From Brevibacillus humidisoli (lineage in GTDB: Bacteria; Bacillota; Bacilli; Brevibacillales; Brevibacillaceae): DNA of 64,000 nucleotides. Position 1 is the stretch's first letter. The number at the start of each line of letters is the position of its first letter. The position numbers and the translations under genes are program-made. Shown piece after piece: positions 1-64,000 of this stretch. The stretch is from positions 2,685,970 through 2,749,969 of the forward strand of contig NZ_CP087263.1 in the NCBI RefSeq assembly GCF_020923435.1, read 5' to 3'. Below the pieces are notes generated by a model. The model saw only the letters and a program-made list of their open reading frames with translations, did not search any database and was not told the DNA's origin.

Positions 1-246
1 ATTCTCGAAGCGCTTGTCATTAATCAACGCTTTTTGCAGGGCACATGTGCCAGTCGCAACGTCGACCAGATCGTACAGGATACGGTTTTCCAGTCCCATC
101 ACCACGTCGAGATTGCGCAAACCGATGTCCGTATCGACCATACACACTTTTTGTCCGAGCAGTGACAAGGCACTTCCGATGTTTGCCGAAGTCGTCGTTT
201 TCCCTACTCCGCCTTTGCCTGAAGTTACGACAATCGCTAAGCCCAC
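1..246 (-). CDS. minD: Septum site-determining ATPase MinD (N-terminal part, runs off window)
   Basis: Only the first 82 codons are in the window; the rest lies beyond base 1. The visible part has the deviant Walker A loop KGGVGKTT near residue 11, then a D-x-D segment (VDTDIGLRNLD) and GLENR, as in MinD ATPases. In the family MinD dimerises on the membrane with ATP and carries MinC to block division near the poles. The start is GTG with GGAGG eight bases upstream. It follows minC with an 18-base gap, so the two are probably cotranscribed at the end of the shape-gene cluster. Confidence 0.93.
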   Translation of the reverse strand, partial: MGLAIVVTSGKGGVGKTTTSANIGSALSLLGQKVCMVDTDIGLRNLDVVMGLENRILYDLVDVATGTCALQKALINDKRFEN

Positions 247-264
247 TGCGCTAACCTCCTCTTC

Positions 265-945
265 CTACACACCAAAAGCTTTTTTCCATCCAATATCCGG
301 GCGGACGCGATGAAGGTAGTTCATCTTGGCCACCATCATTTTGCCGTCTTCTACGTAAGCAAATTCGGCCGAGCCTTGCTTATCCGCCCACTCCTCACCA
401 GGACGACTGATCACTTCTGCAATCCGCAGTTGGGTCGGTTCCAGCGAGGCCGAAGCGATTACCGTGGCATCGTCTCCATTTGCCCCTGCATGAGCAACTC
501 CTCGCAGGGCTCCCATCACGTAGATGTTGCCGGTACTCCGCACCGTCCCTCCGGGATTGACGTCTCCCAGCAGCAAAATGTCGCCGTCAAACTCCAGCAC
601 TTGCCCGGAGCGGATCGTCCGTGTTTCTATCATGAATTTTGATTTTTCCCGTTCTGCAAACGCCTCCTCTTTGGAGATCACGTCAGCATCGATCGTATGG
701 ATGACCAGATTCCCTTTTTGCCGAATGATCTGCGTTAGCTGTTCTTGCTGTTCCGGAGTACAGTACCGTTTGCCCATTCGAAGCGAGACACGGATCAGTG
801 GACCGGTCAAGATTTGCTGGTGACTGTGTTCAATCTTCTCTCGCAGATCGGTTATCAATTCGTCAAAGGAACATGTATCGTCCATGAAGAAAACGAGTCC
901 GTCTTTTGTTCCTTTGATCGTCACTTTACTTCTGGTTGTGGTCAT
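265..945 (-). CDS. minC: Septum site-determining protein MinC
   Basis: 226 residues, normal for MinC. The N-terminal half (about 1-105) is the FtsZ-antagonising domain. The C-terminal half carries the glycine-rich right-handed beta-helix (ILLLGDVNPGG, GNIYVMGALRG, GVAHAGANGD) that dimerises and binds MinD. It inhibits Z-ring assembly away from midcell. It is followed at once by minD and preceded by the PBP2-type gene; in Bacillus minC directly follows mreD, so the PBP2 gene is the extra member here. The start is ATG with a GAGGTG ribosome-binding sequence. Confidence 0.95.
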   Translation of the reverse strand: MTTTRSKVTIKGTKDGLVFFMDDTCSFDELITDLREKIEHSHQQILTGPLIRVSLRMGKRYCTPEQQEQLTQIIRQKGNLVIHTIDADVISKEEAFAEREKSKFMIETRTIRSGQVLEFDGDILLLGDVNPGGTVRSTGNIYVMGALRGVAHAGANGDDATVIASASLEPTQLRIAEVISRPGEEWADKQGSAEFAYVEDGKMMVAKMNYLHRVRPDIGWKKAFGV

Positions 946-1084
946 CAGCCTGTTTCACCTCGACCGTTACCATTCGCCACAGAGGGAAAAGAATCCTGCT
1001 CTGCTGAGAAAATTTGCCCCACCGGGACGTCTTGACCTCTGCCGTAAGGTAACTTGCATTGTTGCCCTAATGGTACCAGCAGCC

Positions 1085-3499
1085 TTAACGAACAGTCGTC
1101 TGAGATGCAGAGGCTGTTGACGACAGCGGATACAGTTGGTGATAGGCCTCCAAAATCTCCCTGGCGATCGGCCCGGACGAATCAGAACCATGGCCGCCTT
1201 TCGGTACGATCACCACAAACGATACCTGTGGATTCTCATACGGAGCGTATCCGACAATCAGTGAATTGTCTTCGGTGGAACCCGTTTGTGCCGTACCGGT
1301 TTTGGCCGCAACGGTAAAGGGGAGGTCTTTAAACGAGTAGTATGCCGTTCCGCCCGGCTCCGTGACCATCCTCATCCCTTCCTGAATCACTGTGAGCCAC
1401 TTGGGATCGATTTCGATCCGGTTTAACACATCCGGTTTTACTGTCGTAAGTACCGGCCCCGGCTGACTTGGATCGGTTGTGCCCTTGCGAATTTCTTTGA
1501 CAAAATGCGGCCGCAGGCGGTAGCCGTCATTAGCAATTGTGGAGACGTACTGCGCCAACTGCATCGGTGTAAAGTTGTCGTACTGGCCGATAAAGGCATG
1601 CGCCAGGTTGCCCAGATAGTCGTAGCTGGAAAACCAGCCGGTAATCTCACCGGGTAGGTCAACGCCTGTTTTGACACCTAATCCAAACTGTGCGTTGTAG
1701 TAGTCGAGAACGGCAAACTGTGTCTTGTAGCTTTTGTTCTGACTGTACGCCTTTTCAGCCAGACGCATGGCCATCGTATACATATAGGTGTTGTTCGATA
1801 CCTTCAGGGCACGTCTGGCATCAACGGAACCATGGCCGCCCGCCTTCCAGTTGCGCATATAGACGTTTCCCACCATTAACCCGCCGCTGTCAAAAATCGT
1901 TTCTCTGGGAGTGGTCAATCCCTCCTGCAGGGCAATCATCACGGAAATCGGCTTGACCGTGGAGCCAGGTGCATAAGCGGCGTTGATCAGATCATTGCGC
2001 TGGTTGGGCAAAATCTCGTCATGATATCGTTTGTTGAACTCCTCCCGGTTGTAATGCCAGTTGAGATTGTAGTCGGGGTAGCTGGCCATCGCCAGAATCT
2101 CTCCCGTATTCGGGTTCATCACGATGGCGTGGGCTTCCGTGATATTTTTACTCTTCTTCGGATCTTTTTGGATTTCCTTTATGCTTGTTTCCAGGATTTC
2201 TTCCACTTTACTTTGAAAACGCCAATCCATGGCCAACACCAGATCGTTTCCTGGTTGTGCCGGCAGAGTCATCTGTTTTTCTACTGTCTCAGAGTTCTTG
2301 TTCACGTGTACTTCCATGACGCCATCCTTACCGCGCAGCTGCTCCTCGTAATACAGCTCGAGGCCTAACTCGCCAACACGGTCCGTCGGGCTATACCCAC
2401 GTGCCAGATATTCTTCTAGCTGCTCCTGCCGAATCGCTACGGTGCTGCCGAGGATGTGAGTCCCAAAGGCACCGTCGTTATCCTCCTTGATCTGGCGGAT
2501 CGGCTCTACGATGACGTCAATGCCGGGAAGCTCTGTACGCCGTTCCACGATTTTAGCCATTTCCTGCTGTGTGATGTTCACCTTTACTCGACGCGGGACA
2601 TAACTGGGGAGTTCGTAGGAACGCATTTCTTTCAAGATCGTCAGCTTGTTCCATTGGAACAACCGCTGTTCGTCGCTCAGCGGCAGGGTCACGTCAAAAT
2701 CAAACTGCGAAGCGAGTCGCAGCAGGTCCATGTCGGACAACGTTTTCAGTTTACTGGGACTAGGCAGCGTCTGCAGTTGCGTTTTTAGTTCCTTGCGCAG
2801 GTCATTCCGCTCCGTATCATCCAGTCGAACAGAAATATCAACATTGTGTTGGATTGCCGTTTTCAATAAAAGGTACGTGGACATCTGCTCCAGATCAGTC
2901 TGAGCATTCTTCAGCACGGTACCAATCTGCTGCTTGAGCTGATCAAGCTGTTTTTCATCCAGATTGGGATTCGTCCACATGCCGACCAATATCGCAGCTT
3001 TTACCAGCTGCGCATCGGATAGAGAAGCTGCTTTTTCAATCGTCGGCAGTGTGCTCAGCCGTTCGGATAGCCTCGATATCAGTTGAGCGGTTTCCTCCGG
3101 TCCAAAAGAAACAGGCAGGACGGTATTCAATTCGACTGCTTTTTTCAACAGTTCCTTGTCAGTCCCTGGCTGCTCATCCATTCGCAAGATGGTAGTCAGT
3201 TTTTCCGCCACTTTCTCCTCATCGATCTCTTGATTTTGCTCTTCCACATAGGTGACGGTATAGACCGGTTTATTGGAAACAAGCACCTCGCCGTTGCGAT
3301 CGAGAATCCGGCCGCGGGGGGCGGGAATGGGCAACTCACGTGTACTGTACAGCTCCAAATCGTGTTTGTACTGCTCGCCTTCTACCAGTTGAACGTATGC
3401 CAGACGCAGAATAATAGCGGCAAAAAAGACAAATACGATGAAGAACAAAATGTTCAGCCTGATTGGGATGTGAGACTGCTCCGGTTTTTTCTCTTCCAA
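1085..3499 (-). CDS. mrdA: Class B penicillin-binding protein, PBP2/MrdA type (elongation transpeptidase)
   Basis: Single-pass membrane transpeptidase of about 804 residues that cross-links peptidoglycan in the elongation machinery. An N-terminal TM helix (about 15-35) is followed by a pedestal beginning PRGRILDRNG. The transpeptidase domain has S-T-V-K with Ser at about 513, then VSNN (SxN motif) and AAKTGTAQTG (KTG motif). Between the pedestal segments, residues about 116-300 hold four degenerate repeats of about 47 residues (LL-K-A ... LP ... LSD pattern), so the protein is longer than a typical PBP2. I chose the TTG start because GGGAGGAG lies nine bases upstream; an ATG 45 bases further up has no ribosome-binding site. 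Its place after mreBCD fits a Rod-complex role. Confidence 0.9.
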   Translation of the reverse strand: MEEKKPEQSHIPIRLNILFFIVFVFFAAIILRLAYVQLVEGEQYKHDLELYSTRELPIPAPRGRILDRNGEVLVSNKPVYTVTYVEEQNQEIDEEKVAEKLTTILRMDEQPGTDKELLKKAVELNTVLPVSFGPEETAQLISRLSERLSTLPTIEKAASLSDAQLVKAAILVGMWTNPNLDEKQLDQLKQQIGTVLKNAQTDLEQMSTYLLLKTAIQHNVDISVRLDDTERNDLRKELKTQLQTLPSPSKLKTLSDMDLLRLASQFDFDVTLPLSDEQRLFQWNKLTILKEMRSYELPSYVPRRVKVNITQQEMAKIVERRTELPGIDVIVEPIRQIKEDNDGAFGTHILGSTVAIRQEQLEEYLARGYSPTDRVGELGLELYYEEQLRGKDGVMEVHVNKNSETVEKQMTLPAQPGNDLVLAMDWRFQSKVEEILETSIKEIQKDPKKSKNITEAHAIVMNPNTGEILAMASYPDYNLNWHYNREEFNKRYHDEILPNQRNDLINAAYAPGSTVKPISVMIALQEGLTTPRETIFDSGGLMVGNVYMRNWKAGGHGSVDARRALKVSNNTYMYTMAMRLAEKAYSQNKSYKTQFAVLDYYNAQFGLGVKTGVDLPGEITGWFSSYDYLGNLAHAFIGQYDNFTPMQLAQYVSTIANDGYRLRPHFVKEIRKGTTDPSQPGPVLTTVKPDVLNRIEIDPKWLTVIQEGMRMVTEPGGTAYYSFKDLPFTVAAKTGTAQTGSTEDNSLIVGYAPYENPQVSFVVIVPKGGHGSDSSGPIAREILEAYHQLYPLSSTASASQTTVR

Positions 3500-3569
3500 C
3501 CTGTATCTCTCCTCCCTGCAACTCAAGTCATCTGATTCTCTCATCCAGATATCCAGATATCAGCCGCAG

Positions 3570-4094
3570 CTAATCCAACTTCATCTCTTTTTTTGCATTC
3601 ACGCCTGCGGCAATCTTGCTCAGCGGGAAGTAAATGAGTACGGCAAACAGCAGATTGAGGCCGACTGTCGGCAGTATTTGCTGTCTCAACATCCATTGTA
3701 CATCAACATCAATGGGGAAAAACAAGCGGTATAAACTGTACAAAAGCCACTCGTGGCCAAACAATACCAATGTGAGTGTGACAAAAGCCACCGCAAGACT
3801 GCGGTGAAACAACAGCAACGCAAGTCCGGCAAAGTAGCCGGCTACCATCATCGTCAAGGTGTGGACGCCAATGATCTGATTGTACAGCACATCGTGAAGG
3901 AACCCGAACACCATGCCGTAGATCAGTGATTCCCGTCGGTTCAGAAACAAACCGATCAGAACCACACCGACCAGGACGAATCGGGGGACCGCCTCCCAGG
4001 TGAGCCCCCATGTATCCGGCAGTAGCAGCTGCAGCACCGTCCCTTCCAGCAAAAACAACACCAACAAGGTAAGGGTAAGAATTAGCCGGGGCAT
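3570..4094 (-). CDS. mreD: Rod shape-determining protein MreD
   Basis: 174-residue, very hydrophobic protein with about five TM helices. Family members are integral membrane parts of the MreBCD elongation complex. Its ATG overlaps the TAA stop of mreC by one base (TAATG), so translation is likely coupled. Short length, hydrophobicity and position between mreC and the PBP2 gene support the call; MreD sequences themselves are poorly conserved. Confidence 0.9.
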   Translation of the reverse strand: MPRLILTLTLLVLFLLEGTVLQLLLPDTWGLTWEAVPRFVLVGVVLIGLFLNRRESLIYGMVFGFLHDVLYNQIIGVHTLTMMVAGYFAGLALLLFHRSLAVAFVTLTLVLFGHEWLLYSLYRLFFPIDVDVQWMLRQQILPTVGLNLLFAVLIYFPLSKIAAGVNAKKEMKLD

Positions 4095-5083
4095 TACCGA
4101 CTCCCTCCCCCTTGAGCAGGGGAGTGATTGCCTTCCGAGGTTCCTCCCGCTTCCCCCTGGGTTTCCGTATCGCCCATCTGTTCGTCTGGTGCGGAGGGAA
4201 TTAGTTCGCCCTCAGGAGTGGTGACAAACGCTCGCTCCACCACCATCACCTCACTGAGTTGGCTCAGATCGGCGCTTGGTTTGACGAAAGCAGTTTGCGT
4301 CAGACCGTAATCCCCCGCCTCTACACCAACCACTTTTCCGATCAACAAACCACGAGGGATGACACCGCCCATCCCGGACGTTACTACTTCCTGTCCAGGT
4401 TCTACTTTATATCCCAACGGAATTTTTCGCATAATCAGTAAGCGTCGACGCTGATCGTACTCCTCTATCACTCCGGCGATCGGCTGAGGTTCCACTCCGT
4501 TATCCGTCTTTCGTTCCGTGATGATCTTGGCCGACAGATGATTGCTGTTTTCAATCGCCGTTACAAGCTCGACCGTAGAGGAGAAGTTGGCTACGCTTTC
4601 CACCCGGCCGATCATTCCAGTGGCAGAGATGACGGCCATATCTTTTTTGATCCCGTGCACACGTCCCTTGTCAATCGTGACGACGTCATTCCAATGGTCG
4701 GAGTTGCGAGCGACCACCTCTGCCACCCGCAGTTTATAGTCGTGAAGCCGTGTTTTGGCATCCAACAGTGTACGGAGCCGGGCGTTTTCCGCTTCTAGTA
4801 ATTTTAACTGTGCCGTTACCTGCGCATACTGATCCAGGCTTGCTTTTAACACACGGTTTTCCTGATATACGTCATAGGCAGCGGACACCCCTGACACAAA
4901 ATGGGAAAAAGCCTGAGCAGGGCGATAAAAAAGCCCCTGCATCAAGCTGAACGTATCCTTGAGAAACTCTTCCGGCCAAGTCAGAGTGTCTCGCTCTCTC
5001 GCTGTGTATCCCATCACCGAGATGAGCAAGACCAACCCCACGAGCATGATGATCAGTCGCTTGTTGCCAAAGAACGACATCAT
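4094..5083 (-). CDS. mreC: Rod shape-determining protein MreC
   Basis: 329 residues: a short cytoplasmic N-terminus, one TM helix (about 9-26), a coiled coil (about 70-110) and the MreC beta-barrel domain with conserved stretches such as VVTSGMGGVIPRGLLIGKV. It links cytoplasmic MreB filaments with the periplasmic synthases. The C-terminal 40 residues are a low-complexity Glu/Gly/Pro tail that often varies in the family. Two ATGs in tandem follow GGGAGATAGGA, so the start could be three bases downstream. Confidence 0.94.
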   Translation of the reverse strand: MMSFFGNKRLIIMLVGLVLLISVMGYTARERDTLTWPEEFLKDTFSLMQGLFYRPAQAFSHFVSGVSAAYDVYQENRVLKASLDQYAQVTAQLKLLEAENARLRTLLDAKTRLHDYKLRVAEVVARNSDHWNDVVTIDKGRVHGIKKDMAVISATGMIGRVESVANFSSTVELVTAIENSNHLSAKIITERKTDNGVEPQPIAGVIEEYDQRRRLLIMRKIPLGYKVEPGQEVVTSGMGGVIPRGLLIGKVVGVEAGDYGLTQTAFVKPSADLSQLSEVMVVERAFVTTPEGELIPSAPDEQMGDTETQGEAGGTSEGNHSPAQGGGSR

Positions 5084-5096
5084 TCCTATCTCCCGA

Positions 5097-6140
5097 CTAC
5101 CTGCTCCGCTTCGAGCGAGAGGAGGTTATTCCGTGTTTGGATTTGAACAGATGCAGATTCTCCAGTGCACGTCCGGTCCCAATCGCCACGCAGTCCAGGG
5201 CGTTCTCCGCCACGTGGACCGGCATCCCGGTCTCTTTGGAAAGCAGTCTGTCGAGGTTGCGCAGCAGCGCTCCACCTCCTGTCAGCACGATCCCTCTGTC
5301 CATAATGTCGGCAGCTAATTCCGGCGGACTTTTCTCCAGCGTAATCTTCACCGCTTCAATGATCGCCTGCACTGTCTCTGAGAGGGCTTCGGCTATCTCC
5401 GATCCCGTAACCGTGATCGTCTTGGGCAGACCGGTAACCAGGTCGCGGCCACGGATCTCCACCGACTCTGCTTCCTCAGGTACCATCGCTGAACCGATTT
5501 CCAGCTTTAACGTTTCTGCGGTTCTCTCCCCAATCATGAGATTGTAGCGTCGTTTGATGTATTGGATAATCGCTTCGTCCATTTCGTCTCCGGCGATTCG
5601 GATAGAGCGGCTGGTAACGATCCCGCCCAGTGAGATAATCGCTACTTCCGTTGTTCCACCGCCGATATCCACCACCATGCTTCCAGTCGGTTCCCATACA
5701 GGGAGATCCGCCCCAATCGCGGCGGCGAACGGCTCTTCAATCGTGTAAGCTTCTCTCGCTCCTGCCTGCTTGGTTGCATCCTCTACGGCACGCTTTTCCA
5801 CTGCCGTAATCCCCGATGGCACGCACACCATCACATTGGGACGGCGGTTGAACATTCCCTGATTTTTCTGAGCCTGGCGGATAAAGTAGCGCATCATCGT
5901 TGCTGTCGTTTCAAAATCGGCAATGACGCCATCTTTCATCGGACGGACTGCCACAATATTGCCGGGCGTACGACCGATCATATTTTTTGCGGCATTGCCG
6001 ACCGCTTCAATCGTATTCGTATCTGTACGAATCGCCACTACCGAAGGCTCACGCACAATGATTCCTTTTCCCTTTACATACACAAGGGTATTCGCCGTTC
6101 CCAAATCTATCCCTAAATCACGTGAAAATCCGCCAAACAT
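5097..6140 (-). CDS. mreB: Actin-like cell-shape protein MreB
   Basis: 347 residues, the usual MreB length. The phosphate loops are [13 protein letters not shown] near the N-terminus and [12 protein letters not shown] in the middle, and the adenosine motif is [11 protein letters not shown] near the C-terminus. MreB polymerises under the membrane and organises lateral wall synthesis. I chose the ATG preceded by AAGGAG at nine bases ([10 protein letters not shown]) over an upstream codon nine residues earlier. It heads mreB-mreC-mreD-PBP2-minC-minD and sits 90 bases after radC. Confidence 0.96.
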
Positions 6141-6230
6141 ACCAAAGATCTCCTTCCGTTCCGTCAAGCAGCAGCAAAGATAGACACTTCGCTTCCCTTG
6201 ATCCCATGCGTGTTGTATTGTGTATTGCCT

Positions 6231-6929
6231 TCACAAATGTCCCTGTTCTTTCAGGCTGACGAAGCTCCCGTCACCGATAATCACGTGATCAAGCAAGGTA
6301 ATACCAATCAATTCGCCAACTTCACGCAGTGTCCGTGTCACCGCAATGTCCTCCCGGCTGGGCGTGGGATCGCCGCTGGGATGGTTATGTAGGCATATAA
6401 CGGAAGCACTGCTGCGTCTGATCGCTTCCCGAAACACTTCCCGTGGATGTACGATAGAAACGTCGAGGCTGCCGACGAAAATCGTCTGTTTACTGATCAC
6501 CTGATTCTTTGTGTTCAAATAGAGACAAACAAAATGTTCCTGTGTCAAATGCCGCATCTCAGGCATCATCAACTGAGCCACATCACGCGGCAGGCGGATA
6601 GGAGTCCCTTCTTTCCGGTCGCTTTTCGCCAGTCGACGCCCCAGTTCAAATGCAGCATGCAACTCCACCGCTTTAACCGGGCCAATTCCTTTTATTTTTA
6701 CCAGTTCTTGATGAGAAGCCTGCGCAATCCCGTATAAGCTGCCAAATGCGCTCAAAATACGCTGCGCCAGCTGGTAGCATGTCTCCCGCTGATAACCGGT
6801 GCGCAGCAGAATAGCGAGCAGTTCCGCATCAGACAGCGGGGCTGTCCCCTGCCTCAACAATCGTTCACGCGGGCGTTCATATAATGGGACGTTTTTCATC
6901 TGACTTTTGTTACAGGTGATCGCTTCCAT
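6231..6929 (-). CDS. radC: RadC family JAB/MPN-domain protein
   Basis: 232 residues. A helix-hairpin-helix-like N-terminal segment (LVKIKGIGPVKAVEL) is followed by the RadC metallo-domain with the JAMM-like motif HNHPSGDPTPS...D. The molecular role is unsettled; the old DNA-repair assignment for RadC has been questioned. The ATG with GGAGG at eight bases gives MEAITCNKS; the 49 residues above it in frame have no ribosome-binding site. It lies between maf and mreB, as in Bacillus. Confidence 0.92.
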   Translation of the reverse strand: MEAITCNKSQMKNVPLYERPRERLLRQGTAPLSDAELLAILLRTGYQRETCYQLAQRILSAFGSLYGIAQASHQELVKIKGIGPVKAVELHAAFELGRRLAKSDRKEGTPIRLPRDVAQLMMPEMRHLTQEHFVCLYLNTKNQVISKQTIFVGSLDVSIVHPREVFREAIRRSSASVICLHNHPSGDPTPSREDIAVTRTLREVGELIGITLLDHVIIGDGSFVSLKEQGHL

Positions 6930-7072
6930 AATAGCGCCTCCTACCTGAGAACGACAGTTCGCCCGATCTGCCATCTGAAAACATGGAGAAAGGCATCGCT
7001 GCCGTTCGTAATTGTCAGAGAAAGTCCCTTTTCCGCTTGCTAAACTATAGTACGGATCCATCAGATGCTTGG

Positions 7073-7660
7073 TCACTTCAATACAGAAACTCCAAACCGT
7101 GAGAGAAGTTGCGACGTGAGGTGAAGAGGAAGACCAACAACAGTAAAATAGTCGCCTGCAATCCGTTCCACAATCGTGGCACCAATCCCCTGAATGGCAT
7201 AAGAGCCGGCTTTGTCCATCGGTTCGCCAGTTGCGATGTAGGCCCTGATCTCCCGCTCTGTCAGCGGGCGCATTTTTACTTTTGTCGCACTGTGGGCCAA
7301 CTCTGTCCGCCCCGATCCGGCGTCGATAACAGCAACACCTGTATAGACCGTGTGCTCCTCGCCTTGCAGAGAAGACAGCATGCGCAGCGCATCTGCTTCG
7401 TCCCGCGGTTTTCCGAGCACTTCCCCGTCCAGTACGACAATCGTATCCGAGCCGATCACAAGTCCTGATCCGACTTTCCCGGCAACTGCCTGCGCCTTTC
7501 CCAGCGACAGCGTCTCTACGATCGTCTCTGGTGCGAGGTCCGTCGAAATCTGCTCATCCACATGGCTTTCCTGCACCTGAAATGGCAGGCCCAATGATGA
7601 CAGCAGCTCTCTACGACGTGGTGAAGCTGACGCCAAGGTCAAAGTAATGGTACTCTGCAT
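7073..7660 (-). CDS. maf: Maf-type nucleotide pyrophosphatase
   Basis: 195 residues with the Maf signature LASASPRRRELL at the N-terminus, then SDTIVVLDGEVLGKP and the YAIQGIGATIVERIAGDYFTVVGLP stretch. Maf proteins hydrolyse non-canonical or pyrimidine nucleoside triphosphates and have been linked to septum inhibition in Bacillus. The ATG follows GGGAGG at six bases. It is the first clearly conserved gene of the maf-radC-mre cluster, 13 bases after the DUF4321 gene. Confidence 0.93.
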   Translation of the reverse strand: MQSTITLTLASASPRRRELLSSLGLPFQVQESHVDEQISTDLAPETIVETLSLGKAQAVAGKVGSGLVIGSDTIVVLDGEVLGKPRDEADALRMLSSLQGEEHTVYTGVAVIDAGSGRTELAHSATKVKMRPLTEREIRAYIATGEPMDKAGSYAIQGIGATIVERIAGDYFTVVGLPLHLTSQLLSRFGVSVLK

Positions 7661-7672
7661 ACATGTCCCTCC

Positions 7673-7915
7673 CTAGTAGATTTTGCGAAAAATCCAGAAG
7701 GCGAGGGCAAGCCCCCCAATGCTGGCTAGATTTAGTTTTACCTCAAAGTGAAGATTGTACTTCAAAATCTCCAAATCCGCCGCGGGAGACCATGTGATGG
7801 TTTCCGACGCTTGTAAAAACGGCAGCCATGGCGACAACACTTCCCCAATGATGCTGCCAAACAGCAGACCGCCTATCAGTATGATGACGAGTATGACTGT
7901 CTCTTTTCCCCTCAT
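7673..7915 (-). CDS. Small membrane protein, DUF4321-like
   Basis: 80 residues with two predicted TM helices (about 5-25 and 58-78) around a short external loop. This resembles the small DUF4321 proteins often found just upstream of maf in Firmicutes; the function is unknown. I chose the start MRGKETVILV rather than an ATG 30 bases upstream because the upstream ATG touches its only purine-rich stretch. It is the first gene after the terminator of the SPOR-domain gene, so it probably begins the maf-radC-mre transcript. Confidence 0.75.
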   Translation of the reverse strand: MRGKETVILVIILIGGLLFGSIIGEVLSPWLPFLQASETITWSPAADLEILKYNLHFEVKLNLASIGGLALAFWIFRKIY

Positions 7916-8030
7916 ATGTTTCTCTTCCCTCGTCCCATCTCCCACAAAGCAGGAGGAGCGTATTTACGTTAACCAAACTTAAGTGTAACAAATGGGCGGA
8001 AACGAGACAATCCTGAGCTTCTTCCATCGT

Positions 8031-8069
8031 AAAAAAAGAAAGACCCGCCCGCAAAAAAATGCGAACAGG
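8031..8069 (-). terminator. Rho-independent terminator of the SPOR-domain gene
   Basis: On the minus strand a nine-base-pair stem (arms at 8061-8069 and 8044-8052, G-U pairs included) with an eight-base loop is followed by TCTTTCTTTTTTT. It lies just after the stop at 8094. Confidence 0.8.
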
Positions 8070-8093
8070 CGCTTCGTTTTCCCATTATTGCTG

Positions 8094-9506
8094 TTACTCT
8101 GATGGCTGTTTTTGTGATGGCTGCTGCTGTGACTGCTCCTCCTGTGATTGTTGCTTCTGCAAAAAACTCACATACCTCTCGATGTAGAGGAGCACCCCGT
8201 CTTGCACCTGCCAGGCATACGATTGGACGTTGGCAGTATTAGCTTTACTAAAAGCAGTCATGGCCTGATTGAGACCGCTAACCATCTCTGTGATCGGTGC
8301 TTTCCACTCCTCAGGAAGAACGGGCTGGAGCAGACGATTTTGTTCGAGAAAACGAAGGTGCAGTTCTTTCAGCTTCGTCTCTTCCTCCCCGGCGGATGAG
8401 GCGGCTCCCGGCTGTGTCAACCGTTGTGCCGACCATTCCGTTAACAAATCAACCAGTTGGGCTCCTGTGGAAAAAAAGGACTGCAGTGATTGTTCCTCCA
8501 AGACTGCTGGATCCTCTGCCGTCTTTTTCTCTGGAATGTCCAGCTGTCCGCTAAACCCGGGAAATGTCACTTCTTTCACGTAGACATCGATCGCCTTTTC
8601 TTTGAGCACGCTGGCGATCCCCAGAATCTCGTCCCGGGATGGTGCGGCAGCAACAAACAAGTAATGCTGGCCGTCCTGCGCATACAGCAGTTGCGGGTAC
8701 CCCTGCTTTTCCAGTGATTCCATCGCGATCTCCGCCGATGCCGCATCCTGAAACGCCCCTACCTGCGCCATAAACGCGTGCAGTTCCGGCAGTTGAAGCG
8801 GTTCTCCTGCACCCTCCTGTGAAACAGGTGCCTCGTCAGGCTTCTCTCCCGCTGCATCCATCTGGTTCGCTTCCGCCTGCTCAGCCTGCCCATCCTCCGG
8901 TGCAGCTGTCAATGTCTGCATCGTCCCATCCAGTACATATCGGTACGATTGACTCAGCTTGTCATCTGAAAAAATACTAAGTACGATAAAACCAAAGCAG
9001 AGTCCGATCGCGACAGCGCTGGCAGAAGCAATCAACATCTTGGCCCAGTTCCGCTGATCGAAGAATCTCCCCCCGCCAAACTGCGATTTCTTGCTGATCC
9101 GCCCTGTCAGCAATCCATGCTCCAGTTCCTGATCCGACCATTCAACACCCCAGCCACTGCCATTGTCCCATGTTGGCCTTTCGTTCCGTTCATTGTGTCC
9201 TGCATTGACGTCCTCCGCAATACGTGTGCTGCGTAGTTGAGACAGCCGTTCGGTTGCTTCCGATATCCCTGGCCCGACAGAGGACTCTCCCTGCTCCGTT
9301 TGTAGTGTGTCGTCACGATTCAACTGCTCTCCTGTCGCTGGCGGCACCATCGCCCCGCCTGTCGCTTCCTCTGCAAAAGGAAACGGGAGTTCCTGCCGTT
9401 GTTCGTGTGGACGCCCGACACTCCCCGTCTGTCCCGTCGTTTTTTCCTGTCCATCCAACTGCGTTCCGTTCAGCCTGATCGATATCCGATGTTTTTTTTG
9501 CTCCAA
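8094..9506 (-). CDS. SPOR-domain membrane protein
   Basis: About 470 residues. The first 150 or so are a hydrophilic cytoplasmic region (MEQKKHRISIRLNG at the start). One TM helix follows (IASASAVAIGLCFGFIVLSIF, about 165-190), then an acidic linker. A SPOR-type segment (about 245-320, FMAQVGAFQDAASAEIAMESLEKQG) comes next; in other proteins this fold binds denuded septal or spore peptidoglycan. A helical region and a Gln/Ser-rich tail end the protein. TTG is chosen as start because GAGGAGG lies nine bases upstream. A role at the septum or engulfment membrane is inference. Confidence 0.8.
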   Translation of the reverse strand: MEQKKHRISIRLNGTQLDGQEKTTGQTGSVGRPHEQRQELPFPFAEEATGGAMVPPATGEQLNRDDTLQTEQGESSVGPGISEATERLSQLRSTRIAEDVNAGHNERNERPTWDNGSGWGVEWSDQELEHGLLTGRISKKSQFGGGRFFDQRNWAKMLIASASAVAIGLCFGFIVLSIFSDDKLSQSYRYVLDGTMQTLTAAPEDGQAEQAEANQMDAAGEKPDEAPVSQEGAGEPLQLPELHAFMAQVGAFQDAASAEIAMESLEKQGYPQLLYAQDGQHYLFVAAAPSRDEILGIASVLKEKAIDVYVKEVTFPGFSGQLDIPEKKTAEDPAVLEEQSLQSFFSTGAQLVDLLTEWSAQRLTQPGAASSAGEEETKLKELHLRFLEQNRLLQPVLPEEWKAPITEMVSGLNQAMTAFSKANTANVQSYAWQVQDGVLLYIERYVSFLQKQQSQEEQSQQQPSQKQPSE

Positions 9507-9586
9507 CTCCGCCAACCTCCTCGGTCGCAAGACATCTCGTACTACCAGCTTATGATCCGAGTGGACAGGGTATGACAGGTTGTCAG

Positions 9587-9625
9587 AAAAAAAAGACAAC
9601 CCGCCCTCAAAAACGGCGAGCTGTC
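9587..9625 (-). terminator. Rho-independent terminator of the valS-folC-murC operon
   Basis: An 11-base-pair stem (arms 9615-9625 and 9595-9605 on the plus strand) followed on the minus strand by eight Ts, 33 bases after the murC stop. Confidence 0.88.
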
Positions 9626-9657
9626 AATAAGACCCTGAACGAAAGGTCAACTAATAT

Positions 9658-11064
9658 CTAGGCTTTATTTGATTCCGCTGATTCAGCGACCAGCTGCTCC
9701 GTCAGCCAATACGCAGCCTTCCAGATGTCTCCTGCCCCCATCGTCAACACCAGATCGCCTGGACGAACCTGCTTTAGCAAGTGTTCCTGCACTTCCTCCT
9801 TAGTCGGGATGTACTGGGCAAAGGGGTGACTGTTGGCGCGTATTTTTTCAACCAGCACTTCAGCGCTTACACCGTCAATCTTCTTCTCTCCTGCTGGAGA
9901 ATAGATATCGGTGATAATCACTTCGTTCGCTTCTGCAAATGCCCTGCTGAACTCATCCATTAGAAAAAACGTGCGTGTGTAGCGCTGCGGTTGGAAGATG
10001 GCAATCACACGGCGCCCCGAAGCACTGGCCCCGCTCAATGTCGCGATAATCTCCGTGGGATGATGAGCATAGTCATCGACCACCAGGATGTCGCGCACTT
10101 CGCCGATGATTTGAAAGCGACGTTTTGCGCCACGGAAGGTCTGTAGTGCGGCCGCGATCTGCTCAAACGGCACCCCTGCTTGCAAGCACACGATGATCGC
10201 GGCGAGAGCGTTACAGACGTTATGCCGTCCAGGCACGTTTAACGAGAGGGTACCAAGACACTCTTGTTTGTGCCAGATCAAGCAAGTCGTTTTCCGGTCG
10301 CCGCACGTGATCTCGGTGGCCCGGTATTCAGCCACTGCACACTGTTCCGGATCAATCCCATAGGTGATCAGTTCTTGCTGCAAACTGGTCATCAGTTCAC
10401 GATTGTAGGCGTCGTCTATGCACAGGATCGCTTTCCCGTCCGGTTTGATCCGGCTTAGAAAGCGGGCGTACGCCTGCTTCAGCTTGTCAAAATCACCGTC
10501 GAAATGCTCCAAATGATCCGGCTCGATATTGGTTACAACCGCCAACGCCGGAGAATATTCAAGGAACGAACCGTCACTCTCATCGGCTTCAGCAATCACG
10601 AATTCACTTTTTCCCGCCTTGGCATTGGTCCCCGCGTTCATCAGTTCGCCACCGATGATATAGGTAGGATCAACCCCACACTCTTCCAAGACGTGAGCAA
10701 TCATCGAGGTCGTGGTCGTCTTGCCGTGCGCACCGGCAACCGCGACACCCGTTCGTTCATTTAAGATCCGAGCCAGCATTTGCGAACGGTGCAATAGGGG
10801 GATTCCCTTGGCTTCTGCTGCAGCGATTTCCGGATTTTCTCTGGGAATGCTCGTAGAGTACACAACGAGATCAGCGCCTTCGATATGCGCTGCATCATGT
10901 CCGACCATGACCTGTGCTCCCCGCGCTTGCAATTTTCTGGCTAGATCACTAAGTGCAACGTCAGACCCGGTCACCTTCATGCCCAGGTCGACCAAGACGC
11001 GGGCAATGGCACTCATGCCATAACCGCCGATACCTACGAAGTGGACATGTTGTCGTTGGTCCAC
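9658..11064 (-). CDS. murC: UDP-N-acetylmuramate--L-alanine ligase
   Basis: About 468 residues with the Mur-ligase layout: an N-terminal UDP-binding domain ([16 protein letters not shown]), the ATP loop [11 protein letters not shown], and a C-terminal domain with [10 protein letters not shown]. It adds L-alanine to UDP-MurNAc in the cytoplasm. I take the GTG with AGGTG six bases upstream, which lies just past the folC stop; a GTG three codons earlier overlaps folC by eight bases and is the alternative. It is the last gene of the T-box-led operon. Confidence 0.95.
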
Positions 11065-11065
11065 C

Positions 11066-12430
11066 CTATTCACCTGCCTCTTCTACGGATGTCGGTAAAC
11101 CCGCCCGAACTTGAGAGATAAAGTACAGCGATCCACACGTAAGGAGAACCTGTTCCCGCTGCTCCTCTGCTCTCAACCACGAACGGATAAATGATGGCCA
11201 GTCGTCAATTACCGTTATCTGCTCTGGCCCGTACTCGGCATGAAACGCATCGACAAGCTGCTCGATGGATGCCGCACGCGGAAAATCAAAGGTCGTCAGA
11301 TAAAACCGGGAAACGGCTGGACCGCAGCGCTTCCAAGCCTTCACCATGTCGACAAGTGGTTTGTCAGCCAGCGCTGCAAACAGCAGTTCAATGGGCTGTG
11401 CCCCAACAAGCTGACGCATGGTTTTGGCTAGGGCCTCCATACCCTCGACGTTGTGCGCACCATCGAGGATAAACAACGGTCGTCTGGAGACTACTTCCAA
11501 TCGTCCCGGCCAACGGGTCTGTCTCAGACCTCGTTCGATTTCCTCCTCCTCCAGTAAAAAAGCGTAAAACTCTTTGAGCAGATCAACAGTCATCAAAGCT
11601 GTAGCAGCGTTGACAGCTTGATGATCCCCCAACACCCGCAGTCCGTATTCTTTTCCATCTCGACGCAGCAGACTGTTGAAGCAAAAACGCATTCCATCCA
11701 GACTGCGGGATGTCTCCTGCAGCCTGACTTCAAACTGTTGTCCCAGCCGGTAAACAGGGGATCGTTTGCTTCGCGCGATCTCCTCCACAACGGCGAAGGC
11801 TTGGTCACTCATCTCCCCCACAACCACAGGTACCCCCGGCTTGATGATACCTGCCTTTTCGCTTGCGATCTGCTCCGGCTTCGTCCCCAGCACATCTGTG
11901 TGGTCCGTGCCCACATTGGTAATCACGGAAACAAGCGGATGGACGACATTGGTCGAGTCGAGCCGTCCGCCCAGACCCGTCTCCCAAACCACAACAGCTG
12001 GGCGACGAACGGTCGCAAAGTAAAGAATCGCAATTAAGGTGACAACTTCAAACTCTGTAGGCGAGCCGTATGGCGTCGACTCGGCACATTGCTCTACAAG
12101 CGGTTTTACCTGGTTGGCAAGTTGTAAAAAGTCCTTCTCTGCGATCATCTGCCGATTGTAACAGATGCGCTCGCGAAAGTCGTGCAGATACGGCGAGGTA
12201 AAACTGCCGACACTGTACCCCGCCTCTATCAGCATATGTGTCAAAAAGGCGCACGTTGACCCTTTTCCATTGGTACCTGCAATGTGTACAAACGGCACAT
12301 GCCGCTCGGGATGATGAAGTACTTCCAGCATCCACTTCATTCGCTCCAGCCCCGGCTTTTGTCCGAAGCGCAGTAATCCGTGAATCCACTCAAGCGCTTC
12401 TGTATAGTGAGCAAAGGGTTGGCACTTCAT
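11066..12430 (-). CDS. folC: Folylpolyglutamate synthase / dihydrofolate synthase
   Basis: 454 residues in the Mur-ligase superfamily, with the P-loop [20 protein letters not shown], the [11 protein letters not shown] motif and [10 protein letters not shown]. It adds glutamate to folates (and to dihydropteroate in bifunctional members). It lies 50 bases after valS, the same order as in Bacillus. I chose the [12 protein letters not shown] with GGAG at nine bases; seven upstream codons in frame lack a site. Confidence 0.94.
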
Positions 12431-12479
12431 AAGGCATAACTCCATTCTCATGAATATGACCGCAACCGGCGAATCATGC

Positions 12480-15143
12480 TTACGCTTTTAGTTCTGCCAG
12501 GCGCGCCAGAACCTTCTCCCGCTTGTCAGCATAGTCGGCCAGTTTGGCCTTTTCTTCTTCCACTACTTTGGCTGGCGCTTTGGCGATAAAGCCTTGGTTG
12601 GCCAGTTTCTTTTCAATCCGCTCTACTTCCCCGTTCAGCGTTGCCAGCTCTTTTTCCAGGCGCTGCACTTCCTGCTCGAGATCAATCAAGCCAGCAAGCG
12701 GGAAGAACAACTCAGCTCCGGTTACCACGGCAGACATCGCTTTGTCCGGTACATCAATCGCGTCGGCAATGACCAGCCGCTCCGGATTGCAGAAACGGAC
12801 GAGATACTCTTCTCCCCGCTTCAGTCGTTTCAAGGTGTTCTGGTCACTTGCCTTGACCAGCAGTTCAATCTTCTTCGACATCGGCACATTTACTTCTGCC
12901 CGTACGTTGCGAACACTGCGGATCACTTCCACCAGCAGGTTCATCTCTTCCTTCGCTTCCGGATAGACATGACGTTCATCAATGTTTGGCCAAGCAGCGA
13001 TGGTGATGCTCTCACCTTTGTGAGGCAGGGCCTGCCAGATCTCTTCCGTCATATACGGCATGAACGGATGAAGCAGACGGAGCGTCTGGTCCAGTACTGT
13101 CACCAGCACCGATTGAGTGGTCCGTTTCGCTTGCTGATCGCTTCCATACAGCGGCAGTTTGGCCATCTCGATGTACCAGTCACACAGGTCGTCCCAGACA
13201 AAGTTGTACAACAACCGCCCGGCTTCACCGAATTCAAACGCATCGATCAAGCGGGTCACATCAGCGATGGTTTCCTGCAGACGGCTGAGGATCCATTTGT
13301 CCGGTACGGACAGACTGCCGCCCAGATCGATATCCTCATATCGGAAGCCTTCCAGATTCATCAAAGCAAAGCGGGAGGCATTCCAGATCTTGTTAGCAAA
13401 GTTGCGGTTAGCCTCTACTTTCTCCCAATAAAAGCGTTGATCATTACCCGGCGAGTTACCAGTCGCGAGCGTGAATCGAAGCGCATCAGCCCCGTACTTG
13501 TCGATGACTTCCATCGGGTCGACACCGTTACCGAGCGACTTGGACATCTTGCGTCCCTCCGAGTCGCGGATGATGCCGTGAATCAGCACGTGCTCAAATG
13601 GTTTTTGAGCGGTAAACTCCAAACCAGTGAAGATCATCCGCGCCACCCAGAAAAAGATGATGTCGTAGCCGGTTACCAATACGTTTGTTGGATAGAAGTA
13701 CTTCATGTCTTCCGTTTCTTCAGGCCAGCCCAGCGTAGAGAACGGCCACAGCGCTGAACTAAACCAAGTGTCCAAGACGTCCTCGTCCTGTTTCAGGCGA
13801 TGACTGCCGCAGCTTGTGCAGGTGGTGACATCGGTACGGGAGACGATTTCATTCCCACAGTCGTCACAGTACCAGGCCGGAATGCGGTGCCCCCACCAAA
13901 GCTGCCGAGAGATGCACCAGTCGCGGATGTTTTCGATCCATCGCAGATACGTATGCTTGAAGCGTTCCGGCACGAACTTGACACTGTCTTCACCAGCTGC
14001 ATGGGCCAATGCGGCATCAGCCAAAGGCTGCATTTTGACGAACCACTGTGTGGACAAGTACGGTTCCACTACGGCATCGCTTCGTTCACTATGGCCCACC
14101 TGATGGACGTGCTCTTCTATTTTAAACATAACCCCTTGCTCCGTCAGGTCCTCAATGATCTGTTTTCGGCAGGCGAACCGATCCAGTCCCTTGTAAGGTC
14201 CGGCATGCTCGTTCATCGTTCCCGTTTCGTCCATTACGATGATTTGCTGCAGGTTGTGCCGCAATCCAATCTCAAAATCGTTAGGGTCGTGGGCCGGAGT
14301 GATTTTGACCGCACCGGAACCAAACTCCGGGTCGACGTACTCGTCAGCAACAATCGGGATTTCCCGCCCGACGATCGGCAGGATGACCGTCTTGCCAATC
14401 AGGTGCTTGTAGCGTTCATCTTCCGGGTGTACAGCGACTGCCGTATCTCCCAGCATCGTCTCAGGTCGAGTCGTCGCTACCTCGATGTAGCCGGAACCGT
14501 CTGCCAACGGATAGCGCATGTGATGAAGCGCGCCTTTCACTTCCTTGTAGATCACTTCGATGTCGGAGAGAGCGGTGCGTGCCGCCGGATCCCAGTTAAT
14601 GATCCGGTTGCCGCGATATATCAAACCTTTTTCATACAATCGGACAAAAACCTCGCGAACAGCGCGCGAGAGCCCTTCATCCATCGTAAATCGTTCGCGG
14701 GAGTAATCAAGCGCCAGGCCCAACTTTTCCCATTGTTCACGAATTGCATCGGCGTAGATGTACTTCCACTCCCATACCTTTTCCAGAAACTTTTCTCGGC
14801 CCAGATCGTGCCGGGAGATGCCCTCTTCCCGCAGATTGGCCTCCACCCGTGCCTGAGTAGCAATCCCGGCATGATCCATCCCAGGCAAAAACAGCGTACT
14901 GTAACCCTGCATGCGCTTGGTGCGGGTAATAATATCCTGCAGGGTCGTATCCAAAGCATGGCCGAGATGCAGCTTCCCCGTCACGTTCGGTGGCGGGATG
15001 ACGATCGTAAACGGCTGCTTCTTGGCATCGCGCTCCGCTTTGAAAAACTGTTTTTCGATCCAGTACGTATACCATTTTTTTTCTGCCGTCTTCGGATCGA
15101 AGTTTTTCGGCAGTTGATGGTTTGACACAGACTCCATTGACAT
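12480..15143 (-). CDS. valS: Valyl-tRNA synthetase
   Basis: 887 residues, the normal length. A class I synthetase with the HIGH-type motif KLHLGHALD near residue 50, the large CP1 editing insertion ([17 protein letters not shown]), [12 protein letters not shown], and a C-terminal tRNA-binding coiled coil ([11 protein letters not shown]...). It charges tRNA-Val. The ATG (MSMESVSN) lies 12 bases after AAGGAGG; in-frame codons further up fall inside the T-box leader and are not translated. Expression should respond to uncharged tRNA-Val through the leader, and folC and murC follow in the same transcript. Confidence 0.97.
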
Positions 15144-15170
15144 CTGCTGAAAGTCCCTCCTTATGGAAAA

Positions 15171-15487
15171 TAAAAAACTCCTACCATCCAAAGGACGAAA
15201 GGAGTCGTTTCGCGGTACCACCTTTGTTAGCAAAAGACCTCAGACGCGGGACTCACCTTTGGGTATGCCCCCGTCTTCATCTCTGCTCACTCAATTAAGA
15301 TAACGGCTGTTTGCCGGCTCCGGCTGATGCGGGTGACCTACTGTCCGATCCGCATTCACCGAAACTGCTCATGGGCGACCTTCCACCGCCAGTACCTTAG
15401 AGAATCTCGCAGCAGACGATTCTCCCTCTCTGCCAAGGCTGTTACGGCTTACTCTTCCCACTCATTGCTGTTTTCCATATGGTAATA
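15171..15487 (-). promoter_or_regulatory. T-box leader (tRNA-responsive riboswitch) of valS
   Basis: The leader carries the T-box core AAGGTGGTACCGCG (complement of 15211-15224) just upstream of a terminator hairpin (15177-15206, stem ACTCCT/AGGAGT extended by CGTCC/GGATG) that ends in TTTTTTA. In the presumed stem I a GTC followed by A (complement of 15334-15337) fits a valine specifier. A long GC-rich stem I region runs to about 15470. By family knowledge, uncharged tRNA-Val pairing stabilises the antiterminator and lets transcription enter valS. The GTC assignment is by eye, not by folding. Confidence 0.9.
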
Positions 15488-15493
15488 TACAGT

Positions 15494-15523
15494 ATTATAT
15501 ACGAACGTTTTTTGCTCCGTCAA
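15494..15523 (-). promoter_or_regulatory. Sigma-A-type promoter of the valS T-box transcript
   Basis: On the minus strand TTGACG (complement of 15518-15523), an 18-base spacer, then TATAAT (complement of 15494-15499). Transcription would begin near 15487, at the 5' edge of the T-box leader. Confidence 0.75.
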
Positions 15524-15541
15524 ATCGCCTGTCCTATAAAG

Positions 15542-15563
15542 AAAAAAGCAGACCGAGTCCGCT
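15542..15563 (-). terminator. Terminator after the STAS gene
   Basis: A seven-base-pair stem (AGCGGAC/GTCTGCT, one G-U pair) with a three-base loop, followed by TTTTTTC on the minus strand, directly after the STAS stop codon at 15565. Confidence 0.75.
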
Positions 15564-15564
15564 G

Positions 15565-15882
15565 TTACGATTCGAGCGGTGTTACCTGAATCCGAAGCGC
15601 CTCGGTAAAACCAAGCACGCGCAGGATGTCGAGCACTTCTTCACGGATGTTAACAATCTCCACCCGTTTGCCAGTGTTCAGCAAATCTTTGGTTGCAAAA
15701 AACATGCTGCCGATGCCGGACGAATCGACAAACGTCACTTCGCGAAAGTCCAACAGGATCGTCTGATTGCGCTGCCCTACTTCGCGAATCAGACTTCCCA
15801 GCCTTTCTCCAACCAACATGTCTAGTTCACCTTGTAGGTAAACAATCGCTTGTTGTTCTGCCTCTTTTACGTGGTAGTCCAT
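15565..15882 (-). CDS. STAS-domain anti-sigma factor antagonist (RsbV/SpoIIAA type)
   Basis: 105 residues, a single STAS domain. The phosphorylation loop reads FVDSSGIGSMFF, with the DSSG serine used by RsbV/SpoIIAA proteins. In the family the unphosphorylated form binds the anti-sigma kinase and frees its target; the kinase phosphorylates it and a PP2C enzyme reactivates it. Both other parts are the two genes immediately upstream. The ATG (MDYHVKE) has AAAGGAG seven bases before it. No sigma-factor gene is adjacent, so the output is unknown. Confidence 0.9.
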   Translation of the reverse strand: MDYHVKEAEQQAIVYLQGELDMLVGERLGSLIREVGQRNQTILLDFREVTFVDSSGIGSMFFATKDLLNTGKRVEIVNIREEVLDILRVLGFTEALRIQVTPLES

Positions 15883-15905
15883 GTTCGGTCTCCTTTCTGG
15901 CAAAA

Positions 15906-17174
15906 CTATCTCTCCCTCTTGGGGGCCGTCGCTTGACTGGTATTCAGCTCCAGGACGATTTTTGTGCCCATGGGTGAACTGTTTAACAGTACCCGATCGG
16001 CATAGCTGAGCATCACTTGAAACCCAGCCCCAAGGGATGCCCGAGTCGAATAACCCGGCAACAGCGTTACCTGCGGCAAGTCGGACAGCGATATGCCCGT
16101 CCCCTGATCAAAAACAACGATCCGACAAACTTGCTCTTTTTCAGAGAGATAGATGTCAACCCTGCCTGCTTCACCGTGCGTTATCGTATTGGTAGCGGCT
16201 TCATTGACCGCAACGATAAAGTGAAGCAGCCTGGCCGGGGAAAGCTGGCAGACTTCCAGCACTTCGCGGATTGCCTGTCGTACCCGAGCCAAATCGGCCG
16301 CTTCTTCGATATAAATGGTAGATTGCCTGTCACTCTGCCTGATTAGTTCGTACAGTTCCACATCTTGCAGCAAAACCAGCTTGTTCTCGGTGACAATCGA
16401 TAACACTTGTTTGTAGAGATCCCATTCCTGCCGCTGTCGCTTTCGCTCCGTGGTAACCATATCAGTGATGTCGATCATGGCAATGCCGCACGATTTTTTC
16501 TGGAGTGGTACCACATGTACGTCAAATACCCGGTCCATCTCCTGCGCCAACAACTGTTCACGAATCGGTTCTCCGCTGGCAAGAGCCCGTTCGATCAGTC
16601 GGTTCATGTCAGATTCACAACTGCTATCCAGAAAAAATTCTCCAAGCGGTTGATAGTTCCCTTTTTTCCAAATAAACATCCGGATATCGTGAATCTGCCT
16701 GAGAATAAACAGCTTGTCCAGTTCCTGCTTGATCAACTGCTTCTGTTCCTCGGCCAGATCACTTGGATCAGCTAAAACCTCCGACGGTTCCAACTCGTGA
16801 GACAAGTGCCAGAGATGAAATTCCTCCAGCAACAGTCGATCCAGCACTTCCTGCTTGCGCAGCACTTTCTCGATATCAACGACTTGATACGGGGTATCAC
16901 TCAGTTTTCTAACGGTGCTGCCGATAATTCGGAAGTCTGTATCCAGTTCGATTTCGTATCTGCCAGGCGGGCACTGCCCACTAATGTAGACGCCTAGTGC
17001 TATTCGACTGACTGCTCGCAGTTCCGCTATGACCTTCTTTCCGGTCGTGAGGTGAACCAGTCGGATCCGCCTGGGGGGGATTACCTTTTGCGCCATGTGT
17101 CCCGCCCCAAGATCGTTTAGACAAAACGTGCAATTGGGATCATCAGGACATCGATCGCATAGATACAACGTCAT
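15906..17174 (-). CDS. Anti-sigma-type GHKL kinase with Cys-rich N-terminus and central sensor region
   Basis: 422 residues. It begins with a tight cysteine cluster (CDRCPDDPNCTFC) that could bind a metal. About residues 30-105 look PilZ-like (GVYISGQCPPGRYEIELD), though without a clear RxxxR motif. A PAS-like segment lies at about 155-250. The C-terminal 130 residues are an RsbW/SpoIIAB-type ATPase: N-box VAVNEAATNTITHG, G1 DQGTGIS, G2 GAGFQVM. It probably binds and phosphorylates the STAS protein encoded next. Classical RsbW is only about 150 residues, so the sensory N-terminus is unusual. Its start lies inside the end of the phosphatase gene (32-base overlap). Confidence 0.8.
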   Translation of the reverse strand: MTLYLCDRCPDDPNCTFCLNDLGAGHMAQKVIPPRRIRLVHLTTGKKVIAELRAVSRIALGVYISGQCPPGRYEIELDTDFRIIGSTVRKLSDTPYQVVDIEKVLRKQEVLDRLLLEEFHLWHLSHELEPSEVLADPSDLAEEQKQLIKQELDKLFILRQIHDIRMFIWKKGNYQPLGEFFLDSSCESDMNRLIERALASGEPIREQLLAQEMDRVFDVHVVPLQKKSCGIAMIDITDMVTTERKRQRQEWDLYKQVLSIVTENKLVLLQDVELYELIRQSDRQSTIYIEEAADLARVRQAIREVLEVCQLSPARLLHFIVAVNEAATNTITHGEAGRVDIYLSEKEQVCRIVVFDQGTGISLSDLPQVTLLPGYSTRASLGAGFQVMLSYADRVLLNSSPMGTKIVLELNTSQATAPKRER

Positions 17175-19269
17175 TCTCTCCTTTCTCGAATATGAATCGT
17201 TGTTTCAAATCGAGAATCAGCACGGAGATATCATCTTGTTGTTCCAACTGCCTCGCCTGCCGCCAGATGTTTTGTTCTACAGCTGCAATCGAGTCGAAGT
17301 GTTCACCTGCTTGGGTTTTGGCAGATGCCAGCTGATGCAGCCAATCTTGAAGTGTGAGAGCGTTCTTCTTGCGTCCGAGATCCGTTAAGCCGTCCGTGTA
17401 GATCAGCAGCATCCCATCTTCTTCGATTCGCCATTCATCGAGTGGATAGGCCGCGTCTTCGTAGAGACCAAGTCCTACCCCGCGCCCACATTCTAGGACG
17501 GTTTGTCGCGTCTTTGACAAGTAAATCGGTGCAGGATGACCGGCCCGGCTCATCCTCAACACGCCTGCCTCCTGATCCAGAACGACGAGGCACATCGTCA
17601 CAAATGAACGGGTGCGGGACAAGTCTTCATACAACAGACGGTTTAGTCTGGACAGGATCTCGTCAGGTGAGATGCAGGTCTGGATCACGGCCCGAAACGC
17701 GCTGCGTATGCCAGTGGTGAGCAGACTGGCGGGCAGGCCGTGCCCGGAAATATCGGCTACCAGATAGCAGCTGTAGCGATTATCGACAGCCAAATAATCT
17801 ACATAATCGCCTCCCACGTACGCGGCTGGAATGTAAACCGCTTTGGCTTCCGCATAAGGAAGAGAAAGCCGCTCACGCGGGATCAGTGTGAACTGTATTT
17901 TGGAAGCCAGCTCCATCTCCTGCTCCATGAGACGAATCTCCATCGACTGCTGGTTTTGCAGACATCGCTGGATCAGCCCGCGTACGTGAATCGCCAGCAG
18001 GTCAAAAAAAGGTTTTTCTTCCTTGCTCACTGCTGGCAAATCTTTGACCGCTTCCACCACCACATAACGGGGCGACAGCAGGGTATCGGCATTCTCGCTA
18101 ACCGTTAGCCGAACCGTGACGGTCATATACGAGGGGTCAACCAAAAAACCATTCTCGCTGCGCACCACCTCGTAATATGATGTTCCCGTCTCTGATTGGA
18201 GTGAAACACGTAAAAACGTAATGCCAGTCAACGTGTCGTACCAGACGTTCACGATCTCTTCAATCATTTTGTGCAGGTTTTCGTAGTGAATCGTTCGCAT
18301 GTTATGCTCATTGCTTGCCACCAGCAGTTTTTCATAGCGTTGCTTTACAGTTAGCAGATGAGAAAGTTTTTCGTTTTTCGAATATTTCTCCCGCAAGTTG
18401 TCAGCAAAATGTTTTTCCAGGTTGCGGGAAATCACGAACAATTCGTTGGCGATTTGGTTGTTGCTGCGAATCGACAGCAGCCAGCGCACAAGCATGAGGA
18501 CAACAAAACACCCCATCCCCACCTCATAAGCGATATCTGCATCAGGGGTCATCATCATCGCCAAAACGCTGAGAACGATCAACAAACTGCCTACGGTCTC
18601 ATCACGCAACGAAAACTGCAGCTTCTGCTGGAAATAGACGTATTCTTCCTGTACTTCCACTTGTGGTGCTGTCTCCGCAGTCGTCAACTGGTAATACAGG
18701 AGCCCTCCCAACGTGCCGGTCATCAGAAAAAAGCCAAGCCAATCCGGCAGTAAGTAAGTGAGCGAATCCACCAACAAAAACAAAATCGAGGCAAACAGTC
18801 CCCCGTTGTGTCGTCCCCACACACTTCTTCGGCGATGTGCCGCAATCATCAACAGTCCTGTTACGGATAGAAACAAGCCGGTTTGCAGATGTATCAACAA
18901 ATCGTACCAATCACGTTTTGCAGGATTGACCAGTATACAAATGCTGAGCGAAGTGTAGATGACCGTCAACAAGACAGCATCCAAATACGTCTTCCAGCGG
19001 TCGAAATAAAGGTGAGGAGATAGTGGAAACGCCCGAAATGCGAGAAAGAAGAACAAGTAGAACAGGTACAGGAGGACAGTGCTGCCGATCTGGTACAGCG
19101 GGTCATCGTGCAAGCTGAACAAGTGCCCCAGTCCCCAACAAAAAAAGGCCACTCCCTGTAAAAATGAGAAGTCATACCAGCGCCTGATCGTGACCAGATA
19201 ACGTGACGTAAGCAGCAGAATCAATGAGACGAGCAAGACTAGTATGTAGAGAAATGCCTGCCAGATCAC
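17143..19269 (-). CDS. Membrane PP2C (SpoIIE-type) serine phosphatase
   Basis: 708 residues. The N-terminal half has about seven TM helices (1-210) and two more near 225-270. A coiled/GAF-like region (about 285-440) follows. The C-terminal PP2C domain (about 465-705) has VGGDYVDYLAV, LVADISGHGLPASLL and LLIYTDGLTDLG, with the Asp residues that bind metal. It is expected to dephosphorylate the STAS protein two genes downstream after sensing a membrane or cytoplasmic signal. The GTG start is seven bases after AGGAGG. SpoIIE itself is excluded because the TM and linker regions differ and no other sporulation-onset gene is nearby. Confidence 0.88.
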   Translation of the reverse strand: MIWQAFLYILVLLVSLILLLTSRYLVTIRRWYDFSFLQGVAFFCWGLGHLFSLHDDPLYQIGSTVLLYLFYLFFFLAFRAFPLSPHLYFDRWKTYLDAVLLTVIYTSLSICILVNPAKRDWYDLLIHLQTGLFLSVTGLLMIAAHRRRSVWGRHNGGLFASILFLLVDSLTYLLPDWLGFFLMTGTLGGLLYYQLTTAETAPQVEVQEEYVYFQQKLQFSLRDETVGSLLIVLSVLAMMMTPDADIAYEVGMGCFVVLMLVRWLLSIRSNNQIANELFVISRNLEKHFADNLREKYSKNEKLSHLLTVKQRYEKLLVASNEHNMRTIHYENLHKMIEEIVNVWYDTLTGITFLRVSLQSETGTSYYEVVRSENGFLVDPSYMTVTVRLTVSENADTLLSPRYVVVEAVKDLPAVSKEEKPFFDLLAIHVRGLIQRCLQNQQSMEIRLMEQEMELASKIQFTLIPRERLSLPYAEAKAVYIPAAYVGGDYVDYLAVDNRYSCYLVADISGHGLPASLLTTGIRSAFRAVIQTCISPDEILSRLNRLLYEDLSRTRSFVTMCLVVLDQEAGVLRMSRAGHPAPIYLSKTRQTVLECGRGVGLGLYEDAAYPLDEWRIEEDGMLLIYTDGLTDLGRKKNALTLQDWLHQLASAKTQAGEHFDSIAAVEQNIWRQARQLEQQDDISVLILDLKQRFIFEKGENDVVSMRSMS

Positions 19270-19318
19270 CCCTACACCTCCTCTGCAGTCTGACTCCCCG
19301 TATCATCCTGCTGATTTT

Positions 19319-19344
19319 ATTCCCCCTTAACAAGCGATTAAAAC
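19319..19344 (-). promoter_or_regulatory. Possible sigma-B-like promoter of the partner-switching genes
   Basis: On the minus strand GTTTTA (complement of 19339-19344), a 14-base spacer, then GGGAAT (complement of 19319-19324). Each box matches five of six positions of the sigma-B consensus GTTTAA/GGGTAT, 50 bases before the phosphatase start. Short motifs like this occur by chance, so this is only a candidate. Confidence 0.3.
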
Positions 19345-20241
19345 TTAATGAATGTCCCGCTTTTTGAAACGGCCGCCCTTCACATCATGGATGGTGCCGA
19401 TTGCCAGAAAAGCGGTTGGGTCCACTTCTTCCACAATAGACTTTAGTTTGGCTTCCTCCAGTCGGGTCACCACACAAAAGATTACTTTCTTGTCATCTCC
19501 GGTAAATCCTCCTTCGCCACGTAAATAGGTAACGCCGCGTCCTAAACGGGCAAGCAGAGTATCCCCGATCTCCTGATGCTTGTCGCTAATGATCCAAACG
19601 GATTTCGACTCGACAAACCCGTCAATTGTAATATCAATCATTTTAAAGGCGATGTAATAGGCGATCAGCGAGTACATCGCACGATCCCAGTCAAAGACAA
19701 ACCCGGCGCTGCTCAAGATAAAAATGTTGAAGAACATGACCGTCTCGCCAACGGAAAATGGCGTCTTTTTGTTGATCAGGATGGCAACAATTTCCGTTCC
19801 GTCAAGTGATCCGCCATAGCGGATGACCAGACCGACACCGATACCGAGGATAATTCCCCCGAAGACAGCTGCGAGCAGCGGATCTTCGGTAAGGGGAGGA
19901 AACGGATGCAGATACATGGTGCTCAGTGAGAGTACGGTGACGCCCAATAACGTAGATAGCGCAAATGTCTTGCCGATCTGTTTGTAGCCAATGATCAGAA
20001 ACGGAATATTGAGCACAAACAAAAACAAACCCAGCGCCCAACCTGTCAAGTGAGACAATATGATGGAGATCCCCACGATACCCCCGTCAATAATGTTGTT
20101 AGGGACGAGAAACTCCTCCAGAGAAACGGCAACCCCGATAGCCCCCAGTATGATAAAAAACATGCGTTTCAAGATCTTCAGCGGGGTCAACTTTTGATGC
20201 TGTGCTTGCTGCATGTGGATTTGTGTGTTGTGATGGGTCAT
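19345..20241 (-). CDS. YitT family membrane protein with C-terminal DUF2179
   Basis: 298 residues. Five to six TM helices (about 30-205) are followed by a soluble DUF2179 domain (VWIISDKHQEIGDTLL ... GEGGFTG ... IFCVVTRLE), the standard YitT layout. Its transport or signalling role is not established. The ATG MTHHNTQIHM has AGGAG 12 bases upstream; 63 in-frame codons before it lack a site. It stands alone, with its stop touching the candidate promoter of the next gene. Confidence 0.85.
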   Translation of the reverse strand: MTHHNTQIHMQQAQHQKLTPLKILKRMFFIILGAIGVAVSLEEFLVPNNIIDGGIVGISIILSHLTGWALGLFLFVLNIPFLIIGYKQIGKTFALSTLLGVTVLSLSTMYLHPFPPLTEDPLLAAVFGGIILGIGVGLVIRYGGSLDGTEIVAILINKKTPFSVGETVMFFNIFILSSAGFVFDWDRAMYSLIAYYIAFKMIDITIDGFVESKSVWIISDKHQEIGDTLLARLGRGVTYLRGEGGFTGDDKKVIFCVVTRLEEAKLKSIVEEVDPTAFLAIGTIHDVKGGRFKKRDIH

Positions 20242-20483
20242 AGATGAAACGCTCTCCTCTCTCTTTCTATCCGCCGCCCTGCATAGAATGGATAAGGACG
20301 GACTTATGATCACATGTTCATCATACCACAAAATGGCGTACCGGCTGTCCGCTTCACCTATTTTCCTGGATGCTGTCATCCACTCCAACAGATCCACTCG
20401 ATCATCGTCAGCCGAGAGATAGCTGCCCACTGCAGCGACACCGCATTCCCCTTAGCCGCATATGCTGAATAGAGGTGATGACC

Positions 20484-20666
20484 ATGTACCGGCGATGGAA
20501 ACACCATCCTTTCTATATACGCGCCAAGTACGGCTGCAAACAGATCCTGCTTCCGCTGATCATTTTCCAGTTCATCCGCACCGTGCTTCTCCCTACTACG
20601 TTTGACGTGATCCTTCTCGGCTTGTTGGCGCTTCTCTACGCAGCTATCTTGTTGGAGTGGCTCTAA
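20484..20666 (+). CDS. Small membrane protein of unknown function
   Basis: 60 residues, beginning with a basic segment (MYRRWKHHPFYIRAKYGCK) and followed by about 40 hydrophobic residues that could form one or two TM helices. AGAGG lies eight bases before the ATG. It is one of the few plus-strand genes, placed between yitT and the coat gene ysxE. I do not recognise the family. The neighbourhood hints at a sporulation-time membrane protein, but nothing in the sequence proves it. Confidence 0.6.
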   Translation: MYRRWKHHPFYIRAKYGCKQILLPLIIFQFIRTVLLPTTFDVILLGLLALLYAAILLEWL

Positions 20667-20684
20667 CGAAACCGTGATCCAAAA

Positions 20685-20719
20685 CAAAAAAAAACCGCTC
20701 CTCCGTGAAAGGTGCGGTT
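20685..20719 (-). terminator. Terminator of the spoVID-ysxE coat genes
   Basis: A hairpin with AACCGC/GCGGTT (20714-20719 and 20693-20698) extended by CCT/AGG, followed by nine Ts on the minus strand, just after the ysxE stop. Confidence 0.8.
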
Positions 20720-20729
20720 ATCCCACTGC

Positions 20730-21725
20730 TTAGAACGCCTGCTGCACCCATCTGGACAGATGCATCAGCCGATCGATGTCCTTTTCCATCCGCCTAACTG
20801 CAAAAAGTTCGTTCCAGTCCTGCTTTCGCTCGTAATACATCTCGATATCACGCATCACTCGCTCGGGGTAAAGTAAAAAAATGGAGACCAGCGATACCTC
20901 CTCCGGTCGCAGGGGGAAAACAGTTGTGTATTTGTTAAACAGTTCGCTGGCTGACGCTTCCGTGCCTCCCATCTGAAAGTAGGTACGGTAAAACATCGTC
21001 ACATCTCGGGCCGGTGTATCGAATGCCGATCGGTCGAAGTTGATGAGCCGGACTTGCCCGGAACGATCTACCAGGGTGTGGGCGGGTTGAGGATGGCCGT
21101 GAATAATCGATAGACGAAAATGGGCATGAGTGCGATGCCGCTCCCTCCATTCCCGCAGCAGACGAACCGCATTTTCGGCCAAATCAAGTAAAAATGCCTG
21201 ATTGGCCAGCAAAACGATATCAAATGGTGAGGGGTATTGACTGCTTTCCGCTTCCTTTGCCCAGCGTTTGGTCTTGTCCGTCCAATCCTGCCAACGGGTC
21301 AGCAGCGAGTTGACGAGCGGTTCCACCTGCCTCGGATCATCGAATCGATAGTTTTGCGTCAGATGGTGAAGTTCGGCCAGACGGACAAGCGTAGCCTCTC
21401 CCCAAGTGGACAACTGCATACGATCAAAGGGGACAGAAAGCTGCCATGGAGTCAGGTAGTAGGTGTGCTCCCCGCGTTTTACAAACGGTTCATCGTACTT
21501 GGTGTAGACAAAAGGAATCGCCCCGTCCCAACCTCGCTGCTGCAGGTGACGGAGTACCCCCCCCATAAAGTGGAGCCTTCCCTGCGGTGCAGTGGTTCGT
21601 TTGCAGACAAACGAACCATAAGGTGTGATCGCTTTGTAGACATTTGGTTCCTTTACCACATCAACTGTCTGAGCAAACATGTCATACTCTCCGAACAACG
21701 GGTAAATATCCTCAAATCGGCTCAT
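20730..21725 (-). CDS. ysxE: Spore coat protein of the CotS/YsxE family (degenerate kinase fold)
   Basis: 331 residues with an aminoglycoside-phosphotransferase-like fold. The catalytic loop reads LSIIHGHPQPAHTLVD and the later Asp motif LINFDRSAFDTPARD. The first loop has HGH where active kinases have HGD, so activity may be lost. Position downstream of spoVID matches ysxE of Bacillus. It probably sits in the coat, as CotS and CotI do. The ATG MSRFEDIYPL has GAGGG seven bases upstream. It overlaps the second CotS-like gene by 14 bases. Confidence 0.8.
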   Translation of the reverse strand: MSRFEDIYPLFGEYDMFAQTVDVVKEPNVYKAITPYGSFVCKRTTAPQGRLHFMGGVLRHLQQRGWDGAIPFVYTKYDEPFVKRGEHTYYLTPWQLSVPFDRMQLSTWGEATLVRLAELHHLTQNYRFDDPRQVEPLVNSLLTRWQDWTDKTKRWAKEAESSQYPSPFDIVLLANQAFLLDLAENAVRLLREWRERHRTHAHFRLSIIHGHPQPAHTLVDRSGQVRLINFDRSAFDTPARDVTMFYRTYFQMGGTEASASELFNKYTTVFPLRPEEVSLVSIFLLYPERVMRDIEMYYERKQDWNELFAVRRMEKDIDRLMHLSRWVQQAF

Positions 21726-22716
21726 TGGCGATCCCTCTTCCCAACCGTTCCGAACGCCGGGCAAGATGCAACAGCAGGTGATCTAAGTCCTGCTGCTTTT
21801 GGAGGGTCTGTCTGATGTTGCCGACCGCCTCCTCATCTGACTCCTGGCCATCCGTTACGAATTGTTCAACTTGTTTCCATGTAGGTGCGGGAAAAGCCAG
21901 AAACGCAAGCATCAAGAGATATTCCTCATATCGGAGTGGTTTGATCTGCTCGTAGCCGTCAAGAAAAGCATCGACCCGCTCAAACGTCTCGTCTTGTTGG
22001 TATAAATACTGCAGGTACAGAGACATGTCACGCGGCTGTACGGACAATGTGGAGCGATAAAAACCATGCAAGAACAGTTTGCCATCCAGCCAAGCCCAGT
22101 TTTCCGGTCCCAGACTGAGATGAGAGGCCGCTAACAGTTCCTCGTTCAACAAAGGGGAGTGGAGGAGCTCTACACTTCGATCCATCCGCTCCAGCAAAGC
22201 CGGGAACTGCTGTACAACCCACCGGAACGATTGGCCAAGCCCCTTGGGACTTTGCTTCAACTGCTGATACAACTCACGTGCCCGCTTCACTTCTGACTCC
22301 GCATGGCTCTGTTCCCGTCTTAGCAAGTCAACGACTTGCGGGTATTCGCTCATAGCCTGCGCCTGGTGCATTCGTGCCGCTATTTGGCCGCACTGGTTCG
22401 CCTGTTCAGACGTAGGGCTAAAGGTCTCAACATCCCGCAAATGATCGTTTAAGGTAAATCCGGTCTTCCGCACGACCACGTACGGCTTGGCGTCCCGTGT
22501 GCGGATAAACCGCTCTACTTCGCGAAATCCCTGCCTGGCCAACTGTTCACGCCAGGCGAACGACCAGCGGAGCACATCCAGCCGCGGCCAAATATGCAGT
22601 TCTTTCGGCCCCCGGTTGGTCTCCAGCAGATAATGATCACCTCTGGCCTTTACATCGATCACCCGGATCTTGTAGCGCTGACAAATGTAGCTGAGCTGAA
22701 TCCGTTCACGTGCCAC
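21712..22716 (-). CDS. Second CotS-like spore coat protein (kinase-fold relic)
   Basis: 334 residues, similar in length and layout to CotS-family proteins. The lobe typical of the fold is present (YLLETNRGPKELHIWPRL at the N-terminus; LFLHGFYRSTLSVQPRDMSLYLQYLYQ late in the protein). The catalytic HGD and DFD motifs are missing, so it is unlikely to phosphorylate anything. GTG start with AAGGAG ten bases upstream. It lies between spoVID and ysxE; Bacillus has one such gene here, so this looks like an added paralogue. Coat assignment is by context. Confidence 0.7.
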   Translation of the reverse strand: MARERIQLSYICQRYKIRVIDVKARGDHYLLETNRGPKELHIWPRLDVLRWSFAWREQLARQGFREVERFIRTRDAKPYVVVRKTGFTLNDHLRDVETFSPTSEQANQCGQIAARMHQAQAMSEYPQVVDLLRREQSHAESEVKRARELYQQLKQSPKGLGQSFRWVVQQFPALLERMDRSVELLHSPLLNEELLAASHLSLGPENWAWLDGKLFLHGFYRSTLSVQPRDMSLYLQYLYQQDETFERVDAFLDGYEQIKPLRYEEYLLMLAFLAFPAPTWKQVEQFVTDGQESDEEAVGNIRQTLQKQQDLDHLLLHLARRSERLGRGIANEPI

Positions 22717-22735
22717 CAGCTTCTCTCTCCTTCCC

Positions 22736-24313
22736 TCACTGGGGAATGTAAAGGACTTGCCCCTCCACCAAACGTTCGGATGACAAGTTGTTTACCTCGA
22801 GAATGTGTGACACGGTGAGTGAATATCGTTCCGCAATCTCCTGAATCGTCTCATCGCGCTGGATGATACACATTTTCAGCTTGCTGAACGTTTCTTCTTC
22901 ACCGCGCACAAACGAGGTGAGATTCCCCACTGCTTCCATCTCTTCTGACGTCCCTTCATCATCCTGCACTGTGGTTTCGGATGCTGGCTCTCCCTCCTGT
23001 TGGGCAGCTGGCTGTTCAGCGACAGCACGTCTGGCATTTGAAAAAATAGACGTTATATTTATCGATTCTTCTATCTCTTTCGAGGGTTTTCCGCTGATCG
23101 CCACTTTGAATTCCCGTTCACTGTTCGGTGGTGCAGTCGGCTCTGGCTCCACTGCTTCCGGCGTCAGTTGCTCCGTCTCATCCGTCTGTTCCGCCAATTC
23201 CGACACTTCCGCCGGATACTCCGCCTCTGTGGACACCTGTTCAATCGATCCGTCCGCTGTTTCTCCCCCTGTCGGCAAATCATGCTGTTGAGAGTCCCCG
23301 GACGCCGGTTGAGCGATTGCCTCTGTAGATGGTGTGCCTTCGCCTTCCGAATCGTCTCTTCCTTGCTGCTGTTTTCTTGCTGCCGGCTCTGCTGCAGATT
23401 CTGCCATTCCTTCAGATTCCGACGATCTTCCGGCTGCCGGCGTGACTGCCAGTCCTTCACCAGACTGCTTTCCTGCCTCGGTAGAAGCACGGTGGAAGGC
23501 GTTGAAATCAATCAAGTTCTTCCGGCTTTCACTCCGCTGTTCCCCTGCCGATGTGACGCTCTCATCCTGCTGTTCCGACGGCGCAGCTGGCATAGCTGGT
23601 TTAGAGTACGTAGGCGGAACAAGGTCAGCATCTCTCTCGTGGTCTTTCTGGATACTATTGGTTGCCAGATAGGGTGCAGGCGGATCGGTTCGCTCCCTCT
23701 GCCGCTGCTCCTCCACTTCCTGCTCCAATTGGGCCAGCTTCCGTTCAATGTCGTCGATCGAGACCGGCTCTGCCTCCTGCTGCCCATCTTGACTGGCCAC
23801 GTGGACATACTCCCAGACCTCGTTTGGCTTGGCATCCTTCGCTTCCTCTTCTTTTAATTCTATGCCTGATATCTTCAATTCCGCTTGGATCTGCAGTTGA
23901 TAGGGCGTCTTCATCTCATAGTCGAGACTATCCACGATCGCGTATATCTCGCCGATCTCCTTTATTCGCGACAGCGGGATCGTGACGTTGAGCGGAATTC
24001 GATGGGCCAGATCCTGTTCGCCCCTGGCGTAGTAACTAGTCTGCTGCTCTTCCTCCAGTCGAAACGGGGTAAACTGCATCGCCGATAGCAAGGTCTCCGA
24101 TCCGCCTGACTCGTCCGTCTGGGCGCTCCTTGCCGGTTCGTATTTGCCGTACAGTTGCAGGCAGCCCGTAATCGAAATCTCCTGTGTGTTCTCTATTATC
24201 TCTACATCCGGGAGCAGCTCCAGTTCTTTCAACTCTCCGATACCTGCTTTATCCGAAGAGAGGAAGACCGTTTCCCTGATTTGAAACGACAGCAACTCAT
24301 CATGACGTGTCAC
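22736..24313 (-). CDS. spoVID: Spore coat assembly protein SpoVID (LysM)
   Basis: 525 residues. The N-terminal domain (about 1-180) resembles SpoVID, which targets coat proteins to the forespore. A long acidic low-complexity middle (Glu/Ser/Ala-rich, about 200-440) follows. A C-terminal LysM domain (about 475-525, IIQRDETIQEIAERYSLTVS) matches the position of the Bacillus SpoVID LysM. SpoVID is the interaction partner of SpoIVA and SafA and drives coat encasement. The GTG (VTRHDELLS) has AAAGGAGG six bases upstream. It is the first of three coat genes ending at the terminator near 20700. Confidence 0.88.
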   Translation of the reverse strand: MTRHDELLSFQIRETVFLSSDKAGIGELKELELLPDVEIIENTQEISITGCLQLYGKYEPARSAQTDESGGSETLLSAMQFTPFRLEEEQQTSYYARGEQDLAHRIPLNVTIPLSRIKEIGEIYAIVDSLDYEMKTPYQLQIQAELKISGIELKEEEAKDAKPNEVWEYVHVASQDGQQEAEPVSIDDIERKLAQLEQEVEEQRQRERTDPPAPYLATNSIQKDHERDADLVPPTYSKPAMPAAPSEQQDESVTSAGEQRSESRKNLIDFNAFHRASTEAGKQSGEGLAVTPAAGRSSESEGMAESAAEPAARKQQQGRDDSEGEGTPSTEAIAQPASGDSQQHDLPTGGETADGSIEQVSTEAEYPAEVSELAEQTDETEQLTPEAVEPEPTAPPNSEREFKVAISGKPSKEIEESINITSIFSNARRAVAEQPAAQQEGEPASETTVQDDEGTSEEMEAVGNLTSFVRGEEETFSKLKMCIIQRDETIQEIAERYSLTVSHILEVNNLSSERLVEGQVLYIPQ

Positions 24314-24350
24314 GTGTGCTCCTCCTTTCGAGTACAAAACATTTCCCTAT

Positions 24351-24379
24351 ACTATATGGACAGCAGGCCCGGTTTAGAC
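24351..24379 (-). promoter_or_regulatory. Possible sigma-E promoter of spoVID
   Basis: The minus strand has CATATAGT (complement of 24351-24358), which fits the sigma-E -10 pattern CATAnnnT, 14 bases after GTCTAAA, a weak match to the -35. spoVID is a mother-cell gene in Bacillus, which is the main reason to consider it. Confidence 0.3.
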
Positions 24380-24418
24380 CAACTATCCTTTCGCTTTGGC
24401 GAGGTCATGTGAGAAAAA

Positions 24419-24488
24419 CCGTCAGGTGAACTGCACCTCCGATGGTAGATGGTGGCTGACAATTGAGGTGGCAGTTCTACCCTGACGG
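24419..24488. repeat. Imperfect inverted repeat between spoVID and the nucleotidase gene
   Basis: Arms at 24419-24439 and 24465-24488 are reverse complements apart from three single-base gaps, with a 25-base loop. It lies in a 343-base stretch (24314-24656) without a gene. That stretch otherwise holds the candidate spoVID promoter and the terminator at 24602-24633. No U-rich tail follows the repeat on either strand, so it is not an obvious terminator. Confidence 0.5.
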
Positions 24489-24601
24489 CCCTTTGCTTGG
24501 GACGAGCATAGTGGGGAGTGCAAAGAGAAAAACAGATTCGCTCCTTTGTAGAAGGAGGGGGGACCTCCCCAAACTAATCCTTCCGTTTTGTCAGGCCACG
24601 C

Positions 24602-24633
24602 AAAAAAGCTGCCGGGATAATCCCGACAGCTTT
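24602..24633 (-). terminator. Terminator of the 5'-nucleotidase gene
   Basis: A 13-base-pair stem with one mismatch-type pair (arms 24621-24633 and 24605-24617) and a three-base loop, followed by TTTTTTG on the minus strand. Confidence 0.85.
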
Positions 24634-24655
24634 GTGCTGCAGTGCGTATGTTGTC

Positions 24656-26527
24656 TTATTGAACTTCCACGATCCGTCCTTCTACCTGTGGATTGACCAC
24701 TTTTTTCTGGATCAATGCTTCTTCCATCACGCTGTAGAGTGTCAGTCCGGTGTTGAAAAAGTCCTCTTTCTTCAGTGACTCGTAGCCGTCTCCACCTGCG
24801 GCGATGAAGTCGTTTGTCGCTACTTTGTACGTTTTGTTCAGATCAAGCGGTTCGTCGCCTACTTTTACCTCGACGACCCGCTCGCCTGCTGGCTTTTTGG
24901 GATCGTACGAGAAGGACATGCCGCTGATTTGCGGGAAGCGTCCGGCTCCTTCTTCCACTTGGCTTACACCATTCTCGAGTGCCTGTTTCAGTTCTTCGCC
25001 GGTTACTTCCACAACGGCCAATGTATTCGGGAATGGCAGGAGGCTGTAGAGATCTTTTTTCGTGATATCTCCTGCGTCCAACTGCGTACGGATTCCGCCG
25101 CCGTTGGTAAGCGCCACGTCAGCCTCGTATCCCGGGATCGACTGGGTACGCTCCAGCATGATATCCGTGATCAAGTTCCCTACGTTTGTTTCGCGCTTGC
25201 GGACGAAATTGCGGTCGCCATCCAGAGCTACTTCCGACTTGGCGATCACAACATTCATCGATTCATCAACCTTTTGTACCACTTCCTGAACCAGTTGATC
25301 GACTTCGGGATCGGCAGTCACTGTTTCGTCGTACTCAACCAAGCCGCCACTGAATGCTACCAGTTCGTCATTATAGTAGAAAAGGTCTGCCCGTCCAATC
25401 GATTTGCCGTATTCCCAATCCTGCAGAATATAGGTATCATTCACCTTTTCCGGCGTTTTTAATGCAGTGTGCGAATGTCCGCCGATGATCAGGTCGATAC
25501 CGTCTACGTTCTCAGCAATCCGCTTGTCTACTTCATAACCCACATGGGAGAGCAGGATGACATGATCGGCCTGCTTTCTCAATTCCGGTACAGTTGCCTT
25601 GGCCACTTCGACCGGATCTTTAAAGGTCAGACCTTCGACGTTGTCCGGATGGGTGAGGATCGGTGTATCTTCGGCAGTAAGGCTGAAGATCGCAAATGTT
25701 TCACCGTCTATCTCTTTGATCACGGAAGGAGCGAGCAAGCCTGTCCCATCCGCTTTAGAGATATTGGCGGACAAAATCGGGTGTTCCAGTTGATCACGCA
25801 GTTTGATCAGTTGCTGATGACCGAAGTCAAACTCGTGATTGCCCGCAGCCATCACATCAAAACCCAACTTGTTCAAAATCGGTACGACCGTTTCTCCCTG
25901 GAACTGGTTTACATAAATCGTTCCCTGGAATGTGTCCCCGGCATCAAGCAGCAGGAAGTTGTCGTTTTCGCCCCGCCATTCCTTGATCAGAGTGGCCATT
26001 TTCGCGTAGCCATACTCTTTGTTGAAACTATCTTCCTGTATGTGTCCATGCACGTCATTTACGTGGCCGATCGTGATATGGAGCGATGCAGCATCCCCCA
26101 GTGCCTGGAAAAAGTCTTGGCGGCTCACCGTATCACTGTCGGCCAATTGGATCTCGTAGCCGAACACTTTGGCCATCTCCTTGATCTTGGCGGCACTGGC
26201 TGGCTGGTTCGGCGCGCTCGCTTCATCAGCCGTCACGGCTCCCTGTTCCCCGGCCCAAGCCAGATAGGGAGCCGCCCAATATCCGCTCACAGCAGGTGTG
26301 ACCGACGCCCCTTTTAGACGGGCAAACACCGTTGCCACTTCGCCCAGGGACACGTTTCGTTCCAGGGATAGTCCCCCTTTGGCATCACCGGTCACCAATG
26401 CTTCGTTCACCAGCCAGTCAACGTGGTTGACGGACTGCAGTGGTGCAGCAGCAGCCGGGCTAGCCAGCATCGCGACCGCCATCGCCGTCGTCAGTACGCC
26501 GACACTAGTACGACGAAAGTGCTTCAC
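24656..26527 (-). CDS. Secreted 5'-nucleotidase / UshA-type metallophosphoesterase with N-terminal SLH-like region
   Basis: 623 residues. A signal peptide (about 1-27, ends SPAAAAP) is followed by an SLH-like region (about 30-150) that may hold the enzyme in the wall or S-layer. The calcineurin-type domain has HVNDVHGH, DAGDTFQG, GNHEFDFG, LLSHVGYEVD and GGHSHTAL as metal ligands. The 5'-nucleotidase C-terminal domain follows (VALTNGGGIR, FPNTLAVVEVTGEEL). It should release phosphate and nucleosides from extracellular nucleotides. The GTG (MKHFRRTS) has AAAGGAG nine bases upstream. It is a single-gene unit with its own terminator. Confidence 0.88.
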   Translation of the reverse strand: MKHFRRTSVGVLTTAMAVAMLASPAAAAPLQSVNHVDWLVNEALVTGDAKGGLSLERNVSLGEVATVFARLKGASVTPAVSGYWAAPYLAWAGEQGAVTADEASAPNQPASAAKIKEMAKVFGYEIQLADSDTVSRQDFFQALGDAASLHITIGHVNDVHGHIQEDSFNKEYGYAKMATLIKEWRGENDNFLLLDAGDTFQGTIYVNQFQGETVVPILNKLGFDVMAAGNHEFDFGHQQLIKLRDQLEHPILSANISKADGTGLLAPSVIKEIDGETFAIFSLTAEDTPILTHPDNVEGLTFKDPVEVAKATVPELRKQADHVILLSHVGYEVDKRIAENVDGIDLIIGGHSHTALKTPEKVNDTYILQDWEYGKSIGRADLFYYNDELVAFSGGLVEYDETVTADPEVDQLVQEVVQKVDESMNVVIAKSEVALDGDRNFVRKRETNVGNLITDIMLERTQSIPGYEADVALTNGGGIRTQLDAGDITKKDLYSLLPFPNTLAVVEVTGEELKQALENGVSQVEEGAGRFPQISGMSFSYDPKKPAGERVVEVKVGDEPLDLNKTYKVATNDFIAAGGDGYESLKKEDFFNTGLTLYSVMEEALIQKKVVNPQVEGRIVEVQ

Positions 26528-26622
26528 AACGATCTCTCCTTTCAAAAAATAAGAATAACATGACAAGTCTATTTAAAACATAAACGTACCTCTATGTAAA
26601 TCCTAAATAACGAGTGAAACCC

Positions 26623-26651
26623 GAAAAACGCAAGACACATCGTCTCGCGTT
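26623..26651 (-). terminator. Terminator of the haem biosynthesis operon
   Basis: A ten-base-pair stem (arms 26642-26651 and 26627-26636, one G-U pair) with a five-base loop, followed by TTTC on the minus strand, 15 bases after the hemL stop. Confidence 0.7.
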
Positions 26652-26665
26652 TGGGCAGGTCGAAA

Positions 26666-27955
26666 CTATAGGCGCTCCATCGCTCGATAGCTTGCTTCAA
26701 TCGTATGTTCGATATCCTCGTCGCTGTGCATGAGCGAGACGAACATCCCTTCAAACTGCGAAGGGGGAATCATGACGCCCTCGTCCAGCAGGTTGTGAAA
26801 ATAGGCGGAAAACCGCTGCAAATCGGCCGTTTTGGCCGTCTCGTAGTCCATCACAGGGGTATCAGTAAAAAACAGGCAAACCATCGAACCGACACGGTTC
26901 ACGGTGTGCGGAATTCCCAACTTGCGCGCGTTTGCGGCCAGGCCTTCCGCCAAGCGGGCGGAACGGGCATCCAGTTGTTCATACACGCCCGGTTTAGCTA
27001 ATTCCCGCAAGGTGGCGATACCGGCGGCCATGGCCAGCGGATTTCCTGACAAAGTGCCAGCTTGGTAAATCGGTCCCGCCGGTGCGATTTGCTCCATGAT
27101 CTCCCGCCGGCCACCGTACGCTCCGACCGGCAGACCGCCGCCGATTACTTTCCCCATCGTCGTCAAATCCGGGGTGACACCATACAACTGCTGTGCCCCG
27201 CCAAGTGCGACCCGAAAACCAGTCATCACCTCATCAAAAATCAACAGGCTGCCGTACTCCCGGGTAATCTCCCGCAATCCCTCCAGAAAGCCCGTTTGCG
27301 GGGGGACAACGCCCATGTTGCCGGCTACAGGTTCGACGATCACGGCGGCGAGATCTTCGCCAAACTGTTCAAAAGCCAGCTTCACACTCTCCAGATCGTT
27401 ATAGGGGACAGTGATGGTGTTGACCGCAGTTGTCTCTGGCACACCCGGACTGTCTGGCAGGCCAAGCGTGGCCACGCCGGAACCTGCCTTGATCAGGAGG
27501 CTGTCCGCGTGACCGTGATAACAGCCCGCAAACTTCATGATTTTATTGCGCTTGGTATAACCACGGGCCAGACGCAGTGCACTCATCGTCGCCTCCGTAC
27601 CGGAGTTGACCATCCGCACCACTTCTACTGAGGGCACAATCTCGCAAACCAGTTTGGCCATCTCTGTCTCCCGCTGGGTAGGGGCGCCAAAACTGGTCCC
27701 CAACACAGCCGCTTCCTGAATCGCAGAAAGGACTTTTGGATGCGCGTGACCCAGTATCAGCGGGCCCCATGATCCAATGTAATCCATGTATGTATGTCCA
27801 TCTGCATCGGTCACCCGGCAGCCTTCCCCCTTTTCGATAAACAGCGGATTGCCGCCAACACTCTTGAAGGCGCGAACCGGGCTGTTTACACCACCGGGGA
27901 TGTACTGCTTCGCCTCTGCAAACATCTCTGTCGACCGTTGAATCGATCGAGTCAT
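26666..27955 (-). CDS. hemL: Glutamate-1-semialdehyde 2,1-aminomutase
   Basis: 429 residues, class III PLP aminotransferase fold. It has the N-terminal [11 protein letters not shown], the pocket stretch [12 protein letters not shown], and the PLP lysine motif [15 protein letters not shown]. It converts glutamate-1-semialdehyde to 5-aminolevulinate, the second step of the C5 route begun by HemA. The ATG follows GAGGTGAGG. It is the last gene of the operon, as in Bacillus. Confidence 0.96.
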
Positions 27956-27990
27956 CTTTGCCTCACCTCAACTTTGGGTAGGTATAGGGG

Positions 27991-28026
27991 AAAAGCGCCT
28001 GTTTGCGGATAGAAGCAACAAGCGCT
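27991..28026 (-). terminator. Weak hairpin between the AhbAB-like gene and hemL
   Basis: Inverted arms AGCGC...TGTTGC and GCAAACA...GCGCT with one bulge, then TTTTCCCC on the minus strand. The T-run is short, so it may only attenuate hemL transcription. Confidence 0.35.
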
Positions 28027-28046
28027 CTTTTTCTCGGAATCCTTGT

Positions 28047-29114
28047 TTACTCTGATTTCTCCAGGCTGAGACGCTCGATGACTTCCGCTTCCCACTCGTA
28101 AATCTCCGGCGTAAAGTAGGAGACACGGGTTTTCTTGTATTCTTTGGTGGAGTACAGGGTGATCCGGTCCGTGATGCCGGTCTCGTCCTCGATGGCCTGC
28201 AGAATCGACTCGCACTCTTCCATATCCCGTCCATGAACCATGGTAAAGATGTTGTATTTCCAATCGGGATAGGTGGGACGCAAGTAGCAGTGGCTGACAG
28301 CACGGAACGATCCCATTTTGTATCCGATCTCATCCGTCTTCTCCACCGGTACGTTCCAAACGCCCATGCCGTTGGCGCGGAAGCCTGCCTTGCGATGGTT
28401 CAACACCGCAGAAAAACGACGCATTTTGTTGTCTGCCACCAACCGGCCGGCGTGCGCGAACAGCTCATCCGTGGTCATCTTGAGATTAGCCGCCCATTCG
28501 TCAAATGGACGGGAGACGAGCGGCAGATCTTTCTGCAGTTCCAGGATCACAGCGATATCCTGGTCCGTTACTTGTTTTTCCATCGCAGCATTGCGCATCT
28601 CTTCGGTGTAGACGGGAGCTGCTTTGTCATCTGCTTTCGACTCTTTTTTCACATCCAACTGCACACCGATCTTAAACAGCTTCAGCGTTGGCAGGATGCG
28701 AATCGACTCTACAGCAGCCAGTTCACCAAGAATGTCAACGGTTTTTTCCAATCCAAGCCGACTGTTGGGTGGTACAGCAATCGTAAACCAGAGATTGAAA
28801 TCGTGGTTGCGCTTGTAATTGTGCGTGATGCCGGGGTGCTGATTAAATACCTTTACCGCCATTTCGTCCAGTTTGTCCGGAGCAATTCTCGCCGCTACCA
28901 GACTGGATTTGTAACCAAGTGCTTTGGTATCGAAAATGGCCGAAATCTGCCGGATCTGATCTCCCTTCATATTGCGCAGTCGGGTCAGTACCGTCTCTTC
29001 GTCCGTTCCCAGTTTCTCGGCAATCACTTGAAATGGCTGATCGACCATGGGAATCTCTTTCTGAATCAGATCCAGAATCTCTTTGTCCAACGTATCCAAC
29101 AAATCTACTGACAT
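28047..29114 (-). CDS. AhbA-AhbB-like siroheme decarboxylase fusion (AsnC/Lrp fold)
   Basis: 355 residues made of two homologous halves (about 1-165 and 190-355). Each starts with an AsnC-type helix-turn-helix and ends with an RAM-like sensor. The first half carries THNYKRNHDFNLWFT and the second SHCYLRPTYPDWKYNIFTMVHG. These His/Tyr/Asn patterns are typical of the NirD/L/G/H and AhbA/AhbB siroheme decarboxylases rather than of plain Lrp regulators. Such enzymes turn siroheme into 12,18-didecarboxysiroheme. The gene sits between hemB and hemL with three- and 92-base gaps. A DNA-binding role cannot be excluded from sequence alone. Confidence 0.75.
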   Translation of the reverse strand: MSVDLLDTLDKEILDLIQKEIPMVDQPFQVIAEKLGTDEETVLTRLRNMKGDQIRQISAIFDTKALGYKSSLVAARIAPDKLDEMAVKVFNQHPGITHNYKRNHDFNLWFTIAVPPNSRLGLEKTVDILGELAAVESIRILPTLKLFKIGVQLDVKKESKADDKAAPVYTEEMRNAAMEKQVTDQDIAVILELQKDLPLVSRPFDEWAANLKMTTDELFAHAGRLVADNKMRRFSAVLNHRKAGFRANGMGVWNVPVEKTDEIGYKMGSFRAVSHCYLRPTYPDWKYNIFTMVHGRDMEECESILQAIEDETGITDRITLYSTKEYKKTRVSYFTPEIYEWEAEVIERLSLEKSE

Positions 29115-29117
29115 GAT

Positions 29118-30095
29118 TTACTTCCCTCCTTGCAGCCATCTGGCCACGTCTTTGGCATGGTACGTGATAATCAGATCAGCACCAGCCCGTTTAAAGCCAA
29201 CCATCGTCTCCCATACGATCTGCTGCTCGTCAATCCAGCCGTTGGCCGCTGCTGCTTTCACCATGGAATATTCGGCACTCACATTGTAGACGACCAGCGG
29301 CAGGTCAAACCGTTCTCTCAGACGCTGCACCATGTCCATATAAGCCAAAGCAGGCTTTACCATCAGGAAATCTGCTCCCTGGGCAACGTCAGCTGCCGCT
29401 TCTCGAAGCCCTTCACGGGCATTGGCCGGATCCATCTGGTAGGTCCGGCGGTCGCCGAACTGGGGAGCAGAATGAGCCGCATCGCGGAATGGGCCGTAGT
29501 AGGAAGAGGCATACTTAACGGCGTATGACATGATCGGCACGTCAGCATACCCGGCTTCGTCCAGAGCCTGGCGGATCGCGGCGACAAAACCGTCCATCAT
29601 GTTGGATGGAGCAATCACATCGGCCCCCGCTTTAGCTTGGGATACGGCGGTTTGGGCAAGCAGGGCAAGCGATGGATCGTTTTGCACGTAGCCCTCCCCG
29701 ATGACACCGCAATGCCCGTGATCGGTATATTGGCAAAGGCAGGTATCAGCGATGACCAACAGTTCAGGATGCTTTTCTTTGATCCGGCGGATCGCCTTCT
29801 GGACGACGCCATCCTCGGCATAGGCCTGTGAACCGCAATCGTCTTTGTCCGCCGGGACGCCAAAGACGAGCAAAGCCTGAATCCCTAGGCTGACAACCTC
29901 CTGCAGTTCTTCATCCAACCGATCCAGTGAGAAATGGTAGACTCCTGGCATCGAGGGCACTTCTTCCTTGATTCCTTCTCCTTCCACAATAAACAATGGA
30001 TAAATCAAATCCTCTATCCGTACGTGGTGCTCACGAACGAGATTGCGCATGGCCGTCGTCTTGCGCAGGCGACGATGTCGTTCAAACGGCTGCAT
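29118..30095 (-). CDS. hemB: Delta-aminolevulinic acid dehydratase (porphobilinogen synthase)
   Basis: 325 residues. The zinc site is the cysteine cluster [14 protein letters not shown]; the substrate-binding lysines lie in [22 protein letters not shown] and [11 protein letters not shown]. It condenses two 5-aminolevulinates to porphobilinogen in the cytosol. I took the ATG ([10 protein letters not shown]) behind GGGAGG; 32 in-frame codons upstream overlap the cobA-hemD gene and lack a site. The operon context is fully consistent. Confidence 0.96.
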
Positions 30096-31620
30096 CTTGT
30101 TTCTCCCTCCCCTGACTTTGGATGATGGCATCCACCAGCCCTTGAATGTGAGAGTCGGTCGCGACGATGTGTACGGGCAGTCCCAGGTCACGTGCCGTCT
30201 GAGCGGTTATCGGGCCGATACAGGCAACCTGTACCCCGGCAAGCAGTTCCTGCAGATCGTATCCCTCCAGTGCCTGGACGAAGTTTTTCACAGTCGAGGA
30301 ACTGGTAAAGGTGACGATGTGGATCGCTTTTTCTTTCAGCAGTGCAGCTGTCTCAGCACTGTTTTCAGCATCGATCACCGTCTGGTACGTATCTGCTTCC
30401 GTTACGTTCAGTCCACGCTCTCGCAGTTCTTTAGGCAAAACTTCACGAGCAACATCCGCACGCGGCAGCAGCACGGACTGACCTGGCTTCAACTCGTCCT
30501 TCAACCGTTCCAGCAGCCCTTCCGCACGGAACTCTCCCGGCAGCACGCTGACGGTCAGCCCCTTCGCTTCCAACGCTTCTGCCGTTTTTGGTCCGACTGC
30601 CGCCAGGCGCCCTGTCATTGTGCGAATGTCGATGCGCAGTTCACGCAGCCGTTTGAAGAAATGGTTGACACCGTTGACACTGGTAAAGATAACCCAGTCA
30701 AACTGGTCCAGTTTCCACAGTGCTTCATCCAGTCGCTCCAGCTCTTTTGGCGGGACCATCTTGATCAGTGGAAACTCGTATGCCTCCCCGCCCAGCTCCA
30801 TGATCTGCTCCGACAACTCGCTGGCCTGACTGCGCGCCCTTGTGACCAGTACCCGCTTGCCGAACAACGGCTTTTTCTCAAACCACTGCAGCCTGTCGCG
30901 AAGGGAAACCACTTCCCCCACGATGATGATCGCGGGATTGGTCAATCCAGCCTGTTCCCGTTTCTCTACGATGTCGGCCAGCGTCCCGACAACCGTCTGC
31001 TGTTCCACCGTGGTTCCCCAACGGATCAATGCCACCGGCGTTTCCGGTGCGCGTCCGTATTTGATCAGCTGTTCCCGGATAAACGGCAGATTGCCCACTC
31101 CCATGTAAAAGATGATCGTCCCAACCGCAGTGGCCAGCTTTTCCCAATTAATGCTTGAGTCCGTTTTGTCTGGACGTTCATGACCAGTGACAATGGCCAG
31201 CGATGAGTTAAAATCACGATGGGTCACCGGGATTCCGGCGTATGCCGGAGCAGCGATGCCGGATGTGATGCCCGGTACAATCTCAAACGGGATGTCGTGT
31301 TTAGCCAGTTCCTCTGCTTCTTCGCCCACCCGGCCAAAGATGGAAGGGTCGCCTCCCTTCAAACGGGTGACGATTTTACCGTCAAGCGCTTTCTCCACCA
31401 ATACCTGATTGATCTCTTCCTGGGTAAGCGTATGCCGATCCGGTAGCTTGCCGCAGTAGATCATCTCGGCATCTACTCTGGCGTTGGCCAACAGGCGCGG
31501 GCTGACCAGACGGTCGTATACGATACAATCCGCCTCCTGGATCGTCTCCAATCCGCGAATCGTAAGCAGCTTGGGGTCGCCCGGACCAGCACCGACTAAA
31601 TACACCTTTCCTCTGTTCAT
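30082..31620 (-). CDS. Uroporphyrinogen-III methyltransferase / uroporphyrinogen-III synthase fusion
   Basis: 512 residues. The N-terminal half (about 1-250) is a SUMT/CobA domain ([51 protein letters not shown]). The C-terminal half (about 255-505) is HemD ([42 protein letters not shown]). One polypeptide therefore makes uroporphyrinogen III and methylates it to precorrin-2. CobA-HemD fusions occur in several bacteria. Its stop lies 14 bases inside the hemB start region and its ATG abuts the hemC stop. Confidence 0.94.
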
Positions 31621-32564
31621 CCCTGATTCTCCTCCAATACCTCCGCCAGCACCTCACCCGCACCATCGGAGAGCAGATGCTCTGCTACGGCACGGCCTAA
31701 TGCAGCCGGATCACTACCTGTCTGAGAATGTTTAAACAGACGACGTCCATCAGGTGATCCGACGAATCCGGTCAAGCGGATCGATGGTGTGCCGTCATCT
31801 CCTGTTCCGGCAAGCGTAGCGTACGCCCCGAGCGGAACCTGACAGCCCCCTTGCAGCCGCTGCAAAAAGGCCCGCTCCGCACTAACCGCAAGCCTCGTCT
31901 CTTGATCGTCGAGACGGGCCAGCAGCGCCAGCAGTTCATCGTCATCGGCGCGACACTCGATCGCCAACGCCCCCTGTCCGACAGCCGGCAGACTGATGTC
32001 GATAGGCAAGTATTGACTGACTGCCCCTTCCCACTCGACCCGCTCCAGTCCGGCTGCTGCCAGCACGATGGCATCAAAATTGCCTTCGTTCAACTTGCGC
32101 ATCCTCGTATCGATGTTGCCGCGAATCGATTCGATCCGCAAATCAGGACGATAGGCGAGCAGTTGTGAGGCTCTACGCAGGCTGCTCGTCCCCACCAGCG
32201 CAGCATGCGGCAGTTCATCCAGTGTAGTGCCTTCTCGCGATATCAACACGTCCCGCGGATCAACCCGTTTCGGCACAGCACCGATCACGAGCCCGCTCTG
32301 CAGCTCGGAAGGTACATCCTTCATACTGTGGACTGCCAGATCTGTCTGTTTATCAAGCAAAGATTGTTCAATCTCTTTGACGAACAACCCCTTGCCTCCT
32401 ACTTTAGACAGCGTAACGTCCAGGATCACGTCCCCTTTGGTCACAATTTCTTCTACGACAAAATCGACGGTAGGGTCAAACTGTTTCAAGTGTTCAATGA
32501 CCCAGTTTGTCTGCGTAAGCGCCAGCTTGCTTCTGCGGCTTCCAACTTTCCACTGTTTCATCAT
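31617..32564 (-). CDS. hemC: Porphobilinogen deaminase (hydroxymethylbilane synthase)
   Basis: 315 residues. Contains KVGSRRSKLALTQTNWV at the N-terminus, the MKDVPSEL substrate loop, and the dipyrromethane cofactor cysteine in LQGGCQVPLGAYA. It links four porphobilinogens into hydroxymethylbilane. Two ATGs in tandem follow GGGAGG; the first is taken. The start lies 71 bases inside the upstream precorrin-2 dehydrogenase gene, so the reading frames overlap. Confidence 0.95.
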   Translation of the reverse strand: MMKQWKVGSRRSKLALTQTNWVIEHLKQFDPTVDFVVEEIVTKGDVILDVTLSKVGGKGLFVKEIEQSLLDKQTDLAVHSMKDVPSELQSGLVIGAVPKRVDPRDVLISREGTTLDELPHAALVGTSSLRRASQLLAYRPDLRIESIRGNIDTRMRKLNEGNFDAIVLAAAGLERVEWEGAVSQYLPIDISLPAVGQGALAIECRADDDELLALLARLDDQETRLAVSAERAFLQRLQGGCQVPLGAYATLAGTGDDGTPSIRLTGFVGSPDGRRLFKHSQTGSDPAALGRAVAEHLLSDGAGEVLAEVLEENQG

Positions 32565-33216
32565 CGTTGCCTCCCTGTCCTCCGTCATCGGTCTGAGCTT
32601 CTGCAAGTAAAGCCTCTGCCATCCGATATCGGTGTTCGTCAGAAGCATGCAGATACACGTCGCCAAGCAATCGGCGAAAGATTTGTTTTCGCACTCCGGG
32701 GTCATCTACTTGCGCGAGCACGCGCTGTCTCATCTCGGCGAGGAAGTCGACATACCCGGTATACTCGGTCCCAAACTCACCCTCCAACCGTTGTTTGATC
32801 TTTCGGGCGAGACTGGGACTGGCACCAGAGGTGGAGACTGCTATAGCCAGCTTTCCCCGCCGGACGACAGACGGAACGGTGAAAGTGCACAAATCAGGCC
32901 GATCGACGACATTGATCCAGCCGCCACAGTCTGTGACGGCCCGGTGGACGGCAAGGTTCACGTCCGGACGATCTGTAGCCGCGATGACCAGTGCGTAACT
33001 GCGCACATCCTGGCCGTTGTAGGTAGTCTGGTGCCATTGGAGCTGTCCCTGAGCGGCCCACTCTACCACCTGCGGGTCAGCTTCGGGTGAGATTACGGTT
33101 ACGGCTGCGCCTGCCGCAAGAAGCGACTCGATTTTGCGTACAGCCACTTCCCCTGCACCGACCACCAAACAGGTGCGTTTTGTAAGATCCAACATCAGCG
33201 GGTACTGCTTTCTCAT
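32494..33216 (-). CDS. Precorrin-2 dehydrogenase (Met8/CysG N-domain type)
   Basis: 240 residues. The Rossmann start LTKRTCLVVGAGEVAVRKIESLL and the motif ISTSGASPSLARKIKQ-like stretch (VSTSGASPSLARKIKQRLE) identify it. It oxidises precorrin-2 to sirohydrochlorin with NAD; some family members also insert iron. It lies between hemX and hemC, so the siroheme branch is built into the haem operon. The C-terminal 40 residues are weakly conserved and overlap hemC by 71 bases. Confidence 0.92.
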   Translation of the reverse strand: MRKQYPLMLDLTKRTCLVVGAGEVAVRKIESLLAAGAAVTVISPEADPQVVEWAAQGQLQWHQTTYNGQDVRSYALVIAATDRPDVNLAVHRAVTDCGGWINVVDRPDLCTFTVPSVVRRGKLAIAVSTSGASPSLARKIKQRLEGEFGTEYTGYVDFLAEMRQRVLAQVDDPGVRKQIFRRLLGDVYLHASDEHRYRMAEALLAEAQTDDGGQGGNDDETVESWKPQKQAGAYADKLGH

Positions 33217-33234
33217 CAGGTCATCCCCTCTTGA

Positions 33235-34053
33235 TTACAACCATTGGTGAAATTTTGAGAAGTCAGTAGACAGCACGTTTAATAACAGGATGGAAAAGGC
33301 AGCCAGATTCCATACCGCCAACTTTCGCCCCTGCCATTTCTCTGCGCTCCGTTTGTACAGCAGAATCGAGTACGCCAACAGCACCAGCAGCGACATCCAT
33401 ACTTTTGGGTCCAACCAGAAGCTGTTGCCGTGTACCAGATAGGCCCAGATGGCACCCAAAATCATCGCCAGAAACAGCATCGGCACGCCAACCATGTTCA
33501 TCCTGTGTGAAAACAGTTCCATTTTACCAAGGCTGGGCAGGCGACGCAGCAGCGGAGACCACTTTTTCTGCTTCAGCATGTTGTGCTGCAGCAGGAACAT
33601 CACGGACAAGATCAGCGACAGAGAGAAGGCGGCGTAGCTCAGAATCGCAATCGTGATATGGATGAACAGCAGTTCGGAAACGATCACCTTCATCTGAGCC
33701 AGTGGCGTGGTCTCGGGAAAGAACATCGACAAGACGAGCACGACAAAGCCGATTACGTTGACAAAGAAAACCAGTAGGTCAATCCGGAAAAAGTAGTTGA
33801 TCACCAATGAGACCGTTGCCAATACCCATGAATAAAAAAAGAGCGTCTCAAACAACGTCAGCACCGGAAAGTACTCTTTCGCGGCCATCTGTGAGACGAA
33901 AAAAGCGGTTTGCAGCAACCAAACGACAGCCAGCAGGCCAAAAGCGATCAGATTGGCTTTCCGGTTGCGCAGCAAAAAATCGTTAAAGTAAAAGAGGACA
34001 CTCGCCGCATAGAGAAAGATCGTCAAATCGTAGATCCATCTCGCATCTGCCAT
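33235..34053 (-). CDS. hemX: HemX/CcsA family cytochrome c assembly-like membrane protein
   Basis: 272 residues with eight predicted TM helices, in the CcsA/CcmF-like family. The segment HGNSFWLDPKVWMSL contains the WxD-like Trp and His residues seen in this group. In Bacillus HemX lies after hemA and limits HemA level. The start has GAGGGG before it. The position matches hemX in Bacillus. Confidence 0.88.
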   Translation of the reverse strand: MADARWIYDLTIFLYAASVLFYFNDFLLRNRKANLIAFGLLAVVWLLQTAFFVSQMAAKEYFPVLTLFETLFFYSWVLATVSLVINYFFRIDLLVFFVNVIGFVVLVLSMFFPETTPLAQMKVIVSELLFIHITIAILSYAAFSLSLILSVMFLLQHNMLKQKKWSPLLRRLPSLGKMELFSHRMNMVGVPMLFLAMILGAIWAYLVHGNSFWLDPKVWMSLLVLLAYSILLYKRSAEKWQGRKLAVWNLAAFSILLLNVLSTDFSKFHQWL

Positions 34054-34093
34054 CTGTCGTCCCCTCTCTTTCCATCGCTAAACTCGTATGTGT

Positions 34094-35455
34094 CTACTCT
34101 CTGGAATGAGCGGCCATCACTTTCTCTTTGACCCCTGCCGCGTGCTTCTTCTCTTCCTCCCAGTCGGCCTCTTGGCGGCGGCGTTCGATAATCTCTTCCA
34201 ACGCGAAGATGGTCGAGAACATCTCCAGCACCTCGTCGCCGCGTTTTTGCACAGCCAGTTCTTTGAGACGAACGACAGGGTCGTGCAGCAGTTGATTGAT
34301 AATCCCTCGTGTATGTTTGCGGATAATGTGCCGTTCCCGCTCCGTCAAATCAGGCAGCTTGTTTTCAATCTTGCGCATCGCGTCGCCATGGATCACAAAC
34401 GCTTTTTCACGCAAAGCAGAGATTAACGGAACGACCCCCAGCGTATTGAGCCAGTTTTGGAAGGCCACCACTTCTTCGCTGATCATCCCGGTGATGCGCT
34501 CTGCTTCCCGGGAGCGCTCCTCTAGGTTGCTCTCCACAATCCCCTCCAGATCGTCGATATCATAGAGATAGACGTTATCCAGATCATGCAGGCGCGGATC
34601 GAGATCGCGGGGCACGGCGATGTCGACCATAAACAGCGGACGATGTTTGCGCTGCTTCATGATCGGCCTCAGTTGTTCATAGGTGACCACGTAGCCAGAG
34701 GCTCCCGTGGAACTGATCACGATGTCAGCTTCCAACAGGGCTTCCGCCAGGTGGTCCATCGTACAGGCGTCTCCTTGAAACTTACGGGCCAGCAGCTGCG
34801 CCCGCTCCAGCGTCCGGTTCGCCACCCGAACCTGAGACACACCGTTGGCATGCAGGTGTTTTGCCGTCAGTTCACTCATTTTGCCGGCACCCAGGATCAG
34901 CACCGACTTATCTTCAAACGTGCCAAAAATTTTCTTGCCCAATTCAATCGCCGCGTAGCTGACGGAGACGGCGTTTTGTCCGATGCCGGTTTCCGTGTGG
35001 GCCCGCTTGGCCAGCGTAATCGCCTGCTGGAACAGCGTATTAAAGACTGTACCCGTCGTCTGGTGCTTCTGCGCCAGGAAGAAGGCATCACGTACCTGAC
35101 CGAGAATCTGGGTCTCCCCCATCACCATCGAATCAAGCCCGCAGGTGACGCGGAACAGATGTTCAATCGCCTCATCGTTTTCCTTCATATAGATATGCTC
35201 CTGAAACGAATCGCGATCAACGCCGAACCACTCAGCGAGGAAGTTGCGTGTATAGAAACGGCCTGTGTGCAGTTGGTCGCAAACGATGTAGATCTCCGTA
35301 CGGTTGCAAGTTCCGAGAATGACGCATTCCACCACGCTCTTCGTCTGGGAGAGAAGATGAAGAGCCCGTGGAGTACTGTCGTCGCTAAACGTAAACTTTT
35401 CGCGGATTTCGACAGGAGCCGTTTTGTAGTTAAGGCCAAGTGTCAAGATTTCCAT
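34094..35455 (-). CDS. hemA: Glutamyl-tRNA reductase
   Basis: 453 residues. The nucleophile cysteine lies in ILGTCNRTEIYIV; the NADPH domain has VLILGAGKMSELTAKHL; a C-terminal dimerisation helix (ERERHIIRKHTRGIINQLLHDP) follows. It starts the C5 pathway by reducing glutamyl-tRNA to glutamate-1-semialdehyde. The ATG has GGGAGG seven bases upstream. It is the first gene of an eight-gene operon and its likely control point. A TATAAT lies about 50 bases upstream, without a clear -35 partner. Confidence 0.96.
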   Translation of the reverse strand: MEILTLGLNYKTAPVEIREKFTFSDDSTPRALHLLSQTKSVVECVILGTCNRTEIYIVCDQLHTGRFYTRNFLAEWFGVDRDSFQEHIYMKENDEAIEHLFRVTCGLDSMVMGETQILGQVRDAFFLAQKHQTTGTVFNTLFQQAITLAKRAHTETGIGQNAVSVSYAAIELGKKIFGTFEDKSVLILGAGKMSELTAKHLHANGVSQVRVANRTLERAQLLARKFQGDACTMDHLAEALLEADIVISSTGASGYVVTYEQLRPIMKQRKHRPLFMVDIAVPRDLDPRLHDLDNVYLYDIDDLEGIVESNLEERSREAERITGMISEEVVAFQNWLNTLGVVPLISALREKAFVIHGDAMRKIENKLPDLTERERHIIRKHTRGIINQLLHDPVVRLKELAVQKRGDEVLEMFSTIFALEEIIERRRQEADWEEEKKHAAGVKEKVMAAHSRE

Positions 35456-35560
35456 AGTCTTCCTCCCAGTTGCCACGTGCTTTTGACTCTATGAAATGCA
35501 CTATTATTATAACATTATGTCCCAGCGGGAGTCGTTTAAAATGTGAAAAGTTTATTAACA

Positions 35561-35583
35561 GGGCTGACGATCAACGCCAGCCC
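35561..35583 (-). terminator. Hairpin after the catalase gene
   Basis: A nine-base-pair stem (GGGCTGGCG/CGTCAGCCC, one G-U pair) with a five-base loop. Only a broken T-rich stretch follows on the minus strand, so termination may be partial. Confidence 0.45.
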
Positions 35584-35653
35584 AGGATTTTGTCGAAAGA
35601 CAAGACAGTGGATGAACAAAGCAAGCGTCAACGGTGGCTCAGACACATCCATG

Positions 35654-37123
35654 TCAGGAAGAGGGATGGCCCGCAAAGAATCCAGCGAGATCAACCCCCA
35701 GCCCTTCTGCTACCCGTGTACCGTATTCGGCATCCGCGCGGTAAAAGTTGCAGATCTGGCGAAGCTGGATCTGTGGGTCTACATCCTTTAGGTCATGGAC
35801 CAGATTCTCGATCAGTCGATTCCGTTCCTCAGGCGTAAAGCGTCGGTACAGCTCACCAGCCTGCGTAAAGTCATCCGTCTTCTCAATCGTCTGACGCGTA
35901 GTATGCCCCGTTAGCTTCGCGCTGCTTTCCGCATAGGCAGGCGCTTCTGCTGGAGAATCGTCACGGCTGTTCGGTTCGTAATTGTACGGAGATGGATCTG
36001 CCTTCACCGTCATCAAGCCGTCTCGCTGATGATTTCGCACCGGCGCAAACGGGCAGTTGACCGGAATCTGCAGGTAGTTGGGGCCTAACCGGTGGCGCTG
36101 CGTATCTGGATAGGAGAACAGACGCCCCTGCAGCAGTTTGTCCTCTGACGGTTCGATTCCCGGCACGACTGCGCTTGGGGAGAACGCAGATTGTTCTACT
36201 TCCGCAAAGTAGTTGAGCGGATTGCGGTTTAGGGTCATGGTTCCCACATGTACCAGCGGCAGGACATCTTCTGGCCATACTTTTGTCGGGTCGAGCGGAT
36301 CAAACGGAAAATCGTCTATCTTTTCCGGCTCAAGGATTTGCACATACAGATCCCAGCGCGGGAAATCTCCACGTTCAATCGCCTCATACAGGTCGCTGGT
36401 AGCGTGGTTGAAGTCATCCGCGCCGATCTCTCTCGCTTCAGCAGCTGTCAGATTTTTCACTCCCTGCTGCGGTTTCCAGTGATATTTGACATAGACTACC
36501 TCACCTGCGGTGTTGATCCACTTGAAGGCATGGACACTGGAACCTTCCATCTGCCGGTAATTGGCCGGGATGCCGTAATCGGAGAAGACCCAGGTCAGCA
36601 TGTGAGTAGACTCCGGCGAGTGCGACATGAAGTCCCAATAGTGGTTCGGCGTCTGGACATTGGTGTGCGGCGCAGGTTTCAGTGAATGAACCATGTCCGG
36701 AAACTTCATCGCATCGCGGATGAAAAACACAGGTAGATTGTTGCCCACCAGATCGTAGTTCCCCTCTTCGGTATAGAACTTGACGGCAAAACCGCGTGGG
36801 TCCCGCAAGGTCTCTGGAGAGTGGCCTCCGTGGATCACGGTTGAAAAGCGGACGAATACAGGGGTTTCAATGGCCGGATCCTGCAAGAAAGCTGCTCGCG
36901 TGTATGTGCTCATGCTCTGGACGGGTTTAAACACACCGAATGCTCCGGCCCCCCGGGCGTGAACCACGCGTTCCGGAATGCGCTCACGGTCGAAGTGGGC
37001 TAACTTTTCAAGCAAATGGTAATCTTCCAGCAGCGTAGGGCCACGGCGTCCGGCGGTTTTGGAGTGTTGGTTATCCGCGACAGGAGCCCCCTGGTTTGTG
37101 GTCAGAATGTTCTTTTTCTCCAT
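35654..37123 (-). CDS. katA: Monofunctional haem catalase, small-subunit clade
   Basis: 489 residues. The distal His region is RVVHARGAGAFG, the distal Asn lies in DLVGNNLPVFFIRD, and the proximal Tyr in RLFSYPDTQRHRLG. It destroys hydrogen peroxide in the cytosol. The ATG (MEKKNILTT) follows GAGG at eight bases. A PerR-type operator lies 66 to 80 bases upstream. It precedes the haem operon, which supplies its cofactor, on the same strand. Confidence 0.95.
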   Translation of the reverse strand: MEKKNILTTNQGAPVADNQHSKTAGRRGPTLLEDYHLLEKLAHFDRERIPERVVHARGAGAFGVFKPVQSMSTYTRAAFLQDPAIETPVFVRFSTVIHGGHSPETLRDPRGFAVKFYTEEGNYDLVGNNLPVFFIRDAMKFPDMVHSLKPAPHTNVQTPNHYWDFMSHSPESTHMLTWVFSDYGIPANYRQMEGSSVHAFKWINTAGEVVYVKYHWKPQQGVKNLTAAEAREIGADDFNHATSDLYEAIERGDFPRWDLYVQILEPEKIDDFPFDPLDPTKVWPEDVLPLVHVGTMTLNRNPLNYFAEVEQSAFSPSAVVPGIEPSEDKLLQGRLFSYPDTQRHRLGPNYLQIPVNCPFAPVRNHQRDGLMTVKADPSPYNYEPNSRDDSPAEAPAYAESSAKLTGHTTRQTIEKTDDFTQAGELYRRFTPEERNRLIENLVHDLKDVDPQIQLRQICNFYRADAEYGTRVAEGLGVDLAGFFAGHPSS

Positions 37124-37150
37124 GATGATCACCTCTGCGTGTTCTTTGTC

Positions 37151-37208
37151 TTTTTGATAATAAGAGTAAAATTATATTTGAAATCATTTTATAATTATTA
37201 TCAAAAAG
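37151..37208 (-). promoter_or_regulatory. PerR-box operator/promoter region of the catalase gene
   Basis: 37189-37203 reads TTATAATTATTATCA, 14 of 15 matches to the PerR box TTATAATNATTATAA. A second half-site is arranged so that 37150-37163 and 37195-37208 form a perfect 14-base inverted pair around the region. A TATAAT -10 element (complement of 37171-37176) lies between the two arms, so a bound repressor would cover the promoter. PerR control of katA by peroxide is known in Bacillus. Confidence 0.75.
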
Positions 37209-37327
37209 GATTATTTTTAATTTAACACAGTGTTTCGATTCCCTCAAGTGTTTTTTTAGAGCTGAATGACTGGAGCAAAAAGCTCTAGCGAGATGATGTA
37301 TCTGATCGAAAAAAGTGACGATCACAT

Positions 37328-37371
37328 AAAAAAAGACTGCTCCACAAGGTATGAATCCACCTGTGGAACAG
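37328..37371 (-). terminator. Terminator of the GNAT acetyltransferase gene
   Basis: A 12-base-pair stem (arms 37360-37371 and 37337-37349) followed by TCTTTTTTT on the minus strand, directly after the stop at 37386. Confidence 0.88.
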
Positions 37372-37385
37372 CCTTAGGATCAAAG

Positions 37386-37838
37386 TTACTCCTTCCTTCG
37401 CTTCAGCAAGTAGCCACTCGCTGGAAACGCTTCGTTGCCGACGAGTCGGCCTTCCATACGCTCGACAACGATAAACCCCTCTGATAAGTACAGTTGCAGT
37501 GCGGGTCGATTTCCTTCCAAGACGTTGCTATGAAAAACGGGACCTGCGTTTGCGATCGCATGGCGCAGCAGGTTCCTGCCGACTCCTTTGCGGTAATAAA
37601 GCGGATCAACATAGAGCCAAGTTAGTTCTTCGTCATCGTAGGCGACGAAGCCTACCACCAACCCATTCAATTCTGCAACATCGAGTCTTCCTTCAAATAA
37701 GCCTTCCGTCTCCGCAGTTTGCTGCAAAGACAAGAAAGCTTCTGTTCCTACCGTCAAGCGCAACTCATCAAGCCGAGATGAGTCGTGAATCTCGCACAGC
37801 CGCTGCCAATCTTCAGGCTTATAGGAACGAATGTTCAT
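37386..37838 (-). CDS. GNAT family N-acetyltransferase
   Basis: 150 residues with the GNAT order: MNIRSYKPEDW at the N-terminus, the beta4 strand LTWLYVDPLYYRKGVGRNLLRHAI with the acetyl-CoA loop RKGVGR, then LEGNRPALQLYLSEGFIV. The substrate cannot be told from the sequence. The ATG has GGAGG seven bases upstream and the unit has its own terminator. Confidence 0.88.
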   Translation of the reverse strand: MNIRSYKPEDWQRLCEIHDSSRLDELRLTVGTEAFLSLQQTAETEGLFEGRLDVAELNGLVVGFVAYDDEELTWLYVDPLYYRKGVGRNLLRHAIANAGPVFHSNVLEGNRPALQLYLSEGFIVVERMEGRLVGNEAFPASGYLLKRRKE

Positions 37839-37911
37839 GATCTTTCCTCCTATCCCCGTAAATCGTTCACTAGCTAGGTCTATCCATCTGGGAGGTCGCC
37901 TCTTGTTCTGA

Positions 37912-37941
37912 TTTACTATATATTAGTAAGATTGATAAAAT
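37912..37941 (+). promoter_or_regulatory. Possible promoter of the small membrane protein gene
   Basis: TTTACT (37912-37917), an 18-base spacer, then TAAAAT (37936-37941), about 35 bases before the ribosome-binding site of the following gene. Confidence 0.35.
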
Positions 37942-37962
37942 GCTTGGCAAACATGTTTTTGT

Positions 37963-38382
37963 TTGACTTCAGAGGAGGAATCGATCATAGAGAACCTGGG
38001 TGCGGCGAAAAAAATAGTATCTGTCGTCATCGCCTCCATTATCTCGATCATGACCTGGGGAATGCAGTTCTCGTTCTACCTCCCGCTGCTGTTTGTCTAC
38101 AGCTTTGTGGTGGTAAACTGCTTCCTCATCTTCTCCTTGCCGATCTCGCTGATGACGGATTATATCACGCAGTCATTCAAGCGAGTTGGCTGGCTGTTCT
38201 CTGGACTCTTCCAGGTCGGATTGACATTGGTTGTGATTTTCCCCTTGTGTCTGCTGTTTTACTTTGCCGTCGGCTCTTTTGATCCTTGGGAATTGCAGGG
38301 ATTGTCTGACCTACTGTCTCAGTACAGAATCATACTCTTATCGATTCTCTTCAACGCTGCTTTGTTCTGTCCATCGACCTAG
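37963..38382 (+). CDS. Membrane protein of unknown function with uncertain start
   Basis: Up to 139 residues with three to four TM helices (IVSVVIASIISIMTWGMQF, LPLLFVYSFVVVNCFLIF, LFQVGLTLVVIFPLCLLFY, IILLSILFNAALF). I do not recognise the family. The clear ribosome-binding site GAGGAGG (37972-37978) points to ATA at 37987, not to a standard start; the only standard start codon upstream is TTG at 37963, which has no site. Either ATA is used weakly or the original ATG has mutated and the gene is decaying. It faces the chemoreceptor gene with 31 bases between the stops. Confidence 0.45.
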   Translation: MTSEEESIIENLGAAKKIVSVVIASIISIMTWGMQFSFYLPLLFVYSFVVVNCFLIFSLPISLMTDYITQSFKRVGWLFSGLFQVGLTLVVIFPLCLLFYFAVGSFDPWELQGLSDLLSQYRIILLSILFNAALFCPST

Positions 38383-38413
38383 TTTTGAGAGTTCTATACA
38401 GGGTGTGGAAAGG

Positions 38414-40033
38414 TCAATAACGGAATCGGCCCACAATCTCATCTAGCGATTGCGACTTGTCGGCCAACGTATTGGCATCGTCCGCCAGCGTGCGTATCTG
38501 CCCGCTCTGCTCCTCAACCGAGCTGGCTGCCGTTCCCACCGCTTCGGTGAACTGACTGGCGATCAACTCCACTTCTCTCATCGTCTGCTGAATGGCTCCG
38601 CAGTGCTCCAGGATGTGACCAATTCGTTCGCCATTGTCGACGGACTGGTCCTGAAGCGAACTGATTACCACCTGCAGGGCGCGAATGGCCTCCCCCGCCT
38701 GGTTGACATGGCCGGTTGCCGCATGCAGTTCCTGCAGATTCTGCTCGGCTCCGTCAGCCGCTTCCGAGGCTTCTGTGCGAATCCCTTCAATACCGGACAG
38801 GATCGATTCTGCGAACGCAGCTGTCTCTTCCGCCAGTTTTCTCACTTCATTGGCTACAACGGCAAATCCTCTCCCCTGTTCACCTGTACGGGCTGCCTCG
38901 ATAGAAGCATTGAGCGCCAACGTGTTGGTCTGCCGGGCAATACGGGTAATCGCCGATACCTGTTCGCCGATCTGGTCGGCTCCAGCTGCCAGTGAACGGA
39001 TGCGTTCGGTAGAGCGTCCCATCGCCTGCTCCACCTGTGTGACCTGTCGTGCCGCCGCTCCCACTGCTCCTGTACCGCGATGGGTGGCATCAGCGGCTGC
39101 TTCGCTTACATTGATTGCTTCTGCGATCGCTGCCTGCATCTCGTCAAGCATGGTCAACATCAATTCCATACGTCTGATTGCCTGATGGACCCCATCCGCC
39201 TGCTTGTCCGCTCCCGTACGAAACTGTTCCATCATGCCGCTCAGCTCATCAAATGTCTCCGACAGTTCTTCTGCTTGTGCAGCCTGCACCTGACTTACCT
39301 CACGAGTGGTTGTTGACGTGGCCGCTATCTCCTGAATGATCGTTCTGATGCCCAACACAATCTTGTTCAGTTCAAATCCCATCTGATGAAACTGGTCACG
39401 GGATCGCGTCTCAATCCTCGACTGCAAGTTGCCCGCCGAGATATCACGCGCCATTCGGTGCCACTCCATCAGTCGCGTTCGCACAAACCGATACAGCCAG
39501 CCACCCGCAAGCAGTGCCATACAGAGAGAACTGCCGCCCAACAACAGCAGCATCTCTATGCTCAACTCCGCTGTCACCCCGACTGTAAGCGCTGTCAATA
39601 CAGGCAGCAGGACAACGCCCCAGATGACCGGGCCGAGAAAGGGACGATGCAACACCATACCAAGCCGCAGCACATAGGAGTGGTTTCCCTGACGGATAAT
39701 CGGATAGGCAGCATCAATCAGCCACTCGCCTGTGTTGCGGGGATACAGCTGCAGCAGCAGTTCGTCAGCTTTCGCCGACCGCTGACCCACTTCATCCTCA
39801 AACAGCATGCCCTCACGCAGTCGGTTGGTGTGCAGGACGCCGCGACCTTCTTCATTGACAATGACAAAGTATTCATGCTCTTTCAGTTCTTCGTCCAACA
39901 ACTTCCTGATTTCTTCCCGCTGTCCGGACAGGTCAAGACTTCCAGCCAAGATCGCCGCTATCTGTTCTGCTACCTTGCGCACCTTGGCACCGGCACGACG
40001 GGCTCGTCTCGTGCGAAGCATGGTTGGGTTCAT
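38414..40033 (-). CDS. Methyl-accepting chemotaxis protein
   Basis: 539 residues. The N-terminal sensor is short and, unlike classical receptors, has no TM helix at the very start. Two TM helices (about 130-190) are followed by a HAMP-like linker and a long methyl-accepting signalling domain. The hairpin tip reads [42 protein letters not shown]. It should signal to a CheA/CheW array. The ligand is unknown. It is transcribed divergently from the EamA transporter, 140 bases apart. Confidence 0.92.
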
Positions 40034-40173
40034 CAAACTCCCCCTTTTTCCCCTGTTGAATATATCAAAATATTGCCACTTCTTATTTCCAGTATACCTT
40101 ATTTTTGCAATCAGGTAATATGTATAGATAGAAAACGTGCAATCGTCTGAATACGCAGAAAAGAGGAACCGAC

Positions 40174-41109
40174 ATGAACAAGTCTTACGCGGCGGATCTC
40201 ACTTTGTTTGCTATTGCCTTTGTCTGGGGCGCCACATTCGTCATTGTCCAAAATGCAATTGCTTTTCTTGATCCCAACATGTTTAACGCAGTCCGCTTTG
40301 CGATTGCTGCCTTCTTTCTGACGGTTGTCTTGCTGATCGTATCACGCAACCTGCGTTCCATCTTCTCCTGGAAGCTGGTTGCAGCAGGCGTATTTATCGG
40401 GTTTTGGCTGTTTGGCGGTTACGCCTTGCAAACTGTAGGGCTTTTGTATACATCACCGTCCAAGGCAGGCTTTATCACCGGATTGTCCGTCGTCTTGGTT
40501 CCGCTCTTTTCCTATCTGATACTTAGAGATGCGATCAAGTGGCCGGCAGTCGTTGGAGTCGTGCTTGCTGTTGGCGGCCTCTACCTGCTTGCCTTTACCG
40601 GCACGCTAAGTCTCAATCTGGGCGATCTGTTGGTGTTTGGCTGCGCAGTCTGTTTTGCCCTGCAAATTGTCTTTACCGGCAAATATGCGCCTCATTATGA
40701 GGCACTCCCCTTGGCGATTGTCCAGTTGTGGGTCGTATCCGTGCTTAGCTTGCTTTACGCCCTTTTCTTTGAAAACTGGCAGCAGGCACTGGTTCTGGAA
40801 ACATACCTGCACGCCGATGTCTTCTGGGGTCTGTTGATTACCTCGATTTTTGCCACCGCGTTCGCCTTCCTCGCTCAGACAGCACTGCAAAAGAAGACGT
40901 CAGCGACCCGTGTAGCCCTGATCTTCGCGCTGGAGCCGGTCTTTGCCGCACTCACAGCTTATCTGTGGATTGATGAGGTGCTGACTGCGAAGCAATTGCT
41001 CGGCTGTGTGCTCATCTTCAGCGGCATGATTCTGGCGGAGCTGCCCATCAGTACTTGGCTGGCTTCATGGAAACGGGCAAAACTGGCCCGCTCACAGTCT
41101 AAACAATAA
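40174..41109 (+). CDS. EamA (DMT) family transporter
   Basis: 311 residues with ten TM helices in two EamA repeats (about 8-140 and 150-295); the first contains [14 protein letters not shown] and [31 protein letters not shown], typical of the family. Members export or import small metabolites; the substrate is unknown. The ATG follows AAGAGG. It is divergent from the chemoreceptor gene, and an IS element lies just past its 3' end. Confidence 0.9.
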
Positions 41110-41130
41110 AAAAACCCGGCAGTCGCCGAG
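41108..41130 (-). terminator. Terminator separated from its gene by the IS element
   Basis: On the minus strand CTCGGC, loop GACT, GCCGGG, then seven Ts. It faces transcripts coming from the M42 peptidase side. The IS now lies between it and the nearest host stop codon at 42745; it can still stop transposase transcripts. Confidence 0.65.
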
Positions 41131-41149
41131 TCTATGGGGTCAGTCCCCT

Positions 41150-41172
41150 GGCCCCTCAATGGATGAGGGGCT
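41150..41172. repeat. Left copy of 23-base flanking direct repeat (probable target duplication)
   Basis: Identical to 42718-42740. The repeat contains the palindrome GCCCCTCA-atgga-TGAGGGGC, so the IS sits beside a duplicated small hairpin. The identity extends one base further (24 in all), which matches the IS end by chance or shifts the boundary by one base. Confidence 0.7.
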
Positions 41173-42617
41173 CAGATTGCAGACAAACTCCCTCGCTGAA
41201 CGAACAGCAGAGGGCGTTTGTTTAATAATTTGATGAAAATACCGAAGGTGTTTTGATCCTTCACCTTTTGGCGACCTGATTTCCATAGCCAGGTCGCCAT
41301 TTTTTTTAAGTTCATGGCAGCGAAAACAAGCATCGCCTGCATCGTGACCTTCTCCAGTCCTCGTAAGGTCGTCCAACGCATGCCATGCTTTTCCTTCATA
41401 TCAGCGAATACACGTTCAATCGTTTCTTTCCGTTGGCTATAGATCTGTTTGTTTTCCTCGGTATGCCGGAGGTGGTCTACCTCTTCGAGGTAATCAGCCC
41501 AGATGTGGCGACTCACTCTCTTTGTGTAGTCTTTACTTTCCGTGCATTGTTTCAAAAACGGACAACTTCGGCAAACTTGAGAATTTGATCGATAGATACG
41601 GTACCCATCCTTGTTTGTTGTCTCATATGTTAAGATTTGCTCGTTCGGGCAGATGTAGCAGTCGAAATATTCATCATACACATATTCGTACTTTTTAAAA
41701 AAACCTTCTTTGGTGCGTGGTCTTGTGTAGGGCATAACGGGGCGAATCTGGTCATCAATCAGTGTTTTACTGATGTAAGGCGTCTTGTATCCGGAGTCCA
41801 CCGCCACAGCCTGAGGTTGTTCGAACGTCTGTCGCACTTGATTCAAAACATCCTCAAAAACCTGACTGTCATGCACATTGCCTGGCGTTACCTTTGCGCC
41901 AAGCACAAATCCATTTCGATCACATGCCGTATGAAAACTATAGGCAAATACACGTTCCTTTTCCCCCTTTACAAACAATCCGCAATCCGGGTCAGTTGTG
42001 CTGACCTTCACCTCCTTCTTCGAAGTTTCTGTCTTTTTTTCAAGGGGCTTCTTTCCATGTGCAATACGATCCTGATTGATTTCTTCGTCCAGTAGCTCTT
42101 GATATTTCTTGGCTTGTTCTTCAACGATTTCTTTCACGTATTTATGCTTATTCGCACTGGCTTTTACATGCGTAGCATCGATGAAAAGCACGTCAGGCTT
42201 CACGAATCCATGATGTACCGCCTCTTCCAATATTCGAAGGAAGATCGACTCGAAGAGTTGAGTATTCCGAAAACGGCGAACATAGTTCTTGCCTAGGGTC
42301 GTGAAATGGGGAATGGGCTGACTGAAGTCATAGCCAATGAACCACCGATAGGCAACATTGGTTTCGATCTCTTTAATCGTTTGCCGCATGGAACGAATAC
42401 CAAAAAGATATTGGATGAGAGCAATTTTGACTAAGACTACAGGGTCAACACTGGGTCTGCCGTTGTCATGACAGTAGAGGCTTTCCACTAAGTCATAGAT
42501 GAATGAAAAGTCGATTGCATTTTCGATTTTTCGTACGAGATGATCTTTTGGCACCAACTCATCTAACGAGAATGCAGATATCTGATAACGGCCTTCGGCC
42601 TGTTGCTTATTAAGCAT
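41172..42617 (-). CDS. IS1182-type DDE transposase
   Basis: 481 residues. The N-terminal DUF772-like region reads LVPKDHLVRKIENAIDF and RPSVDPVVLVKIALIQYLFGIRSMRQTIKEIETN. The DDE residues lie in VLFIDATHVKASANK, AVAVDSGYKTPY and KETIERVFADMKEKHG. A four-cysteine segment (YICPNEQ...CRSCPFLKQC) is also typical of IS1182 transposases. The ATG follows GGAGGTGG at seven bases. No frameshift or stop is visible, so the element may be active. The TGA stop takes its last base from the flanking repeat if the IS end is as drawn. Confidence 0.92.
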   Translation of the reverse strand: MLNKQQAEGRYQISAFSLDELVPKDHLVRKIENAIDFSFIYDLVESLYCHDNGRPSVDPVVLVKIALIQYLFGIRSMRQTIKEIETNVAYRWFIGYDFSQPIPHFTTLGKNYVRRFRNTQLFESIFLRILEEAVHHGFVKPDVLFIDATHVKASANKHKYVKEIVEEQAKKYQELLDEEINQDRIAHGKKPLEKKTETSKKEVKVSTTDPDCGLFVKGEKERVFAYSFHTACDRNGFVLGAKVTPGNVHDSQVFEDVLNQVRQTFEQPQAVAVDSGYKTPYISKTLIDDQIRPVMPYTRPRTKEGFFKKYEYVYDEYFDCYICPNEQILTYETTNKDGYRIYRSNSQVCRSCPFLKQCTESKDYTKRVSRHIWADYLEEVDHLRHTEENKQIYSQRKETIERVFADMKEKHGMRWTTLRGLEKVTMQAMLVFAAMNLKKMATWLWKSGRQKVKDQNTFGIFIKLLNKRPLLFVQRGSLSAI

Positions 42618-42717
42618 AATGCCACCTCCAAAAATAACTATTGAAAACGTAACATGTTCTATATTCAACAAAAAAGCCTGCAGACCCTGTTCCTTACGGA
42701 ACTTTGTCTACAGGCTG
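41173..42717 (-). mobile_element. IS1182-family insertion sequence, apparently complete
   Basis: About 1,545 bases. Imperfect terminal inverted repeats begin CAGATTGCAGACAAACTCC (left) and CAGCCTGTAGACAAAGTTCC (right, complement). A 23-base direct repeat flanks both sides. One intact transposase gene fills it. Near the right end a strong hairpin with an 11-base-pair outer stem and TTTTTTG (minus strand, about 42670-42716) can block transcription entering from the host, a common IS safeguard. Confidence 0.85.
42670..42716 (-). terminator. Inward-facing terminator at the IS right end
   Basis: On the minus strand AGCCTGTAGAC pairs fully with GTCTGCAGGCT, with an inner GTTCC/GGAAC stem, followed by TTTTTTG. 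It lies upstream of the transposase start, so it stops read-through from the M42 peptidase side. Confidence 0.75.
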
Positions 42718-42740
42718 GGCCCCTCAATGGATGAGGGGCT
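42718..42740. repeat. Right copy of the 23-base flanking direct repeat
   Basis: Identical to 41150-41172, palindromic core GCCCCTCA/TGAGGGGC. It lies four bases after the stop of the small acidic protein gene. Confidence 0.7.
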
Positions 42741-42744
42741 CCTA

Positions 42745-42951
42745 TTATTTATCCAGCCGTTCCTCACGGATATCTCCGAGAGCAAGCGCCTCTCTGATCT
42801 CCGTCGGCTCACCTGCGGACAGGGGCCGGTTTACTTCTACGATAGGCGGAGTCTCATTGTACGACTCAGTGATTCCTTCCGTCGGACTCATTTCCTCCGG
42901 CGTTCCCACATCCTGCATCGCCGGTGGAAATCGATTCTCCCGATCCTGCAT
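42745..42951 (-). CDS. Small acidic protein of unknown function
   Basis: 68 residues, rich in Glu and Pro, with no TM helix or cysteine; probably disordered (PPAMQDVGTPEEMSPTEG...). AGGAGG lies 12 bases before the ATG (a GTG one codon upstream is equally possible). It follows the M42 peptidase gene by 76 bases and may share its transcript. No family recognised. The IS insertion has removed its original downstream terminator from reach. Confidence 0.5.
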   Translation of the reverse strand: MQDRENRFPPAMQDVGTPEEMSPTEGITESYNETPPIVEVNRPLSAGEPTEIREALALGDIREERLDK

Positions 42952-43027
42952 CACAGTCACTTCCCTCCTTTGTCAACCTGCCGTGAGACGAACTGCGGCG
43001 CAACATGCGTGTCACGACAGAGTCTTC

Positions 43028-44161
43028 TCATACATAACTAGGTTCCCGCTCCATGATGCTGCCTTGAGCTTTTACTGTGCCAACATGACGCTCCAGTCCT
43101 TTAATCCGTTCCACCATACTGTGGTCAAGGATCTTGATCAATTCCACCAGCAGACGGATCGAATGTTCAAGATCATCCCGGTGTACGATCGACACGTGGC
43201 TGTGAATATAGCGGGCCGCGACACTTACGACCATGGTGGGAACGCCGCGGTTTGCCGTGTGGATTTTTCCGGCATCGGTTCCTCCACCCGGCATCAGGTC
43301 GATTTGATATGGGATGCGATGTTTTCTTGCCGTCTCAATCACCAGGTCACGCAGATTGAGATGGGGAATCATGCTGGTATCGTAAAAACCGAGCAGTGGC
43401 CCAGCTCCCAAGCGGGAATGACCTTCTTTCTGGTTCATCCCGGGAGTATCTCCCGCAACGCCTACATCGAGGGCAAAAGCAATATCTGGTGCAATCGTGT
43501 TGGCTAACGTCTGGGCACCGCGCAGACCTACTTCTTCCTGCACCGTCGCTCCAGCATATACCGTGTTGGGATGATCCTCCTGTCTCAATCTCTCCATTAC
43601 CTTTAACGCTACGTAGCATCCCGCCCGGTTATCCCATGCCTTACCCAGCAGCAGACGCGGATTGGGCAGCACTTCAAACGGGCAGACCGGGACGATCGGA
43701 TCACCCACTTCTACACCAAAGGCTTCTGCTTCTTCCCGGCTTGAGGCGCCGATGTCCACAAACATCGTATCGATATCGAGCACGTTTTTTCGCTCTTGAA
43801 TCGATAGGACGTGTGGTGCTTTGGAGCCGGTCACCCCTGTCAGATCGCCCTTGCGCGAGAGGACCTTCACACGCTGTGCCAGAACCACGTGCCCCCACCA
43901 ACCGCCCAATGGCTGCATACGCAAAAAGCCGTCTTTTGTAATATGGCTGACCATAAAAGCTACTTCGTCCATGTGCCCTGCGAGCAGGATCTTAGGCCCT
44001 TGTTCTCCCATCCTGCCAACAATACTACCCAGATTGTCGCTGATCACATGTGCGGTATGCCGCTCGATTTGCCCACGCATCAGGTTGTGGATGCGCACTT
44101 CAAAACCGGGCGGACCTGCCGTTTCCGTTAATTCCTTCATTAACAGCAGATCGTTATCCAT
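43028..44161 (-). CDS. M42 family metallo-aminopeptidase / glutamyl aminopeptidase-like
   Basis: 377 residues. The two-metal site is visible: His in LLAGHMDEVAFMV, Asp in GKAWDNRAGCY, the catalytic Glu pair in TVQEEVGLRGA, Asp in ALDVGVAGD and His in ARYIHSHVSIV. M42 enzymes form dodecameric tetrahedral particles that trim peptides in the cytosol. The ATG follows AGGAGGGATGAGACC. A YsdC/FrvX-type peptidase is the best match; a cellulase label sometimes applied to the family is misleading. Confidence 0.92.
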   Translation of the reverse strand: MDNDLLLMKELTETAGPPGFEVRIHNLMRGQIERHTAHVISDNLGSIVGRMGEQGPKILLAGHMDEVAFMVSHITKDGFLRMQPLGGWWGHVVLAQRVKVLSRKGDLTGVTGSKAPHVLSIQERKNVLDIDTMFVDIGASSREEAEAFGVEVGDPIVPVCPFEVLPNPRLLLGKAWDNRAGCYVALKVMERLRQEDHPNTVYAGATVQEEVGLRGAQTLANTIAPDIAFALDVGVAGDTPGMNQKEGHSRLGAGPLLGFYDTSMIPHLNLRDLVIETARKHRIPYQIDLMPGGGTDAGKIHTANRGVPTMVVSVAARYIHSHVSIVHRDDLEHSIRLLVELIKILDHSMVERIKGLERHVGTVKAQGSIMEREPSYV

Positions 44162-44221
44162 GGTCTCATCCCTCCTGTGTGTAGGATGACCATGATTCAG
44201 GAATGATATGTCTAAAGAGGA

Positions 44222-45574
44222 TTAGGTTCGCTTCGTCGCCTCCTGCAGCACGGCACCTACGAACAGCCTCATGACGTCTCCACAAACCTTGGCCGGCAAA
44301 CGTTCCGTTTTTCTCATCCACCGCTTTAACCGGAGCAGATGAACGGCTGCATGCACCGTTCTTCCCTTCATCCCTTCCTCGATCAGCGCTGTAGCGACAA
44401 GTCCCACCTTGGCCCAATGCCAATATTTTTCCAGCCAACGGCGCATTTCCCGAGCCAGCTTCCGGTTCTGCATCCCGTCAAGCAAACGAATCGCATTTTG
44501 CTCCATCTCCGCGAAAACCTGCTTTAATCGGTTCACTGCCTCGCCGCGATCACCGTACAAAAAACGGTAGCGAAACTGCTGCAGCGTCTCCATCAGTACG
44601 GGCGATTCCCGATCGTTTAAAAATGAACTGCGCACATTGTCGGCAAACTGCATGAAGGCCTCCGCATCCGCTTCACCCACCACCTGCACGATTGCGCAAC
44701 GCCACGACTGTTCCGGATCGTACTGTTTTGGATCTGCCAGGTAATCGGCGATCGTCAGCAACGGGATTTTGGAGCTTTCTGCCATTTGCATCGCATTGGA
44801 GACGTAACCTGCAGCGTAGCGGTACAACATGGGGTCGCGGTGCAGAAGCGGACCGATATGCAGTTCATCGGACATCGCCAAGTCGTTGACTGGATAGTTG
44901 TCCCAGTATAAGGGACGTCGGAGGGACTCCTGTTCAAAATAGCGGGCATCCCCTTCTGTCAAAAAAGGAGAGCAGACAAAGCGTCCTGTCCAAAAGACGG
45001 GTACCTCCTGCGGAAGATGTCGGCTGAGATAGGTGATGTAAGGTTCACTGCCCAACCCATGGTATTGGGTTGGGCAGATTATCAGGTTGGGATCATCCAT
45101 CCACTGTTGAAGGGTATGCCACAAGCGCTGGGTGAGATGCACCTGTGCTTCTGCCAGATGGTCGAATCGTGTGCTATCGTTAGGGTGCATTAACGCGAGT
45201 GGGATATCATCAAACAGCAGCGCGAAATGACGACACCCCCGCTCATACATCACACGGTACTTCCCGACCAGAAGGTTGAAATGAGCGTCACTGGCATATT
45301 CCAACTGCAGTCCGGGACTCACACAATAAAAAAACATCAGTCCACATTGATTTGCTTGTTCCACCAACTGCCGCAGTTGTTCCAACTGCTCCGGCGGATG
45401 CGGATCCATCCAGCGCTCCCGTAGATACGGATCATCTTTTGGCGAGTAGAAGTAGCTGTTAAAGCGATGATTGGCCAGAAATGCGATCATGTCCAGCCGC
45501 TCTTGATGTGTCCACGGCTTCCCATAAAATCCTTCGATAACACCGCGAAGCGGAAAGCACTCGGTGCTGCTCAT
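44222..45574 (-). CDS. GH84-type beta-N-acetylglucosaminidase, cytoplasmic
   Basis: 450 residues. The catalytic barrel of GH84 (O-GlcNAcase/NagJ type) is recognisable from LRGVIEGFYGKPWTHQERLDMIAFLANHRFNSYFYSPKDDPY at the start and the catalytic Asp pair in HFALLFDDIPLAL. The rest (about 280-450) is helical and lacks carbohydrate-binding or wall-binding modules. There is no signal peptide, so it probably acts inside the cell; the substrate is unknown. Its ATG overlaps the engB TGA (ATGA), so translation is coupled to engB. Confidence 0.85.
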   Translation of the reverse strand: MSSTECFPLRGVIEGFYGKPWTHQERLDMIAFLANHRFNSYFYSPKDDPYLRERWMDPHPPEQLEQLRQLVEQANQCGLMFFYCVSPGLQLEYASDAHFNLLVGKYRVMYERGCRHFALLFDDIPLALMHPNDSTRFDHLAEAQVHLTQRLWHTLQQWMDDPNLIICPTQYHGLGSEPYITYLSRHLPQEVPVFWTGRFVCSPFLTEGDARYFEQESLRRPLYWDNYPVNDLAMSDELHIGPLLHRDPMLYRYAAGYVSNAMQMAESSKIPLLTIADYLADPKQYDPEQSWRCAIVQVVGEADAEAFMQFADNVRSSFLNDRESPVLMETLQQFRYRFLYGDRGEAVNRLKQVFAEMEQNAIRLLDGMQNRKLAREMRRWLEKYWHWAKVGLVATALIEEGMKGRTVHAAVHLLRLKRWMRKTERLPAKVCGDVMRLFVGAVLQEATKRT

Positions 45575-46170
45575 GCTTCTTCCTCCCGAAACAGCCTTCT
45601 GTTGATTTCCGACCACAGCTCATCGCGTCCCTGTCCGGTCTCGGCGGAAAAGATGATGATCGTATCATCTCCCCGCAGCCGAAGGTCCTGGCGGATTACT
45701 TTGGTGTGCTGCAACCAACGGCCTCGAGCGATTTTATCCCCTTTAGTAGCGACAATAACGGTCGGCAGACCAATCTGCTTGCACCAGTCATACATCGCAA
45801 TATCGTCTTTACTCGGTGGATGACGGATATCGACCAATTGAATCACAAGCTTCAACTCTTCACGGCCTGTCAGGTATGTCTCAATCATCTTGCCCCATTG
45901 GGACTTGATTGATTTGGAGACCTTGGCGTAGCCATATCCGGGGAAATCCACAAAGTAGAGTTCCCCATTGATCCGAAAATAGTTGAGCGTCTGGGTCTTG
46001 CCCGGTCTGGAACTGGTTCTGGCTAGTGACTTGCGGTTCAACATCTTGTTAATCAGAGACGATTTGCCCACATTGGAGCGGCCTACGAGCGCTACCTCGG
46101 GAAGACCGTCCGTTGGATACTGTTTGGGGGCAACCGCACTGATCACAAACTCTGCGGATAATACTTTCAT
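45571..46170 (-). CDS. engB: Ribosome biogenesis GTPase EngB/YsxC
   Basis: 199 residues. GTPase motifs are VGRSNVGKSSLI (G1), TSSRPGKTQT (G2), DFPGYGYA (G3), TKGDK (G4) and FSAETGQG (G5). It assists 50S subunit assembly. It follows lon at one base, as in Bacillus lonA-ysxC. Confidence 0.96.
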   Translation of the reverse strand: MKVLSAEFVISAVAPKQYPTDGLPEVALVGRSNVGKSSLINKMLNRKSLARTSSRPGKTQTLNYFRINGELYFVDFPGYGYAKVSKSIKSQWGKMIETYLTGREELKLVIQLVDIRHPPSKDDIAMYDWCKQIGLPTVIVATKGDKIARGRWLQHTKVIRQDLRLRGDDTIIIFSAETGQGRDELWSEINRRLFREEEA

Positions 46171-46171
46171 C

Positions 46172-48503
46172 TTACTTCACCAGATCATTCTTCACGAGTG
46201 CGTGACGTAACACCTCATCGAGGTGCTCTACCGTAATCAACTTCAACTCGTTTCGTATACTTTCCGGGATGTCATCGATATCTTTCTCGTTATCTTTGGG
46301 CAGGATCACCGTTGTCAATCCGGCCCTGTGGGCAGATAGCGCCTTTTCCTTGAGACCGCCGATCGGCAGCACCCGTCCACGCAGCGTGATTTCACCCGTC
46401 ATGCCCACTTCTTTGCGTACAGGGATAGAGGTGAGCGCTGATATGAGTGCTGTCGCCATGGTAATCCCTGCAGATGGACCGTCTTTGGGAATCGCACCCT
46501 CCGGCACATGGATGTGAATATCATTCTTTTCGTGGAAATCCGGGTCGATGTTCCAATCATTGGCTCGGGAGCGGATGTAGCTAAATGCTGCCTGCGCCGA
46601 CTCTTTCATCACGTCTCCAAGCTGACCGGTTAGTGTTAGCTTGCCTTTTCCCGGAAACAGGCTAACTTCTACATTTAGCGTATCACCGCCTGTTTCCGTC
46701 CAGGCCAATCCGGTAACGCTGCCTACCTGGTTTTCTGCCTCGGCTAAACCATAGCGGTATTTCGGCTTGCCAAGCAGACCCTCCACCGTTTTGGGGGTGA
46801 CGACGACTCGCTTCTTCTCACCTGAGACGATTAACTTGGCTGCTTTGCGGCAGAGATTGGCTACTTCACGGTTGAGATTGCGAACGCCCGCTTCCCGCGT
46901 GTAGTGACGGATTACTTTGAGCAGCGCTTCCTCATTTACCTGCAGTTTATCTTTGCCCAGTCCATGGTCTTCCATTTGCTTGGGCAGCAGGTACCCTTGT
47001 GCGATCTTCAGTTTCTCTACTTCCGTATAGCCAGAGATGTAGATCGTCTCCATCCGATCCAGCAGGGGCCGCGGAATCGTGTGCAGGGTATTGGCCGTAG
47101 TGATAAACATCACGTTGGTCAGATCGTATGTCTCTTCTATGTAATGATCGCTGAACTTGTCGTTCTGGTTGGGATCAAGTACCTCCAGCAGCGCCGAAGC
47201 GGGGTCGCCGCGGAAATCGGAAGCAAGCTTGTCGATCTCATCCAGCAAAAAGACGGGGTTTACGGTACCGGCTGTCTTCATCCCTTGAATGATCCGGCCA
47301 GGCATCGCTCCCACGTACGTACGGCGATGACCACGAATCTCCGCTTCATCACGCACGCCCCCCCAACGAGACTCGCACGAATTCGCGTTCCATCGCGCGG
47401 GCGATCGAGCGAGCCAACGAGGTTTTGCCGACTCCGGGCGGTCCTACCAGACAAAGGATCGGCCCCCGCATCTTGTTGACCAGCTTCTGGACGGCCAAGT
47501 ATTCCAGCACCCGCTCCTTTGGCTTTTCCAATCCGTAATGATCTTCGTCGAGCACTTTTTCCGCGTGGCTGATATCGAGATTGTCGATCGTCTTGCGCGT
47601 CCACGGCAATGCCAACAGGGTATCGATATAAGTACGGATCACACTGCCTTCTGCCGAAGTAGACGGCATTTTTTCCAGACGTTCCAGTTCCTTTTCAATC
47701 TTGCTGCGGATTCTCTCCGGCATATCCGACTTGTCCAGTTGGGCGCGAAGTTCTTCCACTTCACCGGCGCGTCCTTCCTTATCACCCAGCTCTTTTTGGA
47801 TGGCCTTCATTTGTTCGCGCAGATAGTATTCTTTTTGTGTCTTCTCCATTTGCTTCTTGACACGCTGGCTGATCTTGCGTTCCAGTTCCAGCACTTCCCG
47901 TTCGTTGTTGAGGATGTTGAGCAGACGCTCCAGACGCTGCTGCACCTCAATCGTCTCCAGGATTTCCTGCTTGTCTTTCATCTTCAGCGGCAGGTGGGAC
48001 GCGATAACATCAGCGAGCCGACCCGGATCATCAATATCGCTGACGGAGGTAAACGTTTCTGGCGAAATTTTTTTGGACAGTTTGATGTACTGCTCAAAAT
48101 GTTGAAGAACGGTACGCATCAGTGCTTCCACTTCATTATCGTCTGATTTGACCTCATCCAGATAGGTAATGGAAACCTGAAAGTAGTCGTCCTGGCGAAT
48201 AAACTCATTAATCTTAGCCCGCTGCAGTCCTTCGACGAGAACGCGAATCGTTCCGTTCGGGAGTTTCAACATCTGCTTGACGCGTGCTACTGTTCCTACC
48301 TTGTAAATCTGTTCTGCATCCGGTTCTTCGATCTGTACTTCTTCTTGTGTGGCCAATAAGATTTTGTTGTCATCCACCATCGCGCTCTCGAGAGCCTTAA
48401 TCGATTTCTCTCGGCCTACATCCAGGTGGAGTACCATGCTTGGGTAGACGAGCAAGCCCCGAAGCGGCAGCAACGGGATTTCTCGTTTCGTCGATTCACC
48501 CAT
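46172..48503 (-). pseudogene. lon: ATP-dependent protease Lon, split by a one-base insertion
   Basis: Together the two reading frames give a normal Lon of about 776 residues. The first part has the N-domain (IPLLPLRGLLVYPSMVLHLDVGREKS), the coiled coil and Walker [12 protein letters not shown]. The second has Walker [11 protein letters not shown] and the catalytic Ser/Lys ([14 protein letters not shown] ... [14 protein letters not shown]). The frame breaks right after VRVSLGG, where the coding strand has seven Gs (complement of 47358-47364); six would restore [11 protein letters not shown]. As read, the upstream product ends after ATP-binding and lacks protease activity. A sequencing error in the G run or real slippage are both possible. 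The start (MGESTKREI) has GGGGAGGTG upstream. Confidence 0.9.
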
Positions 48504-48621
48504 GGCCAAGCACCTCCCCAATCCTCTTGTCAATAGCACTTTCCTAGAAAGTAAGACGTTTTTGTACAATTTTAGCGTAAACCAAAAGCGATGTCTAATA
48601 CCGCATACAGTTTCCCGCACA

Positions 48622-50325
48622 CTACATGGGCAGCGTAGGAGATGCCAACTCATCCGGCTGGACAGGAATGGCGAACGGTTCTGCTGCCGGTTCCTCGTTT
48701 TTCTCCTCTTCGTGCAGGACAGCCAGATTGATCGCTTCCTGAACGGTTTTGACCGGAATCACTTCGATTCCTTCCATGTTCTCGAAGATCGATTGCCAAT
48801 TTTCTTCGGGAATCAGCACTCGGGCAGCCCCTGCCTGTTTCGCCGCCTCCACTTTGGATACGACTCCGCCAACCGGTTTTACCTTTCCATGAATGCTCAC
48901 TTCACCCGTGATGGCAACCAGATTGTCAACCTGTTTCTCACAAATCGCGGAGTAGATGGCCACCGCAATCGTGACGCCTGCGGACGGTCCGTCCACCGGG
49001 ATACCTCCGGGGAAGTTGATGTGCAGGTCGTAGTCGTACGGCTTCACACCGATTCGATGCAAGACAGTCAGTACATTTTCAATCGATCCCTTGGCCGTTG
49101 ACTTGCGGCGAATCGTACGGCTTCGCCCGCCCAGTTCCTCTTCTTCCACCAAACCGGTCATGGTCGCCCGACCGGTGCCAGGCATCTTGGCCGGAGTCGC
49201 CGTCACCTCGATTTCCATCACCACACCCATGTTGGGACCGTAAACGGCAAGGCCGTTAACCAGTCCAATCTGCGGTTGCTGGTGAACCTGTTTCTCCTGG
49301 CGCGGCGATTTCTGACTGCTGTGCACCACCCACTCTACATCGGAAGCCTGAATCGTGCGTCGTTCTTCCGTCAAGGCAATGCCGGAAGCGATCTGCAGGG
49401 TATTGATCGCCTCCCGACCATTCGTCGCATACCGCTCGATGACCTGCACCGACTCTGGCAGCAGTTCCACGTCCATCTTGCTGGCCGCGGTGCGCACAAT
49501 GCTGCCGATCTCAGCAGGCTTCAAGGGGCGGAAAAAAATCTCCAGACAGCGGGAACGAAGCGCCGGAGGGATCTCTTCAGGAGTGCGTGTGGTGGCTCCC
49601 ACCAGGCGAAAATCAGCTGGAAGTCCTTGTTGAAAGATCTCGTGAATGTGAGTGGGGATTTGCGAATTTTCCTCGCTGTAATAGGCGCTTTCCAGCATCA
49701 CCCGACGGTCTTCCAGCACTTTTAACAGTTTATTCATCTGGATCGGATGAAGCTCCCCGATTTCATCCAGGAACAGCACCCCGCCGTGTGCCTTGGTTAC
49801 TGCTCCCGGTTTAGGCTGGGGGACACCCGCTTGGCCGAGGGCCCCTGCACCCTGGTAGATCGGATCGTGGACAGAACCAATCAGCGGGTCAGCAATGCCT
49901 CGCTCATCAAAACGGGCAATCGTCGCGTCAATCTCCACAAATTTGGCATCGTTCTTAAAGGGGGAAAGCGGGTTTTTTTTCGCCTCTTCCAGTACGACCC
50001 GTGCGGCCGCGGTTTTGCCTACCCCAGGGGGGCCATAGATGATCACATGCTGTGGATTGGGACCGCAAAGCGCCGCTCTCAGTGCTCGCAATCCGTCCTC
50101 CTGACCGACAATCTCGTCCAGCTTGGCCGGACGCGTCTTCTCCGAAAGTGGTTCGGTCAAGACGACCATGCGCATCTTGCGCAACTGATCCACTTCTTTT
50201 CTCGATTCTCGATCCACCGAGTTTTTACTGCTCCGCTGCGTTTTTAACAAATTCCAAAAGTAGGTGCCGATAATGATACCGACCACCACTTCAATTCCTG
50301 CAATCACCATCGTTGTATAGCCCAT
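48622..50325 (-). CDS. lonB: ATP-dependent protease LonB
   Basis: 567 residues. One N-terminal TM helix (about 5-25) anchors it. An AAA+ module follows: Walker [15 protein letters not shown], Walker B GVLFLDEIGEL, arginine-finger region PPALRSRCLEI. The C-terminal Lon protease domain has Ser in VDGPSAGVTIA and Lys in GKVKPVGGVVSKVEAA. In Bacillus LonB appears in the forespore and acts on sporulation regulators. Upstream is clpX with its own terminator; lon follows 119 bases later. Confidence 0.94.
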   Translation of the reverse strand: MGYTTMVIAGIEVVVGIIIGTYFWNLLKTQRSSKNSVDRESRKEVDQLRKMRMVVLTEPLSEKTRPAKLDEIVGQEDGLRALRAALCGPNPQHVIIYGPPGVGKTAAARVVLEEAKKNPLSPFKNDAKFVEIDATIARFDERGIADPLIGSVHDPIYQGAGALGQAGVPQPKPGAVTKAHGGVLFLDEIGELHPIQMNKLLKVLEDRRVMLESAYYSEENSQIPTHIHEIFQQGLPADFRLVGATTRTPEEIPPALRSRCLEIFFRPLKPAEIGSIVRTAASKMDVELLPESVQVIERYATNGREAINTLQIASGIALTEERRTIQASDVEWVVHSSQKSPRQEKQVHQQPQIGLVNGLAVYGPNMGVVMEIEVTATPAKMPGTGRATMTGLVEEEELGGRSRTIRRKSTAKGSIENVLTVLHRIGVKPYDYDLHINFPGGIPVDGPSAGVTIAVAIYSAICEKQVDNLVAITGEVSIHGKVKPVGGVVSKVEAAKQAGAARVLIPEENWQSIFENMEGIEVIPVKTVQEAINLAVLHEEEKNEEPAAEPFAIPVQPDELASPTLPM

Positions 50326-50401
50326 TATTCATCATCCCTCCCAACCCGCTCTGCGTGTGTTCGCTATTGTGTAGTATTGCCTGAGGGAGGAGGGAGTAAA
50401 C

Positions 50402-50428
50402 GAAGAAAGCCACCCTCGAAAGGATGGC
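50402..50428 (-). terminator. Terminator of clpP-clpX
   Basis: An eight-base-pair stem (arms 50421-50428 and 50409-50416, one G-U pair), loop TTCG, followed by TTTCTTC on the minus strand, 42 bases after the clpX stop. Confidence 0.65.
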
Positions 50429-50469
50429 GTATGAAATAGGTTCCGACATTCGGAGTGCCTATGACGAGA

Positions 50470-51738
50470 TCAGGCGGTTTCACCGTGCAGGAGGTTGCCG
50501 TCTTTGTTGGTTAGTCTCGGACTGACCCGATCACGCACCGTCTCTTCCGTGATCAGACACTTCTCCACGTCTTCTCTCGACGGCAATTCATACATCATGT
50601 CAAGCATGATCTGCTCGATGATCGCCCGCAGGCCCCGGGCGCCGGTATTCCGTTTGATCGCCTCTTTGGCAATTTGTGTAAGTGCTCCCGGTTCGAACTC
50701 CAACTCTACCCCGTCGAGACTGAGCAGTTTTTGATACTGTTTCACAAGTGCGTTCTTTGGTTCCGTCAGAATGCGCACCAGTGTCTCCTCGTCCAGTGGC
50801 TCCAGTGTGGCCAATACCGGCAGACGACCGACGAACTCGGGAATCAACCCGTATTTCAACAAGTCTTCAGGCAGTACGTACTTCAGGTATTCACCTGGTT
50901 TCAGATCGCCTTTCACACCGTCTGTGGCCAAATCGGCGCCAAATCCGATTACCTTTTTGCCAATGCGGCGTTTGATGATCTGCTCGATTCCGTCAAAAGC
51001 GCCACCGCAGATAAACAGAATGTTGGACGTATCGATTTGAATAAACTCCTGGTGTGGGTGTTTCCGTCCACCCTGCGGAGGCACACTTGCAACGGTACCT
51101 TCCAGGATTTTCAACAGCGCCTGTTGCACCCCTTCACCGGAAACGTCACGAGTAATCGATGGATTTTCCGACTTGCGAGCCACCTTGTCGATCTCATCAA
51201 TGTAAATGATCCCTTTTTCGGCCCGTTCCACATCATAATCAGCCGCTTGGATGAGCTTGAGCAAGATGTTTTCCACGTCTTCCCCGACGTAACCGGCTTC
51301 CGTGAGCGATGTGGCATCCGCAATCGCGAACGGTACGTTGAGAATGCGCGCAAGCGTCTGTGCAAGCAGAGTCTTTCCGCTCCCGGTCGGTCCGATCAGC
51401 ACAATATTGGATTTTTGCAGTTCCACATCTTCGATCTTCGCGCCGGAGTTAATTCGTTTATAATGGTTGTAAACCGCAACCGACAGTGATTTTTTCGCCA
51501 TCTCCTGACCGATTACGTAATCGTCAAGAATATGACGGATCTCCACCGGTTTCGGGATTTCCTTCAGATCGATTTCTTCTTCGCCGCCCAACTCTTCCTG
51601 AACGATCTCGTTGCACAGTTCAATGCACTCGTCGCAAATGTATACGCCCGGACCTGCAACAAGCTTCCGGACCTGCTCCTGCGACTTGCCGCAGAAAGAA
51701 CATTTGAGCTGGCCCTTGTCATCGTTAAATTTAAACAT
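50470..51738 (-). CDS. clpX: ClpX ATPase subunit
   Basis: 422 residues. The zinc-binding domain reads CSFCGKSQ ... ICDECIELC; Walker A is [15 protein letters not shown] and Walker [14 protein letters not shown]. Pore and sensor regions follow in normal order ([30 protein letters not shown]). It unfolds tagged proteins and feeds them to ClpP, whose gene ends 17 bases upstream. The ATG (MFKFNDD) has GAGG nine bases upstream. Confidence 0.97.
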
Positions 51739-51754
51739 CACTCATCACCTCTCG

Positions 51755-52342
51755 TCAGGACAATTCCTTGCGAACAATCACGTCGTCGATCAACCCGTAC
51801 TGCTTTGCCTCCTCAGCACTCATAAAGCGATCACGGTCGGTATCTTGTTCTACGCGTTCGTAGGGCTGGCCGGTTCTCTCCGCCAAGATTTCGTTTAACT
51901 GACGCTTGGTTTTTAAGATCCAGTCGGCATGAATCCGGATGTCCTCCGCCTGGCCGCGAACGCCCCCCAGCGGCTGGTGAATCATCACTTCGCTGTTTGG
52001 CAACCCGTATCGCTTTCCTTTTGCACCGCCTGCCAGCAAGACCGCTCCCATGCTGGCAGCCATTCCGATGCAAATAGTAGACACATCTGGTTTGATAAAC
52101 TGCATCGTGTCGTAAATCGCCATCCCGGCTGTGACGGAGCCGCCAGGAGAATTTATGTACAGACTAATATCTTTTTCGGGGTCTTCAGCAGTCAGAAAAA
52201 GCAGCTGAGCGACGACCAGGTTGGCCACATCGTCATCGATCGCCGTTCCCAAAAAAATGATCCGGTCTTTCAGCAGTCGCGAGTAGATGTCATATGCCCG
52301 TTCGCCGCGGTTGGTTTGCTCGATTACCATAGGAATCAACAT
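51755..52342 (-). CDS. clpP: ClpP protease subunit
   Basis: 195 residues. The catalytic Ser lies in [14 protein letters not shown] and the His in [13 protein letters not shown]. It forms the double heptamer used by ClpX and ClpC. The ATG follows GAGGAGG. It lies between tig and clpX and is cotranscribed with clpX. No clear CtsR box was seen in the 110 bases between the tig terminator and the start. Confidence 0.97.
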
Positions 52343-52445
52343 ACAGATGAACCTCCTCTACCTGTTTGCCCACTGTTCCTACAGATCCACTACCTCGATT
52401 GAACTACTTCGGGTTTGCCGACGCAAGTGTACGGAAAGGGACGCT

Positions 52446-52482
52446 TGGAAAAACAAGGCACGAATAGAGTGTTCGTGCCTTG
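52446..52482 (-). terminator. Terminator of tig
   Basis: A perfect 11-base-pair stem (arms 52472-52482 and 52454-52464), seven-base loop, followed by TTTTTCC on the minus strand. Confidence 0.9.
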
Positions 52483-52490
52483 TGCTTAGA

Positions 52491-53783
52491 TTATGCGGTT
52501 ACTTTGCTTTCTGCAACCAGGAAATCTACCGTTTTGCGCGTTTGAATGTCGCGGTATAGCCCGGCGAGACCATCCTGTGCGGTGAAGAGCTTGCGCAGTT
52601 CCTCCGCAGGACGATTGTACATCTCGGACAGTTTGTTCAACTCTTCCGTCACGTCTTCTTCGGTTGTCTGGATCTCTTCCGCCTTGGCGATTGCATCCAG
52701 CGTCAGCGAGGTGCGAACGCGGTTGGTCGCATCATCGAGGAACTGATCGCGCAGTTGGCTTTCATCCATCCCGGAGAATTGGTAGTAGAGCTCGATATCC
52801 ATCCCTTGGTACTGCAAACGCTGTGCGAACTCATTCACCATGTGGTCCAGTTCGTGTTCGATCATCACTTGGGGAATATCGATTTCCGCATTCTCCGATG
52901 CTTTCAACACCAACTGTTCACGAACGTAAGTCTCTTTCTCGCGACTAGCTTTTTCCTCCAGGTTTTTCTTCACGTCTGCCTTCAATTCTTCCAGTGTGTC
53001 AAACTCGCTCACATCTTTGGCAAACTCGTCGTCCAACTCCGGCAGGTTTTTCCGCTTGATTTCGTTCACTTTCACCTGAAACAGCGCTTCTTTGCCGGCC
53101 AGGTTGGGGGAGTGGTACTCCTCCGGGAAGGTGACGGTGATCTCCTTCTCTTCACCCTGCTTCATCCCGACAAGTTGATCTTCGAAGCCGGCGATAAACG
53201 TACCGGAACCTACTTCCAACGAGTAGTTTTCCGCTTTTCCGCCTTCGAATGCCACGCCGTCTTGGAAACCTTCGAAGTCGATCAGCACCATGTCACCCTG
53301 CTCGATACCGCCGTCTTCCACTACGTACAGCTCGGCATGACGCTGCTGCATCTGCTTCAGCTCAGCTTCCACATCTTCATCCGTCACGGTGAAATCTTTC
53401 GGTTCGATCTCCAGGCCTTTGTACTCACCCAGTTTTACCTCAGGCTTAACTGTAACGGTCGCCTTAAATACCAGCTTTTCACCTTTTCCCATCTGTTCGA
53501 CATCCACTTCCGGGCGGTCAACCGGTTCGATCCCCGTCTCGCGAACAGCTTGTCCATACGCCTCAGGAAGCAGGATATCCAGCGCATCCTGGTACAGTGA
53601 TTCTACACCAAAACGCGCTTCAAAAATCTTGCGCGGAATTTTGCCTTTGCGAAAACCTGGAACGTTTACCTTTTTAACAACCTTTTTAAATGCCTGATCC
53701 AGAGCGTGGTCTACCTGTTCGGCTTCCACCTCAACCGTGAGGACCCCCTGGTTATTCTCTACCTTTTCCCATTTTGCAGCCAC
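52491..53783 (-). CDS. tig: Trigger factor
   Basis: 430 residues: ribosome-binding tail with the signature region [19 protein letters not shown], a FKBP-like PPIase domain (about 155-245, [32 protein letters not shown]), and a helical C-terminal chaperone arm. It shields nascent chains at the ribosome exit. GTG start after AGGAGG. A strong promoter lies upstream. Confidence 0.97.
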
Positions 53784-53874
53784 GTAAACTTCTCCCTCCT
53801 AGATTGTATCCAAGAAGATTGCCCGCTTAGGGCCAATCTATAGGTAGCAATACGATGATGTTCATAACCACTAT

Positions 53875-53903
53875 AGTATATCAACATGCTTACAGAATTT
53901 CAA
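53875..53903 (-). promoter_or_regulatory. Promoter of tig
   Basis: On the minus strand TTGAAA (complement of 53898-53903), a 17-base spacer, then TATACT (complement of 53875-53880). It lies 92 bases before the tig start. Confidence 0.75.
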
Positions 53904-53907
53904 GAAC

Positions 53908-54432
53908 TCAACGACGAAGGGTAAAACGCCCTCCCCGATCGGTCACAGGTTCACCGTGATGATTGAAAAAACGGACTTCCACCTCTACCTGATCGCTGTC
54001 GTAGGCGAGCTGTTCCAGACAGGCATACGTCGGAACATCATAGCCGCGTGGAAGCTGCAGACTGCCCGGATTCAAAAAGAGAACCCCGCGTTCCTCCGTG
54101 CACAACGGAAAGTGGGAATGACCGAACAAGACGACATTGGCCCCCACTTCTTCCGCTCGGTAGTGAAGTTTCATCAGCGAGCTTTTCACATCGTATAGAT
54201 GACCGTGAGTCTGGTAAATCTTTAGCTGATGCCAATGGGTGGTCAGCTCAAGCGGCACTCCCCGGTCTGTATCGCAATTGCCGCGGACCAACCGCATGCT
54301 TGAAAACGGCTCCCTCCCTTTATCGATACAAAAATCGCCACAGTGAAAGATGGCTTCTGGTCGGTGTCTCTCTACTGTCTGTTTTACTTCATAGACCAGT
54401 CCATGGGTATCGCTGACAATCAACGCGCTCAT
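53908..54432 (-). CDS. ysnB: YfcE/YsnB-type metallophosphoesterase
   Basis: 174 residues with the calcineurin-like set IVSDTHGLV, FHCGDFC, LVRGNCD, TQTHGHLYDV and LFGHSHFP. Small enzymes of this type hydrolyse phosphodiesters such as bis-p-nitrophenyl phosphate in vitro; the cellular substrate is unclear. The ATG ([11 protein letters not shown]) has GGAGG upstream and overlaps the rdgB stop. Same order as in Bacillus rph-ysnA-ysnB. Confidence 0.9.
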   Translation of the reverse strand: MSALIVSDTHGLVYEVKQTVERHRPEAIFHCGDFCIDKGREPFSSMRLVRGNCDTDRGVPLELTTHWHQLKIYQTHGHLYDVKSSLMKLHYRAEEVGANVVLFGHSHFPLCTEERGVLFLNPGSLQLPRGYDVPTYACLEQLAYDSDQVEVEVRFFNHHGEPVTDRGGRFTLRR

Positions 54433-55043
54433 CGGATCGCCTCCTCCAGCTTTTGCAGCAAATTTTGCATCGCCTGGGCCCGGTGGCTGATCCTGTTTTT
54501 CTCGTCCGGTTCCAACTGCGCCATGGTACACATCCGCTGCGGCAGGAAAAACACCGGATCGTAGCCAAAGCCACCGTCACCTGCAGGTTCGTGCACGATG
54601 ACCCCTTCGCACTGGCCGCTGGCCACAATCGGAGCTTGGCCGGGCTCGACGTACGCCAGCACACAGCGGAAGCGAGCGGTGCGCTTGGACAGCGACACAT
54701 CTTTCAGTTCGGACAATAGTTTTCGCCAGTTCTCTTCATCACTGGCGCGCTCCCCCGCATACCGTGCCGAGTAGACACCCGGCGCCCCCTTGAGGGCATC
54801 CACTTCTAGACCCGAATCGTCGCCAATCGCAGGCAGTCCGAGGTAGTTGGCGATCGTCGTCGCTTTTTTGATCGCATTTGCCTCAAACGAATCCCCGTCT
54901 TCCACCACTTCTGGTGCATCCGGATACGCTGCCACACTAACCGTTTCCCAGCCGAGTCGGGCAAACAGCTTGTCAAACTCCCGCACTTTACCCTGATTGC
55001 GTGTGGCTAATACGATCCGTTTGCCTTCCATCCGATCAGACAC
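54429..55043 (-). CDS. rdgB: XTP/dITP pyrophosphatase (RdgB/Ham1/YsnA)
   Basis: 204 residues. Family signatures are [13 protein letters not shown] at the N-terminus, [23 protein letters not shown] and [10 protein letters not shown]. It removes deaminated purine triphosphates from the nucleotide pool. GTG start with GGAGG six bases upstream, inside the rph stop region (eight-base overlap). Confidence 0.95.
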
Positions 55044-55866
55044 GGTTTTCCTCCGTTAGCTCAGCGGAATCGCTCGGCTGCTTCGCTCCATCCGGCGTCT
55101 GCGATGCAGACTGCGACCCGTCTGCTTTCTCAACCGCACCTAGCATGGGCAGCTCGCCCAGTGTCTCTCGCTGCAAGTGGATTAACTCCATAACTCCTTT
55201 TTCAGCCAATGCGAGCAATGCCTGCAGTTGGTCCGCGCCAAACGGCGCTTCCTCGCCAGTCCCTTGCAGTTCCACGTACTTGCCTGAGCCGGTCATCACG
55301 ATATTCATATCCACGATTGCGGACGAATCTTCTATGTAGTTTAGATCGAGGACAGCTTCGCCGTCGATGATGCCAACGGATGTAGCAGCTAGAAAATCAG
55401 TGATCGGCAGTTGTTTCCACACCCCGGATTGGACCAGTTTGTTCATCGCGTCCACCATCGCGACAAATGCGCCGGTGATGGAAGCCGTCCGTGTTCCCCC
55501 ATCTGCCTGGATTACGTCACAATCGAGCCAAATGGTCCGCTCTCCCATCGCCTCTAGGTGGACGACCGAGCGCAGGGCACGGCCAATCAGCCGCTGAATC
55601 TCCATCGTACGTCCGCCAACCTTGCCTTTTGACGACTCCCGAGTATTGCGGGTCTCGGTCGCCCGGGGCAGCATCGCGTACTCAGCCGTCACCCAACCTT
55701 TGCCTGCTCCTCTCATAAAGGGGGGCACGCGTTCCTCCAGCGTGGCTGTACAAATCACTTTGGTATCGCCAACCTCAATCAGGCAAGACCCTTCCGCATG
55801 CTTGATAAAGTCGCGTGTGATCGTAATCGAACGCAACTGATCGTTTGCTCGTCCATCGACTCTCAT
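55036..55866 (-). CDS. rph: RNase PH
   Basis: 276 residues. Motifs include [50 protein letters not shown] and [17 protein letters not shown]. It trims tRNA 3' ends with phosphate. The last 30 residues (after [11 protein letters not shown]) are a Ser/Gln/Glu-rich extension beyond the usual family end. The ATG has AGGAGG seven bases upstream. The 320 bases between it and gerM hold only the gerM terminator. Confidence 0.95.
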
Positions 55867-56037
55867 ACAAGTTCCTCCTAGAATCTGTTTCATGCCCCGA
55901 ACACTCTACACAGTGATGGCTACTTTTGCCATTATAACAAGGCAGGTTCTCTTGTGCCACTACCTTCCCACACCTAGCTTGCCCGATGAAAAGAGGACAT
56001 AGTAGCCAAACCCTGACATCAACCGCAGTTCTAACGT

Positions 56038-56067
56038 AAAAACAAAAACCACGCCATTCCGGCGTGG
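56038..56067 (-). terminator. Terminator of gerM
   Basis: A perfect seven-base-pair stem CCACGCC/GGCGTGG (56061-56067 and 56049-56055), five-base loop, followed by TTTTTGTTTTTAC on the minus strand. Confidence 0.85.
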
Positions 56068-56186
56068 CGGGCAATCTTGCCTCTCTGTAGGTGGCAACAG
56101 CGTAAGCGGCGGGGACAGGGGACCATCTCCCCCCACACCTCCCCATTGTCGACAGTCTAAGTCACGCCACTAACGTTGGCACTCCG

Positions 56187-57269
56187 TCAAAATGCGAATG
56201 AGTTAATCTCCATCGGACGCACAACCGGCTTGCTGAAATCGTATGAACCAGCAGTAGTAAGCGGCTTGCCTTCCACCATCACCTGTACCTTGTTTGCCCC
56301 TGTGTTTTCCGTGAGCGACAATACCAGTGACTGCATCGCTTCCGGATTGGCCTCTTTTCCATTGTTATACTTGAGCACATCATCGCTCAGATTGACTACC
56401 ACCGTCTCATCCTGCTTCTCAACACTGATTACCTCTGTCGTGCCAAGCAGTGAGCTGAACAGCGGGGAACCTTCCTTAGGCCCTCTGATCAATTCTTCTA
56501 CGACCGCCCTGGCCACATCGTCGGTCTCCGGTATCAGGCGCGTCACCGGGACATAGTAGGTGCGTTCCTGATCAAGCTGACCTTGAAAGTAGACCGTCAC
56601 GGCACTCGTCCTTCCCGGAGTGGCCCCTTCAGCCAATTCCAGATTGATCCCGGTCGACTGATTCAGCGCGGTAATCGGTGTTTTGTTGACTGGCATCTCT
56701 GACAGCGGAGTGCCGTTTACCCAAATCTCCACGTTTTCGATCGAATCGAACTGAGTGAGCGCTCTCGTAATGGCGTGCAGGATCTCCTCTTCTTGCTCAG
56801 GTGCGTACTTGGTAAACTCGGGAGAGAAGTCTACTGTGACCGTGCCCTCCAAGATATTTGCCCCAAGCACATTGGTTCCCTCCGGTAATATCGCAGCAAA
56901 CCCCTGTGGCAGCAGTTCTTCGACCGGTCCACCTTTTACCATGTAACTGAGCACCTGTTTGGCCGGACCATCCGTCTGAGGAAGCGGCAATGTGACCGGG
57001 ACGACATAGTCATTGGCATCCAGCAGGTAGACCGTTCGATTAATGGTCTGCGAGGTCTCCTGGTCATCCGTCCCCGACGCATCAGGATCAGTGATGCCAC
57101 TGTCGATCGCATCGCTTGCGTCGATCTCTACGCCGCCGTCCTCGGTAAGCGGTGGTGGATCTATACTGGTTCGCGTCTCCTCTTCCGGGCCGAACAACCC
57201 GCAACCTGTAAGCAGAACGGTACTGATTCCAAGCACGGCAGTCATAACTCCGATGCGCCGTAGTACCAT
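56187..57269 (-). CDS. gerM: Germination/sporulation lipoprotein GerM
   Basis: 360 residues. A lipoprotein signal (VLLTGCGLFG, Cys about 24) is followed by two GerMN domains (about 80-195 and 225-345), each with the motif FSPEF-like strand and alpha/beta order of the family. In Bacillus GerM is needed for spore wall assembly and engulfment complex function. It lies between murI and rph, as there. The ATG has GAGGAGG upstream; eight codons before it are unlikely to be translated. Confidence 0.93.
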   Translation of the reverse strand: MVLRRIGVMTAVLGISTVLLTGCGLFGPEEETRTSIDPPPLTEDGGVEIDASDAIDSGITDPDASGTDDQETSQTINRTVYLLDANDYVVPVTLPLPQTDGPAKQVLSYMVKGGPVEELLPQGFAAILPEGTNVLGANILEGTVTVDFSPEFTKYAPEQEEEILHAITRALTQFDSIENVEIWVNGTPLSEMPVNKTPITALNQSTGINLELAEGATPGRTSAVTVYFQGQLDQERTYYVPVTRLIPETDDVARAVVEELIRGPKEGSPLFSSLLGTTEVISVEKQDETVVVNLSDDVLKYNNGKEANPEAMQSLVLSLTENTGANKVQVMVEGKPLTTAGSYDFSKPVVRPMEINSFAF

Positions 57270-57401
57270 AGTTTCCCAACCTCCTCGACACACTTTGTAC
57301 TACATGTATACGAGCAGGGCTTGGGTTTATGCGTACATTGTCCGAAAGAAACGTACAAACTGCCCAAATCATCAAAAGCGATTGACAGAATCCGTCGCTG
57401 C

Positions 57402-58223
57402 TTACTTCACTTGATAAATCGTATCGAGTGATTTCGTTTCAACGTCAATCTCGAATCCCATCCATTCTTCACCGATCTGTCGAAACAGGTGTGCATCACC
57501 GCTGGTATAAAACTGGTGCCGTACCCTGCTCTGGCCCTGATCGGCGTAGAGTTGGTGAAGGGAGAGCAGCGCACTCAATTCACGTGCCGTCTCTTCCGCT
57601 GAGCTGATCAACGTCACGTCACTGCCGATTGCCTGCTCGATCAGCGGAGCCAGGAGCGGATAGTGGGTACAGCCCAGGATCAGCGTATCCAATTCTTCAT
57701 GTGTAAGCGGAGCAATTACTTGCTCCACAATTTGCCGTGCTTCCGGCGTGTGATATCGGCCGCTTTCCACCAAAGTGACAAAAGGCGGACAAGCCATGCC
57801 CATCGTGTACAAATCTGGTTTCAGCCGCTGCAGCACTCGTTCGTACGCTCCCGCCCGAACCGTCATCTCTGTGCCGATGATGCCGATTCGTCCCGTCTTT
57901 GAAGCGGAAATCGCTGCTCTGGCACCCGGCTCGATCACACCGATGACCGGAACCGCCGTTCGGCTCCGCACCTCTTCCAACACGACGGCAGCCGCCGTGT
58001 TGCAGGCGATCACCAACGCTTTCACAGGGTATTGCAATACAAACTGTACCATTTGATTGGTAAACATCCTGATTTCGTCCGCAGGCCTCGATCCATACGG
58101 ACATCGTGCATTGTCGCCAAAATAGATAATCTGTTCCCGTGGCAATTGACGTATCACTTCACGCGCTACCGTTAGTCCGCCGACGCCAGAGTCTATAATG
58201 CCGATTGCTTGCGGTTTGCTCAT
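57402..58223 (-). CDS. murI: Glutamate racemase
   Basis: 273 residues. Catalytic cysteines lie in VIACNTAAAVV and LILGCTHYPLL; the N-terminal glycine motif reads IIDSGVGGLTVA. It makes D-glutamate for peptidoglycan. The ATG follows AAAGGAG. First gene of the murI-gerM group, matching Bacillus racE-gerM. Confidence 0.96.
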   Translation of the reverse strand: MSKPQAIGIIDSGVGGLTVAREVIRQLPREQIIYFGDNARCPYGSRPADEIRMFTNQMVQFVLQYPVKALVIACNTAAAVVLEEVRSRTAVPVIGVIEPGARAAISASKTGRIGIIGTEMTVRAGAYERVLQRLKPDLYTMGMACPPFVTLVESGRYHTPEARQIVEQVIAPLTHEELDTLILGCTHYPLLAPLIEQAIGSDVTLISSAEETARELSALLSLHQLYADQGQSRVRHQFYTSGDAHLFRQIGEEWMGFEIDVETKSLDTIYQVK

Positions 58224-58480
58224 GTCTGGGAGTCTCCTTTGTTTGAAAGGGATAAGTCGGTGCTATTACCATATGCGGACTCAGATAGCCACGCAACTTT
58301 ATTTTAGCAGGCGTTCCTCCCGACAGCACCCCTTCTCTCTTCACAGCCCCGTATCGTACTACCCTCTCTGGCGAGGTCAGAACCCTTGCTGGGCGTTTCT
58401 CATATAGTGGGAAGGGAATGAGAAAAACTTAGTTTCGCGAACTGACAACTTTCCGAGTGTACAGGAGAGAAGGAGGAATC

Positions 58481-59437
58481 GTGTTGAGACATGAGATTCA
58501 GCAGTTAATCGACTGGAGTCAATGGGGAATGCAGTGGGTAGAATACCTGCGGCGCAAGTTTCCTTCCCAGGATATAGAACGAGATCTGGCCGGATTTACC
58601 GACGCATTTATGGAGATAGGCAAAAAAGCAAGCATGCTCCGCAAAAAAGGAGATCCCAAGACTGAGATTACCCGTCTTACGACGCAAGCAGAGGAGATCC
58701 AGCAGCGCTTTCATCAGCTGCTGCGGCAGATCCAGAACAGCCAATCCGAGCCATCGCACCAAATGCTCCCTGTTTCCAATCAAGTGCGTCAGCCAGTGCC
58801 AATCAATCGACCCGTTCCCATCGGCGCGCACAAACTGCCGCCGCTGCCTTACGATTACGATGCTCTTGAGCCGCATATCGACGCGGAAACGATGCGGATC
58901 CATCACGATATCCTGCATCGCAATTACGTTGAGGGTTTGAATAAAGCCGAAACCATGATGGCTGAAGCCAGAACAACCAACAATTTTGACCTCATCAAGC
59001 ACTGGGAGCGGGAAGCTGCTTTTAACGGTGCCGGACATTACTTGCACACGATATTTTGGCAGGTGATGCATCCGAACGGAGGCGGCACGCCACAAGGTGA
59101 ACTTGCCGAGCAAATCATTCGTGACTTCGGTTCGTTTGATGCTTTCAAGCGCCATTTCTCCAAAGCCGCTGAAAAAGTGGAGGGAGGCGGGTGGGCCTTG
59201 TTTGTCTGGTCGCCGCGCGCCCAACGAACAACGATCCTGCAGGCAGAAAAGCATCAAAACCTCAGCCAGTGGGAATCGATTCCGCTGCTCGTCCTCGACG
59301 TCTGGGAGCACTCCTACTTCCTCAAGTATCAAAGCCAGCGGTCAAAATATATTGAAGCCTGGTGGAATGTCGTCAACTGGCCCCACGTCCAGGATCGGTA
59401 CCTGCAGGCGAGACGACTTCGCTGGCAGCCTTACTAA
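58481..59437 (+). CDS. sodF: Fe/Mn superoxide dismutase with N-terminal helical extension
   Basis: 318 residues. The C-terminal 205 residues are an Fe/Mn SOD with metal ligands in RIHHDILHRNYVEGL, FNGAGHYLHTIFW, and DVWEHSYFLKYQ. The first 110 residues are a charged, helix-forming extension (FPSQDIERDLAGFTDAFMEIGKKASMLRKKGD) like the one in Bacillus SodF; its role is unknown. GTG start at 58481 follows AAGGAGG by four bases; the TTG at 58484 is spaced slightly better. Metal choice cannot be read from sequence alone. Confidence 0.88.
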   Translation: MLRHEIQQLIDWSQWGMQWVEYLRRKFPSQDIERDLAGFTDAFMEIGKKASMLRKKGDPKTEITRLTTQAEEIQQRFHQLLRQIQNSQSEPSHQMLPVSNQVRQPVPINRPVPIGAHKLPPLPYDYDALEPHIDAETMRIHHDILHRNYVEGLNKAETMMAEARTTNNFDLIKHWEREAAFNGAGHYLHTIFWQVMHPNGGGTPQGELAEQIIRDFGSFDAFKRHFSKAAEKVEGGGWALFVWSPRAQRTTILQAEKHQNLSQWESIPLLVLDVWEHSYFLKYQSQRSKYIEAWWNVVNWPHVQDRYLQARRLRWQPY

Positions 59438-59446
59438 AATGGGACA

Positions 59447-59490
59447 GGTGACACTTCGCTCGCAAAACGACGGGCGGAGTGTCACCTTTT
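59447..59490 (+). terminator. Terminator of the superoxide dismutase gene
   Basis: A 13-base-pair stem (arms 59447-59459 and 59474-59486, one G-U pair), 14-base loop, then TTTT. Confidence 0.8.
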
Positions 59491-59673
59491 CCCGCACGGT
59501 AGAGACGTTTCTTGCGGCAGCACATGGATTGTCCAGCAAATCCTAAGTCCGGCTCTCACCCTCTCATCAGGTTGTACGAGCCAATGGTAAGGGCAAGCTC
59601 TGCAGCCGTGCAGGCCTATTTCAGGAGCGACAGTAGGTTATGGCACTTGAAACATTTTTCTTAGATGATAGGA

Positions 59674-59702
59674 TTTTGCGGATCTGTTAATCATGTTATA
59701 AT
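59674..59702 (+). promoter_or_regulatory. Promoter of the holin-like toxin gene
   Basis: TTTTGC (59674-59679), a 17-base spacer, then TATAAT (59697-59702). Transcription would start near 59709, about 63 bases before the toxin ATG. Confidence 0.55.
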
Positions 59703-59771
59703 TTACCATGTACAATAGACTCGGCTCCTCGAGGACAGTCGGCTCATCCCCGTGCGAAAGGGGGTGACGCC

Positions 59772-59852
59772 ATGACAGTGTACGAGGCATTAAGTCTGAT
59801 GCTTGCGTTTGGGACACTGATCGCACTCCTGTTCTCGACCAAAAAGAAGTGA
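59772..59852 (+). CDS. Putative holin-like type I toxin peptide
   Basis: 26 residues: a short N-terminus (MTVYEALSLML), a hydrophobic helix and a Lys-rich end (FSTKKK). This is the typical layout of the small holin-like toxins of Firmicutes. The ribosome-binding site GGGGG (59760-59764) is partly paired with CCCC (59748-59751) in the mRNA, which would keep translation low. The family normally has an antisense RNA antitoxin; I could not identify its promoter. Membrane insertion is inferred. Confidence 0.75.
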   Translation: MTVYEALSLMLAFGTLIALLFSTKKK

Positions 59853-59885
59853 CCTCCCCTGCCACTGATTAAGCCGGGAGGTCAC
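59849..59885 (+). terminator. Hairpin over the toxin stop codon
   Basis: Perfect ten-base inverted repeat (59849-59858 and 59876-59885) with a 17-base loop. No T-run follows, so it may act in mRNA stability or antitoxin pairing rather than termination. Confidence 0.5.
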
Positions 59886-59934
59886 TCGCCTGCACTTACG
59901 AGCCGTCCCGTCCGTGGAACGACTATTGTACAGG

Positions 59935-59969
59935 CCCGACAGGTGTTGCCCCACCTGTCGGTCTTTATT
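59935..59969 (+). terminator. Terminator of the toxin transcript
   Basis: Near-perfect ten-base stem (CCGACAGGTG and CACCTGTCGG) with a six-base loop, then TCTTTATT. Together with the preceding hairpin it gives the two-hairpin 3' end often seen in small toxin mRNAs. The rest of the 59853-60177 gap is AT-rich and shows nothing else clear. Confidence 0.6.
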
Positions 59970-60139
59970 ATGTGTATACCCTGTTGTTGCTGTTCATAAC
60001 CATTGTTGTGTCATCACAAAAACGATTCTATCACATCAAATCCAAAATATCGATAAATTTTGTATGATTTGACTCCATTCGCTGCATCAAAATACCTAGC
60101 TGCCTGTACCCGTCCCTTCCTTTTGACAAGGATGAGCAA

Positions 60140-60170
60140 GAGCAGAAACAGATGCGGCCCAATGGACCGC
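60140..60170 (-). terminator. Possible terminator after the HAD gene
   Basis: GCGGTCC and GGGCCGC (complement of 60164-60170 and 60154-60160) pair over a three-base loop, followed by a broken T-rich stretch on the minus strand. Confidence 0.4.
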
Positions 60171-60177
60171 TCTTCGC

Positions 60178-60993
60178 TCATCCTCGTCCCAGCAACAGCA
60201 TTTGCTGCAAGACGCGGGCTACCCCTTGCTCGTCATTCGACAGTGTGATCACATCAGCCTCCTGTTTCAGACGCGTACTGGCATTGCCCATCGCAACACC
60301 TACGGCGGCAGCGGTTACCATCTCAAGGTCATTTTGCTCATTGCCAATCGCCATGATCTGTACCCAGGTAAGCCCCATCAACGGTAAAAGCTTGCCAATG
60401 CCGATACTTTTATTCACGCCCTTGTGGACGATCTCGATGCCCCGCGGAGAGTCCCGAATCATGCTAAAAATCGCCGTCCAGTGCTGGAAGCGATGATAGA
60501 GTTGGTCAATCCGCTCCGGTTCATCGATGATCACGATCTTCATCGGCGCAACGTCGATCCGTGAGAGCTGGCCCACCCCCACTTCCGTATAGTCTACCTG
60601 ATGAATGGCCGAAAAACGGATCGTTTCCTCTGTCGCCGCCTGGACGTACAAATGATCATCTACATACACCTTGACATAGCAGCCCATTGCTTCTGCTTCT
60701 CGCAAAAACATTTGGGCTTTGGTGAGGGGCAGTGGTCTTTTCCAGAGCGGCTGCTCCTCACCTGGTCGGGCAACAAATGCACCGTTATAGGCAACGATAG
60801 GGATCTCTAGTCCGACCTGTTCGGCAATCATTGCCGTCGATCGATAGGTCCTGCCGCTGGCCAGTACAACCTGTATGCCGGCCTTCCTCACCGCTTGCAG
60901 CGTATCGACCGTATCCTGATGCAGTTGGCTATCCCGGTCCAGCAATGTACCGTCAATATCGATGGCAACCAGCTTGATGTCCTTATTGTTCAT
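60178..60993 (-). CDS. Cof-type HAD phosphatase
   Basis: 271 residues. HAD motifs: DIDGTLLDRD (I), LASGRTYRS (II), VNKSIGIGKLL (III, Lys) and IGNEQNDLEM (IV). The large C2-type cap points to the Cof/YidA group, which dephosphorylates sugar phosphates and other small phosphoesters. Its ATG overlaps the HPr-like gene stop (ATGA), so it is coupled to the sugar-acid operon; it may remove a pathway phosphate. Substrate unknown. Confidence 0.88.
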   Translation of the reverse strand: MNNKDIKLVAIDIDGTLLDRDSQLHQDTVDTLQAVRKAGIQVVLASGRTYRSTAMIAEQVGLEIPIVAYNGAFVARPGEEQPLWKRPLPLTKAQMFLREAEAMGCYVKVYVDDHLYVQAATEETIRFSAIHQVDYTEVGVGQLSRIDVAPMKIVIIDEPERIDQLYHRFQHWTAIFSMIRDSPRGIEIVHKGVNKSIGIGKLLPLMGLTWVQIMAIGNEQNDLEMVTAAAVGVAMGNASTRLKQEADVITLSNDEQGVARVLQQMLLLGRG

Positions 60994-61253
60994 CCATGAT
61001 CACCGTCAACCAACAGTCGCTCCAGACAGGCAATGGCTTCTCGTTCATCGGGACCGTCGGCTGCTATCACAACTTCGTCTCCCTTTTTCACCGCCAGCGA
61101 CATGATCCCGACAATGCTTTTCCCGTTGACTGACTTGCCCCCGTTGCTGATGGAAATCTCGCCTGTAAACGAAGTGGCCTTCTGTGCAAATGCAGCGGCA
61201 GGTCGGGCGTGCAGCCCCTGTTCCAGTTGGACGACAATCTTTTTCTCTATCAT
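60990..61253 (-). CDS. HPr-like phosphocarrier protein
   Basis: 87 residues, full HPr length. The active-site His lies in QGLHARPAAAFAQ and the regulatory Ser in NGKSIVGIMSLAV. Both the PEP-dependent and the HPr-kinase sites look intact. No EI (ptsI) gene is adjacent; it sits between the KDGP aldolase and HAD genes. It may be a dedicated carrier for the neighbouring transporter, or a Crh-like regulator. Start taken at ATG (MIEKKIVVQL); a few codons upstream are in frame. Confidence 0.88.
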   Translation of the reverse strand: MIEKKIVVQLEQGLHARPAAAFAQKATSFTGEISISNGGKSVNGKSIVGIMSLAVKKGDEVVIAADGPDEREAIACLERLLVDGDHG

Positions 61254-61289
61254 GTCGATCACCACTCCCATCCATCAAACGTATCTTTC

Positions 61290-62012
61290 TTACGATATGG
61301 CCCGCAGCAACTGACGAATATCCTCTATCCGTGTCAATCCAGTAGATTTGTCAACAATAGCCGTATAGACATGCGGAATCACTTGTTCCATACCATTTTC
61401 CAGACACACCTGTACGACCTGGCCGATCGTCTGTACATCAATCCCGCCTGTTGGCTCAAAGATGCGGATCTGGTGACGGACAGCAGCCTTTACCATCTCA
61501 ACCACTTCGTCCAGCCTGTCAACACCGTTGATCGGATAAAATTTGACCGAAGGGATGCCCATCTCCGCCAGCATCGCACACGCTGCGTCACAAGATATCG
61601 GATCGGGATAAGCCTGACTTTGCGGACCGGTGGAAACGATCACGTTACCTGGTGTGCCGCTGGGAGTAATCAGGGCATTCACGATCGTCTGAGCGCTCCC
61701 AACACTCTGCAATCGGGCCAGCGTATAGCCGGCAGCAGGAAATACCTGATTAACATGCTCCGGCTTGGTTCGTTCGGCCACCTCCGCCACTTTCGCCCAT
61801 TGACTGGGATCACCTGCCCCCAAGCCTACTGAGACCGGGATCTTGGCCTGCTGATATTGACGTACGACGTCAACAGCCGCTTCGACGGTTGGGTACGGCT
61901 TCACCATCAGTCCGATCAATACGTTGCCCTCTGTCTCCTCTACAATCGCTTTCGCATTCTCTACATCCCTGGCAAGTACGTTCAGTCTCACCTGTTGCTT
62001 TCTCTCTGTCAC
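61290..62012 (-). CDS. 2-dehydro-3-deoxy-phosphogluconate aldolase family protein, DgaF-like
   Basis: 240 residues, TIM-barrel aldolase of the KDGP/DgaF type (NVLIGLMVKPYPTVEAAVDVV, SVGLGAGDPSQW, SVKFYPINGVDRLDEV with the Schiff-base Lys, IFEPTGGID). DgaF of Salmonella cleaves KDGP to pyruvate and glyceraldehyde 3-phosphate at the end of D-glucosaminate breakdown. GTG start after GAGGAG; it overlaps the upstream lyase stop by four bases. Confidence 0.87.
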   Translation of the reverse strand: MTERKQQVRLNVLARDVENAKAIVEETEGNVLIGLMVKPYPTVEAAVDVVRQYQQAKIPVSVGLGAGDPSQWAKVAEVAERTKPEHVNQVFPAAGYTLARLQSVGSAQTIVNALITPSGTPGNVIVSTGPQSQAYPDPISCDAACAMLAEMGIPSVKFYPINGVDRLDEVVEMVKAAVRHQIRIFEPTGGIDVQTIGQVVQVCLENGMEQVIPHVYTAIVDKSTGLTRIEDIRQLLRAIS

Positions 62013-63133
62013 TGGTTTTTCTCCTCTCCTGGATTGGCGAAAATCGCTCTGATCCGCTCCAGAATGATCTGTTCCTGGTCTTGGAACAAGGGGCGCGGAT
62101 CGATGTTGATCACCCCTAGGTTGGCATAGTGATTGCGGGTATAGATAGCGGGATTGCCAGCCTCCAGTCGGCGGATCACCGCATACGCATCTATCCCGGC
62201 CACTTCTCTGTCTATGGTGAGTTGTGCCCGGTAGATGGGGCGACCTGCCTCATCCTGAATCACACGGGCGCTCACACCAGACAGCTCGTTGATTCTCTCC
62301 GCCAGCCACTCCATCCGTTTTCGTTGCTGCTCGGCCTCCGCTTCGGTGCGGTCGTATCGGGCTAGGGCAGCCAGTAGACCGATGATCGCTTCCTTCCCTA
62401 CTTTCATAGCGCGGCCGATCCCCTTGTACTGGGCGCGACACGCTTCGATCAGGTTGGCTCGACCGCAGATCAGACCGGATGTCGGTCCGCCAATCGCCTT
62501 TCCCCCGCTGTAGATCACCAGATCGGCACCTGCCTGCACATAACGGGTCAGATCTTCTTCGGCGGCCGCATCGACGATCAAGGGAAGGGCGTGACGATGT
62601 GCAACGGCTAGCATCGTCTCGAGGGACTGCATCCCTTTTTGCACGGCATGATGGGATTTGATATATAGCAGGGCAACGGTTCGTTCGTTGATCGCCGCCT
62701 CGATGTGCGCTGCTTCCACCAGATTGGCGTGGCCTGCTTCCACTACCTTGCCCCCGCCCAACCGAACCATCTGTGCGACCGATCCGCCAAAGTGAACCGC
62801 ATGCCCTTTTTGCACGATCACCTCATTGGCCAGTCCTTCTGATAAAGGAAGTTGCTCAATCAAGCGAAGATTGGTCCCGGCAATCACCGCAGCGGTTGAG
62901 ATGGCGATCCCCGCGGCTGCGCCCAAGGTAGGACAGCCATCTTCCGCACCCGTTGCAGCGGCGATTTTTTGGCCGGCTGCTTTGATTAATGCGGCGATAT
63001 CCACGTACTCCATCGCTGCTTCCCCCATCGCCTGGGCGACAGAAGGGTGGACAGCACTGGCTCCCAGTGCTGTCATCTTGCCGCTTGCATTGATCACCTG
63101 GCGCAAACCGTAGCGTTGGTAAATGTTCATCAT
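62009..63133 (-). CDS. PLP-dependent DgaE-like ammonia-lyase (SelA superfamily)
   Basis: 374 residues. SelA-like fold; the PLP lysine lies in DLVIYSGGKAIGGPTSGLI, with VINASGKMTALGASAVHPSV at the N-terminus and LPLIVDAAAEEDLTRYV before it. It resembles D-glucosaminate-6-phosphate ammonia-lyase DgaE, which forms KDGP, the substrate of the aldolase encoded next. The true substrate may be another 2-amino sugar acid. Two ATGs in tandem follow GGCGGG; stop and next start overlap. Confidence 0.85.
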   Translation of the reverse strand: MMNIYQRYGLRQVINASGKMTALGASAVHPSVAQAMGEAAMEYVDIAALIKAAGQKIAAATGAEDGCPTLGAAAGIAISTAAVIAGTNLRLIEQLPLSEGLANEVIVQKGHAVHFGGSVAQMVRLGGGKVVEAGHANLVEAAHIEAAINERTVALLYIKSHHAVQKGMQSLETMLAVAHRHALPLIVDAAAEEDLTRYVQAGADLVIYSGGKAIGGPTSGLICGRANLIEACRAQYKGIGRAMKVGKEAIIGLLAALARYDRTEAEAEQQRKRMEWLAERINELSGVSARVIQDEAGRPIYRAQLTIDREVAGIDAYAVIRRLEAGNPAIYTRNHYANLGVINIDPRPLFQDQEQIILERIRAIFANPGEEKNQ

Positions 63134-63155
63134 CTGTCCCGCCTTTGTTTCAAAC

Positions 63156-63812
63156 CTATTGGGTGGCGATAGGGAAGATCGCTCCCAGCAGCATCGCCCC
63201 GAGTATCGCTCCGCCCGCGATTGGTTTTTTGTAATAGTAGAAGACAGCCGCTCCGATTGTGGCTCCGATGCCTACCGGGATGGAAGCCATAATCGCCGAG
63301 ATGACGATCAGTGGGCCAAGATAACGGCCGGCCGCATTTCCCGCTCCCATCATCACATCTGCTCCAAACGTAGAGTTGGCCGAATTGATCGTAAACTTGC
63401 GTATCAAGATAATCACGCCACCGATCAAAAGCCCCAGTCCGGCTCCTGTGAGCAGAGCGAGCGGGAACGAAGTAAGCGGAGCCGTAATTCCTGCTCCCAG
63501 CAGCATCGCCGGGATCCCGATCCCTACACCTGTCTGTAAGGAACCGCCAATGTCAAGAATCCCCACCAGCGGCCCTTCCAGGACGCGGGCAAATAAGAAG
63601 CTGGCACCAAACGCAGCTGCCGCGCCAAAACTGCCTCCCTTTAACCCTGCTTCCAGCATGGCCACGACCGCAATGTCGTTAAAGGCCCCTACACGGTAGA
63701 CGTAATAGAGATGAGTCCCGGCAAAAATACCTGCCGACAAGAAAGCCACAAACAGCGGAAAAGCCCATTCGGAATACCAGAAACCTTTCGTCTGTTGATT
63801 GGTTGTTTCCAT
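63156..63812 (-). CDS. DUF4310-like integral membrane protein
   Basis: 218 residues with six or seven Gly/Ala-rich TM helices (LFVAFLSAGIFAGTHLYYVY, GGSFGAAAAFGASFLFARVL, FPLALLTGAGLGLLIGGVIILI, AIMASIPVGIGATIGAAVFYYY). DUF4310 proteins occur with DUF4311/DUF4312 proteins and the DgaE/DgaF-like enzymes; their role is not established. Position fits a transporter for the sugar acid that the two enzymes degrade. The ATG is two bases after the preceding stop. Confidence 0.75.
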   Translation of the reverse strand: METTNQQTKGFWYSEWAFPLFVAFLSAGIFAGTHLYYVYRVGAFNDIAVVAMLEAGLKGGSFGAAAAFGASFLFARVLEGPLVGILDIGGSLQTGVGIGIPAMLLGAGITAPLTSFPLALLTGAGLGLLIGGVIILIRKFTINSANSTFGADVMMGAGNAAGRYLGPLIVISAIMASIPVGIGATIGAAVFYYYKKPIAGGAILGAMLLGAIFPIATQ

Positions 63813-63814
63813 CC

Positions 63815-64000
63815 TTATTTCACCACCGATCCAAAGAATTTGTGCAGATCAATCAGCCATTGTGGCACGTCAACATCGATGCTGTGCAGCAGAGCCGCAT
63901 CGAATCCACGGAAGAATCCACTCAGGACGAACAGCAGCACAACGGCTGTCACCATCGTTTTGGTGAGGCGATTCCAGCCGCTATCATCCACCCCTTTGCC
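63815..64000 (-). CDS. DUF4311-like membrane protein (C-terminal 61 residues; continues past the window)
   Basis: Only the end is present: a loop, one TM helix (TKTMVTAVVLLFVLSGFFRGF) and an amphipathic tail (HSIDVDVPQWLIDLHKFFGSVVK). It abuts the DUF4310 gene. I assign DUF4311 mainly from position, because these families occur as neighbours; the fragment alone is not diagnostic. Confidence 0.55.
   Translation of the reverse strand, partial: GKGVDDSGWNRLTKTMVTAVVLLFVLSGFFRGFDAALLHSIDVDVPQWLIDLHKFFGSVVK

Follow-up and report, generated by a model that had tools for sequence, protein, structure and literature searches.

The window analyzed here is the whole 64,000-nucleotide stretch of DNA from Brevibacillus humidisoli. 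At its far end, six genes lie on the minus strand throughout, and their families were assigned with Pfam and NCBIfam. The features are as follows.

60154..60170, minus strand: terminator-like hairpin right after the HAD gene (L002 2124-2140), a possible operon end
60178..60993, minus strand: HAD (Cof-type) phosphatase (PF08282, 198 bits)
60990..61271, minus strand: HPr with phosphorylatable His and Ser sites intact (PF00381, 103 bits)
61290..62012, minus strand: DgaF/EF_0839-type KDPG aldolase (TIGR03581, 301 bits, cut-off 222)
62009..63133, minus strand: DgaE-type PLP ammonia lyase (TIGR01437, 488.7 bits, cut-off 385.3)
63156..63812, minus strand: DUF4310 (EF_0833) membrane protein (353 bits)
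63815..64000, minus strand: DUF4311 (EF_0832) membrane protein, C-terminal part in the window (402 bits)
G000:C1:2749784-2750569, minus strand: whole DUF4311 gene, with its start beyond the window

The initial annotation described six tightly packed or overlapping genes, and the coordinates and family matches bore out all six. HAD and HPr overlap by 4 bases, as do DgaF and DgaE. The gaps are 18 bases between HPr and DgaF, 22 bases between DgaE and DUF4310, and 2 bases between DUF4310 and DUF4311. Terminator-like sites numbered 16, compared with 8.8 in shuffles. Promoter-like sites numbered 7, compared with 6.9 in shuffles, so the one found ahead of the BglG-type gene described below carries little weight.

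Upstream of DUF4311, on the same strand, the operon continues with DUF4312, SFCGS, PRD, an EF_0837-type amidohydrolase, and a BglG-type regulator, the series reaching G000:C1:2754780. These five genes were beyond the view of the initial annotation, being outside the window. EF_0837-type amidohydrolases have deacetylase activity; the gene is frameshifted in the B. humidisoli genome, which may be genuine or a homopolymer error. The earlier view that the window shows no EII held, and the upstream genes do not encode one either. The first, phosphorylating step had been suspected to lie upstream. Its gene is absent from the window, as stated, but a read-through of the whole operon with Pfam and NCBIfam found DUF4312 and neither an EII nor a kinase gene in the upstream part. 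No cassette gene of the window scored above the Pfam cut-off for any EII family. The BglG-type regulator itself contains a PTS_IIB match, but below threshold (18.4 vs 23.6 bits).

The NCBIfam models built around EF_0829-EF_0839 and AHA_3910-3917 (TIGR03577-TIGR03583) match the genes from PRD through DUF4310, the amidohydrolase, and DgaF. SFCGS, DUF4311, DUF4310, and DgaF exceed the curated cut-offs of these models. PRD (47.8 vs 69.35) and DUF4312 (85.4 vs 89.65) fall below them, and both exceed their Pfam cut-offs. The two halves of the amidohydrolase score below the NCBIfam cut-off because the gene is broken. The models are named hypothetical, and their names carry no link to transport or HPr.

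Like the Salmonella dga operon, the cassette pairs a DgaE-type ammonia lyase with a DgaF-type aldolase. The Salmonella study likewise describes a phosphorylated amino sugar acid intermediate and PTS involvement (PMC9529869). In the window DgaE, a His-His pair (KSHHAVQKGM) aligns with residues 162-163 of Salmonella DGL (7lc0/7lce), and the lysine conserved in the SGxKA motif is paired with chain residue 213; the same paper describes the His-His pair residues and gives the lysine as Lys-217 (PMC9529869). Unlike the dga operon, the cassette is without DgaABCD permease genes and carries PRD, SFCGS, DUF4312, DUF4311, and DUF4310 instead, and it includes an amidohydrolase as well. The window DgaE and DgaF also score under the stricter equivalog cut-offs (447.8, cut-off 600, and 290, cut-off 300, respectively), so the family match leaves the exact substrate unfixed.

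Gene order was compared across genomes using the best 79 of 501 relatives as comparison loci, a choice biased to close relatives of the window. The order PRD-SFCGS-DUF4312-DUF4311-DUF4310 was constant in 84/84 loci from three phyla when recounted with profiles, which were used because gene calling is crude in GC-rich loci. PRD was found in 73 of 80 loci by a one-sequence search and in 84/84 by profile. Single-ORF fusions joined PRD to SFCGS once and SFCGS to DUF4312 once. L014, L040, L059, and L061 carry the block but have no DgaE, DgaF, or amidohydrolase gene in their flanks; in L014 and L040, despite the missing enzymes, HPr still adjoins it. A BglG-type match was present in 71/80 loci. A search with this HAD seed found HAD in 8/80 loci, and HAD follows DgaF in L033, L035, L036, and L099-L101; it is a recurrent, not universal, cassette member. 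DUF4310, DUF4311, and DUF4312 were not found in the literature in a search limited to open-licence PMC papers.

The lone PRD protein (Pfam PRD, 30.7 bits, cut-off 23) carries two PTS-type histidines, H55 and H114, that are invariant in 39/39 aligned proteins; the only invariant columns of this 39-sequence alignment are H, R, E, and H. The two conserved histidines of PRD domains are phosphorylation sites, phosphorylated by HPr. SFCGS has one cysteine that is invariant in 30/30 sequences. Its predicted model adopts an RpiB-like fold (Z 11.9, 113 residues at 2.6 Å). Rows 1-22 of the VIA list were all RpiB/LacAB (Z 11.9 to 8.1), followed mostly by response regulators at Z 7.9 and below. An EIIB fold, our early guess, was replaced by RpiB, with no EIIB among the 50 VIA rows listed.

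For the membrane proteins, the DUF4311 model was of moderate confidence (pLDDT 79, pTM 0.66). It had no significant match in the PDB (best Foldseek E 0.87), and its best VIA hit was to bestrophin at Z 5.5. Profiles of DUF4311, DUF4310, and DUF4312 gave no credible match to PDB sequences. A duplicated origin of DUF4310 and DUF4311 was rejected, since the two show no mutual homology. Weak DUF4311 matches in L009-L011 were discarded because the ORFs look unrelated on reading. The E. coli control genome contained one weak DUF4311 match.

The HPr had been described as having intact His and Ser sites, and its LHARPA histidine and KSIVG serine are indeed both kept. Visual inspection showed that each of the 24 cassette HPrs retains a LHARP-type His and the regulatory Ser. 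HPr occurred in 24/80 loci, on the cassette strand in 24/24, with about 1.2 expected from 23 genomes, many of them picked for HPr at the locus, and each locus taken as 20.8 kb. The DUF4310 neighborhoods, which the initial annotation proposed to compare, thus include HPr in a minority of cases, yet roughly 20 times as often as this rough chance estimate. The other 56 loci, including three from Brevibacillus (L012, L016, and L020), are without HPr. In a tree of 44 rows, the 21 of 24 cassette HPrs used fell in three separate places, with 13/41 inner branches well supported and a program warning of long branches; 8 rows were dropped beforehand, including the cassette HPrs of L026, L027, and L031. 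The Brevibacillus group also contains two non-cassette HPrs (L106 and L107). One Streptomyces (L060) has an HPr-DgaE fusion. Each of the four Streptomyces genomes encodes two HPrs, one of them at the cassette. Four Streptomyces loci keep HPr with no BglG-type match, which argues that HPr is not there for the BglG-type regulator only.

EI adjoins HPr in 8/80 loci, all from Paenibacillus, and an unbroken HPr-EI-regulator chain was seen in 7 of these 8. The Paenibacillus genomes with a cassette EI have 3-4 EI genes each. In L099, HPr-EI lies behind the cassette. EI was present in 68/68 distinct cassette genomes tested, a count that left out 14 + 2 of the 79 loci. In the phylum sample, EI was present in 7/7 cassette genomes vs a background of 157/398, a comparison in which related genomes are not independent and EI-positive genomes may just be metabolically richer. 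Genome context strongly suggests that the cassette is linked to the PTS.

A related arrangement occurs in the E. coli K-12 operon yhfZYXW-php-yhfUTS. By hhalign, the lone PRD and YhfY are homologous (96.9%), as are SFCGS and YhfU (91.8%, Cys on Cys); four unrelated control pairs all scored <0.3%. Earlier comparisons of single E. coli sequences with cassette profiles, made before the family alignments, gave 86% for YhfY and 10.4%, 0.2%, and 0.3% for YhfT/YhfU. PRD, YhfU, and YhfT are side by side in 10/11 sampled loci of the window's phylum, one such operon (L145) has HPr at its end, and EI was present in 11/11 YhfT genomes among 398 of the phylum. The yhf operon differs in its enzymes, has no DUF4312 noted, and encodes another membrane protein, YhfT, without detectable homology to DUF4310 or DUF4311. 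Unlike in the cassette, three genes separate yhfY and yhfU in E. coli, and YhfY is without the second PRD histidine. YhfT as a distant DUF4311 was dropped (no Pfam DUF4311 match for whole YhfT; family profiles 0.2%), and YhfT as a DUF4310-DUF4311 fusion was rejected for want of detectable homology. The YhfU profile gave nine weak PDB matches, one of them an RpiB entry, and the best ones unrelated. YhfU may have an RpiB fold, as the SFCGS comparison and a weak Pfam LacAB_rpiB match (E 0.065) suggest.

The initial annotation proposed DUF4310/DUF4311 as a new, possibly phosphotransferase-linked transporter. The PTS link stood, with strong genome context behind it, and we infer transport and substrate phosphorylation. 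That the five-gene block is a PTS transport module feeding DgaE/DgaF, with parts not recognizably EII-related, is in our judgment close to an even call. This reading draws on the fixed order in 84/84 loci, the fusions, the co-location of HPr and EI, the presence of EI in all tested genomes, and the invariant PRD His and SFCGS Cys. It also draws on the block adjoining HPr without catabolic genes and on a window operon without a kinase gene. Phosphate would pass from PEP through EI to the His of HPr, then to His55/His114 of the lone PRD protein in an EIIA-like role, and from there to the invariant Cys of RpiB-fold SFCGS in an EIIB-like role. SFCGS would phosphorylate a substrate that the membrane proteins DUF4311 and DUF4310 would transport together, DUF4312 being a putative accessory part. 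The substrate is probably an N-acylated 2-amino sugar acid, and its phosphorylated form would be deacylated by the amidohydrolase. DgaE would deaminate the product to a 2-keto-3-deoxy acid 6-phosphate, which DgaF would split into pyruvate and glyceraldehyde 3-phosphate. The HAD phosphatase may have a role here as well, and the BglG-type PRD regulator would turn the operon on. We more tentatively propose a new PTS permease class with PRD as EIIA, an RpiB-fold Cys protein as EIIB, and DUF4311/DUF4310 or YhfT as EIIC. It would have at least two branches, one including E. coli K-12 yhfY/yhfU/yhfT.

Several observations weaken the permease reading, and some of them favor a PTS link that is regulatory only. 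In that case, DUF4310/DUF4311 would be ion-driven and carry an unphosphorylated substrate, HPr would control expression or transporter activity by phosphorylating both the BglG-type regulator and the lone PRD, and a kinase elsewhere would make the phosphate ester. PRD domains are classically regulatory, and PRD and HPr are the usual tools of pure regulation; BglG-type matches are widespread, the DUF4311 model of moderate confidence has no EIIC-like match, and YhfY is missing one histidine. A PfkB kinase adjoins DgaE/DgaF in L030 and L031, the 2/80 loci found with one PfkB seed; kinases were also looked for by reading, and of 93 unlabelled neighbors, 10 proteins were run against Pfam. HPr-less loci also count against a permease, yet a genome-wide HPr could serve there. 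Against regulation alone stand the four Streptomyces loci with HPr and no BglG-type match, one with HPr fused to DgaE, the EI genes in 8 loci, the window operon without a kinase gene, and the restriction of the module to EI-positive genomes among those tested. We regard this alternative as a real contender, albeit on the doubtful side.

The isomerase-type fold of SFCGS also weighs against a permease and would fit a catabolic sugar-phosphate isomerase of the RpiB/LacAB type rather than a phosphocarrier. The SFCGS Cys aligns with the RpiB Cys in weak profile alignments (E about 1). In E. coli RpiB, the active-site His beside the Cys is His99; the title of 2vvr names an H99N mutant. At the stretch matching RpiB His-Asn-Asp, however, His occurs in 1/30 SFCGS sequences, by a weak alignment (E about 1). 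The DgaE/DgaF route requires no isomerase, and SFCGS is retained in loci without DgaE, DgaF, and the amidohydrolase. Unlike RpiB/LacAB genes, SFCGS genes sit in a putative transport module, always between PRD and DUF4312 and once fused to each, which makes an isomerase unlikely. A functionally meaningless HPr neighbor could be imagined from the 7 HPr-like matches in this genome, the cassette HPr being one, and from the 56/80 loci without one nearby. The excess over expectation, shared strand, three tree places, fusion, and recurrence in Brevibacillus relatives, Paenibacillus, and Streptomyces make chance highly improbable.

If the PTS permease reading is true, the cassette would represent a new phosphotransferase transporter architecture, in which a lone PRD is used as a phosphocarrier and not as a domain of a regulator. 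Seven families so far without an assigned role would gain a suggested one, namely DUF4310, DUF4311, DUF4312, SFCGS, DUF2620, YhfT, and the EF_0829 PRD. The uncharacterized yhf operon of E. coli K-12 would then become a directly testable system.

The operon described by the initial annotation is real and lies on the minus strand. The window spans G000:C1:2685970-2749969 of a single-contig genome of 4.9 Mb, and reading of L002, the DNA reaching beyond it, gave the upstream genes in the order DUF4311 (EF_0832), DUF4312 (EF_0831), SFCGS (EF_0830), PRD (EF_0829), amidohydrolase, and BglG-type regulator. SFCGS is a glycine-rich protein, the PRD is a single lone domain, the amidohydrolase is of the EF_0837 type, and the regulator has 668 residues with three PRD stretches. 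None of the upstream operon genes encodes an EII or a kinase, in line with the annotation, which saw no EII in the window. DUF4312, which the annotation proposed to seek upstream, is indeed present beyond the window, next to DUF4311. The nearest named match of the DUF4311 protein is from Brevibacillus migulae (89%). The upstream genes belong to the EF_0829-EF_0839 / AHA_3910-3917 families, which are already known and are named hypothetical in NCBIfam; PRD and DUF4312 scored slightly under the NCBIfam cut-offs and over those of Pfam. Therefore, what the annotation described forms the downstream half of a cassette whose families are known but unexplained and which ends in an HPr and a HAD gene. 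One upstream gene is broken:

L002 7683-8815 (G000:C1:2751682-2752814), outside the window: amidohydrolase, frameshifted, split over two frames.

The reading frame changes within or close to a stretch of five A, which could reflect either a genuine mutation or a sequencing error. Among the 76 loci with this gene, only the window's lacks an ORF of >330 residues.

Relatives were collected from the DUF4311 alignment with flanks up to 10 kb, giving 79 loci from Bacillota, Actinomycetota, and Pseudomonadota (the best 79 of 501 relatives, leaning to near kin). When five family profiles were run on 84 loci, comprising these 79, the window's own, and 4 more, the order PRD-SFCGS-DUF4312-DUF4311-DUF4310 was kept in 84/84. 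PRD and SFCGS share a single ORF in L100, as do SFCGS and DUF4312 in L088. Within a 398-genome sample of the phylum, the genomes in which DUF4311 exceeded its cut-off and those in which SFCGS did so were the identical 7. DgaE (75/80 loci), the amidohydrolase (76/80), and DgaF (65/80) are more mobile than this module, being placed before or after it; four loci (L014, L040, L059, and L061) have the module but none of these three genes in their flanks.

Several loci carry further variations. DUF4311 of L100, the cassette with the PRD-SFCGS fusion, is broken by one TAG into two ORFs (9105-9821). Upstream of its cassette, Brevibacillus daliensis has another, partial one with amidohydrolase, SFCGS, and DUF4312 (L020 1814-4051); Tessaracoccus (L070 13375-13800) has an extra SFCGS copy after DgaF. 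In Enterococcus rivorum (L056 11603-14342), a PTS EIIC (PF02378) and a MupG-type 6-phospho-N-acetylmuramidase lie between DUF4310 and the amidohydrolase. HAD phosphatases of two Pfam types recur after DgaF (window 60178-60993; L043 13349-14047; L071 8922-9572; L099-L101), a puzzling role in a pathway that requires a phosphate ester.

The annotation had tied DUF4310 neighborhoods to HPr. This link holds well above chance, with HPr in 24/80 loci, always on the cassette strand, against a roughly estimated 1.2 expected, but it covers a minority of loci. HPr comes after DgaF in the window's locus and in six related ones (five Brevibacillus, one named Anoxybacillus), and it was not found in three other Brevibacillus loci (L012, L016, and L020). 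It precedes the regulator in Paenibacillus and Saccharibacillus and follows DgaE in Streptomyces, where in one locus (L060) it is fused to DgaE as the C-terminal part of that protein. In L014 and L040, HPr adjoins the module despite the missing enzyme genes. A short, partly supported tree of 44 HPr domains (21 from cassettes) placed the three cassette sets apart from one another, and two non-cassette HPrs fell within the Brevibacillus set. Because these sets are separate, cassette HPr was probably acquired more than once. The active-site His and regulatory Ser, read by eye, are kept in 24/24 cassette HPrs.

EI adjoins HPr in 8 Paenibacillus loci, 7 with an unbroken HPr-EI-regulator chain; these genomes hold 3-4 EI genes in total. 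In L099, the HAD gene at the cassette end is followed by HPr and EI. Each of the four Streptomyces genomes carries one EI and two HPr genes, of which one belongs to the cassette. In the window's genome, there is a single EI for seven HPr-like matches. EI was present in 68/68 distinct cassette genomes tested (16 genomes plus 54 locus handles with two same-genome pairs among them; 14 + 2 of the 79 loci lie outside the count), and in the phylum sample in 157/398 genomes and 7/7 with DUF4311 (hypergeometric 0.0014), statistics weakened by kinship among genomes and by genome richness.

Across 39 PRD proteins with a mean identity of 31%, the only invariant columns were His55, Arg62, Glu107, and His114; the two His are the phosphorylation sites of PRDs. 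SFCGS has an invariant Cys in FCGSGGAGA (30/30). Its AlphaFold2 model is good (pLDDT 90) and most resembles sugar-phosphate isomerases of the RpiB/LacAB family: Foldseek gave E 8e-4 and VIA a Z of 11.9 (113 residues, 2.6 A), with matches 1-22 of the VIA list all RpiB/LacAB. In weak profile alignments (E about 1), the Cys falls on the RpiB Cys, and the stretch put on the RpiB His-Asn-Asp motif has a His in 1/30 sequences. The model suggests that SFCGS may be an RpiB-fold protein put to another use, most simply as a cysteine phosphocarrier. For the DUF4311 model (pLDDT 79, pTM 0.66), Foldseek returned nothing significant from the PDB, so that an EIIC-like fold is neither backed nor excluded.

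DgaF aligns with solved KDPG-type aldolases. The DgaE/DgaF route takes a phosphorylated substrate, provided in Salmonella by the DgaABCD PTS permease (PMC9529869). The window operon, in contrast, has neither such a permease nor a kinase; cassettes have in its place HPr, at times EI, a PRD with both His, an RpiB-fold Cys protein, and two conserved membrane proteins. The module could be a PTS that phosphorylates the substrate, a model we put at slightly under an even chance, in which phosphate would most simply pass from EI to HPr, PRD, SFCGS, and the substrate. That the PTS proteins only regulate is a somewhat weaker candidate, in line with the usual role of PRDs and with a PfkB kinase beside DgaE/DgaF in L030 and L031. 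However, the four Streptomyces loci retain HPr without a BglG-type hit, and an operon-borne EI gene is hard to account for by regulation alone. One of these Streptomyces loci has, upstream of its cassette, a CdaR-type regulator that contains a sugar diacid recognition domain (L060 3682-4890). The amidohydrolase, a deacetylase-type enzyme, suggests an N-acyl amino sugar acid as substrate; among solved structures, an intact copy (L013) is related to 8wzy, 2ics, 2ogj, and 8je0.

Relatives of PRD and SFCGS also occur in the uncharacterized E. coli K-12 operon yhfZYXW-php-yhfUTS. By family profiles, YhfY is homologous to the lone PRD (96.9%) and YhfU (DUF2620) to SFCGS over its full length, Cys on Cys (91.8%), against <0.3% for each of four unrelated control pairs. 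The YhfU Cys is kept in 10/10; YhfY keeps the first His in 11/11 and the second in 9/11, E. coli YhfY being one of the two without it. PRD, YhfU, and YhfT are adjacent in 10/11 loci of YhfT genomes in the phylum sample, whereas yhfY and yhfU are three genes apart in E. coli. EI is present in 11/11 of these YhfT genomes. An HPr gene ends one yhf-type operon of the same phylum (L145 15671-15997; YhfZ-Y-U-T ... Php-S-X-W). The open-licence PMC papers searched did not mention DUF4310, DUF4311, or DUF4312, and our literature searches found no earlier account of the HPr/EI link, the RpiB fold of SFCGS, or the yhf kinship. YhfT showed no detectable relatedness to DUF4310 or DUF4311. Thus, the pair of PRD and Cys protein is found with two different membrane proteins, an arrangement reminiscent of EIIA/EIIB pairs that go with differing EIIC proteins.
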